This document shows, one piece after another, positions 1-34,147 of a stretch of 34,147 nucleotides of DNA (positions are counted from its first letter, which is position 1; every line of letters begins with the position of its first letter). The notes under the pieces are model-generated. The model was not told where the DNA came from. It made no database searches and was given only the letters and a program-made list of their open reading frames with translations. A program made the position numbers and the translations under genes. Origin of the DNA: Actinomyces dentalis DSM 19115 (GTDB taxonomy: Bacteria > Actinomycetota > Actinomycetes > Actinomycetales > Actinomycetaceae); NCBI RefSeq assembly GCF_000429225.1, contig NZ_AUBL01000046.1, forward strand, positions 1 to 34,147, in the 5' to 3' direction.

Positions 1-216
1 GATCTTGCCCGGGTCGTGCACCGCCAGGGGCTTGCGCCAGGGCGCCAGGGCCCCCGACAGCGCGGTGTCCAGGCCCACGGCCCGGATCGTCCCGGTCAGC
101 AGCCTCGCCCCGGCCGGCCCCACCGCCGGCACCTCCCCCGACTCCACACCCACAGCCGGGTACAACCCGGTACCATTCACCACGAGGGTGCCCCTCCCCT
201 GGACATGCACGGACAT
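1..216 (-). CDS. IS1380-family transposase, N-terminal part (runs off window)
   Basis: The minus-strand frame opens with ATG at 216 and runs off the left edge, giving 72 residues. It ends in ALAPWRKPLAVHDPGKI, which resembles the conserved N-terminal stretch (AVHDPGK followed by a DLA..LGGDCL segment) of actinobacterial IS1380-type DDE transposases. An in-frame TAA lies five codons upstream, so 216 is the only ATG available. The catalytic residues lie outside the window, so completeness cannot be judged. The family call rests on memory of the motif. The element's end should lie just right of 216, but I could not identify its terminal inverted repeat. Confidence 0.6.
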   Translation of the reverse strand, partial: MSVHVQGRGTLVVNGTGLYPAVGVESGEVPAVGPAGARLLTGTIRAVGLDTALSGALAPWRKPLAVHDPGKI

Positions 217-480
217 CAGTAATCCGCATTATCCCAGGAGAAGGAGCACCCTCACCCCCACCCCCGGCACCCCACGACGAAAAACCGAGGTTAAGTGACG
301 TGCTCGCGGACCTGGTCGGGATGAGCCGGGACGGGGATCGGGATCAGGCCCGCGATGGCGTGCACGACACCCGGACCGGCCCCGGGCCGGCGCGAGCACG
401 TCCTGCGTCCGCGCCCGCCGGCCTCCCCGACTCCCGGACCGGCGCAGCCGGACCCCGGCCCCGGAACGGCGCGGGCCGGG

Positions 481-660
481 GCGGGCTTGCGTAATTCCGG
501 GTCCGCTCAACGGAATCACGGGGCCGGGGCCGGGGCGGGCTTGCGTAATGCGAGCCCAGCGCGACACGGTCCACCCCGCCTCGCACCGTGCGAGCCCAAC
601 GCGACGGAATCCGCCCCGGCTCGATTCTCGCCAGCCCGCCTCGCACAATGCGAGCCGAGG
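481..660. repeat. Degenerate palindromic repeats built on TTGCGTAAT / TCGCACNNTGCGAG
   Basis: The 15-mer GCGGGCTTGCGTAAT occurs at 481 and again at 535. Related blocks follow in which CTCGCA, three bases and TGCGAG form a perfect inverted repeat (near 579-593 and 639-653). TGCGAGCCCAGCGCGAC near 549 recurs as TGCGAGCCCAACGCGAC near 589. Spacing is irregular (about 40-60 bases). The function is unknown; it could be eroded insertion-sequence flank or regulatory repeats. Confidence 0.5.
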
Positions 661-674
661 TGACATCACCAATT

Positions 675-885
675 CGACTCCCCCCGGGGGCGGGGCTCGG
701 GCGACGCCGACGGCGACGTCGCGGTCGCCGTCGGCCGACTCCCCCCGGGGGGCGGGGGCGCGCAGGCGGTGCCCGCCGTACCCGTGACGCCGTCAACCGA
801 CTCCCCCGGGAGCGGGAGCGCGCACCAGGCGGCGAGCGCCTCCGTCACTGCGCTGCGGACTTCCCCGGGGCGGAGACCCGCGGAG
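675..885. repeat. Four degenerate tandem units of about 61 bp
   Basis: CGACTCCCCCCGGGGGCGGGG starts at 675; imperfect copies start at 736, 798 and about 858 (periods 61, 62 and 60). Units 2 and 3 also resemble each other outside the core: both continue with GCGCGCA, then AGGCGG and a CGCC block. This makes them tandem repeats rather than CRISPR repeats with unique spacers. The period is not a multiple of three, so the array is unlikely to be coding. CGACTCCCCCCGG appears once more at 26406. Confidence 0.5.
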
Positions 886-1029
886 GGCCCGGACCCGGCG
901 GGCATCGGAGCCCTCCTCGCCAAGAGCCCCGGCTCGAAATTCCAAGACTGTTCCGGTTCGGTGAAAAATACTCAATACCGCTCCTCAAAAATTTGTTCGG
1001 ACGCCCGCTGAATAAATTTCGCGGCGCCG

Positions 1030-1047
1030 AGCCCCTCGCGAGGGGCT
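1030..1047. promoter_or_regulatory. 18-bp perfect palindrome upstream of exporter promoter
   Basis: AGCCCCTCG is followed directly by CGAGGGGCT, a perfect palindrome ending about 25 bp before the proposed -35 box. It could be an operator for the exporter operon or a hairpin ending transcription from the left. There is no T-run directly after it. Confidence 0.35.
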
Positions 1048-1071
1048 TCGACGAGTCGCGCCGTCAATTTT

Positions 1072-1100
1072 TTGTAAAATACCGATTTTTTCCCTAGCCT
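1072..1100 (+). promoter_or_regulatory. Promoter of uORF and ABC exporter
   Basis: TTGTAA at 1072-1077 (4/6 to TTGACA), a 17-bp spacer and TAGCCT at 1095-1100 lie in a strikingly AT-rich patch. The -10 box is six bases before ATG 1107, so the transcript should begin at the start codon. The A/T run (AATTTT) just before the -35 is reminiscent of WhiB7-dependent promoters, which is only a suggestion. Confidence 0.6.
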
Positions 1101-1106
1101 GTGCGC

Positions 1107-1340
1107 ATGAATCTCAATTTCGGTGAGCGGCGCGGCGTCAAGCCGGCGCCCTTCGGTGCAACGAGCGGGAAAAACTATCCCGCGGGGATCGCGTCGGGAC
1201 CGTCATCATGGCGCCCCTCGGCGCAACGGGCGGGCACAGCTCGGGCACGTCGGCGGCGTCGTCGGCGCACGGTGCTCTGCGGTGCAACGGGCGGACAACT
1301 CCGCAAGATGGCGGACGCCGCGGCGGGAAGCGCACGGTGA
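1107..1340 (+). CDS. Leaderless upstream ORF (77 aa), coupled to exporter gene
   Basis: ATG 1107 lies six bases after a TAGCCT -10 box, so translation would be leaderless. The product starts MNLNFGERRGVKPAPFG and continues as an Arg/Ala-rich, low-complexity sequence with no recognised domain. Its TGA stop (1338-1340) overlaps the GTG start (1337-1339) of the exporter gene as GTGA, a typical translational-coupling junction. The frame contains three ~60-bp repeats with hairpin potential that are not in the same reading phase, so the RNA or the act of translation may matter more than the peptide. An analogy is BmrB, the leader peptide of the Bacillus BmrCD heterodimeric exporter, which works by ribosome-mediated attenuation. 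That it is expressed is inferred. Confidence 0.5.
   Translation: MNLNFGERRGVKPAPFGATSGKNYPAGIASGPSSWRPSAQRAGTARARRRRRRRTVLCGATGGQLRKMADAAAGSAR
1141..1310 (+). repeat. Three tandem ~61-65 bp units with GGYGCAACGRGCGG core
   Basis: The core occurs at 1155 (GGTGCAACGAGCGG), 1220 (GGCGCAACGGGCGG) and 1281 (GGTGCAACGGGCGG). Each is followed by hairpin potential: GCGGGA/TCCCGC at 1165-1183, a weaker CGGGC/GCTCG stem in unit two, and GCGGA/TCCGC at 1291-1304. The units lie inside the leader ORF of the exporter but in different codon phases. Confidence 0.55.
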
Positions 1341-3109
1341 GCACGACGCAGCGCCCGGGCGCCGACCAGTGGTTCCGCGGGTGGGTCCGGCCCTGCCTGC
1401 TGTCCCGCTGGGGCGGGCTCGCGGCATACGCCGTTGTCGCCGTGCTCGGACAGGTCGCCGCCGCCGGCGTCCCGTGGCTGACGGGATCGGCGGTGAACAT
1501 CGCGGTCGGGTCGGACGCCTCCATGCCGCTGACCCGCATGGCGCTGCTCCTGCTCGCCCTCATCGTCGTCTCCGGGTGCCTCGGGGTCCTGCAGGTCGTC
1601 ATCGCCGAGACGCTGTCGACGGCCGTCGCGCGCGACACCCGGGACGCGCTCTTCCGGGGGATCCTGCGCCGCGGGCGGGGACGGAGCGCATTCTCGCCGG
1701 GCGACCTCACGGCGCGGCAGATCGGGGACTCCATCGAGGTGGGTCTGCTCGTGTCGCCGGGCGGCGACCTCCTCGTCGAGATGGTGCTCGGGGCGCTGGT
1801 GCCCCTGATCTTCATCGCCCTGATCAGCCCGCAGCTGCTGCTGATGCCGCTGATCTTCTGCGCACTCTTCTGGTGGGCGATGGCGGCGCACACCCGACGG
1901 CTCAGCGGGGTGTCGGCCGATGAGCGGGAGCTCAACGGCGCACTGAACAGCACGGTCGCCGAGGCCCTGGGCTCCATGCAGACCCAGATCCTCACGGGGG
2001 CGTCGGTCGCATCGGTCAACCAGGTGCTCGAAATGGCCCGGGCCCACCGCGACACGGCCGCGCGACAGCACAGGAGCAACGCGCGCTTCATGCCCGCGCT
2101 GATCTTCGTCGTCATGATGCTGCTGGCCGCCGGGCACGCACTGGTGCTGCTGCACCGCGGGGACATCCCGCCGGGCGCGGCCGTGGCCTTCCTGGGCCTG
2201 TTCGCCGCCTTCCGCGGGGCGCTGCAGACGGGCTCCGCCTCAACCGGATTCATCAACGCCGGCAGGGCCGCCGCGCGCCGCGTATGGGAGGTGCTCGTGG
2301 ACCTGCGCGACGGCGCCCGGGGCGAGGGCGCCGGTCGGGCGGTCGCCGGCGACCTCCTTCTCGAGGGGGCCACGGTGCGTCTGGGCGGCCGGACCGTGCT
2401 GGACCACGTGGACCTGCACGTGCCGGCCGGCGCCCACCTGGCTCTCCTGGGGTCCACCGGCAGCGGGAAATCGACCCTCGCCCGCCTGATCACCGGTGAG
2501 CTGCTGCCGGACGAGGGGCGCGTGCTGATCGACGGCGCCCCCGCCGGTGACCTCGCCGCGGACGCCTCGGTGTCCCGGGTCGCCGTCGTGCCCCAGCACA
2601 CCCACCTCTTCTCGCGCACCATCGGGGAGAACATCGCTCTCGGGGCGCGCGGGGCCGACCCGGCCTCCATCGAGGCGGCCGCGCGCAGGGCGCGCCTGGA
2701 CGATCTGCTCGACACGCTGCCCGCCGGCCTGGGAACCCGGGTCGCCGAGGCGGGCACGACCCTGTCGGGAGGGCAGCGCCAGCGCATCGGCCTGGCCCGG
2801 GCGCTGATCACGCGACCCGCCGTCCTGGTCCTCGACGACTGGACCTCCGCGGTGGACCCGCGGACGGCGGAGAGCCTGCGCGCCGTCGTGCGCACCAGAC
2901 CCCGGCCGACGGTGATCGAAATCACCAACCGGGTCGCCGACGCGATCGAGGCCGACCTGGTGGTCATCCTGCACCGCGGTGCGGTGATCGCCATGGGCGC
3001 GCCGGACGAGCTGGGGGAGAGCTCGGCCGTCTACCGCCGGCTCCTGGCCTCCACCCGGGCGGGCGCGGCGGACGGGTCGCTGAAAGGAGCCGCATCGTGG
3101 GACTTCTAG
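1337..3109 (+). CDS. ABC exporter subunit with degenerate nucleotide-binding site
   Basis: This 590-residue half-transporter has an N-terminal transmembrane domain (about residues 15-310, hydrophobic helices) followed by an ATPase domain. Walker A is GSTGSGKST (372-380) and the signature is LSGGQ (476-480). The Walker B region reads VLVLDDWTSAVD, so the usual catalytic Glu is Asp (D501). The switch His is replaced by Asn in ITNRV (N531). These changes are typical of the degenerate half of heterodimeric exporters such as TM287/288 or BmrCD. GTG 1337 is chosen because it overlaps the uORF stop and has GGGAAG upstream; an in-frame ATG at 1208 would read through the leader repeats. It overlaps the partner gene by 13 bp. 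The substrate is unknown; drug or peptide export is plausible. Confidence 0.85.
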   Translation: MSTTQRPGADQWFRGWVRPCLLSRWGGLAAYAVVAVLGQVAAAGVPWLTGSAVNIAVGSDASMPLTRMALLLLALIVVSGCLGVLQVVIAETLSTAVARDTRDALFRGILRRGRGRSAFSPGDLTARQIGDSIEVGLLVSPGGDLLVEMVLGALVPLIFIALISPQLLLMPLIFCALFWWAMAAHTRRLSGVSADERELNGALNSTVAEALGSMQTQILTGASVASVNQVLEMARAHRDTAARQHRSNARFMPALIFVVMMLLAAGHALVLLHRGDIPPGAAVAFLGLFAAFRGALQTGSASTGFINAGRAAARRVWEVLVDLRDGARGEGAGRAVAGDLLLEGATVRLGGRTVLDHVDLHVPAGAHLALLGSTGSGKSTLARLITGELLPDEGRVLIDGAPAGDLAADASVSRVAVVPQHTHLFSRTIGENIALGARGADPASIEAAARRARLDDLLDTLPAGLGTRVAEAGTTLSGGQRQRIGLARALITRPAVLVLDDWTSAVDPRTAESLRAVVRTRPRPTVIEITNRVADAIEADLVVILHRGAVIAMGAPDELGESSAVYRRLLASTRAGAADGSLKGAASWDF

Positions 3110-4851
3110 ACGCGCTCGAGGCGCAGGCGCCCGGCACGGCATACGCGGAGGCGGCCCTCGTCCGCCGCGTGGCGCGCGAGGCGCGCGAGGACCGGGGGCG
3201 GCTGCTCGCCGCGGGGGCCCTGGGGCTGCTGGTCGGCCTGGCGAACGCCGCCCTGCCGTTCCTCACCACCGCCGCTCTTGAGGCGGCGGTGACCGACCGC
3301 GGCACGACCCGGGTCCTCGCGCTGCTGGCCATCGGCGCCCTCGTGGGGAGCGCCGGCTGGGCGCTGGGCGTCGTCAGCGGCGGATTGGCCGGTGCCGCCT
3401 CGGAGAACCTGGTGCTCCGGCTGCGCCGCGCCCTTCTGCGGGCGCTCCCCGAGAAGGGGCTCGCCTTCTTCCAGTCGCACGCCACGGGCGACCTCGCGTC
3501 GCGCGCGGTGGTCGACACCGCTCAGGCGGGCGGCATGATCCGCACGATGGTGGGAGCGCTCGGCGACGCCGCGCTGGTCATCGGCCTGTCGGCCGTCCTG
3601 CTCGTGATCGACCCGGAGCTCGGCGCCGTGACGCTCGCGCTCGGCGCGCTCATCTGCGCGGTCACCTTCATGTTCCGCAGGGCGAGCCGCGTCCGCGCCC
3701 GACGCATGGCGCGGGCCACCGGCGCGCTCGCCGGTCACGTCCTCGAGATCACGGCCGGTGCCGAGGTGATCCGGTCATTCGGCGCGCAGGCGCCGGCCGA
3801 GCGCGAGTTCGACGAGCTGCACGGCAGGTGGTACCGCGCGACGCTCGCCGTGAACAGGCTCTTCAGCGGGATCTTCCCCGCGCTGGTGGCCCTCACCGGT
3901 TGCGCCACCGTGGCCGTCGTGGCCGTCGGCGGCCCGAGGGTCGCGGACGGGAGTCTGGCCCTGCCGACGTGGTTCCTCTTCCTCCAGTGCGTCGCCCTGT
4001 TCTGGGGCCCGATCACCGGCCTGTCCTCGGTGTGGAGCTCCGTGCAGTCCGGCCTGGCCTCCGCCGAGCGCGTCTTCTCGGTGATCGACGAGCAGCCCCA
4101 GGGGCTGCTCACCGGGACCGTCGCGCCCGAGGACCTGAGGGGCCGGATCGAGATGGACGACGTGTCATTCCGGTACGCCGGTGCGGCCGACGACCAGCTC
4201 CGCAACGTGTCCCTGTCGGTCGAACCGGGGGAGCGGATCGCCGTCGTCGGGCCGACGGGCGCCGGCAAGACCACCCTGCTCAAGCTGCTCCTGGGGGCGT
4301 TCGGCGACTATCGCGGCGACATCCGGTTCTCCGGGATCGAGCTGCGGGACATCGACCCGGCCGCCCTGCGCCGGGGCATCGGGGTGGTCACCCAGGAGGT
4401 CCACCTCTTCGAAGGATCCGTCGCGGACAACATCGCGGCCGGGCTCCCGGGGGCGACCCGGGGGCAGGTGGAGGCGGTCTGCGCCCGGCTGGCCGGCGGC
4501 GACTGGGTGACGCTGTTCGACCGGGGGCTCGACACCGGGCTCCGGCACAACGGCGCCCGGCTGTCGGCCGGACAGCGCCAGCTCATCGTCCTGGCGCGTG
4601 TGCTGCTCCAGGATCCGGACATCCTCGTGCTCGACGAGCCCACCTCCAACCTCGACCCCTTGACCGACTGGAGCGTGCAGCAGGCGCTGAGCGATGCCGC
4701 CCGCGGGCGGACCTGCATCATGGTCGCCCACCGGCCCCAGACGCTGCACTGGGTGGACCGCGTGGTCGTCGTCCGCAACGGCGCCGTCGAGGCGCAGGGG
4801 CAGGCCGATGAGGTCGAGGTCCGGGACGGGGACCTCGGGGGGAGCCGGTAG
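3097..4851 (+). CDS. ABC exporter subunit with canonical catalytic site
   Basis: This 584-residue half-transporter has a transmembrane domain at about residues 30-320 and an ATPase domain after about 345. Walker A is GPTGAGKTT, Walker B is ILVLDEPTS with the catalytic E514, and the switch H545 sits in VAHRP. Its signature is LSAGQ (489-493) rather than LSGGQ. In the heterodimer this weaker signature faces the degenerate Walker site of the upstream subunit, while the canonical Walker site here pairs with that subunit's intact LSGGQ, so one of two ATP sites should hydrolyse. GTG 3097 is preceded by a strong AAAGGAG Shine-Dalgarno and overlaps the upstream gene by 13 bp, so the subunits are translated together. 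Confidence 0.87.
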   Translation: MGLLDALEAQAPGTAYAEAALVRRVAREAREDRGRLLAAGALGLLVGLANAALPFLTTAALEAAVTDRGTTRVLALLAIGALVGSAGWALGVVSGGLAGAASENLVLRLRRALLRALPEKGLAFFQSHATGDLASRAVVDTAQAGGMIRTMVGALGDAALVIGLSAVLLVIDPELGAVTLALGALICAVTFMFRRASRVRARRMARATGALAGHVLEITAGAEVIRSFGAQAPAEREFDELHGRWYRATLAVNRLFSGIFPALVALTGCATVAVVAVGGPRVADGSLALPTWFLFLQCVALFWGPITGLSSVWSSVQSGLASAERVFSVIDEQPQGLLTGTVAPEDLRGRIEMDDVSFRYAGAADDQLRNVSLSVEPGERIAVVGPTGAGKTTLLKLLLGAFGDYRGDIRFSGIELRDIDPAALRRGIGVVTQEVHLFEGSVADNIAAGLPGATRGQVEAVCARLAGGDWVTLFDRGLDTGLRHNGARLSAGQRQLIVLARVLLQDPDILVLDEPTSNLDPLTDWSVQQALSDAARGRTCIMVAHRPQTLHWVDRVVVVRNGAVEAQGQADEVEVRDGDLGGSR

Positions 4852-4893
4852 CGCGGCAGCGCCAAGGGCCCGCGGGGCTCGGGGGCGGGGGGC

Positions 4894-6009
4894 TCAGTGG
4901 CGCTTCGCCGTCCAGGGCTCCACGCGCAGGGGGAATCCCTCGGGGATCTTCAACGGCCGAACGGTGTCGCCGTCGGTGAGCGAGGGGTCGTCCGGGGCGT
5001 CGAGGACGCGCACGTCCTGCCCGTCCAGCCGCACCTGCAGGAAGCGGGTCTCGGTCTGGGACTGGTCGATGGACCAGTGCAGGGTGCTCGTGACCCGGGC
5101 CCCGGGCGGCAGGAGCCAGGAGACCGGGGCCGCCTGCGCCGCGTCCGGGGAGGGCTCCCGCCCGTCCTCGTCAACCAGGACGACGGGCACGTCGAGGACC
5201 CGGCCGGCGTCGTCGACGACGGAGACCCGCGGCCAGCCGCCGATCGCGCAGTCGGCGGTCGAGGCGTTCGTCGCCGCGATGACCGAGTGCCTCTTGCCGC
5301 CCAGGCTCGCCCCGTCCACGACGTGGGTGAGGAAGAGGTCCCCCGCCCGGCAGGCCGGGGCGGGCGCGGCGGCGACGGGCGTCGGCGATTCGCCCGGTTC
5401 GGCCGCTTCGCCCGGTTCGGCGGGTTCTGAGGGCTCTGCGGCGGGGCCGAGGGCGCGGGGCGTCGGCGGCGGGCTCGGAGGCGGATGCGCCGCCGCGACG
5501 GCGCGCGCCGCCCGGAGGGCGGACTCGTCGACGCGCTCGTCATGGGCGTGGACCCAGGACGCCGTCGGAATGCTCGCCGCGCTCGCGGCCAGGGCCAGCG
5601 CCAGAAGGGCGCAGGCCTCCCGGTAGCGCCGGGGGCGCGCCGTGTGCCGCACGCGCAGCGCCGCCGCGGCGGCGAGGACGGCGAGCGCCCCCAGGGCGAG
5701 GGCGCCCGCCACGGCCCGCGGCCACCACGACGGCTGCAGGGGCACGACGGCGAGGACGGCGCCGGTGACCGGATCGACGACGTCGCAGGTGGTCACCCCA
5801 TGGTGGCTGCCCGCGACGACCTGCTTCTCGGGAAGCTCGAGCACGTTGAGGGCGCAGTCCTCGAACGGGTCGAAGAGGGCGAGCGGGCTGCTGAAGACCA
5901 GTAGGAGCGCCGTCTGCGAGAGTGCGACGAGGGTGACGGCGATCCCGGTCAGGTGCACCGCGGCCGTCAGCGCCCAGCGGCGCAGGCGGGACGGCGGGGG
6001 CGGTTCCAT
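4894..6009 (-). CDS. Membrane-anchored DUF4232-like protein
   Basis: The 371-residue product begins MEPPPPSRLRRW at ATG 6009. It shows three hydrophobic segments (about residues 12-37, 90-112 and 122-142), a Pro/Ala/Glu-rich linker with repeated EPAEPGEAAEPGE, and a C-terminal domain from about 215. The latter starts with Cys, carries ATNASTADCAIGGWPRVSVVDDAGR and ends with a PPGARV turn, the pattern of extracellular DUF4232 domains in actinobacteria; its two Cys probably form a disulfide. The role is unknown; such domains are secreted or surface-exposed. The open frame continues upstream into the antisense of the dehydrogenase, but the ATG at 6009 is the sensible start. It is convergent with the exporter operon and divergent from the dehydrogenase. 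Confidence 0.7.
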   Translation of the reverse strand: MEPPPPSRLRRWALTAAVHLTGIAVTLVALSQTALLLVFSSPLALFDPFEDCALNVLELPEKQVVAGSHHGVTTCDVVDPVTGAVLAVVPLQPSWWPRAVAGALALGALAVLAAAAALRVRHTARPRRYREACALLALALAASAASIPTASWVHAHDERVDESALRAARAVAAAHPPPSPPPTPRALGPAAEPSEPAEPGEAAEPGESPTPVAAAPAPACRAGDLFLTHVVDGASLGGKRHSVIAATNASTADCAIGGWPRVSVVDDAGRVLDVPVVLVDEDGREPSPDAAQAAPVSWLLPPGARVTSTLHWSIDQSQTETRFLQVRLDGQDVRVLDAPDDPSLTDGDTVRPLKIPEGFPLRVEPWTAKRH

Positions 6010-6039
6010 GATGGAAGCATGGCACTGCGCCCGGGCGTG

Positions 6040-6113
6040 CGGGCCGCGCTGCTCCGGACCGCCCCGCCCGAACCGCGTTGTTCTGGACCGCTCCGCCCGG
6101 CCGCGCGCATAAT
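6040..6113 (+). promoter_or_regulatory. Promoter region with direct repeat before the dehydrogenase gene
   Basis: TGGACC (6084-6089), an 18-bp spacer and CATAAT (6108-6113) form a plausible promoter, with TSS near 6120. The -35 lies inside the second copy of a direct repeat: GCTCCGGACCGCCCCGCCCG (from about 6050) and GTTCTGGACCGCTCCGCCCG (from about 6080). This could be a binding site for a sugar-responsive regulator. Confidence 0.4.
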
Positions 6114-6192
6114 GTTCAGCAGCGGGCGCGCGTACCCGTTGTCGGGCGGGATCACCGCCGATCACCACCGCAACCCGACCAGGAAAAGAACC

Positions 6193-7227
6193 ATGAAGGC
6201 CGTCGTCCTTGAGAAGCAGCACGTCATCAACGTCCGCGAGGTCCCCGGGGACCTCGTCTGCGGGCCCGGGCAGCTGCGCATCGCCCCGCACACCGTCGGC
6301 ATCTGCGGCTCCGACGTCCACTACTACACGCACGGGCGCATCGGACGCTACGTCGTCGAGGCGCCCATGATCCTGGGCCACGAGGCCTCCGGCGTCGTGA
6401 CGGGGGTCGGCGAGGGCGTGGAGGGCTTCGCCGTCGGCGACCGCGTGGCCATGGAGCCCGGCGTGCCCGACACCGGCTCGCGCGCCGCCCTGGCCGGCAT
6501 GTACAACGTCGACCCCGCCGTCCGCTTCTGGGCCACCCCGCCGGTGGACGGCTGCCTCGTCGAGGAGGTCGTCCACCCGGCCGCCTTCACCTACCACCTG
6601 CCCGACAACGTCTCCTTCGCCGAGGGCGCCCTCATGGAGCCCCTCGCCGTCGGCATGCACGCCGCCACCAAGGCCCGCATCCGCCCCGGCGACGTCGCCG
6701 CCGTCTCGGGCGCCGGCACGATCGGCCTGCTCACCGCCGCCGCGGCCCTGGCCGGGGGCGCCTCCAAGGTCATCATCTCCGACGTCTCCCCGGTCAAGCT
6801 GGAGATCGCCTCCCGCATCCCCGGCACCGTCACCGTCGACGGGCGCGAGCGCCGGCTCCTCGACGTCGTGGGCGAGCAGACCGCCGGCTGGGGCGCCGAC
6901 GTCGTCTTCGAGTGCTCCGGCCACCCCAGCGCCTACGCCGACCTGTGGAGGATCGGCGCGCCCGGCAACCGGACCGTCCTCGTGGGCATCCCCGTGGACC
7001 CCGTGCCCGTCGACGTCACCGAGGTGCAGGCGCGCGAGACGACCATCGAGAGCGTCTTCCGCTACGCCAACGTCTACCAGCGCGCCATCGACCTGGTGGC
7101 CGCCGGGAAGATCGACCTGACGCCCTTCATCACGCAGACCTTCGACATGGACCACGCCGTCGACGCCTTCGACCGCGTCGCCGAGGGCCGCCCCGGCGAC
7201 GTCAAGATCCAGATCACCGTCGGCTGA
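6193..7227 (+). CDS. Zinc-dependent polyol dehydrogenase (sorbitol/xylitol type)
   Basis: This 344-residue medium-chain dehydrogenase should oxidise a polyol such as sorbitol or xylitol with NAD+. Catalytic zinc ligands are visible: C38 in GICGSD, H63-E64 in GHEASG, and E149 in MEPLAVG. The nucleotide-binding motif is SGAGTIGLL, a variant of GxGxIG. The loop that holds the four structural-zinc Cys in many relatives instead reads [18 protein letters not shown] and has none. The neighbouring [10 protein letters not shown] block is typical of the sorbitol/xylitol dehydrogenase branch. ATG 6193 follows AGGAAAAG. It is monocistronic, with a stop 37 bases from a convergent gene. The exact substrate cannot be fixed from sequence. 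Confidence 0.8.
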
Positions 7228-7264
7228 GCCGCCGCGCCGATCCGCCCGGCGCCCGCGGGATCGG

Positions 7265-7822
7265 TTACCGGCGTCGCCGGTGCCTGCGCCAGTGGCCGAC
7301 CAGGCCGACCGTCAGGGCCACGGGCCAGGCCGGCATGGGCCCGTAGCACAGGCAGAAGACGACGAGCTGGGCGGGCCCCATGCCCTCGACGGGCGTCCAG
7401 GACGGCGGGTCGCGCAGGAGTGCCAGGGTGAAGGTCAGGGCGACGGCGTAGATGATGAGGTAGAGCAGGAGGTTGCCCGCACCGCCCACGATGACGGGCA
7501 GTCGGCGGGGGACCGTCCGTCCGCCCGCGCCCGGCACCCATGGCGGGAGCCTCTCGCCCCATGGCCGGCACAGTCCCAGGCAGGCCAGGGCGGCGCCGAC
7601 CTGGATCAGCTCCAGGGCCACGACGTAGGCGATCCCGCCCGCGCTGGTGCGGAAGAGGTCCGCCCGCCCGAAGCCCACGTCCGCCCCGGCCAGCATCGCC
7701 GCCCGCCAGGCGACCGAGGGCAGCGGGCACAGGAACGCCGTCCAGCACGCGGCCGCGGCCCACGGCTGCACCGGCGCGGAGGCCGGCTCCGGGGCGGGCG
7801 GGGGAATGGTTTTAGAGTTCAT
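7265..7822 (-). CDS. Hypothetical four-helix membrane protein
   Basis: The 185-residue product has about four hydrophobic segments (roughly 25-45, 65-90, 110-135 and 150-172), a conserved-looking DVGFGRADLFRTSAGG loop after helix one and a very basic C-terminus (HWRRHRRRR). Similar small membrane proteins with a W..M..G.DVG motif are common in Streptomyces and relatives, but I know of no function. The start could be ATG 7822 or TTG 7828; no Shine-Dalgarno is visible. Its 3' end faces the dehydrogenase gene. Confidence 0.6.
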   Translation of the reverse strand: MNSKTIPPPAPEPASAPVQPWAAAACWTAFLCPLPSVAWRAAMLAGADVGFGRADLFRTSAGGIAYVVALELIQVGAALACLGLCRPWGERLPPWVPGAGGRTVPRRLPVIVGGAGNLLLYLIIYAVALTFTLALLRDPPSWTPVEGMGPAQLVVFCLCYGPMPAWPVALTVGLVGHWRRHRRRR

Positions 7823-7984
7823 AGTCAAAAACTAGTCGGATTCGGCGCCGCCGCAAAGGCCCGGGCGCGCCCGCGAACGACGGCGGGCCGCGGGCGGCGC
7901 GGTTGCGCGGGCGCGCTCGCGGGCGCCGTCGTCGGACTCGGGAATCGCGGATCGTCGCGGCGGCCGAGTGAGTGCAGTCACCGG

Positions 7985-7990
7985 TAGGGT
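7985..7990 (+). promoter_or_regulatory. -10 box of leaderless yciO
   Basis: TAGGGT lies exactly six bases before ATG 7997. No convincing -35 or Shine-Dalgarno is present, fitting a leaderless transcript. Confidence 0.45.
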
Positions 7991-7996
7991 GAGCCC

Positions 7997-8614
7997 ATGT
8001 CGCGCTACATCGAGCTCCACCCCGTCAACCCCCAGGCCCGTCTCATCGACAAGATCGTCACGGTGATCCGCGACGGCGGCCTGGTCGCCTACCCGACCGA
8101 CTCCGGGTACGCCCTGGCCTGCGCGCCGGGCAACAAGGAGGGCATGGACCGCATCCGCACGATCCGCCGGCTGTCCGACAAGCACAACTTCACCTTCGTG
8201 TGCGCCAACTTCGCCCAGGTCGGACCGCTGGCCATCGTCGGCAACAACGCCTTCCGGCTCATCAAGCGACTCACCCCCGGGCCGTGGACCTTCATCCTCA
8301 AGGGCACCAAGGACGTTCCCCGGATGACGCTCAACCCCAAGAAGCACACGCTCGGCGTGCGCATCCCCGACCACGCCATCTCCCAGGCCCTGCTCGCCGG
8401 CTTCGGCGGGCCGCTGCTGTCCTCGACCTTCATCAGGCCCGGCAACGAGGAGCCCGAGTCCTCCGGGTGGGAGATCGAGGAGTCCCTGGGGCACCTCATC
8501 GACGTCGTCATCGAGGGCCCGGTCGGGTCGACCGAGCCGACCACCGTCGTCGACCTGACCGACGACGTCCCCGAGGTCGTTCGCGCCGGCGCCGGGGACG
8601 CCGGCCTGCTGTAG
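7997..8614 (+). CDS. yciO: YciO-type Sua5/YrdC family protein
   Basis: This 205-residue protein aligns from memory along its whole length with E. coli YciO: HPVNPQARLIDK near the N-terminus, YPTDSGYALAC, IRRLSDKHNFTFVC, FILKGTKDVPR, LGVRIPDH, and PTTVVDLTDD near the C-terminus. The fold is that of threonylcarbamoyl-AMP synthases, which make the precursor of tRNA t6A37 from Thr, bicarbonate and ATP. YciO proper is a paralogue of uncertain activity, so the enzymatic role should not be assumed. No C-terminal Sua5 domain is present. It appears to be a single gene. Confidence 0.85.
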   Translation: MSRYIELHPVNPQARLIDKIVTVIRDGGLVAYPTDSGYALACAPGNKEGMDRIRTIRRLSDKHNFTFVCANFAQVGPLAIVGNNAFRLIKRLTPGPWTFILKGTKDVPRMTLNPKKHTLGVRIPDHAISQALLAGFGGPLLSSTFIRPGNEEPESSGWEIEESLGHLIDVVIEGPVGSTEPTTVVDLTDDVPEVVRAGAGDAGLL

Positions 8615-8880
8615 GCGCCCCGGCCGATCCCGACGACCGCCGCGGCCGTACCGGGATCTTGACGCGCGCGGGAGCGTTCATGGCAATTCTCCGCCCCGCC
8701 CCGCCGCCGCGATCCGGGCGCGTCGTCGGACCATCCGCCGCTGACGCACTCGCGTCCGCCGATGGCATGCCCGACGTCGCTGAGGCGTCGAACGGGCCGT
8801 CATCGGCTGACGCTGATGGGGGTAGGTCGGTGCGTTCGGCGGCCGGCTGTCGGGGCCTGGTCGTGCTGTTCTCGCACCGC
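8615..8880. other. Gap between yciO and the toxin-antitoxin pair
   Basis: No gene is supported here. A 7-bp stem, GATCCCG (8626-8632) with CGGGATC (8652-8658), could mark the end of yciO transcription but lacks a T-run. The rest holds CG-rich sequence with scattered GCTGACGC/GCATGCC-like motifs and no clear repeat. Confidence 0.4.
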
Positions 8881-8886
8881 TATCCT
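8881..8886 (+). promoter_or_regulatory. -10 box of leaderless antitoxin gene
   Basis: TATCCT sits exactly six bases before ATG 8893 and there is no Shine-Dalgarno, so transcription should start at the ATG. Confidence 0.45.
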
Positions 8887-8892
8887 GATCAC

Positions 8893-9123
8893 ATGGATGT
8901 TCAAGTCGATGTTGCCGAGGTCGAGGTTCATCTGTCCGAGCTCCTCGCACGGATCGAAGCCGGTGAGGAGATAACGTTGACGCGTGCGGGGCGCCCTGTG
9001 GCGACGCTCAGGCCCCTTGAACCTCCAGCGCGGAGGGTCTTCGGGGGTCGTCCCGACATCAAGATCCCGGACGAGTTCTTCTTCGAGCCCCTGGCGGACG
9101 AGGAACTCGCCCTGTGGGAGTAG
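8893..9123 (+). CDS. Phd/YefM-family antitoxin
   Basis: The 76-residue product shows the antitoxin pattern MDVQVDVAEVEVHLSELLARIEAGEEITLTRAGRP split over two elements: an N-terminal beta-strand and helix (residues 1-30), then EEITLTRAGRPVATLRP. The C-terminal tail (IPDEFFFEPLADEELALWE) is acidic and aromatic, as in antitoxins that wrap and neutralise a PIN toxin. It is expected to bind its own promoter together with the toxin. The PIN gene begins eight bases after its stop, or overlaps it if an earlier GTG is used. Confidence 0.85.
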   Translation: MDVQVDVAEVEVHLSELLARIEAGEEITLTRAGRPVATLRPLEPPARRVFGGRPDIKIPDEFFFEPLADEELALWE

Positions 9124-9131
9124 TGACCTCG

Positions 9132-9524
9132 ATGGGGCTCCTTCTGGACACTCATGTTGTAGTGTGGCTCGTCACGAACCCAGGACGACTAAGACCCGTA
9201 GTTCTCGATGTACTTGCGGATTCGCGACAAGTGCTCTTCGTATCGGCTATCAGTGCATACGAGGTGGCTCAAAAGGTTCGACTGGGAAAATGGCCTCAGG
9301 CGGAGTCTCTTTCACTGGATTGGGATGAGTTGGTGGCGAGCACGGATGTCCTGAGCCTTCCTCTGGAATCTGCCGATGCATTGATGGCCGGTCGACTCTC
9401 TTGGGATCATCGGGATCCTTTCGACCGCCTCATTGCGGCCCAGGCGATGAGACGCGGATACCAGTTGGTCAGTGCTGATCGCGTCTTCCGCTCTCTCGAC
9501 GGGCTGCTGCTGCTGTCCGCATGA
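9132..9524 (+). CDS. VapC-like PIN-domain toxin
   Basis: This 130-residue PIN-domain ribonuclease starts MGLLLDTHVVVWL. The acidic metal-binding residues are visible: D6 in LLDTH, E in SAYEVAQK (about 42), D in WDHRDPFDRLIAAQA (about 97-101), and D in VSADRVF. With the preceding antitoxin it forms a type II toxin-antitoxin module. It probably cleaves tRNA or another RNA when released. In-frame GTG codons at 9114 and 9123 are alternative starts; ATG 9132 fits the family N-terminus and has GGGAG about 12 bases upstream. The gene is visibly less GC-rich than its neighbours, suggesting recent transfer. Confidence 0.85.
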   Translation: MGLLLDTHVVVWLVTNPGRLRPVVLDVLADSRQVLFVSAISAYEVAQKVRLGKWPQAESLSLDWDELVASTDVLSLPLESADALMAGRLSWDHRDPFDRLIAAQAMRRGYQLVSADRVFRSLDGLLLLSA

Positions 9525-9659
9525 CTGAGGCGGTCTCAACTGGCATGACGCTCGATTGATGGCGTGGTGAACAGTTGCGGTCCCCTCTCCGTTGAGGCTG
9601 TTATCACGGTTATTCTTCACCTGGATCTGCGGGCCTGGTCCGACACCCATAGGGATAGT

Positions 9660-9841
9660 GAGCCTTTCTCACCAGAACTGGCGGTGCGGGAGGGCGATGA
9701 TCGGCGTGGTAGTGCGGGAAGGATGGGTGCCGAAGTGGGGGTGGTGCGCACGGGGCCGCGCCGCCCTGCGTCGTCCCAGGCCCTCTCACGCAATCACGCC
9801 GATTCGGGCCAGCTCTAGGATTTTTCCGATGAGAAAGGCTC
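9660..9841. mobile_element. MITE-like segment with 18-bp terminal inverted repeats
   Basis: GAGCCTTTCTCA at 9660-9671 is repeated inverted at 9830-9841. With two mismatches the match extends to 18 bp (consensus GAGCCTTTCTCAYCRGAA). The 182-bp segment holds no convincing ORF. No target-site duplication is visible (flanks end TAGTG and begin GGCGA). It could be a small non-autonomous element or a remnant IS end pair. Alternatively the repeats are regulatory sites, because a related motif recurs to the right. Confidence 0.4.
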
Positions 9842-9893
9842 GGCGAGTCTTTCATTCCCGGTCCGTCCCGGGATTCTTCTGACGAGAAAGACT
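9830..9893. promoter_or_regulatory. Direct and inverted GAGAAAGRCTC motifs before AlbA_2 gene
   Basis: GAGAAAGGCTC (9831-9841) and GAGAAAGACTC (9883-9893) form a direct repeat 52 bp apart. GAGTCTTTC (9845-9853) forms an inverted repeat with the second, enclosing an inner TCCCGG/CCGGGA stem. The second copy ends seven bases before the TATAAT box. The arrangement suits an operator, perhaps bound by the downstream DNA-binding protein. Confidence 0.4.
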
Positions 9894-9905
9894 CTATGTT
9901 ATAAT
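9878..9905 (+). promoter_or_regulatory. Promoter of the AlbA_2/HATPase gene
   Basis: A perfect TATAAT (9900-9905) lies in an AT-rich patch, unusual for this GC-rich DNA. TCTGAC (9878-9883) with a 16-bp spacer is a weak -35. Transcription would start near 9912, giving a leader of about 65 bases with a good ribosome-binding site. Confidence 0.6.
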
Positions 9906-9975
9906 CATGATGTGGATCGTAACTGTTTAATTGCCGACCACGGCTTACTGACCACAACGGCGTATGAGGGGAACG

Positions 9976-11553
9976 ATGAATGACTTTCTGACTCTCGACC
10001 CCGACGGTCGAGTCGCCGACCACGAGGGCAAGACCCTGGACTACAAGCGCGATCTGTCCGGACCCGAGGGAGTGCTGCGCACAGTCGTGGCCTTCGCCAA
10101 TTCTGCGGGCGGGCGCCTCGTCATCGGCGTGGCGGATGATCGCAGCGTCGTCGGCATCGATGATCCCGTGACGGCCGAGATGCGACTGGCCAATCTCATT
10201 GCGGACTCGATACGCCCCCAATTGCTTCCCACCATCGAACTCATCACCCTCGATGGCAGGACCGTACTCGTCGCCAACGTGCCGGTCGGGGGGCAGCGCC
10301 CATATTATCTGAAGGAGGCGGGCCGATACGGCGGCGCCTATGTACGCCTCGGCTCCTCCAACCGGCGGGCCACCAGGCTGTTGACGGACGATCTCGCCCG
10401 GGGGGCGGGCTCGCGGACCTTCGATCGGCAGATCAACCCGCAGGTCGATATCGACGACATCGACCCGCTGGTGCTGGAACGGCTTCTCGGCCGGCCCATC
10501 GGAGAGGAGGAACTGCTCACCCTGGAACTGGTCGGACGCGAGAACGGGCGTCTGCGCCCGACCAACGCGGGCCTGCTCGTCGCCTGCCCCAGTCCTCAGC
10601 GCTTCTTCCCCCACGCGTGGGTGCAGTGCGGCCGATTCCGCGGCCGCGACGGGCTCGACCTCGTCGACCAGGCGGATGTGCGCGGTCCGCTCCCCCTCGC
10701 CGTCGACGAGGTCATGTCCTTCCTGCAGCGCCATCGGTTTCTGCGGGCCGAATTCGGGGCGGGCGACCCGGAGTGGAACTGGAGGCGCAGGGACGTTTCC
10801 TCCATCCCGGAGGCCGCGATCCGCGAACTGGTCGTCAACGCCCTCGTCCACTCCAGCTACTCCTACGGCGGCACCGCCATCAAGGTGGTCTTCTACGATC
10901 GGGCCATCGTCGTCGAGAGCCCCGGCGGGCTCGTGCCCGGCGTGACCATTGAGCAGATCACCCACGGCGTGTCCGTCCAGCGCAATCCGGCGCTCGCCCG
11001 CGTCTTCCGCGAGGCCGGGCTCGTCGAGCTGTGGGGGATGGGGTTGCGCACCGTCATCCGGGACCTGACCGATGGGGGCTACGAGCCGCCTGACATCGAG
11101 GAACTGCACGAACGGCTGCGGATCACCGTCCGCATCCCCGACCACGACCCGCGATACTTCACTCCGGTCCGGCCCCGGAAGACCGCGGGCGCGAGCGGCG
11201 AGACGGGCGCCCGCGTGAGCAACTCGAGTGAGCAGGTGAGCAAGTCGGATCACCAAGTCGAGTCACCAAGTCACCAAGTCGAGTCACCAAGTCACCAAGT
11301 CGGGCGGCTTGACGAATCGGCGCTCGAGGTCCTCACCGCCGTGAGCGAGCGGGACATGTCCCGCTCGGAACTGCTCACCGGGCTCGGACTGACCAACGAG
11401 ACGCGCAATGCGCGCCGCCACCTCGATCCTCTTCTCGAAGCCGGGCTTATCGAGCGGACCGTCCCCGACAGGCCGAACAGCCGCCTCCAGCGTTACCGGA
11501 TCACCGACGCCGGCCGCGCCCGCCTGAACAGTCCACCCGGACCCGCCGAATAG
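9976..11553 (+). CDS. AlbA_2 / HATPase_c_4 winged-helix protein
   Basis: This 525-residue protein has an N-terminal Schlafen AlbA_2 domain (about residues 15-140; LDYKRDL, AFANSAGGRLVIGV), a middle ATPase-like HATPase_c_4 region (about 270-380; ELVVNALVHSSY, VESPGGL, RNPALARVFREAGLVELWGMG), a Ser/Gln-rich linker, and a winged-helix domain from about 450 (MSRSELLTGLGLTN..RRHLDPLLEAGLIER). Such COG2865-type proteins are annotated as putative transcriptional regulators or ATP-dependent helicases, with no settled role; some relatives occur in defence islands. ATG 9976 is preferred over 9964 because GAGGGG lies six bases before it. The linker is encoded by tandem DNA repeats. Confidence 0.8.
   Translation: MNDFLTLDPDGRVADHEGKTLDYKRDLSGPEGVLRTVVAFANSAGGRLVIGVADDRSVVGIDDPVTAEMRLANLIADSIRPQLLPTIELITLDGRTVLVANVPVGGQRPYYLKEAGRYGGAYVRLGSSNRRATRLLTDDLARGAGSRTFDRQINPQVDIDDIDPLVLERLLGRPIGEEELLTLELVGRENGRLRPTNAGLLVACPSPQRFFPHAWVQCGRFRGRDGLDLVDQADVRGPLPLAVDEVMSFLQRHRFLRAEFGAGDPEWNWRRRDVSSIPEAAIRELVVNALVHSSYSYGGTAIKVVFYDRAIVVESPGGLVPGVTIEQITHGVSVQRNPALARVFREAGLVELWGMGLRTVIRDLTDGGYEPPDIEELHERLRITVRIPDHDPRYFTPVRPRKTAGASGETGARVSNSSEQVSKSDHQVESPSHQVESPSHQVGRLDESALEVLTAVSERDMSRSELLTGLGLTNETRNARRHLDPLLEAGLIERTVPDRPNSRLQRYRITDAGRARLNSPPGPAE
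11250..11302 (+). repeat. Intragenic tandem repeat (five TCACCAAG octamers)
   Basis: TCACCAAG occurs at 11250, 11263, 11271, 11284 and 11292. The overall period is 21 bp, encoding a seven-residue unit (VESPSHQ) in the linker between ATPase-like and winged-helix domains. Because 21 is a multiple of three, gain or loss of a unit would change linker length without a frameshift. An 8- or 13-bp slip would break the frame. Confidence 0.8.
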
Positions 11554-11657
11554 CCCCGCCAATGAGCCCGCACTCCGGTCGAGGCGGCCGGGGGAGAGGG
11601 GGAGGGCGGGCCCGGCGCCGTCGTCGCCGTGACGGGCGCCGCGCACCGCGGGGCCCG
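11554..11657. other. Short convergent gap
   Basis: About 100 bases of GC-rich sequence separate two convergent genes. I see GC-rich complementary runs but no convincing terminator with a T-run. Confidence 0.4.
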
Positions 11658-12248
11658 TCAGTCGGCGTTCGCGCTCCAGGCGCGGAGCTCCTCCTCGACC
11701 ACGGACCTCGCCCACTGCCGGCTCGTCCCCGGCTCCTCCTGGACGAGGTGGAAGGCCAGTCCGTCGATGACGACGTGGAGCCTGCGGGCGCGCTCGTCGA
11801 GCCGCTCCTCGCCCGCGTCGGGGCGGATGCGGGCGAGGAGGCGCCGGCAGAGGCGGTAGAGCTCGTCCCGGGCGCGGTCCCGGATCCGCAGGAGCCCCCG
11901 GTCCGCCCCCGCCTCCGCGATGAGCGCGACATTGATCTCCATCTCGGCGCGGCTCGCCGAGTCCGTGGGGACCAGGTGGAGCAGGACCTCGGTCGCGTAG
12001 GCCAGGGCGCTCTGATCGGTTGGCACCGCCCGGACGCGCCGGGTGACATTGTCGATCATCAGCTCGGCCGCGGAGGTGAGCAGGGCGCTGCGGGTCGGGA
12101 AGACGTGCCGGAGCGACCCCACCGACACACCCGCGGCGGCGGCGACCGTGCGGAGGGACACTGCCGAGACGCCGTGGTGGTGGATCACGGACCACAGCGC
12201 CTCGACGAGTTCGGCCTTGCGGGCGGCGCGGTCGATTCTGCGGGGCAT
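11658..12248 (-). CDS. TetR-family regulator
   Basis: The 196-residue protein begins MPRRIDRAARKAELVEALW. An N-terminal helix-turn-helix spans about residues 25-55 (VSLRTVAAAAGVSVGSLRHVFPTRSALL), followed by a helical ligand-binding domain. ATG 12248 forms one edge of a 42-bp perfect palindrome whose other edge is the ATG of the divergent membrane-protein gene. This placement strongly suggests that the regulator represses itself and that gene through the palindrome. The -10 box TACCAT on this strand (12260-12255) is six bases before the ATG, so its mRNA would be leaderless. The ligand is unknown. Confidence 0.88.
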   Translation of the reverse strand: MPRRIDRAARKAELVEALWSVIHHHGVSAVSLRTVAAAAGVSVGSLRHVFPTRSALLTSAAELMIDNVTRRVRAVPTDQSALAYATEVLLHLVPTDSASRAEMEINVALIAEAGADRGLLRIRDRARDELYRLCRRLLARIRPDAGEERLDERARRLHVVIDGLAFHLVQEEPGTSRQWARSVVEEELRAWSANAD

Positions 12249-12287
12249 GATCGTATGGTAGCACGATCGTGCTACCATACGATCATG
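12246..12287. promoter_or_regulatory. 42-bp perfect palindrome: divergent promoters, operator and both start codons
   Basis: The sequence reads identically on both strands from 12246 to 12287, centred on GATC at 12265-12268. Each end is a start codon (tetR ATG 12248-12246; CPBP ATG 12285-12287). Each strand carries TACCAT six bases before its ATG (12255-12260 minus, 12273-12278 plus). The core TAGCACGATCGTGCTA is a likely TetR operator. The two promoters overlap, so RNA polymerase binding on one strand should exclude the other. Confidence 0.8.
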
Positions 12288-13253
12288 AATGACGATCCGG
12301 ATGCGGCGGCCGCTCCAGATGCGGCGGATTCAGCCGCCCCGACCCGGCGGGGGGCGCTCGCGAGGGCGCTCATCGGCTGGGCGGTGCTGAGCCTGGGGGT
12401 CGAGTTCTCGATAACGATCGCACGGCTCATAAGGGCCCGGGTCGCGGCGGGCCCCGCCTTCGTCCCCGTGCTCCAGGCGGTCCTGACCCCGATGATCGTC
12501 GTCCCCGCCGTTGTGATCCTCCGACGGCGGCTCGATCGCAGACCCCTCCGAGGAGCCGGGGGGATCGGCCTGGCCCGACGCTGGCCGGCCGCGGCCGTAA
12601 CGGGTGCCGCCGTCGGCCTCGGCGCCGGAGCGCTGGTGTGGGCCCCTGCGTTCTGGGCTGGGTGGATCCGCCTCGATCACTTCGATCCGACGGCGCTCAT
12701 CACCTTCCTCGCGGTCAACACCGCCGTCCTGCTGCTGTACGAGGCGCTGCCCGAGGAACTGGCACTGCGCGGCTACGGATGGTCCACGATGCGCGAGGCG
12801 TGGTCCCCGTTCGCGGCCACCGCGACCATCACGGCGCTCTTCTGCCTCAACATGGTCCCGGGGAACCTCATCCGGGCGGCGGCCTCGGTCCTCCTCCCCG
12901 GCGTCGAGATGACGGGCTTCCCTCTGGCGCCGAGCGGAGCCGATCCCATCGTCTACCTGACGCAGATGCTCATCTTCGGTCTTGCCCTCATCGCGGCCCG
13001 ACGCCTCCCGCTTCCGGGTGCGCTCACCGCTGCGATCGCCTTCCACGTCACCGTCCTGACCGTCAACCGTGTGCTTCTGGGCGGCCTGAGGTGGATCGAT
13101 TCCGGAGTCAGAACCGGGCTCGCCGCCCCGGAGGTCGCCGCCCTCACCCTCGCGCACCCCGTGGTCGGCGGCGTGCTCTTCATCCTCATCCGACGGTGGC
13201 TGGAGCGTCGCACCGAGATCCGCGCCGGGGCCAGTGGCCCGACGGAGCGATAA
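12285..13253 (+). CDS. CPBP-family intramembrane protein (Abi-like)
   Basis: This 322-residue protein has about eight hydrophobic segments. It carries the first CPBP motif EExxxR at residues 157-162 (EELALR) and a late His (H254, AFHVTVLTVN, with N261) matching the third motif. The second motif FxxxH is not intact: the expected His appears as Asn (ALFCLNM, N189). CPBP proteins are intramembrane glutamic proteases related to Rce1 and are found in bacteriocin immunity and processing, but whether this variant is active is doubtful. Its start is embedded in the operator palindrome of the divergent TetR gene, so it is probably induced when TetR binds its ligand. Confidence 0.75.
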   Translation: MNDDPDAAAAPDAADSAAPTRRGALARALIGWAVLSLGVEFSITIARLIRARVAAGPAFVPVLQAVLTPMIVVPAVVILRRRLDRRPLRGAGGIGLARRWPAAAVTGAAVGLGAGALVWAPAFWAGWIRLDHFDPTALITFLAVNTAVLLLYEALPEELALRGYGWSTMREAWSPFAATATITALFCLNMVPGNLIRAAASVLLPGVEMTGFPLAPSGADPIVYLTQMLIFGLALIAARRLPLPGALTAAIAFHVTVLTVNRVLLGGLRWIDSGVRTGLAAPEVAALTLAHPVVGGVLFILIRRWLERRTEIRAGASGPTER

Positions 13254-13387
13254 CGCCCGCGCCGCGAGCGCGCCCACGCCCCGCCGATTGCCCGCGCTCG
13301 CGGCCATCGGACGCCCCCGTCCGCGCCGGGGGAGCGCCGGCGGTCCGCGGCCGGACGGGCCCGCTGGCCCGCGCCGTCGCGCGGCGC
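13254..13387. other. Gap between CPBP gene and hflX leader
   Basis: About 135 very GC-rich bases with no supported gene. It should contain the upstream part of the hflX promoter, but I see no convincing -35 hexamer. Confidence 0.4.
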
Positions 13388-13393
13388 TACCAT
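13388..13393 (+). promoter_or_regulatory. -10 box of hflX leader transcript
   Basis: TACCAT ends six bases before ATG 13400. The same hexamer at the same distance occurs in the TetR/CPBP promoters, supporting transcription starting at this ATG. Confidence 0.5.
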
Positions 13394-13399
13394 GCCGCC

Positions 13400-13423
13400 A
13401 TGTGGATCGTCCGTATGCGTTGA
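13400..13423 (+). CDS. Seven-codon leader peptide MWIVRMR upstream of hflX
   Basis: ATG TGG ATC GTC CGT ATG CGT TGA follows a TACCAT -10 box by exactly six bases, so it would be the first thing translated on a leaderless transcript. The peptide ends Arg-Met-Arg, matching the Arg/Lys-X-Arg/Lys motif at which macrolide-bound ribosomes are known to stall (for example RLR in Erm leader peptides). The stop codon lies inside the left arm of a perfect 10-bp hairpin. The next gene encodes HflX, a ribosome-splitting GTPase linked to macrolide-lincosamide tolerance in mycobacteria. A regulatory leader peptide is therefore likely but unproven. Confidence 0.5.
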   Translation: MWIVRMR

Positions 13424-13502
13424 GCCGATGACGGCTCAACGCGCCGTCTGCCCCCATCCGCGCCCGGCACGCCGGGCGGGCCCGCCGCCGAGCCGCGGGC
13501 CC
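13417..13502 (+). promoter_or_regulatory. Candidate attenuator hairpins in hflX leader
   Basis: Hairpin 1 pairs GCGTTGAGCC (13417-13426) with GGCTCAACGC (13433-13442) and contains the leader stop codon. A competing hairpin pairs GACGGC (13430-13435) with GCCGTC (13443-13448) and cannot form together with hairpin 1. Two further stems follow: CGCCCGGC/GCCGGGCG (13461-13478) and GGGCCCGC/GCGGGCCC (13478-13502), which share base 13478. No T-run is visible, so any termination would be non-canonical. GC-rich DNA forms stems easily, so this needs testing. Confidence 0.4.
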
Positions 13503-13522
13503 CGCACGCAAAGGACCCCTCA

Positions 13523-15187
13523 GTGACCCCAGACAGCAACCGCACCCCGCTGCCGAATCAGCAGGCCGACGGCGCCGACGTCGTCGCCCGGCCCGGCCCG
13601 GAGCCCGCCGCCGAGCCCGGCTCCGGCTCACTGGCCGGGGCCGCCGCCGAGCCCGCCGAGCCGCGGGCCACGGCCGCCGCCCCCTCCGCCGAGGACATCG
13701 TCTCGCGCATCCTGTCCCGGCACGGCACGGCCCTGGCCTCCACCGCCGGCGAGCACGAGCAGCGCGAGGCCGACGACGACGGCGCCCTGGAGCGCGAGGC
13801 CCGCGCCGCCCGCCGCGCGGTCGGCCCCGCCGCCGGGCCGGAGGACGTCTCCGAGGTCGAGTACCGCCGGGTGCGCCTGGAGCGCGTCGTGCTCGTCGGC
13901 CTGGACCTGCCCGGCGCCGCCCCCGCGTCCGCCGGGGCCCGAGCCGCCTCGCCGGGCGCCGTCGGCTCCCAGGACGCCGAGACGAGCCTGGCCGAGCTCG
14001 CCGCCCTGGCCCAGACCGCCGGGAGCGAGGTCCTCGACGCCCTCATCCAGCGGCGCGACCACCCCGACCCTGCCACCTACCTGGGGTCCGGCAAGGCCAG
14101 GGAGCTGGCCGAGACGGTCGCCGCCGTCGGCGCCGACACGGTCATCGTCGACGGCGAGCTCGCCCCCTCCCAGCGCCGCGCCCTGGAGGACGTCGTCGAC
14201 GCCAAGGTCGTCGACCGCACCGCCGTCATCCTCGACATCTTCGCCCAGCACGCCAAGTCCCGCGAGGGCAAGGCCCAGGTCGAGCTCGCCCAGCTGGAGT
14301 ACCTGCTGCCGCGCCTGCGCGGCTGGGGCGAGTCCATGTCCCGCCAGGCCGGGGGGCGCGTCGCCGGCGGGGCGGGCATCGGCGCGAGGGGCCCGGGCGA
14401 GACCAAGATCGAGCTCGACCGGCGCCGCATCCGCCGGCGCATGGCCAAGCTGCGCCGCGAGATCAGCGCCATGGCGCCCTCGCGGGAGGTCAAGCGCGGC
14501 TCGCGCCGCCGCGGCCCCATCCCCTCGGTGGCGATCGCCGGGTACACCAACGCCGGCAAGTCCTCCCTCATGAACCGTCTCACCGGCGCCGACCTCATGG
14601 TGCAGGACGCCCTGTTCGCCACCCTGGACCCCACGGTGCGGCGGGCCGAGACCTCCGACGGGCGCCTCTACACCCTCACCGACACGGTGGGCTTCGTGCG
14701 CAATCTGCCCCACGAGCTCGTCGAGGCCTTCCGCTCCACCCTGGAGGAGGTGGCCGGGGCGGATCTGGTCGTGCACGTCGTCGACGCCGCCCACCCCGAC
14801 CCGCTGGGCCAGGTCGCCGCCGTGCGCACCGTCCTGGCGGACATCCCCGGGGCGCTGGAGGTGCCCGAGCTCATCGCCCTCAACAAGGCCGACCTGGTCG
14901 ACGGCGTCGCCCTGGCGGCCCTGCGCACCCGCCTGCCCGGGGCGGTGGCCGTCTCGGCCCGCACCGGGCGGGGCCTGTCCGAGCTGCGCGAGCGCATCGA
15001 GGCGATGCTGCCGCGCCCCGACGTCGCCGTCGACGTCGTCGTGCCCTACTCGCGCGGCGACCTGGTCGCCCGGGTCCACGCCGACGGCGAGATCGAGTCC
15101 ATCGACTACGTCCCGGAGGGCACCCGGGTGCACGCCCGCGTCGACGCCCCGCTGGCCGCCGAGCTGTGGGCCTGCGCCGTCGAGTGA
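13523..15187 (+). CDS. hflX: GTPase HflX
   Basis: This 554-residue ribosome-associated GTPase splits or rescues stalled 70S ribosomes by acting on the 50S subunit. An Ala/Glu/Pro-rich N-terminal extension of about 100 residues precedes the HflX N-domain (EYRRVRLERVVLVGLDL, then TYLGSGKARELAETV and the ELAPSQRRALE region). A GGRVAGGAGIGARGPGETK-type linker follows, then the G domain: G1 GYTNAGKSS (about 340-348), G3 DTVGF (about 387), G4 NKAD (about 454). GTG 13523 follows AAAGGA by seven bases. The upstream leader peptide and hairpins suggest attenuation control. Its stop overlaps the helicase start as GTGA, so the two are probably co-translated. Confidence 0.93.
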   Translation: MTPDSNRTPLPNQQADGADVVARPGPEPAAEPGSGSLAGAAAEPAEPRATAAAPSAEDIVSRILSRHGTALASTAGEHEQREADDDGALEREARAARRAVGPAAGPEDVSEVEYRRVRLERVVLVGLDLPGAAPASAGARAASPGAVGSQDAETSLAELAALAQTAGSEVLDALIQRRDHPDPATYLGSGKARELAETVAAVGADTVIVDGELAPSQRRALEDVVDAKVVDRTAVILDIFAQHAKSREGKAQVELAQLEYLLPRLRGWGESMSRQAGGRVAGGAGIGARGPGETKIELDRRRIRRRMAKLRREISAMAPSREVKRGSRRRGPIPSVAIAGYTNAGKSSLMNRLTGADLMVQDALFATLDPTVRRAETSDGRLYTLTDTVGFVRNLPHELVEAFRSTLEEVAGADLVVHVVDAAHPDPLGQVAAVRTVLADIPGALEVPELIALNKADLVDGVALAALRTRLPGAVAVSARTGRGLSELRERIEAMLPRPDVAVDVVVPYSRGDLVARVHADGEIESIDYVPEGTRVHARVDAPLAAELWACAVE

Positions 15188-17277
15188 GCCCCGCCGTGAG
15201 CGGGGCGCGGGCTGGCGCCGAGCCGCGGGAGGGCTCCCCGGGGGCGGATCCGCGGGTGCAGGCGGGCTCCCGGGCCGGGGCGGCTCCGGCCCCGGTCTCG
15301 GCCCCGGGGGAGGAGCGGGCCCTGGAGGCCCTGGACGGGGCCGTGGGGCGCCTGGGCGGCGGCCCGCGCGAGGGGCAGCGGGAGATGACCCGCCGCGTCG
15401 CGCGGGCCATCGCCTCGGACACCCACCTGCTCGTCCAGGCGGGCACGGGCACCGGCAAGTCCCTGGCCTACCTCGTGCCCGCCATGGTCCACGCCGTCGA
15501 CGACGGCGAGCGCGCCGTCGTGTCCACCGCCACCCTGGCCCTCCAGCGGCAGATCCTGACCCGGGACGCGCCGCTGGCCGCCGACGCCGTCGAGGCCCTC
15601 ACCGGGCGCCGCCCGGTCGTGGCCCTGCTCAAGGGCTGGCAGAACTACCTGTGCCGCCACCGGGTGGCCGGCGGCTACCCCGACGACGATGACGCCCTTT
15701 TCGCCGCCTCCGACGCCGTGCCCCGCACCGGCGCGGCGGGCCTGGGGGAGCAGGTGGTGCGCCTGCGCGAGTGGGCCGGGCGCACCGCCACCGGCGACCG
15801 CGACGACCTGGTCCCCGGCGTGTCCGACCGGGCCTGGGCGCAGGCGTCGGTCTCCCGGGCCGAGTGCCTGGGGCCGGCCTGCCCCTTCCACGACGACTGC
15901 TTCCCGGCCGCGGCGCGCGAGGCGGCCGCCAGGGCCGACGTCGTGGTCACCAACCACGCTATGCTCGGCGTCGTCGTGGCCGGCAACCCCGGCGTGCTGC
16001 CCGAGCACGACCTGCTCGTCGTCGACGAGGCCCACGCCCTGGCCGACCGGGTGCGCTCCCAGGGCGCGGCGAGCCTGTCCGCCGCCGCCGTGGCGCGCGT
16101 GGCGGCCACCGCCCGCAAGCACGCCTCCGCCGTCGTCTCCGACCTGGAGGCGGCGGGGCAGGGCCTGCAACTGGCGCTGGCCGCCCTGCCCGACGGGCGC
16201 CTGAGCGCCGGCCCGCCGCCGGCGCTGGCGGAGGCGCTGGCCGCCCTGGACGGGGCCGCCCGCGGCGTGCTGACCGGCGTGCGCCAGGCCGCCGGGAGCG
16301 CGGCCGGGGCGCAGAACGGCGGGGCCGACGCCGGGGGCGCCGCCCTGGCGCGCACGGCCGTGAGCGACCTGGTCGACGTCGTGGAGCGCATGACCTCCGA
16401 CTCGGTCGCCCAGCACCGGGACGTGGCCTGGGTGGAGCGCCCGCGCATGGGGGCCGAGCCGCCGCGGCTGACGCTGGCGCCCATCGACGTGGCCGGGCCG
16501 GTGGCCGACGCCCTCTTCGACGAGCGCGTCGCCGTGCTCACCTCGGCGACCCTGGCGCTGGGCGGCGGCTTCGAGCCCATGGCCCGCGACCTGGGCCTGA
16601 CCCTGGCGGAGGCCCCCTGGGAGGGGGCGGACGTGGGCACGCCCTTCGACTACGCCCGCCAGGGCATCCTCTACACCCCCGTGCACCTGCCCCGGCCCGG
16701 CCGCGGCATCTCCGAGGCGGCCCTGGACGAGGTCCTGGCCCTGACCGAGGCCTCGCGCGGCGGCATGCTCGGCCTGTTCTCCTCCCGGCGCGCCGCCGAG
16801 GAGGCCGCCGGGGTCCTGCGCGGCGCCACGGATCTGACCGTCTACGCCCAGGGCGAGGACCAGCTGCCCGCGCTCGTGGAGGCCTTCGCCGCCGACGAGG
16901 ACGCCTGCCTGGTGGGCACGCTGTCCCTGTGGCAGGGCGTGGACGTGCCCGGGCGCACGTGCCGGCTGGTCATCATCGACCGCATCCCCTTCCCCCGCCC
17001 CGACGACCCCGTCGCCCAGGCCCGCAGCGAGGCGGTGGCGACCGCGGGCGGCAACGGGTTCATGAGCGTGGCCGCGACCCACGCCGCCCTCCTGCTGGCC
17101 CAGGGCGCCGGGCGCCTCATCCGCCGCGCCGAGGACCGCGGCGTCGTCGCCGTCCTCGACCCGCGCCTGCGCACCGCCCGCTACGGGTCCTTCCTCGCCC
17201 GCTCCATGCCGCCGTTGTGGCCCACGCGCGACCGCGACGTCGTCCTGGGGGCGCTGGGGCGCCTGGCCGCCATGTGA
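15184..17277 (+). CDS. dinG: DinG/YoaA-type ATP-dependent DNA helicase
   Basis: This 697-residue superfamily 2 helicase of the XPD/DinG group unwinds DNA 5' to 3' and probably resolves R-loops, forks or damaged structures. Walker A is AGTGTGKS (about residues 86-93) and the DEAH box is VVDEAHAL (about 280-284). Four Cys (C157, C228, C233, C239; the last three in ECLGPACPFHDDC) fit the 4Fe-4S cluster of this family. Motif VI is QGAGRLIRR near the C-terminus. The start is taken as GTG 15184, overlapping the hflX stop by four bases; GTG 15196 is an alternative. There is no exonuclease domain, unlike Gram-positive DinG with its N-terminal DnaQ-like part. Confidence 0.88.
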   Translation: MSPAVSGARAGAEPREGSPGADPRVQAGSRAGAAPAPVSAPGEERALEALDGAVGRLGGGPREGQREMTRRVARAIASDTHLLVQAGTGTGKSLAYLVPAMVHAVDDGERAVVSTATLALQRQILTRDAPLAADAVEALTGRRPVVALLKGWQNYLCRHRVAGGYPDDDDALFAASDAVPRTGAAGLGEQVVRLREWAGRTATGDRDDLVPGVSDRAWAQASVSRAECLGPACPFHDDCFPAAAREAAARADVVVTNHAMLGVVVAGNPGVLPEHDLLVVDEAHALADRVRSQGAASLSAAAVARVAATARKHASAVVSDLEAAGQGLQLALAALPDGRLSAGPPPALAEALAALDGAARGVLTGVRQAAGSAAGAQNGGADAGGAALARTAVSDLVDVVERMTSDSVAQHRDVAWVERPRMGAEPPRLTLAPIDVAGPVADALFDERVAVLTSATLALGGGFEPMARDLGLTLAEAPWEGADVGTPFDYARQGILYTPVHLPRPGRGISEAALDEVLALTEASRGGMLGLFSSRRAAEEAAGVLRGATDLTVYAQGEDQLPALVEAFAADEDACLVGTLSLWQGVDVPGRTCRLVIIDRIPFPRPDDPVAQARSEAVATAGGNGFMSVAATHAALLLAQGAGRLIRRAEDRGVVAVLDPRLRTARYGSFLARSMPPLWPTRDRDVVLGALGRLAAM

Positions 17278-17490
17278 GGGGCGGGGGCGCCCGACCGGGC
17301 CCGAGGGCGCCCGACCACGGCGGGATCGAGCAGGCCCGCGGACCCGGAAACGCCCGATCGGGCCGGGCGCTTACGCCCACGGATGAGCCGAAGCGCGGCC
17401 GAAGCGGGACCAATTTCCGTCGGCACCGCAGTAACCTTGCGCGTGGGAGGTCACACCGGCCCCCCGCCCCCACCGAATCGGAGGAACGAA
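17278..17490 (+). promoter_or_regulatory. ldh upstream region with probable -10 TAACCT
   Basis: This 213-bp gap includes TAACCT (17432-17437) in a less GC-rich patch. No clear -35 is visible. Repeated GGGCGCCCGACC-like blocks lie at its left end near 17285 and 17307. A strong GGAGG ribosome site precedes the GTG at 17491. Confidence 0.4.
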
Positions 17491-18495
17491 GTGTCCGAGG
17501 CCACCATTACCAACTCCGCCCAAGGTTCCTACCCGACCACCGGCGGCGGCCGCCCCTCGAAGGTCGCCATCATCGGCGCCGGCGCCGTCGGCTCCACCCT
17601 CGCCTACGCCTGCGTCACCAAGGGCGTCGCCCGCGAGGTCGTCCTGCAGGACATCGTCAAGAGCAAGGTCGAGGCCGAGGCCCTCGACATCGCCCAGGGC
17701 ATCCAGTTCACGTCGGCCGGCTCGGTCTCGGGCTCGGACGACCCGGAGATCTGCCGCGACGCCGACGTCATCGCCATTACGGCCGGCGCCAAGCAGAAGC
17801 CGGGCCAGTCGCGCCTGGAGCTGGCCGGCGCCACCGTGGGCATCATGGAGAAGATCCTGCCCAAGCTCGTCGAGGTCGCCCCCCACGCCATCTTCCTGCT
17901 GGTCGCCAACCCCGTCGACGTCGTCACCTACTGCGCCAAGAAGATCACGGGCCTGCCCGAGAACCAGGTCTTCGGCTCGGGCACCGTGCTGGACACGGCC
18001 CGCATGCGCTACCTCATCTCCCTGGAGACCGGCACCGCCACCCAGAACATCCACGGCTACATCGCCGGCGAGCACGGCGACTCCGAGGTCGCCCTGTGGT
18101 CCTCCACCGAGATCGGCGGCGTGCCGATCACCCAGTGGGGCAAGACGACCAGCGGCGGCGAGTTCGACGACGAGGTGCGCGAGCGCATCGCCCACGACGT
18201 GGTGCGCTCCGCCTACCGCATCATCGAGGGCAAGGGCGTGACGAACTACGCCGTCGGCCTGGCCGTGCAGAGGATCATCGGCGCGGTCCTCAACGACGAG
18301 CAGCGCGTGCTCACCATCTCCCCGCTGCTGGACGACTGGCACGGCATCTCCGACGTGTGCATGTCGGTGCCCACGATCGTGGGGCGCGCGGGCGCCGGGC
18401 GCCGCCTGGAGCTGCCGCTGACCCCCGACGAGCTCGAGCGCCTGACCGCCTCGGCCGAGCGCCTGCGCGAGGTCGCCCGCGGCCTGGGCTACTGA
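17491..18495 (+). CDS. ldh: L-lactate dehydrogenase
   Basis: The 334-residue enzyme reduces pyruvate to L-lactate with NADH, the usual fermentation outlet in Actinomyces. The NAD site is VAIIGAGAVGSTLAY near residue 25, the substrate-loop Arg lies in KPGQSRLEL, the substrate-binding Arg in DTARMRYLI, and the catalytic His in GEHGDSE (H195). The family NPVDVVTY motif is present. GTG 17491 follows GGAGG by eight bases; an in-frame upstream ATG exists but has no ribosome site. Transcription ends at the strong hairpin at 18585-18623. Confidence 0.95.
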   Translation: MSEATITNSAQGSYPTTGGGRPSKVAIIGAGAVGSTLAYACVTKGVAREVVLQDIVKSKVEAEALDIAQGIQFTSAGSVSGSDDPEICRDADVIAITAGAKQKPGQSRLELAGATVGIMEKILPKLVEVAPHAIFLLVANPVDVVTYCAKKITGLPENQVFGSGTVLDTARMRYLISLETGTATQNIHGYIAGEHGDSEVALWSSTEIGGVPITQWGKTTSGGEFDDEVRERIAHDVVRSAYRIIEGKGVTNYAVGLAVQRIIGAVLNDEQRVLTISPLLDDWHGISDVCMSVPTIVGRAGAGRRLELPLTPDELERLTASAERLREVARGLGY

Positions 18496-18584
18496 CGCCC
18501 GACGGCGCTCGCGGCCCGGGCCGCCGACGCCGCCCGCGAGCGCGGGCGCTCGTCCGCCGGGCCGCCGACGCCGCGCAGCCGGTG

Positions 18585-18623
18585 GGCGGGGCCCGCCCCT
18601 CAACGCGAGGGGCGGGCCCCGCC
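18585..18623. terminator. Strong GC hairpin between ldh and lexA
   Basis: GGCGGGGCCCGCCCCT (18585-18600) and its exact complement (18608-18623) form a 16-bp perfect stem with a 7-base loop. Lying between convergent genes, it probably ends both transcripts. The T-run is missing, which is common in actinobacteria. Confidence 0.75.
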
Positions 18624-18719
18624 GCGCGTCCGGGCCGCGTCGGTGGAAGGCGCGCGGCGCCCTCGCGCGGCAGGCGGGCTCCGCCGCGCAGCGGGCGCGC
18701 CCCCTCTGCTGCGCGGCGC

Positions 18720-19457
18720 TCAGAGCGCGCGCAGGACCGTGACGACCTTGCCCATAATGGTGGCCTCGTCGCCGGGGATGGGGGCGTAGTCGGGGTTGCG
18801 GGGCAGGAGCCACTGGTGGCCGTCCTTGCGGGAGAGGACCTTGATGGTGGCGCTGGCGCCGTCCACGTCCTGGATCATGGCGGCGACGACGTCCCCGCTG
18901 GAGGCGTCGGCCTGGGCGCGCACGACCACCCAGTCGCCGTCGCAGATCGCGGCGCCGATCATGGAGTCGCCGTGGACCCGGAGCATGAACAGCTCGCCGT
19001 CGCCCGTCAGCTGCCGGGGCAGGGCCAGGACGTCCTCGATGCTCTGCTCGGCCAGGATCGGCGAGCCGGCGGCGATCCGCCCGACGAGCGGGACGGCGAC
19101 GGCCTCGCCCTCGGCGATGCCGGGCAGCACCGGCGCCGCCGAGCCGGCGGGATCGGCGGCGCCCTCCGGCGACTCCGGCCCGGCCCCGGGCTCGGCGGGG
19201 AGGATGAGCTCCAGGGCGCGCGGCAGTCTGGGGTCGCGGCGCACCAGGCCCAGGCGCTCGAGCTTGTCGAGCTGGTGCTTGACGGAGGAGGGGCTGGTCA
19301 GCCCCACCCGGGAGCCGATCTCCCGCATGGAGGGCGGGTAGCCGTGGGAGACGACGGCGGCGCGCACCGCCTCGTAGACGGCGCGCGCCCGCGGGTCCAG
19401 GGACTCCAGGACCTGGGGGGAGGCGGGGGGCGTCGCCCCGCGGGGGCTGGTCGTCAT
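18720..19457 (-). CDS. lexA: LexA repressor
   Basis: The 245-residue SOS repressor has a winged helix-turn-helix at about residues 25-80 ([21 protein letters not shown]), an acidic Pro/Gly linker, and the self-cleaving domain. The Ala-Gly cleavage site is A130-G131 in GRIAAGSP. The catalytic Ser and Lys are S165 (GDSM) and K206 (ATIKVLSRK). RecA filaments on single-stranded DNA trigger cleavage. ATG 19457 follows GGAAGGA. Its promoter carries an SOS box over the -35, so it should repress itself. It is convergent with ldh and divergent from another SOS-box gene. Confidence 0.95.
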
Positions 19458-19539
19458 CGCCGTGTCCTTCCTGGATCGGCCCGTCCGGGCGGGGCGGACC
19501 GGATCCGCATCGGTGGTCGATGGTGTTGTCGATGAGGCG

Positions 19540-19580
19540 AGTCTACCGGTGGAACGGCACAATTTCAAACACGTGTTCGA
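19540..19580 (-). promoter_or_regulatory. lexA promoter with overlapping SOS box
   Basis: On the minus strand, TTGAAA (19568-19563), a 17-bp spacer and TAGACT (19545-19540) make a good promoter. The SOS box TCAAACACGTGTTCGA (19565-19580) overlaps the -35, matching the actinobacterial consensus (CGAAC-N4-GTTCG type) with one departure from symmetry. Confidence 0.8.
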
Positions 19581-19586
19581 AGATGC

Positions 19587-19647
19587 TGGACATGGGGTTC
19601 GCGGGTCGCTAACCTGCCGAACAGATGTTCGTCGAACGCGTGTTCTA
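19587..19647 (+). promoter_or_regulatory. Promoter and SOS box of the divergent gene
   Basis: TGGACA (19587-19592), a 17-bp spacer and TAACCT (19610-19615) form a promoter. The SOS box TCGAACGCGTGTTCTA (19632-19647) lies just downstream of the predicted start, where LexA binding would block elongation. AGGAGG directly follows, serving GTG 19659. Confidence 0.75.
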
Positions 19648-19658
19648 GGAGGATTCCC

Positions 19659-20270
19659 GTGGATGCACTCACGCCGCCCCCGTCCCGCCCGCGCCCCGCT
19701 CCGGCGCCCGCGGCGCAGGAGGCCGCCGGCCACCCCGCCGCCGGGCATCGCGTCTCCGGGCGCCGCGGCCACCTCCGGCTCGTGACGACCGGCGCCGTCC
19801 GGGGCGGGGCGGGCGCCGCGCCCCCCGGGGCGGACGGGAGGAGGGCGGCCATGCCCGAGCTCACGCGCCGGCCCTCGGCCCCGCGCCGTCGGCCCCGCTC
19901 CTGCGGCGCCGCCCGAACCGCCTCCCGCCGGGCGGCCGCCCGGCCGGTCCCGTCCCCGTCCCGGACGGATCCGGCGCTCGGCGGCGCAGACGCGGATCGC
20001 GGCCGGGCCCCGTCCCGCTCGGACCCGGCCCGCCTGGCCCCCATGCACCCGGCCGTGCGCGCCCAGCGCCGTCGTCGGGAGGCGGCCCGGACGCCGGGAC
20101 GGGCGGCGCCGACCTGCGCCCCCGCGGTCGTGCGGGCCGCGGCGCCGGCGGCCCCCGCGGCTCCGGCGCTCCCGGCGGTCGCGGTCGTGCTGCGTCGGGC
20201 GGGAGCGGCCGGACTCGCGGCGCTGGCCCCGCTCCTGCTCGCCCTCGTCGGCATCGCGCTGATCGGCTGA
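19659..20270 (+). CDS. SOS-controlled small membrane protein, putative division inhibitor
   Basis: The 203-residue product is extremely rich in Ala, Arg and Pro. It has one hydrophobic segment at the very C-terminus (about 180-202, [19 protein letters not shown]), suggesting tail anchoring. A promoter, an SOS box and AGGAGG upstream of GTG 19659 support it being real. In corynebacteria and mycobacteria the gene divergent from lexA encodes an SOS-induced cell-division suppressor (DivS; Rv2719c/ChiZ), with a basic N-terminus and one transmembrane helix, plus LysM in ChiZ. This protein fits the first two traits but ends at the helix with no LysM. The function is inferred from position only. Confidence 0.55.
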
Positions 20271-20327
20271 GCGGCGCCGCGATTGAGGGCCTGCCGCATA
20301 GCCGGCTGCCCCACGCGGGCCAGACGA

Positions 20328-20421
20328 CGTCTGCTACGCCCCTTGACCCTCTGCTACGCTCCCTTTTCTCGTACAGTGAAGGGTGAAGAGGCGTAGCAAA
20401 GGAAAAGGGGCGTAGCAGACG
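20328..20421. repeat. Nested inverted repeat with four TGCTACGCCYCTT-type motifs
   Basis: CGTCTGCTACGCCCCTT (20328-20344) is exactly complemented at 20405-20421. Inside lie a second forward copy (CTGCTACGCTCCCTT, from 20351) and a second reverse copy (GAGGCGTAGCAAAGG, from about 20388). The 94-bp structure sits in the 366-bp gap between the SOS gene and nrdR. It could be a terminator, a small structured RNA, an operator array or a mobile-element remnant. Confidence 0.65.
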
Positions 20422-20565
20422 CGGGCCCACCGGGTGCGGGCGGCGGTGGAGGTGAAGGTGCGCACCCGGGACGAGGTCCCGCAGGCCCGCCGGGGACGGC
20501 CGACCGGCCACGGGCGGGACGGCCGGGGAGTGGTGCCCCCGGATCTAAGGCGTCCGCGAAACTGC

Positions 20566-20595
20566 TTGCCATGGCTCGCGCACGCGCTCTACGCT
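20566..20595 (+). promoter_or_regulatory. nrdR promoter
   Basis: TTGCCA (20566-20571), an 18-bp spacer and TACGCT (20590-20595) are a good match to an actinobacterial promoter. The leader to GTG 20637 includes an AT-rich stretch and GGAGG. Confidence 0.55.
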
Positions 20596-20636
20596 CCGAA
20601 TCACATCGTTGTACTTAATAAATTCGGAGGTCTCAC

Positions 20637-21089
20637 GTGCACTGCCCCTTCTGCCATCACGACGGCTCGCGCGTCGTGGACTCCCGGACCTCCGAGGACG
20701 GCACGTCCATCCGCCGGCGCCGCGAGTGCCCTGAATGCGGCCGCCGCTTCACCACCATCGAGACGGCCGGCCTGTCCGTGCACAAGCGCTCGGGCGCCGT
20801 CGAGCCCTTCTCCCGGGACAAGGTCGTCACCGGGGTGCGGCGCGCCTGCCAGGGCCGCCCGGTGTCCGACAACGACCTCGCCCTGCTGGCCCACAAGGTG
20901 GAGGAGTCGATCCGGGCGACCGGCCAGGCCCTGGTGGAGTCCCACGCCGTGGGCCTGGCGATCCTCGGGCCGCTGCGCGACCTCGACGAGGTCGCCTACC
21001 TGCGCTTCGCCTCCGTCTACTCCGACTTCAGCTCCCTGGAGGACTTCGAGACCGCGATCGCCGAGCTGCGCGCCTCCCACGCCGGGTAG
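20637..21089 (+). CDS. nrdR: Transcriptional repressor NrdR
   Basis: This 150-residue ATP/dATP-sensing repressor controls ribonucleotide reductase genes. The N-terminal zinc ribbon is complete (C3, C6, C31, C34 in HCPFC and ECPECGRRF), and an ATP-cone follows ([17 protein letters not shown], then the YLRFASVY segment before a C-terminal acidic helix). The start is GTG 20637 with GGAGG about nine bases upstream. I saw no NrdR box at its own promoter. Its closeness to lexA is a known actinobacterial arrangement. Confidence 0.95.
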
Positions 21090-21111
21090 CGGCGCGCCCG
21101 GGCCCGCCGAC

Positions 21112-21966
21112 TCACGCCGGTGCGCCCAGGACGGCGCAGTAGAGGTGCTCGTGGTGGGTCCGGAAGCCCAGGGCCAGGTAGCAGGCCACGGCGGGCGCGT
21201 TGTCCCGCTCGACCTCCAGCGCCATCGTGCGCGCGCCCAGGGCCCTCGCCGCCCCCGCCAGGGCCCGCACCATGGCGCTCGCCTCGCCCCGGCGGCGGGC
21301 CCGCGGCGGGACGAACAGGCCGTCGAGCACGGCGACGCCGTCGATCCCCGTCACGGCGAGCCTGCCCGCGCCGCCCGCGGGGGTGGAGGCGAAGCGCTGG
21401 GCGGGCGCGCTGGTGAGCAGGCGCCGGGCCAGCAGGCGGGCCTCCTCTCCCGAGGTGCCGGGACGGGCCCGGCCCGCGGTGCGGGCGATCAGGTCGTGCG
21501 ACGGGTCCTCGTCCAGCGCGACCACGACGCCCGGGCGCCCCGCGCCGCCGCCCCGCCGCGGGACCGGCGCCGCGACCACCTCGACGGGCGCGGTCATGAC
21601 CAGGACCCGCGGATCCGGCGTCGGCGCGAGGGAGGGCGCGGCCGGGGCGTCGGCGCGCACCATCGCCAGCGCCGGCAGACGGCGCCGGGCGTAGAAGCCC
21701 GCGGCGGGGGAGAGGTCCGCGGGAACCCGGCGGGTCGGGACGAGCAGCGAGTTCGCCCGCTTGGTCATGCCCGCGTGCTCGCGCAGGACGCACCCGGGCA
21801 GGGCGCCGCTCCCGGCGAGGGCGTCCGGCCGCCAGGCCGCCAGCAGCGCGATCTCCAGCACGGCGACCGGGTCGTCGGGCTCGGGCAGCCGGGGGATGAG
21901 CTCCCCGACCGTCAGCGGCGCCCAGTCCCGCCCGCCCACCGGGCCCACCGGGTTCACCGCGCTCAC
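21112..21966 (-). CDS. GNAT-family N-acetyltransferase
   Basis: The 284-residue protein ends in a GNAT fold: the acetyl-CoA loop is VPPRARRRGEASAMV (about 210-225), followed by MALEVERDNAPAVACYLALGF. The N-terminal half (WRPDALAGSGALPGCVLREHAG, then MTKRANSLLV) matches a two-part arrangement common in actinobacterial acetyltransferases. The acceptor is unknown. GTG 21966 overlaps the stop of the upstream glycosyltransferase as GTGA, so both form one operon. A later Met could be a start but would lose the conserved N-terminal block. Confidence 0.75.
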   Translation of the reverse strand: MSAVNPVGPVGGRDWAPLTVGELIPRLPEPDDPVAVLEIALLAAWRPDALAGSGALPGCVLREHAGMTKRANSLLVPTRRVPADLSPAAGFYARRRLPALAMVRADAPAAPSLAPTPDPRVLVMTAPVEVVAAPVPRRGGGAGRPGVVVALDEDPSHDLIARTAGRARPGTSGEEARLLARRLLTSAPAQRFASTPAGGAGRLAVTGIDGVAVLDGLFVPPRARRRGEASAMVRALAGAARALGARTMALEVERDNAPAVACYLALGFRTHHEHLYCAVLGAPA

Positions 21967-23102
21967 CGGGCGTCGATCGCCTCGACCAGGCCCGCCACGA
22001 GCCCGGGCCAGGTCCACCGCCGCTCCATGAGCTCGCGCCCGGCCCGCCCCATCCGCTCGCGCAGCCCCGGGTCCGACAGCTGGCGCACGAGCGCGGCCAC
22101 GAGGGCGTCGCCGTCCCGGCCGTCGACGACGTCGCCGGTCACACCGTCCTCGACCGTCTCCGGGGCGCCGCCGCTGGTCCCGGCGATGACCGGCAGCCCG
22201 GTGGCCGAGGCCTCGAGGAAGACGATGCCCAGCCCCTCGACGTCGAGCCCGCCCCCGCGGGTGCGGCAGGGCATGGCGAAGACGTCCCCCATGGCGACGT
22301 GGCCGGGCAGCTCGTCGGGGGGCACCGCGCCGGTGAGGATGATGGAGTCGCGCACGGGGGAGCGGCGCTTGAGCAGGGCGAGCCGCCTGGCGTAAGGGCC
22401 CCAGCCGACGATGACGAGCCGGGCCCCGGGCACCCGCTCGACCACGCGCGGCCAGGCCCCGATGAGCAAGTCCTGGCCCTTGCGGGCCACCAGGCGGGAG
22501 ACGCACACGACGGTGGGGGCCCCGCCCAGGCCGTAACGGGCGCGCAGGCGGGAGCGGGCGTCGGCGTCGGGGCGGAAGCGCTCGACGTCGACGCCGCTGG
22601 GCAGGCGCAGGACCTGCCGGCCGGGGGGCATGAAGGGCCGCAGGCGCCCCAGGGTGTAGTCCGAGATGTGGGTGACGACGTCGGCCTCGCGGAAGATCCG
22701 CCGCAGGGCCAGGCGGGCCCCCGGGATCATGGACCAGCCGACCTCGTGGCCGTGGGTCGAGACGATGACCCGGCTCGCCCCGGCGGCGCGGGCGGCGCGG
22801 CCGAGCAGGCCCAGGGGGGCGGCGGCGCCGAACCAGACCGTCTCGATGGCGCGCTCGCGGATGATCCGCTGCATGCGGGCGCGCACGTCGGGGGTGGGCA
22901 GGAGCATGCGCGTGGGCATGCGCACGACGTCGAAGGCCAGGGCGGCGTCGTGCGCGGCGGCGGCCCCCGGCCCCTCGGGCGGGGTGGAGGCGAGGACGGT
23001 GAGGTCGTCGGCGGGCAGGCGCCGGGTGTAGTCGTCGAGGTAGGACTGGATGCCGCCGACGACGGGCGGGAAGTCGTTGGTGACCAGGAGCGTGCGGCGC
23101 AT
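21963..23102 (-). CDS. GT4 glycosyltransferase, PimB-like mannosyltransferase
   Basis: This 379-residue GT-B enzyme starts MRRTLLVTNDFPPVVGGIQSY, the N-terminal signature of actinobacterial PimB', which adds the second mannose to phosphatidylinositol monomannoside using GDP-mannose. The donor-binding domain shows VSRLVARKGQDLLI and the EGLGIVFLEASATGLPVI block with its conserved acidic residues. It should act at the cytoplasmic membrane face. Assignment as PimB' is by resemblance; other GT4 mannosyltransferases are possible. A TAGACT box lies seven bases before ATG 23102, so the mRNA is probably leaderless. The GNAT gene follows with a 4-bp overlap. Confidence 0.8.
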   Translation of the reverse strand: MRRTLLVTNDFPPVVGGIQSYLDDYTRRLPADDLTVLASTPPEGPGAAAAHDAALAFDVVRMPTRMLLPTPDVRARMQRIIRERAIETVWFGAAAPLGLLGRAARAAGASRVIVSTHGHEVGWSMIPGARLALRRIFREADVVTHISDYTLGRLRPFMPPGRQVLRLPSGVDVERFRPDADARSRLRARYGLGGAPTVVCVSRLVARKGQDLLIGAWPRVVERVPGARLVIVGWGPYARRLALLKRRSPVRDSIILTGAVPPDELPGHVAMGDVFAMPCRTRGGGLDVEGLGIVFLEASATGLPVIAGTSGGAPETVEDGVTGDVVDGRDGDALVAALVRQLSDPGLRERMGRAGRELMERRWTWPGLVAGLVEAIDAR

Positions 23103-23109
23103 GGGGGCG

Positions 23110-23115
23110 AGTCTA
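23110..23115 (-). promoter_or_regulatory. -10 box of leaderless glycosyltransferase gene
   Basis: On the minus strand TAGACT ends seven bases before ATG 23102, with no Shine-Dalgarno in between. Confidence 0.45.
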
Positions 23116-23146
23116 GGGCCCGGCGGGGGCGGGGGAGGCGCGGGGC

Positions 23147-23884
23147 TCAGCCCTCGTCGGCGTTGCGCAGGACCTCGGTCAGGCGCTTGGCGGCGGCCAT
23201 GACGACGGCGCCGTGGACGCGGCCGGGCTGGCGGCCCATGCGCTCGATGGGCCCGGAGATCGACACGGCGGCGATGACCTTGCCGCTCGCCCCGCGCACG
23301 GGCGCCGAGACGCTGGCGACGCCCGGCTCGCGCTCGCCCACGGACTGGGCCCACCCGCGGCGGCGCACGGCCGAGAGCATGGTGGCGTTGAATCGGGCGC
23401 CGACCAGGCCGCGGTGGAGGCGGTCGGGCTCCTCCCAGGCGAGCAGGACCTGGGCGCCCGAGCCGCCCAGCATGGACATGGTCGCCCCCACCGGGATCGA
23501 GTCGCGCAGGCCGATGGGCCGCTCGGCGTTGGCCACGCAGATGCGCACGTCCCCCTGGCGCCGGTAGAGCTGGGCGGACTCGTGGGTCTTGTCGCGCAGG
23601 GCCGCCAGCACGGGGCCGGCCGCCGCGAGCAGGTGGTCCTCGCCCGCGGCGGAGGCGAGCTCGCTCAGCCGCGGGCCCAGGACGAAGCGGCCCTGGGAGT
23701 CGCGCGCGACCAGGCGGTGGTACTCCAGGGCGACGGCGATGCGGTGCGCCGTCGGGCGGGCGAGGTGGGTGGAGCCGACGAGCTGGGCCAGCGTGGCCGG
23801 TCCCGCTTCGAGGGCGCTCATGACCAGGGCGGCCTTGTCGATGACTCCGACGCCGCTGCTCTCGGCTTCCCGTAACCCGTCCAT
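23147..23884 (-). CDS. ltbR: IclR-family regulator of leucine biosynthesis (LtbR-like)
   Basis: The 245-residue protein has an N-terminal winged helix-turn-helix (about residues 15-70; ATLAQLVGSTHLARPTAHRI) and a C-terminal IclR effector domain (REPGVASVSAPVRG..VIAAVSISGP). IclR regulators divergent from leuCD are a fixed actinobacterial arrangement; in Corynebacterium the orthologue LtbR represses leuB, leuCD and trp genes. ATG 23884 is six bases after a CAGTAT -10 box. The upstream in-frame extension reads through that promoter and is rejected. Confidence 0.88.
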   Translation of the reverse strand: MDGLREAESSGVGVIDKAALVMSALEAGPATLAQLVGSTHLARPTAHRIAVALEYHRLVARDSQGRFVLGPRLSELASAAGEDHLLAAAGPVLAALRDKTHESAQLYRRQGDVRICVANAERPIGLRDSIPVGATMSMLGGSGAQVLLAWEEPDRLHRGLVGARFNATMLSAVRRRGWAQSVGEREPGVASVSAPVRGASGKVIAAVSISGPIERMGRQPGRVHGAVVMAAAKRLTEVLRNADEG

Positions 23885-24074
23885 ACTCTGATACTGCCAT
23901 TCCAAGTGATGAGACTTCAAGTAGTGTCGGGCACAGAAGTGTCGCCGTGTCAGCATCATCACGCATACTGCTCGGCGCCCCCGCGAGCGCCGCCCGGTCC
24001 GGCGCGGAGCCGATCGGACGGCGCCGCCCACCCGGTCCTCGAAGCGGACGCACCCCAGGAAAGGAAGCGCAGCG
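23885..24074. promoter_or_regulatory. ltbR-leuC divergent control region
   Basis: On the minus strand TTGAAG (23920-23915), 18 bp and CAGTAT (23896-23891) make the ltbR promoter. On the plus strand TAGTGT (23922-23927) is a candidate leuC -10. The patch 23885-23945 is much less GC-rich than its surroundings. It holds the two elements AAGTGATGAGACTT and TTCAAGTAGTGT, likely contacted by LtbR. The leuC mRNA would have a leader of about 140 bases. I saw no clear leucine-codon leader peptide. Confidence 0.5.
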
Positions 24075-25562
24075 ATGGGAATGACCCTCGCCGAGAAGGT
24101 CTGGCGGGACCACGTCGTCGTCCCCGGAGCCGACGGGGCGCCCGACCTGCTCTACATCGACCTCCACCTCGTCCACGAGGTCACCAGCCCCCAGGCCTTC
24201 GAGGGGCTGCGGCTGGCGGGCCGGAAGGTGCGCCGCCCCGACCTGACCCTGGCCACCGAGGACCACAACACCCCCACCCTCGACATCGACCTGCCCATCG
24301 CCGACGCCACCAGCCGCACCCAGATCGAGACCCTGCGCGCCAACTGCGCCGAGTTCGGGGTGCGCATCCACTCCCTGGGGGACGCCGACCAGGGCATCGT
24401 CCACGCCGTCGGCCCCCAGCTGGGGCTCACCCAGCCGGGCATGACCGTGGTGTGCGGCGACTCCCACACCTCCACCCACGGCGCCTTCGGGGCGTTGGCC
24501 TTCGGCATCGGCACCAGCCAGGTCGAGCACGTCCTGGCCACCCAGACCCTCCAGATGGCGCCCTTCAGGACCATGAGCGTGACCATCGACGGCGATCTGC
24601 CCGCCGGCAGCGGCGCCAAGGACATCATCCTGGCCATCATCGCCAAGATCGGCACCAACGGCGCCCAGGGCCACGTCATCGAGTACCGCGGCCGCGCCAT
24701 CGAGCGGCTGTCGATGGAGGCTCGCATGACCATCTGCAATATGAGCATCGAGGGCGGGGCCCGCGCCGGCATGATCGCCCCCGACCAGACCACCTTCGAC
24801 TACCTGGCCGGCCGCCCCCACGCCCCCGTCGGCGAGGACTGGGACGCCGCCGTCGAGTACTGGAAGAGCCTGCGCACCGACGACGACGCAGTCTTCGACA
24901 CCGAGGTGGTCCTTCAGGCCGCCGACATCGAGCCCTTCGTCACCTGGGGCACCAACCCCGGCCAGGGCCTGCCCATCTCCGCCCGCGTGCCCGTCCCCGG
25001 GGACATCGCCGACGAGACCGAGCGGCGCGCCGCCGAGCGCGCCATCGAGTACATGGACCTGACCCCGGGCATGCCGCTGCGGGACATCCGCGTCGACACC
25101 GTCTTCCTGGGCAGCTGCACCAACGGGCGCATCGAGGACCTGCGCGCCGCCGCCGAGGTCGTGCGCGGGCGGACCAAGGCGCCGGGCGTGCGCATGCTCG
25201 TCGTGCCCGCCTCCGCCCGCATCCGCCTCCAGGCCGAGGCCGAGGGACTGGACCGGGTCTTCAAGGACTTCGGGGCTGAGTGGCGCAACGCCGGCTGCTC
25301 CATGTGCCTGGCCATGAACCCGGACAAGCTCTCCCCCGGCGAGCGCTCCGCCTCCACCTCCAACCGCAATTTCGAGGGCCGCCAGGGCAAGGGCGGGCGC
25401 ACCCACCTCGTCTCGCCCGCCGTCGCCGCCGCCACCGCCGTGCGCGGCACCCTGTCCAGCCCCGCGGACCTGCCGGCCCTGGCCGCGCCCCCGCCCGGCG
25501 CCGGCCTGCCGTCCGTCCCCGCCGGTCTGCCGACCGCGCCCGCCGCGCCCGCCGCCGTCTGA
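24075..25562 (+). CDS. leuC: 3-isopropylmalate dehydratase large subunit
   Basis: This 495-residue aconitase-family subunit isomerises 2-isopropylmalate to 3-isopropylmalate in leucine synthesis, with LeuD. The three 4Fe-4S ligands are C348 (GSCTNGR), C408 and C411 ([10 protein letters not shown]). Other family blocks are [31 protein letters not shown] and [10 protein letters not shown]. The C-terminal 25 residues are a Pro/Ala-rich tail beyond the family core. ATG 24075 follows GGAAAGGAA. LeuD begins 34 bases later. Confidence 0.96.
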
Positions 25563-25596
25563 GCCCGCCCGCCCCGCCCCGCCCAGGAGACCCGCC

Positions 25597-26277
25597 ATGG
25601 ACAAGTTCATCCGGCACACCGGCATTGGCGCCCCGCTGCGCCGCAGCGCCGTCGACACCGACCAGATCATCCCCGCCGTCTACCTCAAGCGCATCACCCG
25701 CACCGGGTTCGACGACGCCCTGTTCGCCGGCTGGCGCGCCGGCGAGCCCGACTTCATCCTCAACCAGGAGGCCTACAAGCGGGCCAGCGTCCTCGTCGCC
25801 GGCCCCGACTTCGGCACCGGCTCCTCGCGCGAGCACGCCGTGTGGGCCCTGAAGGACTACGGCTTCAAGGTGGTCCTCGCCCCCCGCTTCGCCGACATCT
25901 TCCGCGGCAACGCCGGCAAGCAGGGCCTGGTGGCCGGCGTCATCACCCAGGAGGACGCCGAGCAGCTGTGGAAGATCCTCCAGACCGAGCCCGGCACCGA
26001 GGTGACCGTCGACCTGGCCGAGCGCACCGTGGAGGCGGGAGGGTACCGCACCACCTTCCAGATCGACGACTACGTCCGCTGGTGCCTCATGGAGGGCCTG
26101 GACGACATCTCGCTGACCCTCCAGAACTCCGAGGCGATCGACGCCTACGAGGCCGCCCGCCCCGCCTTCAAGCCGCGCACCCTGCCCGCCAGGCACCTGC
26201 CGGCCCGGGAGGTCGTGCCCGCGCGCGCCGCGGACATGCCCGTCGCCGTCGGCTTCCCCTACCTGCGCCGGGACTGA
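25597..26277 (+). CDS. leuD: 3-isopropylmalate dehydratase small subunit
   Basis: The 226-residue swivelling-domain subunit partners LeuC. Motifs include [30 protein letters not shown] (the substrate-binding loop) and [13 protein letters not shown]-terminal tail of about 30 residues ([19 protein letters not shown]) extends the core, as in other actinobacteria. ATG 25597 follows AGGAG by eight bases. It is the last gene of the leuCD operon. Confidence 0.95.
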
Positions 26278-26694
26278 GGGCGACGACGGCGGCGGGCATC
26301 CCGGCGCGGACACCGCCCGCGCCGGGGCCGGGGCGCGCCCCGGAGCCGGTCGGGGCCGCCCGGAGCGCGCTCTCGCCGGGCAACCATTAGGAGAATCCTC
26401 ACCATCGACTCCCCCCGGCGGCCGCCCCGCCGTCCTCGCCCGGGAACCGTCTCGGGGGAGGACCGGAGCCGGCCCCGAAGTCGCATCGGCGGCGATCCGG
26501 CCGTTTCCCGGCCCTTCCGGGGCGGCGCGCGCGGGCGGCGGCGGCCCGGGGGCGTCGCCGGGCCGCCCGACGGCGGCGATGCGCGGCGATTCTCGCGGCG
26601 TCGGGCCCTCGCCTATCCTGGAATGAGAACGCGCCCACCGGCGTTCGCAGGAGGCACCCGCGCACCCGCGGGTAACACCGCACGGAGGTTCTTA
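26278..26694. other. leuD-murA gap with murA promoter
   Basis: No gene is supported in these 417 bases. A 16-bp palindrome CCGGGGCGCGCCCCGG (26328-26343) may help end leuCD transcription. CGACTCCCCCCGG at 26406 repeats the core of the array at 675-885. TATCCT at 26614-26619 is a probable murA -10, giving a leader of about 70 bases. Confidence 0.5.
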
Positions 26695-28017
26695 ATGGTC
26701 GACGGACTGCTCCAGGTCGAGGGCGGGCGCCCGCTCTCCGGCGAGATCACCGTACGCGGCGCCAAGAACCTCGTCTCCAAGGCCATGGTGGCGGCGCTGC
26801 TGGGCGCCACGCCGTCGGTGCTGCGCAACGTCCCGCTCATACGCGACGTCGACGTCGTCTCCGGGCTGCTGGCCCTGCACGGGGTCGCCATCGACTACGA
26901 CCAGGCCGAGGGCGTGCTCAGGCTCGACCCCTCCCGGGTCGAGACCGCCCACGTGGCCGACATCGACGCGCACGCGGGCTCCTCGCGCATCCCCATCCTG
27001 TTCTGCGGCCCGCTCCTGCACCGGCTGGGCGAGGCCTTCATCCCCGACCTGGGCGGCTGCCGCATCGGGGACCGCCCCATCGACTACCACCTGGAGATCC
27101 TGCGCAAGTTCGGCGCCGTCGTCGACAAGCTCGAATCCGGCATCCACATCTCGGCGCCGGTCGGGCTGCGCGGCACGGTCATCGAGTTGCCCTACCCGAG
27201 CGTGGGCGCCACCGAGCAGACCCTGCTCACCGCCGTGCGGGCCGAGGGCCTGACCGAGCTGCGCAACGCCGCCGTCGAGCCCGAGATCATGGACCTGGTC
27301 GACGTCCTGCAGAAGATGGGCGCCATCATCTCCGTGGACACCGACCGCACCATCCACGTCGAGGGCGTCGACGACCTGTCCGGCTACAACCACGCCGCTC
27401 TGCCCGACCGCATCGAGGCCGCCTCCTGGGCCTCGGCCGCCCTGGCCACCCGCGGCGACCTCTTCGTGCGCGGCGCCCACCAGAGCGACATGACCACCTT
27501 CCTCAACACCTTCCGCAAGGTCGGCGGGGCCTTCGACGTCACCGACGACGGCATCCGCTTCTACCACCCGGGCGGGGACCTGAAGTCGATCGTCGTGGAG
27601 ACCAACGTCCACCCCGGCTTCATGACCGACTGGCAGCAGCCCCTCGTCGTCGCCCTCACCCAGGCCCAGGGCCTGTCCATCGTCCACGAGACCGTCTACG
27701 AGAACCGCTTCGGCTTCACCAAGGCCCTGTGCAAGATGGGCGCCACCATCCAGGTCTACCGCGAGTGCCTGGGGGGCTCCGCCTGCCGCTTCGGCCAGCG
27801 CAACTTCTACCACTCGGCGGTCGTCTCCGGGCCCACCCCCCTGCGCGGTGCGGACATCGTCGTGCCCGACCTGCGCGGCGGCTTCTCCCACCTCATCGCC
27901 GCCCTGGCGGCCGAGGGCACCAGCCGGGTCGAGGGCATCAACCTCATCGACCGCGGCTACGAGCACTTCATGAGCAAGCTCAGGGCCCTGGACGCCGACG
28001 TCACCCGGCTCGCCTGA
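26695..28017 (+). CDS. murA: UDP-N-acetylglucosamine 1-carboxyvinyltransferase
   Basis: This 440-residue enzyme transfers enolpyruvate from PEP to UDP-GlcNAc, the first committed step of peptidoglycan synthesis. The N-terminal RGAKN motif (K24) binds substrate. The catalytic Cys is C122 in DLGGCRIGDRPIDYH; because it is Cys and not Asp, the enzyme should be fosfomycin-sensitive. ATG 26695 follows GGAGG by six bases. An in-frame ATG at 26623 lies before the predicted transcription start and is rejected. It is followed by a hairpin terminator. Confidence 0.93.
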   Translation: MVDGLLQVEGGRPLSGEITVRGAKNLVSKAMVAALLGATPSVLRNVPLIRDVDVVSGLLALHGVAIDYDQAEGVLRLDPSRVETAHVADIDAHAGSSRIPILFCGPLLHRLGEAFIPDLGGCRIGDRPIDYHLEILRKFGAVVDKLESGIHISAPVGLRGTVIELPYPSVGATEQTLLTAVRAEGLTELRNAAVEPEIMDLVDVLQKMGAIISVDTDRTIHVEGVDDLSGYNHAALPDRIEAASWASAALATRGDLFVRGAHQSDMTTFLNTFRKVGGAFDVTDDGIRFYHPGGDLKSIVVETNVHPGFMTDWQQPLVVALTQAQGLSIVHETVYENRFGFTKALCKMGATIQVYRECLGGSACRFGQRNFYHSAVVSGPTPLRGADIVVPDLRGGFSHLIAALAAEGTSRVEGINLIDRGYEHFMSKLRALDADVTRLA

Positions 28018-28103
28018 CCGGTCCCGCCCGCACTCCGCCTGCGCCGCCGCCGTCACCGCCGACGCCGGCCCACCCGACCCGGTCGTCGCCCGGACCGCCC
28101 GTC

Positions 28104-28141
28104 CCGCTGCGGCGGGGACCCGCCCCGGACCGCCGCAGCGG
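28104..28141 (+). terminator. murA terminator hairpin
   Basis: CCGCTGCGGCGG (28104-28115) pairs perfectly with CCGCCGCAGCGG (28130-28141) around a 14-base loop. No T-run follows. It lies 87 bases after murA and before the plsC promoter. Confidence 0.6.
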
Positions 28142-28190
28142 AGCGGCCGTCCGGTCCGCGGCGCCGTCGGCGCGTGCGCCCGAGAGCCGC

Positions 28191-28196
28191 TAGAGT
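28191..28196 (+). promoter_or_regulatory. -10 box of leaderless plsC
   Basis: TAGAGT ends six bases before GTG 28203, and no Shine-Dalgarno is present. Confidence 0.5.
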
Positions 28197-28202
28197 CGCA
28201 GC

Positions 28203-29126
28203 GTGCCCACGACTCGACGCATGAGCCCCTTCTACCGCTTCGCGGCGCGGGGGGCGATCATCCCCTTCCTCAAGGCGGTCTCCAGGCAGAAGGTGACCGG
28301 GACGGAGAACATCCCCCGCGAGGGCGGCTTCATCACCGTCGCCAACCACCTGACCGACCTCGACTCCCTCACCGCCATGCGGGCGATGGTCGACGCCGAC
28401 GTGCCCGTCTACTCCCTGGCCAAGTCCACGCTCTTCGACGTGCCCGTCCTGGGATCCATCCTGCGCGCCGGCGGGCAGATCCCCGTCCACCGCGCCACCA
28501 AGGAGGCCGGCGACTCCCTCAAGAAGGCCGAGAGGGTCCTGCGCTCGGGCGAGGTCATCATGGTCTTCCCCGAGGGCACCCTCTCGCGCGACCCGCTGCA
28601 GTGGCCCATGACGGGCAAGACCGGCGCCGCGCGGCTGGCCATGGCCACCGGCGCGCCGGTCGTCCCCATGGGGCAGTGGGGCGCCCAGTTCGTCATGGGC
28701 ACCTACAGCAAGGTCATCCGCCCCTTCCCGCGCAAGGAGGTGCGCATCCTCATCGGCGAGCCGCTGGACCTGTCCCGCTTCGGCTCCGACACGACCGACC
28801 GCGACGCGGTGCGCGCGTGCACCGCCGAGATCATGCGCGCCATCACGGCCCTGGTCGAGCAGCTGCGCGGCGAGAAGGCGCCGCGGCCCTACGACATGAA
28901 GTACGACGGCAACCCCGGCAAGGGCAGGATCGGCGTGCGCCGGCCCGACCCGCCGCCGGACGGCGAGGGGGCGCCTGCGTCCGGGGCCGCGGCCGACGGC
29001 GGGCCCGAGGCCGGGCCCGCATCCGCCGGGGAGGGGGCCGCGAGCGGCGGTGAGGCGCCCGGCGGGGCCCCGCCCGATGACGGGCCCGCGTCCGGGTCCG
29101 GCGGCGAGTCGGGGGCGGAGTCATGA
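28203..29126 (+). CDS. plsC: 1-acylglycerol-3-phosphate O-acyltransferase (PlsC)
   Basis: This 307-residue membrane-associated acyltransferase converts lysophosphatidate to phosphatidate. The catalytic HX4D motif is NHLTDLD (H49, D54) and the substrate-binding motif is FPEGT (122-126). The core ends near residue 235; a tail of about 65 residues of Gly, Ala, Pro, Glu and Ser follows, which looks unstructured. GTG 28203 is leaderless. The stop overlaps gpsA as ATGA, pairing two phospholipid-precursor steps. Confidence 0.9.
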   Translation: MPTTRRMSPFYRFAARGAIIPFLKAVSRQKVTGTENIPREGGFITVANHLTDLDSLTAMRAMVDADVPVYSLAKSTLFDVPVLGSILRAGGQIPVHRATKEAGDSLKKAERVLRSGEVIMVFPEGTLSRDPLQWPMTGKTGAARLAMATGAPVVPMGQWGAQFVMGTYSKVIRPFPRKEVRILIGEPLDLSRFGSDTTDRDAVRACTAEIMRAITALVEQLRGEKAPRPYDMKYDGNPGKGRIGVRRPDPPPDGEGAPASGAAADGGPEAGPASAGEGAASGGEAPGGAPPDDGPASGSGGESGAES

Positions 29127-30166
29127 GCGCCGCCGTCCACGCGCCCGCCTTCGACCGGGCCGCCGTCGTCGGAGCCGGCGCCTGGGGCACGACCTTCGCC
29201 ACCCTGCTGGTGCGCACCGGCATCCCCACGCTCATGTGGGCCAGGCGGGCCGAGATCGCGGCGGAGATCAACGCCGGGACCAATGAGCGCTACCTGCGCG
29301 GCGTGAGCCTGCCCCGGGGGCTGGGGGCGACCACGTCCCTGGACGAGGCCCTGGGCGGCGCCGACCTCGTCGTCGTCGCCGTGCCCTCCCAGCTGGCGCG
29401 CGCGGTGCTCGAGCCGGGGGCGGGCATGGTCTGCGACGACGCCGTGGCCGTGTCCCTCATGAAGGGCATCGAGCTGGGCACGGGGCTGCGGATGAGCCAG
29501 ATGGTGGGCGAGGTCCTCGCGATCGGACCCGAGCGCCTCGCCGTCGTCTCCGGACCCAACCTCGCCGACGAGATCGCCGCCGGGCAGCCGACGGCGACCG
29601 TGGTGGCCGCCCGGGACGCGGACGTGGCCTCCCGCGTCGCGGCCGCCTGCGCCACCCCGACCTTCCGTCCCTACACGAACACCGACGTCCTGGGCGTCGA
29701 GCTGTGCGGCGCGGTCAAGAACGTCATCGCCCTGGCCGTGGGCATCGCCGCCGGGCGGGGCCTGGGGGACAACTCCAAGGCCGCCATCATCACCCGGGGC
29801 CTGGTGGAGATCACGCGGCTCGGGCTGGCGCTGGGGGCGGAGCCGGAGACCTTCGCGGGCCTGGCCGGCATGGGCGACCTGGTCGCCACCTGCTCCTCGC
29901 CGCTGTCGCGCAACCAGACCTTCGGGCGCCGTCTGGGGGAGGGGATGAGCGTGGAGCAGGCCAGGGCCGCCTCCCGGGGCGTGGCCGAGGGCGCCAGGTC
30001 GGCCCGGGCCGTGCTGGACCTGGCCGGGGAGCACAGCGTGGAGATGCCGATCACCGCCGGCATCGTCGCCGTCGTGGAGGGGCGGGCCTCCGTGGCCGAG
30101 GTGACCGACGCCCTGCTGGCCCGCCCCCGCAAGGCCGAGGGCGTCAACGCCGCTCCGCTGGCCTGA
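29123..30166 (+). CDS. gpsA: Glycerol-3-phosphate dehydrogenase [NAD(P)+]
   Basis: The 347-residue enzyme reduces dihydroxyacetone phosphate to sn-glycerol-3-phosphate, the phospholipid backbone. The nucleotide site is VVGAGAWGTTFA (G17-G22), the catalytic Lys is K199 in GAVKNVIALAVG, and GLAGMGDLVATCSSPLSRN is the conserved substrate loop. ATG 29123 overlaps the plsC stop by four bases, so the pair is translationally coupled. Confidence 0.95.
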   Translation: MSAAVHAPAFDRAAVVGAGAWGTTFATLLVRTGIPTLMWARRAEIAAEINAGTNERYLRGVSLPRGLGATTSLDEALGGADLVVVAVPSQLARAVLEPGAGMVCDDAVAVSLMKGIELGTGLRMSQMVGEVLAIGPERLAVVSGPNLADEIAAGQPTATVVAARDADVASRVAAACATPTFRPYTNTDVLGVELCGAVKNVIALAVGIAAGRGLGDNSKAAIITRGLVEITRLGLALGAEPETFAGLAGMGDLVATCSSPLSRNQTFGRRLGEGMSVEQARAASRGVAEGARSARAVLDLAGEHSVEMPITAGIVAVVEGRASVAEVTDALLARPRKAEGVNAAPLA

Positions 30167-30240
30167 GCCGGCCCGGGCGCGGGGCGGGGCGGGGCCATCT
30201 CGGCGGGTGTGATGACTCCCATCGTGTCGGCGTCCGAAGA

Positions 30241-30246
30241 TAGACT
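30241..30246 (+). promoter_or_regulatory. Possible promoter of the XRE gene
   Basis: TAGACT sits about 65 bases before ATG 30312, where DNA becomes less GC-rich after the gpsA end. No clear -35 is seen. Confidence 0.4.
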
Positions 30247-30311
30247 TGTGCAGAGACGGCAACGTCGCTGCTCGCCGGGGATGACGAACCGGGCGGGAGG
30301 AGATGAGGGGC

Positions 30312-31010
30312 ATGGCACGCGCACCGATAAACGGTTCCACCCTTCGATGGGCGCGTGAGACCATGTTCGTCGAGAGGGGCGAACTCGCCCGGGCGGCGGG
30401 CACCAGTGAAGGCCGCATCGCCGAGTTCGAGACCGGCGATGCTCGTCCCACTCTTCGTCAGCTTGAGAATATCGCGAATAAGCTCGACCGAACACTCGCC
30501 TTCTTCTTCACGGACCCGCCCGACGAACCGGATGTTCCGGAGACCGCCGATTTCCGTGCGGGCAACGGGGAGCCGATTCCGCCTTTGCTTGCCAGGGAGA
30601 TGCGTCGAGCCGAACAGCACCGCGATACGGTGCTCGAGCTTGAGGGTCGACCCGAGAAACCCGCCCTCGTCGGGGCGATCAACCGACGTAATCTCGCGGC
30701 GAGAGCGAATGAGATACGCGATCTTCTGGGTCTGACGGAGGACTTCGCCCCTCCTGGGGGTCGGGACAATCGGGTGCTGAGCTTCTGGCGCGGACTGCTG
30801 GAGCGCCACGGGTTCCTCGCGTTTCAAGCGACGAAAATCGAACTCGCGGTCTTTCGCGGACTCTCCATCCATCATGACGTCCTGCCGATAATTCTGTTGT
30901 GGCCAGTAATCATCAAGATGATTGCTGGCCGCAGTTACCTGATGAACGCCCGGATTCCAATGGCGGAGCGGATGATCGACGAATACCACAAGACCGAGGG
31001 GCTCGAATGA
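30312..31010 (+). CDS. XRE regulator with deleted ImmA/IrrE protease domain
   Basis: The 232-residue product has an XRE helix-turn-helix at about residues 12-65 (VERGELARAAGTSEGRIAEFETGDARPTLRQLENIANKL) and the linker typical of XRE-ImmA/IrrE antitoxins (FFFTDPPDEPDVPETADFR, RVLSFWRGLLERHGFLAFQ). Where relatives continue into a zinc protease with HExxH, this frame passes from HHDVLPIILL to a short sequence encoded across a 30-bp palindrome and stops. No HExxH is present, so the protease part is missing. It overlaps the following DUF4411 frame by four bases (ATGA), as in intact XRE-ImmA/DUF4411 pairs. The HTH may still bind DNA. ATG 30312 is nine bases after AGGAG. Confidence 0.7.
   Translation: MARAPINGSTLRWARETMFVERGELARAAGTSEGRIAEFETGDARPTLRQLENIANKLDRTLAFFFTDPPDEPDVPETADFRAGNGEPIPPLLAREMRRAEQHRDTVLELEGRPEKPALVGAINRRNLAARANEIRDLLGLTEDFAPPGGRDNRVLSFWRGLLERHGFLAFQATKIELAVFRGLSIHHDVLPIILLWPVIIKMIAGRSYLMNARIPMAERMIDEYHKTEGLE
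30901..30930. repeat. 30-bp near-perfect palindrome at the XRE gene breakpoint
   Basis: GGCCAGTAATCATC, two A residues, and GATGATTGCTGGCC form an inverted repeat with a single T/G mismatch. It lies exactly where the ImmA/IrrE homology stops, suggesting a deletion junction or an excision scar. Confidence 0.6.
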
Positions 31011-31393
31011 GATGCACCTTGGACACCAATATACTCATCAATATGGTGAATCGATATCCGAGAGACCTGTTCGCCTCTCTTTGGGAGTCGATGGAGGGTG
31101 CTGTCGCCAGTGGCGAGATATGCGTGTGCGAAGTTATTCTGAAGGAGTTGGAGCGCGGAGACGACGACCTCGCTCGATAGGTGAAGAACGTGCCTGGATT
31201 AGTCTGCAAGACGACGGACGATGAAATGATAACAGCGGCGGGAATCTCCTCCGCCCACCCGGACTGGGTGCGAGGAGAGAAGAACTGCGGCGATCCGTTC
31301 ATCATGGCCCACGTGAAAGCGGAAGGATCACTGCAGAAACCGGTAGAGTTTTCACCCTTGATGGTGAGCAGGTCTTCTGAGGAGGAAGCGTAA
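31007..31393 (+). pseudogene. DUF4411 PIN-like toxin, broken by in-frame TAG
   Basis: The frame starts MRCTLDTNILINMVNRYPRDLF, the PIN-like beginning of DUF4411 proteins, with D6 the first metal ligand. After ELERGDDDLAR a TAG (31178-31180) interrupts it. The same frame then continues VKNVPGLVCKTTDDEMITAAGISSAHPDWVRGEK split by nothing further until CGDPFIMAHVKAEG, all DUF4411-like. Relatives have Trp at the stop position, so a TGG to TAG mutation is likely. After KAEG the frame loses similarity and ends at TAA 31391-31393, lacking the C-terminus. The gene is thus decayed by a nonsense mutation plus a deletion. It was presumably the toxin partner of the XRE-ImmA gene. Confidence 0.75.
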
Positions 31394-31971
31394 TGGAAGA
31401 GATACGGCTGGGTCCGATCGAGTGGGGCGTCGTGACGGCCCATAATCCCTGGGGTCTGGGTGTGCGTCTGGAGGAGTCCGGCGATGAGGGGGTCATGGTT
31501 CTGACCTCCATTCACGACGACCCGCGATACTGCGACTCGGAGTACTGGCCCGACGTGGGGGAGCGCATCCGGGTGCGCAGGTACCTTTACGGGTCCCCCG
31601 ATGACGAGGTGCGCCTGACCAGTCGGGAGAGCGCCATGGAGGGCCTGGTGCACGGGTACGATCCGCCGCGCCAGTACCCGCCCCCGGAGGGGTCCGGGCC
31701 GGCCCAGGAGGGGACGGTCGTCGCCCACCGCGACTGGGGCGTGGAGGTGCGCCTGGACTCCGGGCAGATCGGGCAGCTGAGGGACACGCTCATGCAGGAG
31801 GGCTTCGATCCCGTCCCCGAGGAGCGTTGGCCCGGGATCGGGGAGCGGGTCCGCATCCGGCCTCTGGGCCTCTGGCCCGACGGCGGCCTGCGAGTGAGCG
31901 GCAGACCCCGCTTCGTCGACCGACCACCCGACCCGCCTTGGATCTCCCCGCGCGCAACGGAGGACGCGTAA
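31393..31971 (+). CDS. Hypothetical protein with two S1-like repeats
   Basis: This 192-residue protein is an internal duplication. Residues 8-75 (EWGVVTAHNPWGLGVRLEE ... WPDVGERIRVRRYLYG) align with 103-170 (EGTVVAHRDWGVEVRLDSG ... WPGIGERVRIRPLGLW). Both halves share the G-V-V-x-A-H-x-x-W-G-x-x-V-R-L beginning of S1/OB-fold RNA-binding domains. No other motif is seen. GAGGAGG lies nine bases before ATG 31393, which overlaps the stop of the DUF4411 remnant (TAATG). It may be an immunity-type or nucleic-acid-binding protein; the function is unknown. Confidence 0.65.
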   Translation: MEEIRLGPIEWGVVTAHNPWGLGVRLEESGDEGVMVLTSIHDDPRYCDSEYWPDVGERIRVRRYLYGSPDDEVRLTSRESAMEGLVHGYDPPRQYPPPEGSGPAQEGTVVAHRDWGVEVRLDSGQIGQLRDTLMQEGFDPVPEERWPGIGERVRIRPLGLWPDGGLRVSGRPRFVDRPPDPPWISPRATEDA

Positions 31972-32185
31972 CCGCACCACGGCGGTCGCCAGCGGCGCGG
32001 TGCTGGTGGTAGTCGCTCTCGGCGGCGGGTGGCTGTTCGTCGGGGATCGGCGCGGTGGTGGGCGGGCGGGGTTGCACCGGCTCGCCCACTGGGCGGTTGC
32101 GGCTCCGGGACCGGCCGGCATCGACGCGGGAGGGCCCGGAGCGACGCGGGGCGGTGCGCGCTGGCCCGTCAGGGCTGGATCGTCC
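31972..32185 (+). other. Gap with remnant of a membrane-helix coding sequence
   Basis: No complete gene. In one plus frame (about 31975-32055) the sequence reads TTAVASGAVLVVVALGGGW followed by LFVGDRRGGG, a convincing transmembrane helix, but no good start or ribosome site precedes it. It may be a leftover of a deleted membrane-protein gene. Confidence 0.3.
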
Positions 32186-32878
32186 TCAGTCCTGCCCCGC
32201 TGGGGGCAATGGGGCGTACCACTCGACGCCGGTGAGGAGGATGCGGGTGTTCACGTCTCCTTCCCAGCTGACGCCTATGCCGTGTTCCCGGAGGATCGGG
32301 ATGACGACGGTTCTCATCAGTTTGATGGTCGTGGCGTCGTGGAGTTCCTCGCGCTGGGAACTGCTCAAGGCCTTGTACTCCTCCTCGCCGATGTGGGCGG
32401 GCCAGAAGATGCCGTAGCTGAGGTAGGTGCTGCCGCTCTCCGCGAGTCTCTCGGTGTCCTGCTGGTGGAAGAACACGTACCCCAGGTCGTCCCGGTCGCC
32501 CTCGATCTCCGCATGCCCGCAGGTGTTGCAGCAGGAGAAATCCGGCTCCGCGACGACATGGGCCCTCCGCAGCGCCTCGAAGGCCCGGTCCAGCTTGCCG
32601 GCGGGCACCTCCCCGAATCCCGCCTGCTGGGCGCGGCGCGCATCGATCAGGTACTGGGCGATGGCGCGGCACTGTTCCTCGGACAGCGCGCCGCCGCCGT
32701 CCTCGTCCTCCACGGCGCGGGCGATCTCGTGGGCGTGGTCGTCGATGCTGTCGTCCCCTCTCACGAGCCGCATCCAGATCATGTCGCGGATGTACTCCTC
32801 GAGTTCGGGATCGACCGCGCCTCCGAGCAGCTCGTCGGGGATTCTCAGTCCATCGGGCTGGGTGTTCAGTTCAGTCAT
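32186..32878 (-). CDS. DUF6891-like protein
   Basis: The 230-residue soluble protein shows the blocks FSCCNTCGHAEI (about 120-131), GYVFFHQQDTERLAESG (about 140-156) and YLSYGIFW that mark an actinobacterial family annotated DUF6891. Three Cys (CC..C) may bind a metal. No function is established. ATG 32878 is preceded by TAGGGT at seven bases, so the transcript is probably leaderless; an upstream in-frame start lies beyond that promoter and is rejected. The gene points away from the pentapeptide-like gene. Confidence 0.65.
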   Translation of the reverse strand: MTELNTQPDGLRIPDELLGGAVDPELEEYIRDMIWMRLVRGDDSIDDHAHEIARAVEDEDGGGALSEEQCRAIAQYLIDARRAQQAGFGEVPAGKLDRAFEALRRAHVVAEPDFSCCNTCGHAEIEGDRDDLGYVFFHQQDTERLAESGSTYLSYGIFWPAHIGEEEYKALSSSQREELHDATTIKLMRTVVIPILREHGIGVSWEGDVNTRILLTGVEWYAPLPPAGQD

Positions 32879-32885
32879 GACCGAG

Positions 32886-32891
32886 ACCCTA
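32886..32891 (-). promoter_or_regulatory. -10 box of leaderless DUF6891 gene
   Basis: On the minus strand TAGGGT ends seven bases before ATG 32878. Confidence 0.4.
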
Positions 32892-33057
32892 ACAACCGCC
32901 GCCGACAAGAAGTGAGGCCGGGCAGCAGCGGGTCGGCGAAGTCGACGCCTGGTTGTCCGATGTCCGGGGTTGTCGGCGTGTTGGCGCGGGTGCGGCGCGG
33001 CCCCGCCGGGACGATGGGCGGTGCCCGATCATCCTCGCCGCCGGGGGCCGCGCCGCC

Positions 33058-33207
33058 ATGTCACCTTCCACCACAACCGCCCTGTCACGCCGGCCTCTGG
33101 TCAGTGTCCTTCGGGATGTGACCAATCCTCGCCATCGGCGGGGCGTGCACCGCGCCCTGCCCACGATCCTGTCCCTGGCTGTGACGGGGGCTCTGGCGAT
33201 CCAGACA
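33058..33207 (+). pseudogene. ISAs1-family transposase, N-terminal remnant
   Basis: ATG 33058 opens SRRPLVSVLRDVTNPRHRR followed by GVHRALPTILSLAVTGALA, matching the N-terminal DDE_Tnp_1-associated region of ISAs1 transposases (L..V.DPR..RGVRH.L..IL.L...A.LAG). Similarity stops near 33195; the rest of the transposase is absent and a different gene begins at 33335. It is a truncated relic marking past insertion or recombination. Confidence 0.65.
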
Positions 33208-33334
33208 GGGTTGGAGGAGATGAACGATACGCCTGCTGGTGCGCGACCTGCGACTTGCCCGCGCCCGGAACCTGACGGCGGGGCTTATGGGTCGTGGGGT
33301 CGTGCCGGTGATTGGAATTCGGAGGGGTGCTGTC

Positions 33335-34060
33335 ATGGAGGTCGTTGAGTTGCCCAACGGGCTCGGGTCGAAGCTGAGGGCCGTCGAGGGGCTGGTGGTG
33401 GGTGAGGACTGGTCGGGCACGGGGGTCGAGCGCTTCGGCACGACGAGCACGCGTTTCGAGCGCTGCCGGTTCGAGCGGATGAGGGTCGGGCAGTTCACCG
33501 CCGGCGGGGCGGGTCGGTTCGCCGAGTTCGTCGACTGCTCCTTCGACCGGTCGCACCTGTCCTTCAGCCCCGCCGGACGGACCAGGTTCGTGCGCTGTTC
33601 GTTCCGCCGGGCACGGCTGGTGGACTTCCGCGTCAACCCCGTGGACCTGATCGACTGCGACTTCACGGGCGCCGATGTGCGCCGGAGCATCTTCTGGGGC
33701 GGGCTGGACGACTACAAGCGCAGGAGGGAGCCCGATCTCAGGGTCCGCAACGATATCCGGGGCAACGACTTCTCCGGGGCGACCCTGGTGGACACCTCCT
33801 TCCGGCGGGGCGTGGACCTGACGCTCCAGCGCCTTCCCGCCGGCGAGGACTGCGCACTGGCCCTGGACGGGGCCGCCGCCCTGGACCGGGTGCGGGCACT
33901 GGTCGACACCTGGGACCGGGAGAACCGCCGGGACGCCCTGGACTGGGTCGAGATCTGGCGGAGCGACCTCGACGGCGGCCAGGAGCACCTGTTCGTCTGC
34001 CGCCCCAGGATGAAGGATCTCGCCGACTGGCCCGCCATCAGGAGAGCCATCAACAACTAG
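33335..34060 (+). CDS. Pentapeptide-repeat-like protein
   Basis: This 241-residue protein has a run of alternating F/C motifs at about residues 30-155 (TRFERCRFERM, AEFVDCSFDRS, TRFVRCSFRRA, DLIDCDFTGADVRR, NDFSGATLVDTSF). These resemble the A(D/N)LXX pentapeptide beta-helix, in the imperfect form often seen in small cytosolic actinobacterial proteins. The C-terminus (ALDRVRALVDTWDRENRRDALDWVEIWRSDL) is helical. ATG 33335 follows GGAGGGG by seven bases. The gene lies directly after the transposase remnant. No enzymatic role is visible; immunity or scaffold functions are guesses. Confidence 0.65.
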   Translation: MEVVELPNGLGSKLRAVEGLVVGEDWSGTGVERFGTTSTRFERCRFERMRVGQFTAGGAGRFAEFVDCSFDRSHLSFSPAGRTRFVRCSFRRARLVDFRVNPVDLIDCDFTGADVRRSIFWGGLDDYKRRREPDLRVRNDIRGNDFSGATLVDTSFRRGVDLTLQRLPAGEDCALALDGAAALDRVRALVDTWDRENRRDALDWVEIWRSDLDGGQEHLFVCRPRMKDLADWPAIRRAINN

Positions 34061-34147
34061 CCGTGCGCCATCGATGGCCGCGAGATCGGGGCGTATCAAT
34101 ACCGCTCCTGCCGCCGCCCGCCCCCGTCGCGGAGTATCGGGCGGCCG
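34061..34147. other. Window end, no feature seen
   Basis: The last 87 bases contain no supported gene or structure. Confidence 0.5.

Follow-up and report, generated by a model that had tools for sequence, protein, structure and literature searches.

In translational attenuators of the cat-86 and cmlA type, a stem with the leader ORF as one arm sequesters the Shine-Dalgarno sequence (SD), and a ribosome stalled in the leader opens it. Among macrolide-responsive leader peptides, the motif +X+ (Arg/Lys-X-Arg/Lys) arrests drug-bound ribosomes, as in ErmDL (MTHSMRLR), where arrest takes place at codon 7; not every +X+ motif stalls, and the N-terminal residues matter (PMC8298421). An independent in vitro survey with erythromycin returned +X(+) and XP(X) motifs (PMC6238534). 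Short Arg-X-Arg ORFs have also been described upstream of hflX. In Listeria monocytogenes, lincomycin and erythromycin induce hflXr (lmo0762) through the leader rli80, which contains a 14-amino-acid Arg-Leu-Arg ORF and works by transcription attenuation, and an HflX homologue confers erythromycin tolerance in this genus (PMC6310831). In Bacillales, hflX can follow a structured leader, the uORFC-6-1 motif, in which a small Arg-Leu-Arg ORF is conserved (PMC8632094). In Streptomyces, hflX is induced on translation stress under WblC/WhiB7 control, HflX confers erythromycin tolerance, and an hflX mutant shows raised erythromycin sensitivity (PMC7157823).

The leader considered here precedes hflX in Actinomyces dentalis DSM 19115, in a stretch of 34,147 nucleotides (contig NZ_AUBL01000046.1) that is called the window in what follows. 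Like the cat-86 and cmlA leaders, it would hide the SD in one stem that a ribosome stalled in the leader-ORF arm opens; those leaders respond to chloramphenicol, encode other peptides and have ORFs with a Shine-Dalgarno sequence of their own. With the ermD/ErmDL +X+ leaders it shares a short Arg-X-Arg peptide and, as predicted here, arrest with X in the P site, and it differs from them in the gene controlled and in the N-terminal residues, which influence arrest (PMC8298421). The likeness to Listeria hflXr lies in an hflX homologue behind a short Arg-X-Arg ORF and in mutually exclusive RNA folds. However, the Listeria system is that of a Firmicute, relies on an intrinsic terminator and controls a second hflX copy (PMC6310831), whereas the Actinomyces ORF has seven codons and is probably leaderless, no intrinsic terminator-like site was found on either strand between 12900 and 13900, the predicted pairing reaches the SD, and the regulated gene is the genome's best HflX match. 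The uORFC-6-1 motif belongs to another phylum, encodes Arg-Leu-Arg instead of Arg-Met-Arg, and has its whole structure downstream of the start codon (PMC8632094). In Streptomyces, as is predicted here, induction of hflX follows translation stress, but the regulator is a transcription factor, itself uORF-controlled, that acts at the promoter, in contrast to a cis element in the hflX leader (PMC7157823).

Arg-Leu-Arg leaders at hflX are already known from Listeria (PMC6310831) and Bacillales (PMC8632094), and the Actinomyces leader is a new variant. No report of this element, or of the peptides MWILRMR, MWIFRMR, MWIVRMR or MWITRMP, was found in the open-licence literature searched, and an Rfam scan gave no match in the window. 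The leader is classed as a real, lineage-wide element that resembles ermD-type, cat-type and Firmicute hflX leaders; since no intrinsic terminator was found, it falls outside the terminator-defined Listeria type of transcription attenuator. Its features, in window coordinates, are the following.

13388..13393, + strand: -10-like box TACCAT, read from the sequence, six bases from the micro-ORF ATG
13400..13423, + strand: micro-ORF MWIVRMR with its stop codon, probably leaderless; codons 3-7 double as the 5' arm of the predicted long-range stem
13409..13412, + strand: GTCC in codons 4-5, which can pair with GGAC (13513-13516) of the hflX SD
13416..13420, + strand: TGCGT in codons 6-7, which can pair with ACGCA (13506-13510); what is left of an 8-bp stem seen in other species
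13417..13442, + strand: hairpin 1, 10 bp, overlapping the last micro-ORF codons and the stop (sequence and pair check)
13430..13448, + strand: competing stem GACGGC/GCCGTC, six pairs, five of which appear in the fold computed with a ribosome over nt 1-31
13462..13477, + strand: local GC hairpin in the leader (minimum free energy, MFE, fold)
13478..13502, + strand: hairpin ahead of the 3' arm, counterpart of many relatives' GGTCCG..CGGACC hairpin (helix 2 of the alignment, MFE fold)
13506..13516, + strand: 3' arm ACGCA and hflX SD AAAGGAC (sequence reading)
13523..15187, + strand: hflX, GTG start, ribosome-splitting GTPase HflX (TIGR03156 match)

An earlier note on this DNA had pointed to the box six bases ahead of ATG 13400, a seven-codon ORF ending in Arg-Met-Arg, a 10-bp hairpin holding the stop codon together with a competing second stem, and HflX as the product of the downstream gene. 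The observation is confirmed. Direct reading of the window gives the box and the codons ATG TGG ATC GTC CGT ATG CGT TGA. The arms of hairpin 1, GCGTTGAGCC (13417-13426) and GGCTCAACGC (13433-13442), form ten pairs without a mismatch, and the stop codon lies within the hairpin; the arms of the competing stem are found at 13430-13435 and 13443-13448, and the two structures share bases, so they are mutually exclusive. The HflX protein scores 423.6 bits against TIGR03156 (cut-off 216.75), and AAAGGA at 13510-13515 precedes its start codon. HflX was detected in all 149 genomes searched.

The distance from a -10 box to the transcription start is usually 6-8 nt. In each of the 39 Actinomyces leaders that carry the micro-ORF, a TA...T hexamer ends 6 (15 leaders), 7 (22) or 8 (2) nt ahead of the start codon, which with the usual spacing puts the predicted 5' end at or near that codon. 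The transcript probably begins at the micro-ORF ATG or beside it, with leaderless translation of the ORF. A scan for sigma-70-type consensus promoters, which demands a -35 hexamer close to TTGACA, returned none in 12900-13900; by reading, many leaders have a TGG-containing stretch about 17-19 nt farther upstream.

Of the 49 genomes of the genus, 48 had their hflX leader oriented and read, G012 being left out (82% complete, with hflX in two overlapping frames on one contig). The micro-ORF is present in 39 of the 48, with ATG as the start codon in 38 and CTG in one (L016), and is thus conserved with hflX. The ORF length is constant, codons 2 (TGG, 39/39), 6 and 8 are invariant, codon 5 encodes Arg in all 39 and codon 7 in 36, and the third bases of both Arg codons vary synonymously. 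The peptide is MWIxRMR in 31 leaders; it ends in RMR in 36 and in RMP in three. The last codon is CCG (Pro) in L013, L018 and L024 and CGC (Arg) in L020 of the same clade, where the flanks and the 3' arm are different as well. Pairwise identity averages 0.88 over the 24-nt ORF, 0.48 over the next 24 nt and 0.42 in the stretch -42..-15, and leaders align poorly outside the micro-ORF. Nine leaders lack the ORF, which counts against an attenuator: L003, L047, and a set of seven (L005, L019, L023, L025, L027, L028 and L043) in which, by reading, a -10-like box lies 10-11 nt ahead of the likely hflX ATG. In this set hflX itself seems to be almost leaderless.

A search that did not start from hflX led to the same sites. 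Of the 49 genus genomes, 35 hold exactly one copy of the pattern ATGTGG-N6-CGNATGCGNTGA and none holds its reversed control; the 35 sites coincide with hflX leaders located independently via the HflX protein, and a whole-genome search of the incomplete G012 gave no match. Across 213 genomes of the family, ATGTGG-N6-CGNATGCNNTGA matched 40, of which 38 belong to the genus; the two outside it (G186 and G224) are at chance level, since the reversed control also matched two genomes (G021 and G082). A stricter pattern run against 84,980 species genomes returned 14 stretches, all titled Actinomyces, in a search that misses variants and may exclude records near the window's own. Outside the genus but within the family and order, a scan of 57 hflX loci for a short ORF behind a TA...T box turned up candidates at four (L091, L093, L102 and L110), none of which has the MW..RMR form. 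The candidates at L093 (MVVFRGR) and the far ones at L110 (one ending in RVR) were rejected, the neighbouring gene there lying on the opposite strand by reading of unannotated sequence. On the HflX tree, the presence of the micro-ORF needs three changes, of which well-supported branches force at least two, and none of 500 label shuffles came as low. A single gain in the ancestor of most of the genus, followed by two losses, is the simplest reading, compatible with the tree rather than proved by it: the bootstrap had not stabilised, 15 forks are undecided, and long branches lead to L047 and the outgroups.

The earlier note had placed the switch in the local hairpins; the comparison across Actinomyces favours a different pairing. 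In most leaders the Arg-Met-Arg codons read CGT ATG CG; most carry the complement, CGCATACG or GCATACG, directly before the hflX SD. In MFE folds from the ATG to the hflX start, at least six pairs join ORF nt 7-24 to the 34 nt before that start in 37 of 39 leaders, the long-range stem being absent from the folds of the window and L024, and at least two SD bases are paired with the ORF in 33. As modelled, the conserved structure consists of codons 3-7 and the stop codon paired with the stretch before, and often including, the SD, not of the local hairpins.

Several controls support this pairing. When arms were swapped between leaders (36 distinct pairs), 17 of 10,000 permutations were as good as the own combination. 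Own 3' arms reach -16.8 kcal/mol vs -11.2 for shuffled ones, and when the 5' arm is shuffled, the predicted probability that it pairs with the SD region drops from 0.51 to 0.10, the own arm being higher in 34 of 39. Ranked against its synonymous versions, the natural ORF has a median rank of 0.073 (0.085 when GC-matched); it stands within the top 5% in 18 of the 39 leaders and within the top 10% in 26, and it comes first among 648 versions in 11 of the 12 A. oris-group leaders. Blocking of nt 1-31, as by a stalled ribosome, lowers the cost of opening the hflX start in 32 leaders and raises it in seven, while 21 leaders gain more than 0.05 in predicted SD accessibility, six lose and 12 stay flat; for the 12 A. 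oris leaders this accessibility climbs from 0.02-0.12 to 0.32-0.80. In the alignment, 87.2% of cells are paired vs 84.0 in shuffles (0/500 as high) and 15-47% when slid, a count biased toward the structure, which was named by hand beforehand. Taken as predictions, these results make a good case for the long-range stem in the genus, strongest in the A. oris group.

Other results count against an attenuator. That one clade, made up of 12 close relatives, supplies the strongest support. Few two-sided changes occur in the 8-pair helix (one pair, four cells or rows, all in the CGG-codon clade), and compensatory pairs over the whole structure are ordinary (3 vs 2.0; 154/500 shuffles). About 11% of the 30-nt slices elsewhere in the loci match the real arm's pairing with the ORF, with none doing so in 16 of the 39, and some own arms are weaker than swapped ones, L001 included. 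The three Arg-Met-Pro endings fit none of the motifs +X+, X+P, XDK and XPW given in PMC8298421. RNAalifold, run on the MAFFT alignment, missed the long-range stem and returned four weak pairs (-0.16 kcal/mol), since the central part of the leader cannot be aligned. Directly before the 3' arm, many leaders have in common a sequence-conserved hairpin, GGTCCGTYGAGC..GCTCCGGACC, the counterpart of 13478-13502; in the A. oris group a GCGCCCC..GGGGCGC hairpin stands in its place.

Within the window, the MFE of the leader is -65.1 kcal/mol, and a fold with hairpin 1 plus GUCC paired to GGAC of the SD lies 1.3 kcal/mol above it (-63.8). The long-range fold with ACGCA and the SD reaches -61.1, and with the second stem enforced (-59.8) the SD is again paired with GUCC. 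The leader folds better than most dinucleotide shuffles (z -2.54; 4/200 as good). Predicted SD accessibility is unchanged by ORF blocking (0.28 vs 0.29) and the synonymous-codon rank is 0.157, both of which speak against an attenuator at this locus. The nearest relative, L002 (91% HflX identity), has ACGCATATGTGAAGGAC in the 3' arm region where the window has ACGCAAAGGAC, so the window's 3' arm is shorter. On these models the window is a weak or altered member, with a shortened 3' arm and with hairpin 1 competing for the 5' arm, and the switch of this species may be weaker or differently wired. The earlier note was drawn from the species in which the local hairpin is largest.

On balance, we consider it probable, with considerable room for doubt, that the element is a translational attenuator of hflX in which a macrolide-type drug stalls the ribosome at Arg-Met-Arg and frees the SD. 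Transcription would start at or near the micro-ORF ATG, and the ORF would be read as a leaderless mRNA whose codons 3-7 and stop form the 5' arm, the 3' arm lying directly before, and often including, the SD. After unhindered reading the ribosome would depart, the stem would close and hflX translation would be low. With a macrolide-type drug in the exit tunnel, the ribosome would halt with the P site occupied by Met6 and the A site by Arg7, and would cover the 5' arm; the SD region would stay open, and HflX would be made and split stalled ribosomes. Of the ribosome-mediated attenuation first proposed, the ORF, the box spacing and the conserved Arg-X-Arg end stand; the local hairpins as its switch give way to pairing of the ORF with the SD region. 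The motif invoked in its support is a documented macrolide and ketolide arrest motif (PMC8298421). HflX as the output fits a drug-sensing model, given the tolerance that it confers in Streptomyces (PMC7157823) and Listeria (PMC6310831). Comparison and computation supply the ORF, the promoter spacing, the hflX linkage and the pairing potential; we infer the stalling, the induction of hflX, the drug class and the 5' end.

A more ambitious reading, put forward tentatively and in our view rather doubtful, is that no self-contained antibiotic sensor of this kind is smaller: a single run of about 16 bases would encode a leaderless seven-codon arrest peptide, include the stop codon and act as the anti-Shine-Dalgarno of the target gene. 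HflX would then clear the ribosome from its own leader, closing the switch by a direct feedback that measures how much HflX substrate there is, and the element would be the cis answer of an actinobacterial lineage to the task that Streptomyces gives WhiB7.

Alternatively, the leader could be constitutive, routine translation of the leaderless ORF keeping the SD stem open or tuned without any drug sensing, and the Arg-Met-Arg codons being kept because CGUAUGCG is a stem arm. The left-arm bases are indeed codons, so pairing explains peptide conservation in part. However, ATG TGG lies mostly outside the stem and is nearly invariant, which together with the synonymous third-base changes in codons 5 and 7 suggests that the peptide is selected too; the controlled gene, moreover, rescues drug-stalled ribosomes. 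We regard this explanation as unlikely.

Transcriptional control, in which a stalled ribosome shifts the two local stems and averts premature, perhaps Rho-dependent, termination, has a precedent in Listeria hflXr (PMC6310831). With nt 1-31 of the window's leader blocked, the second stem forms all but one of its six pairs, so the stems would respond to a stall. Yet the stems are rarely kept: hairpin 1 has all ten pairs in the window alone and at least eight of ten at the same place in 6 of 39 leaders, and the second stem is complete in 2 of 39. The hflX SD is touched by neither, the region has none of the terminator-like sites sought, and the long-range pairing ends at the SD. The comparison of hflX-upstream regions thus upholds the micro-ORF of the earlier note and gives no support to its stems as the proposed switch, and we hold termination control to be distinctly improbable.

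A sensor of charged-tRNA shortage (Arg, Met or Trp) in place of a drug sensor would suit two Arg codons and one Trp codon among seven, but amino-acid attenuators normally carry runs of the sensed codon upstream of that amino acid's biosynthesis genes, and the idea appears very improbable. A functionless chance ORF in a GC-rich leader, conceivable for just seven codons seen in the window alone, is scarcely credible against the genus-wide conservation, the single copy per genome and the control counts.

An RGRP AT-hook is a mark of WhiB7. By eye it is missing from the four WhiB-family proteins of the window genome (L160-L163), and NCBIfam names none, so that WhiB7 may be absent from this genome. 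Three WhiB-family matches each were found in the micro-ORF-less clade (G005, G014, G029, G038, G045 and G047) and in the CGG-codon clade (G004, G032, G035 and G048), most other genus genomes having four. Elsewhere in the window, the gene upstream of hflX (11562-13253, + strand) resembles a CPBP intramembrane protease in its 3' part and is overlapped by a TetR-like regulator ORF (11658-12278, - strand), while two small overlapping ORFs at 8900-9524 (+ strand) resemble a Phd-type antitoxin and a PIN-domain toxin, all by eye.

If the translational attenuator is real, drug-responsive hflX leaders would extend from Firmicutes to Actinobacteria, with another peptide and a translational instead of a transcriptional output, which would suggest that hflX gained Arg-X-Arg leaders more than once. 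The leader would also offer a short, testable case of a leaderless ORF as a sensor, in which a 70S ribosome that started without a Shine-Dalgarno sequence carries a macrolide in its tunnel. The clearest predicted switch belongs to the group that includes the human oral species A. oris, A. naeslundii and A. johnsonii, where it could set the intrinsic response to macrolides.
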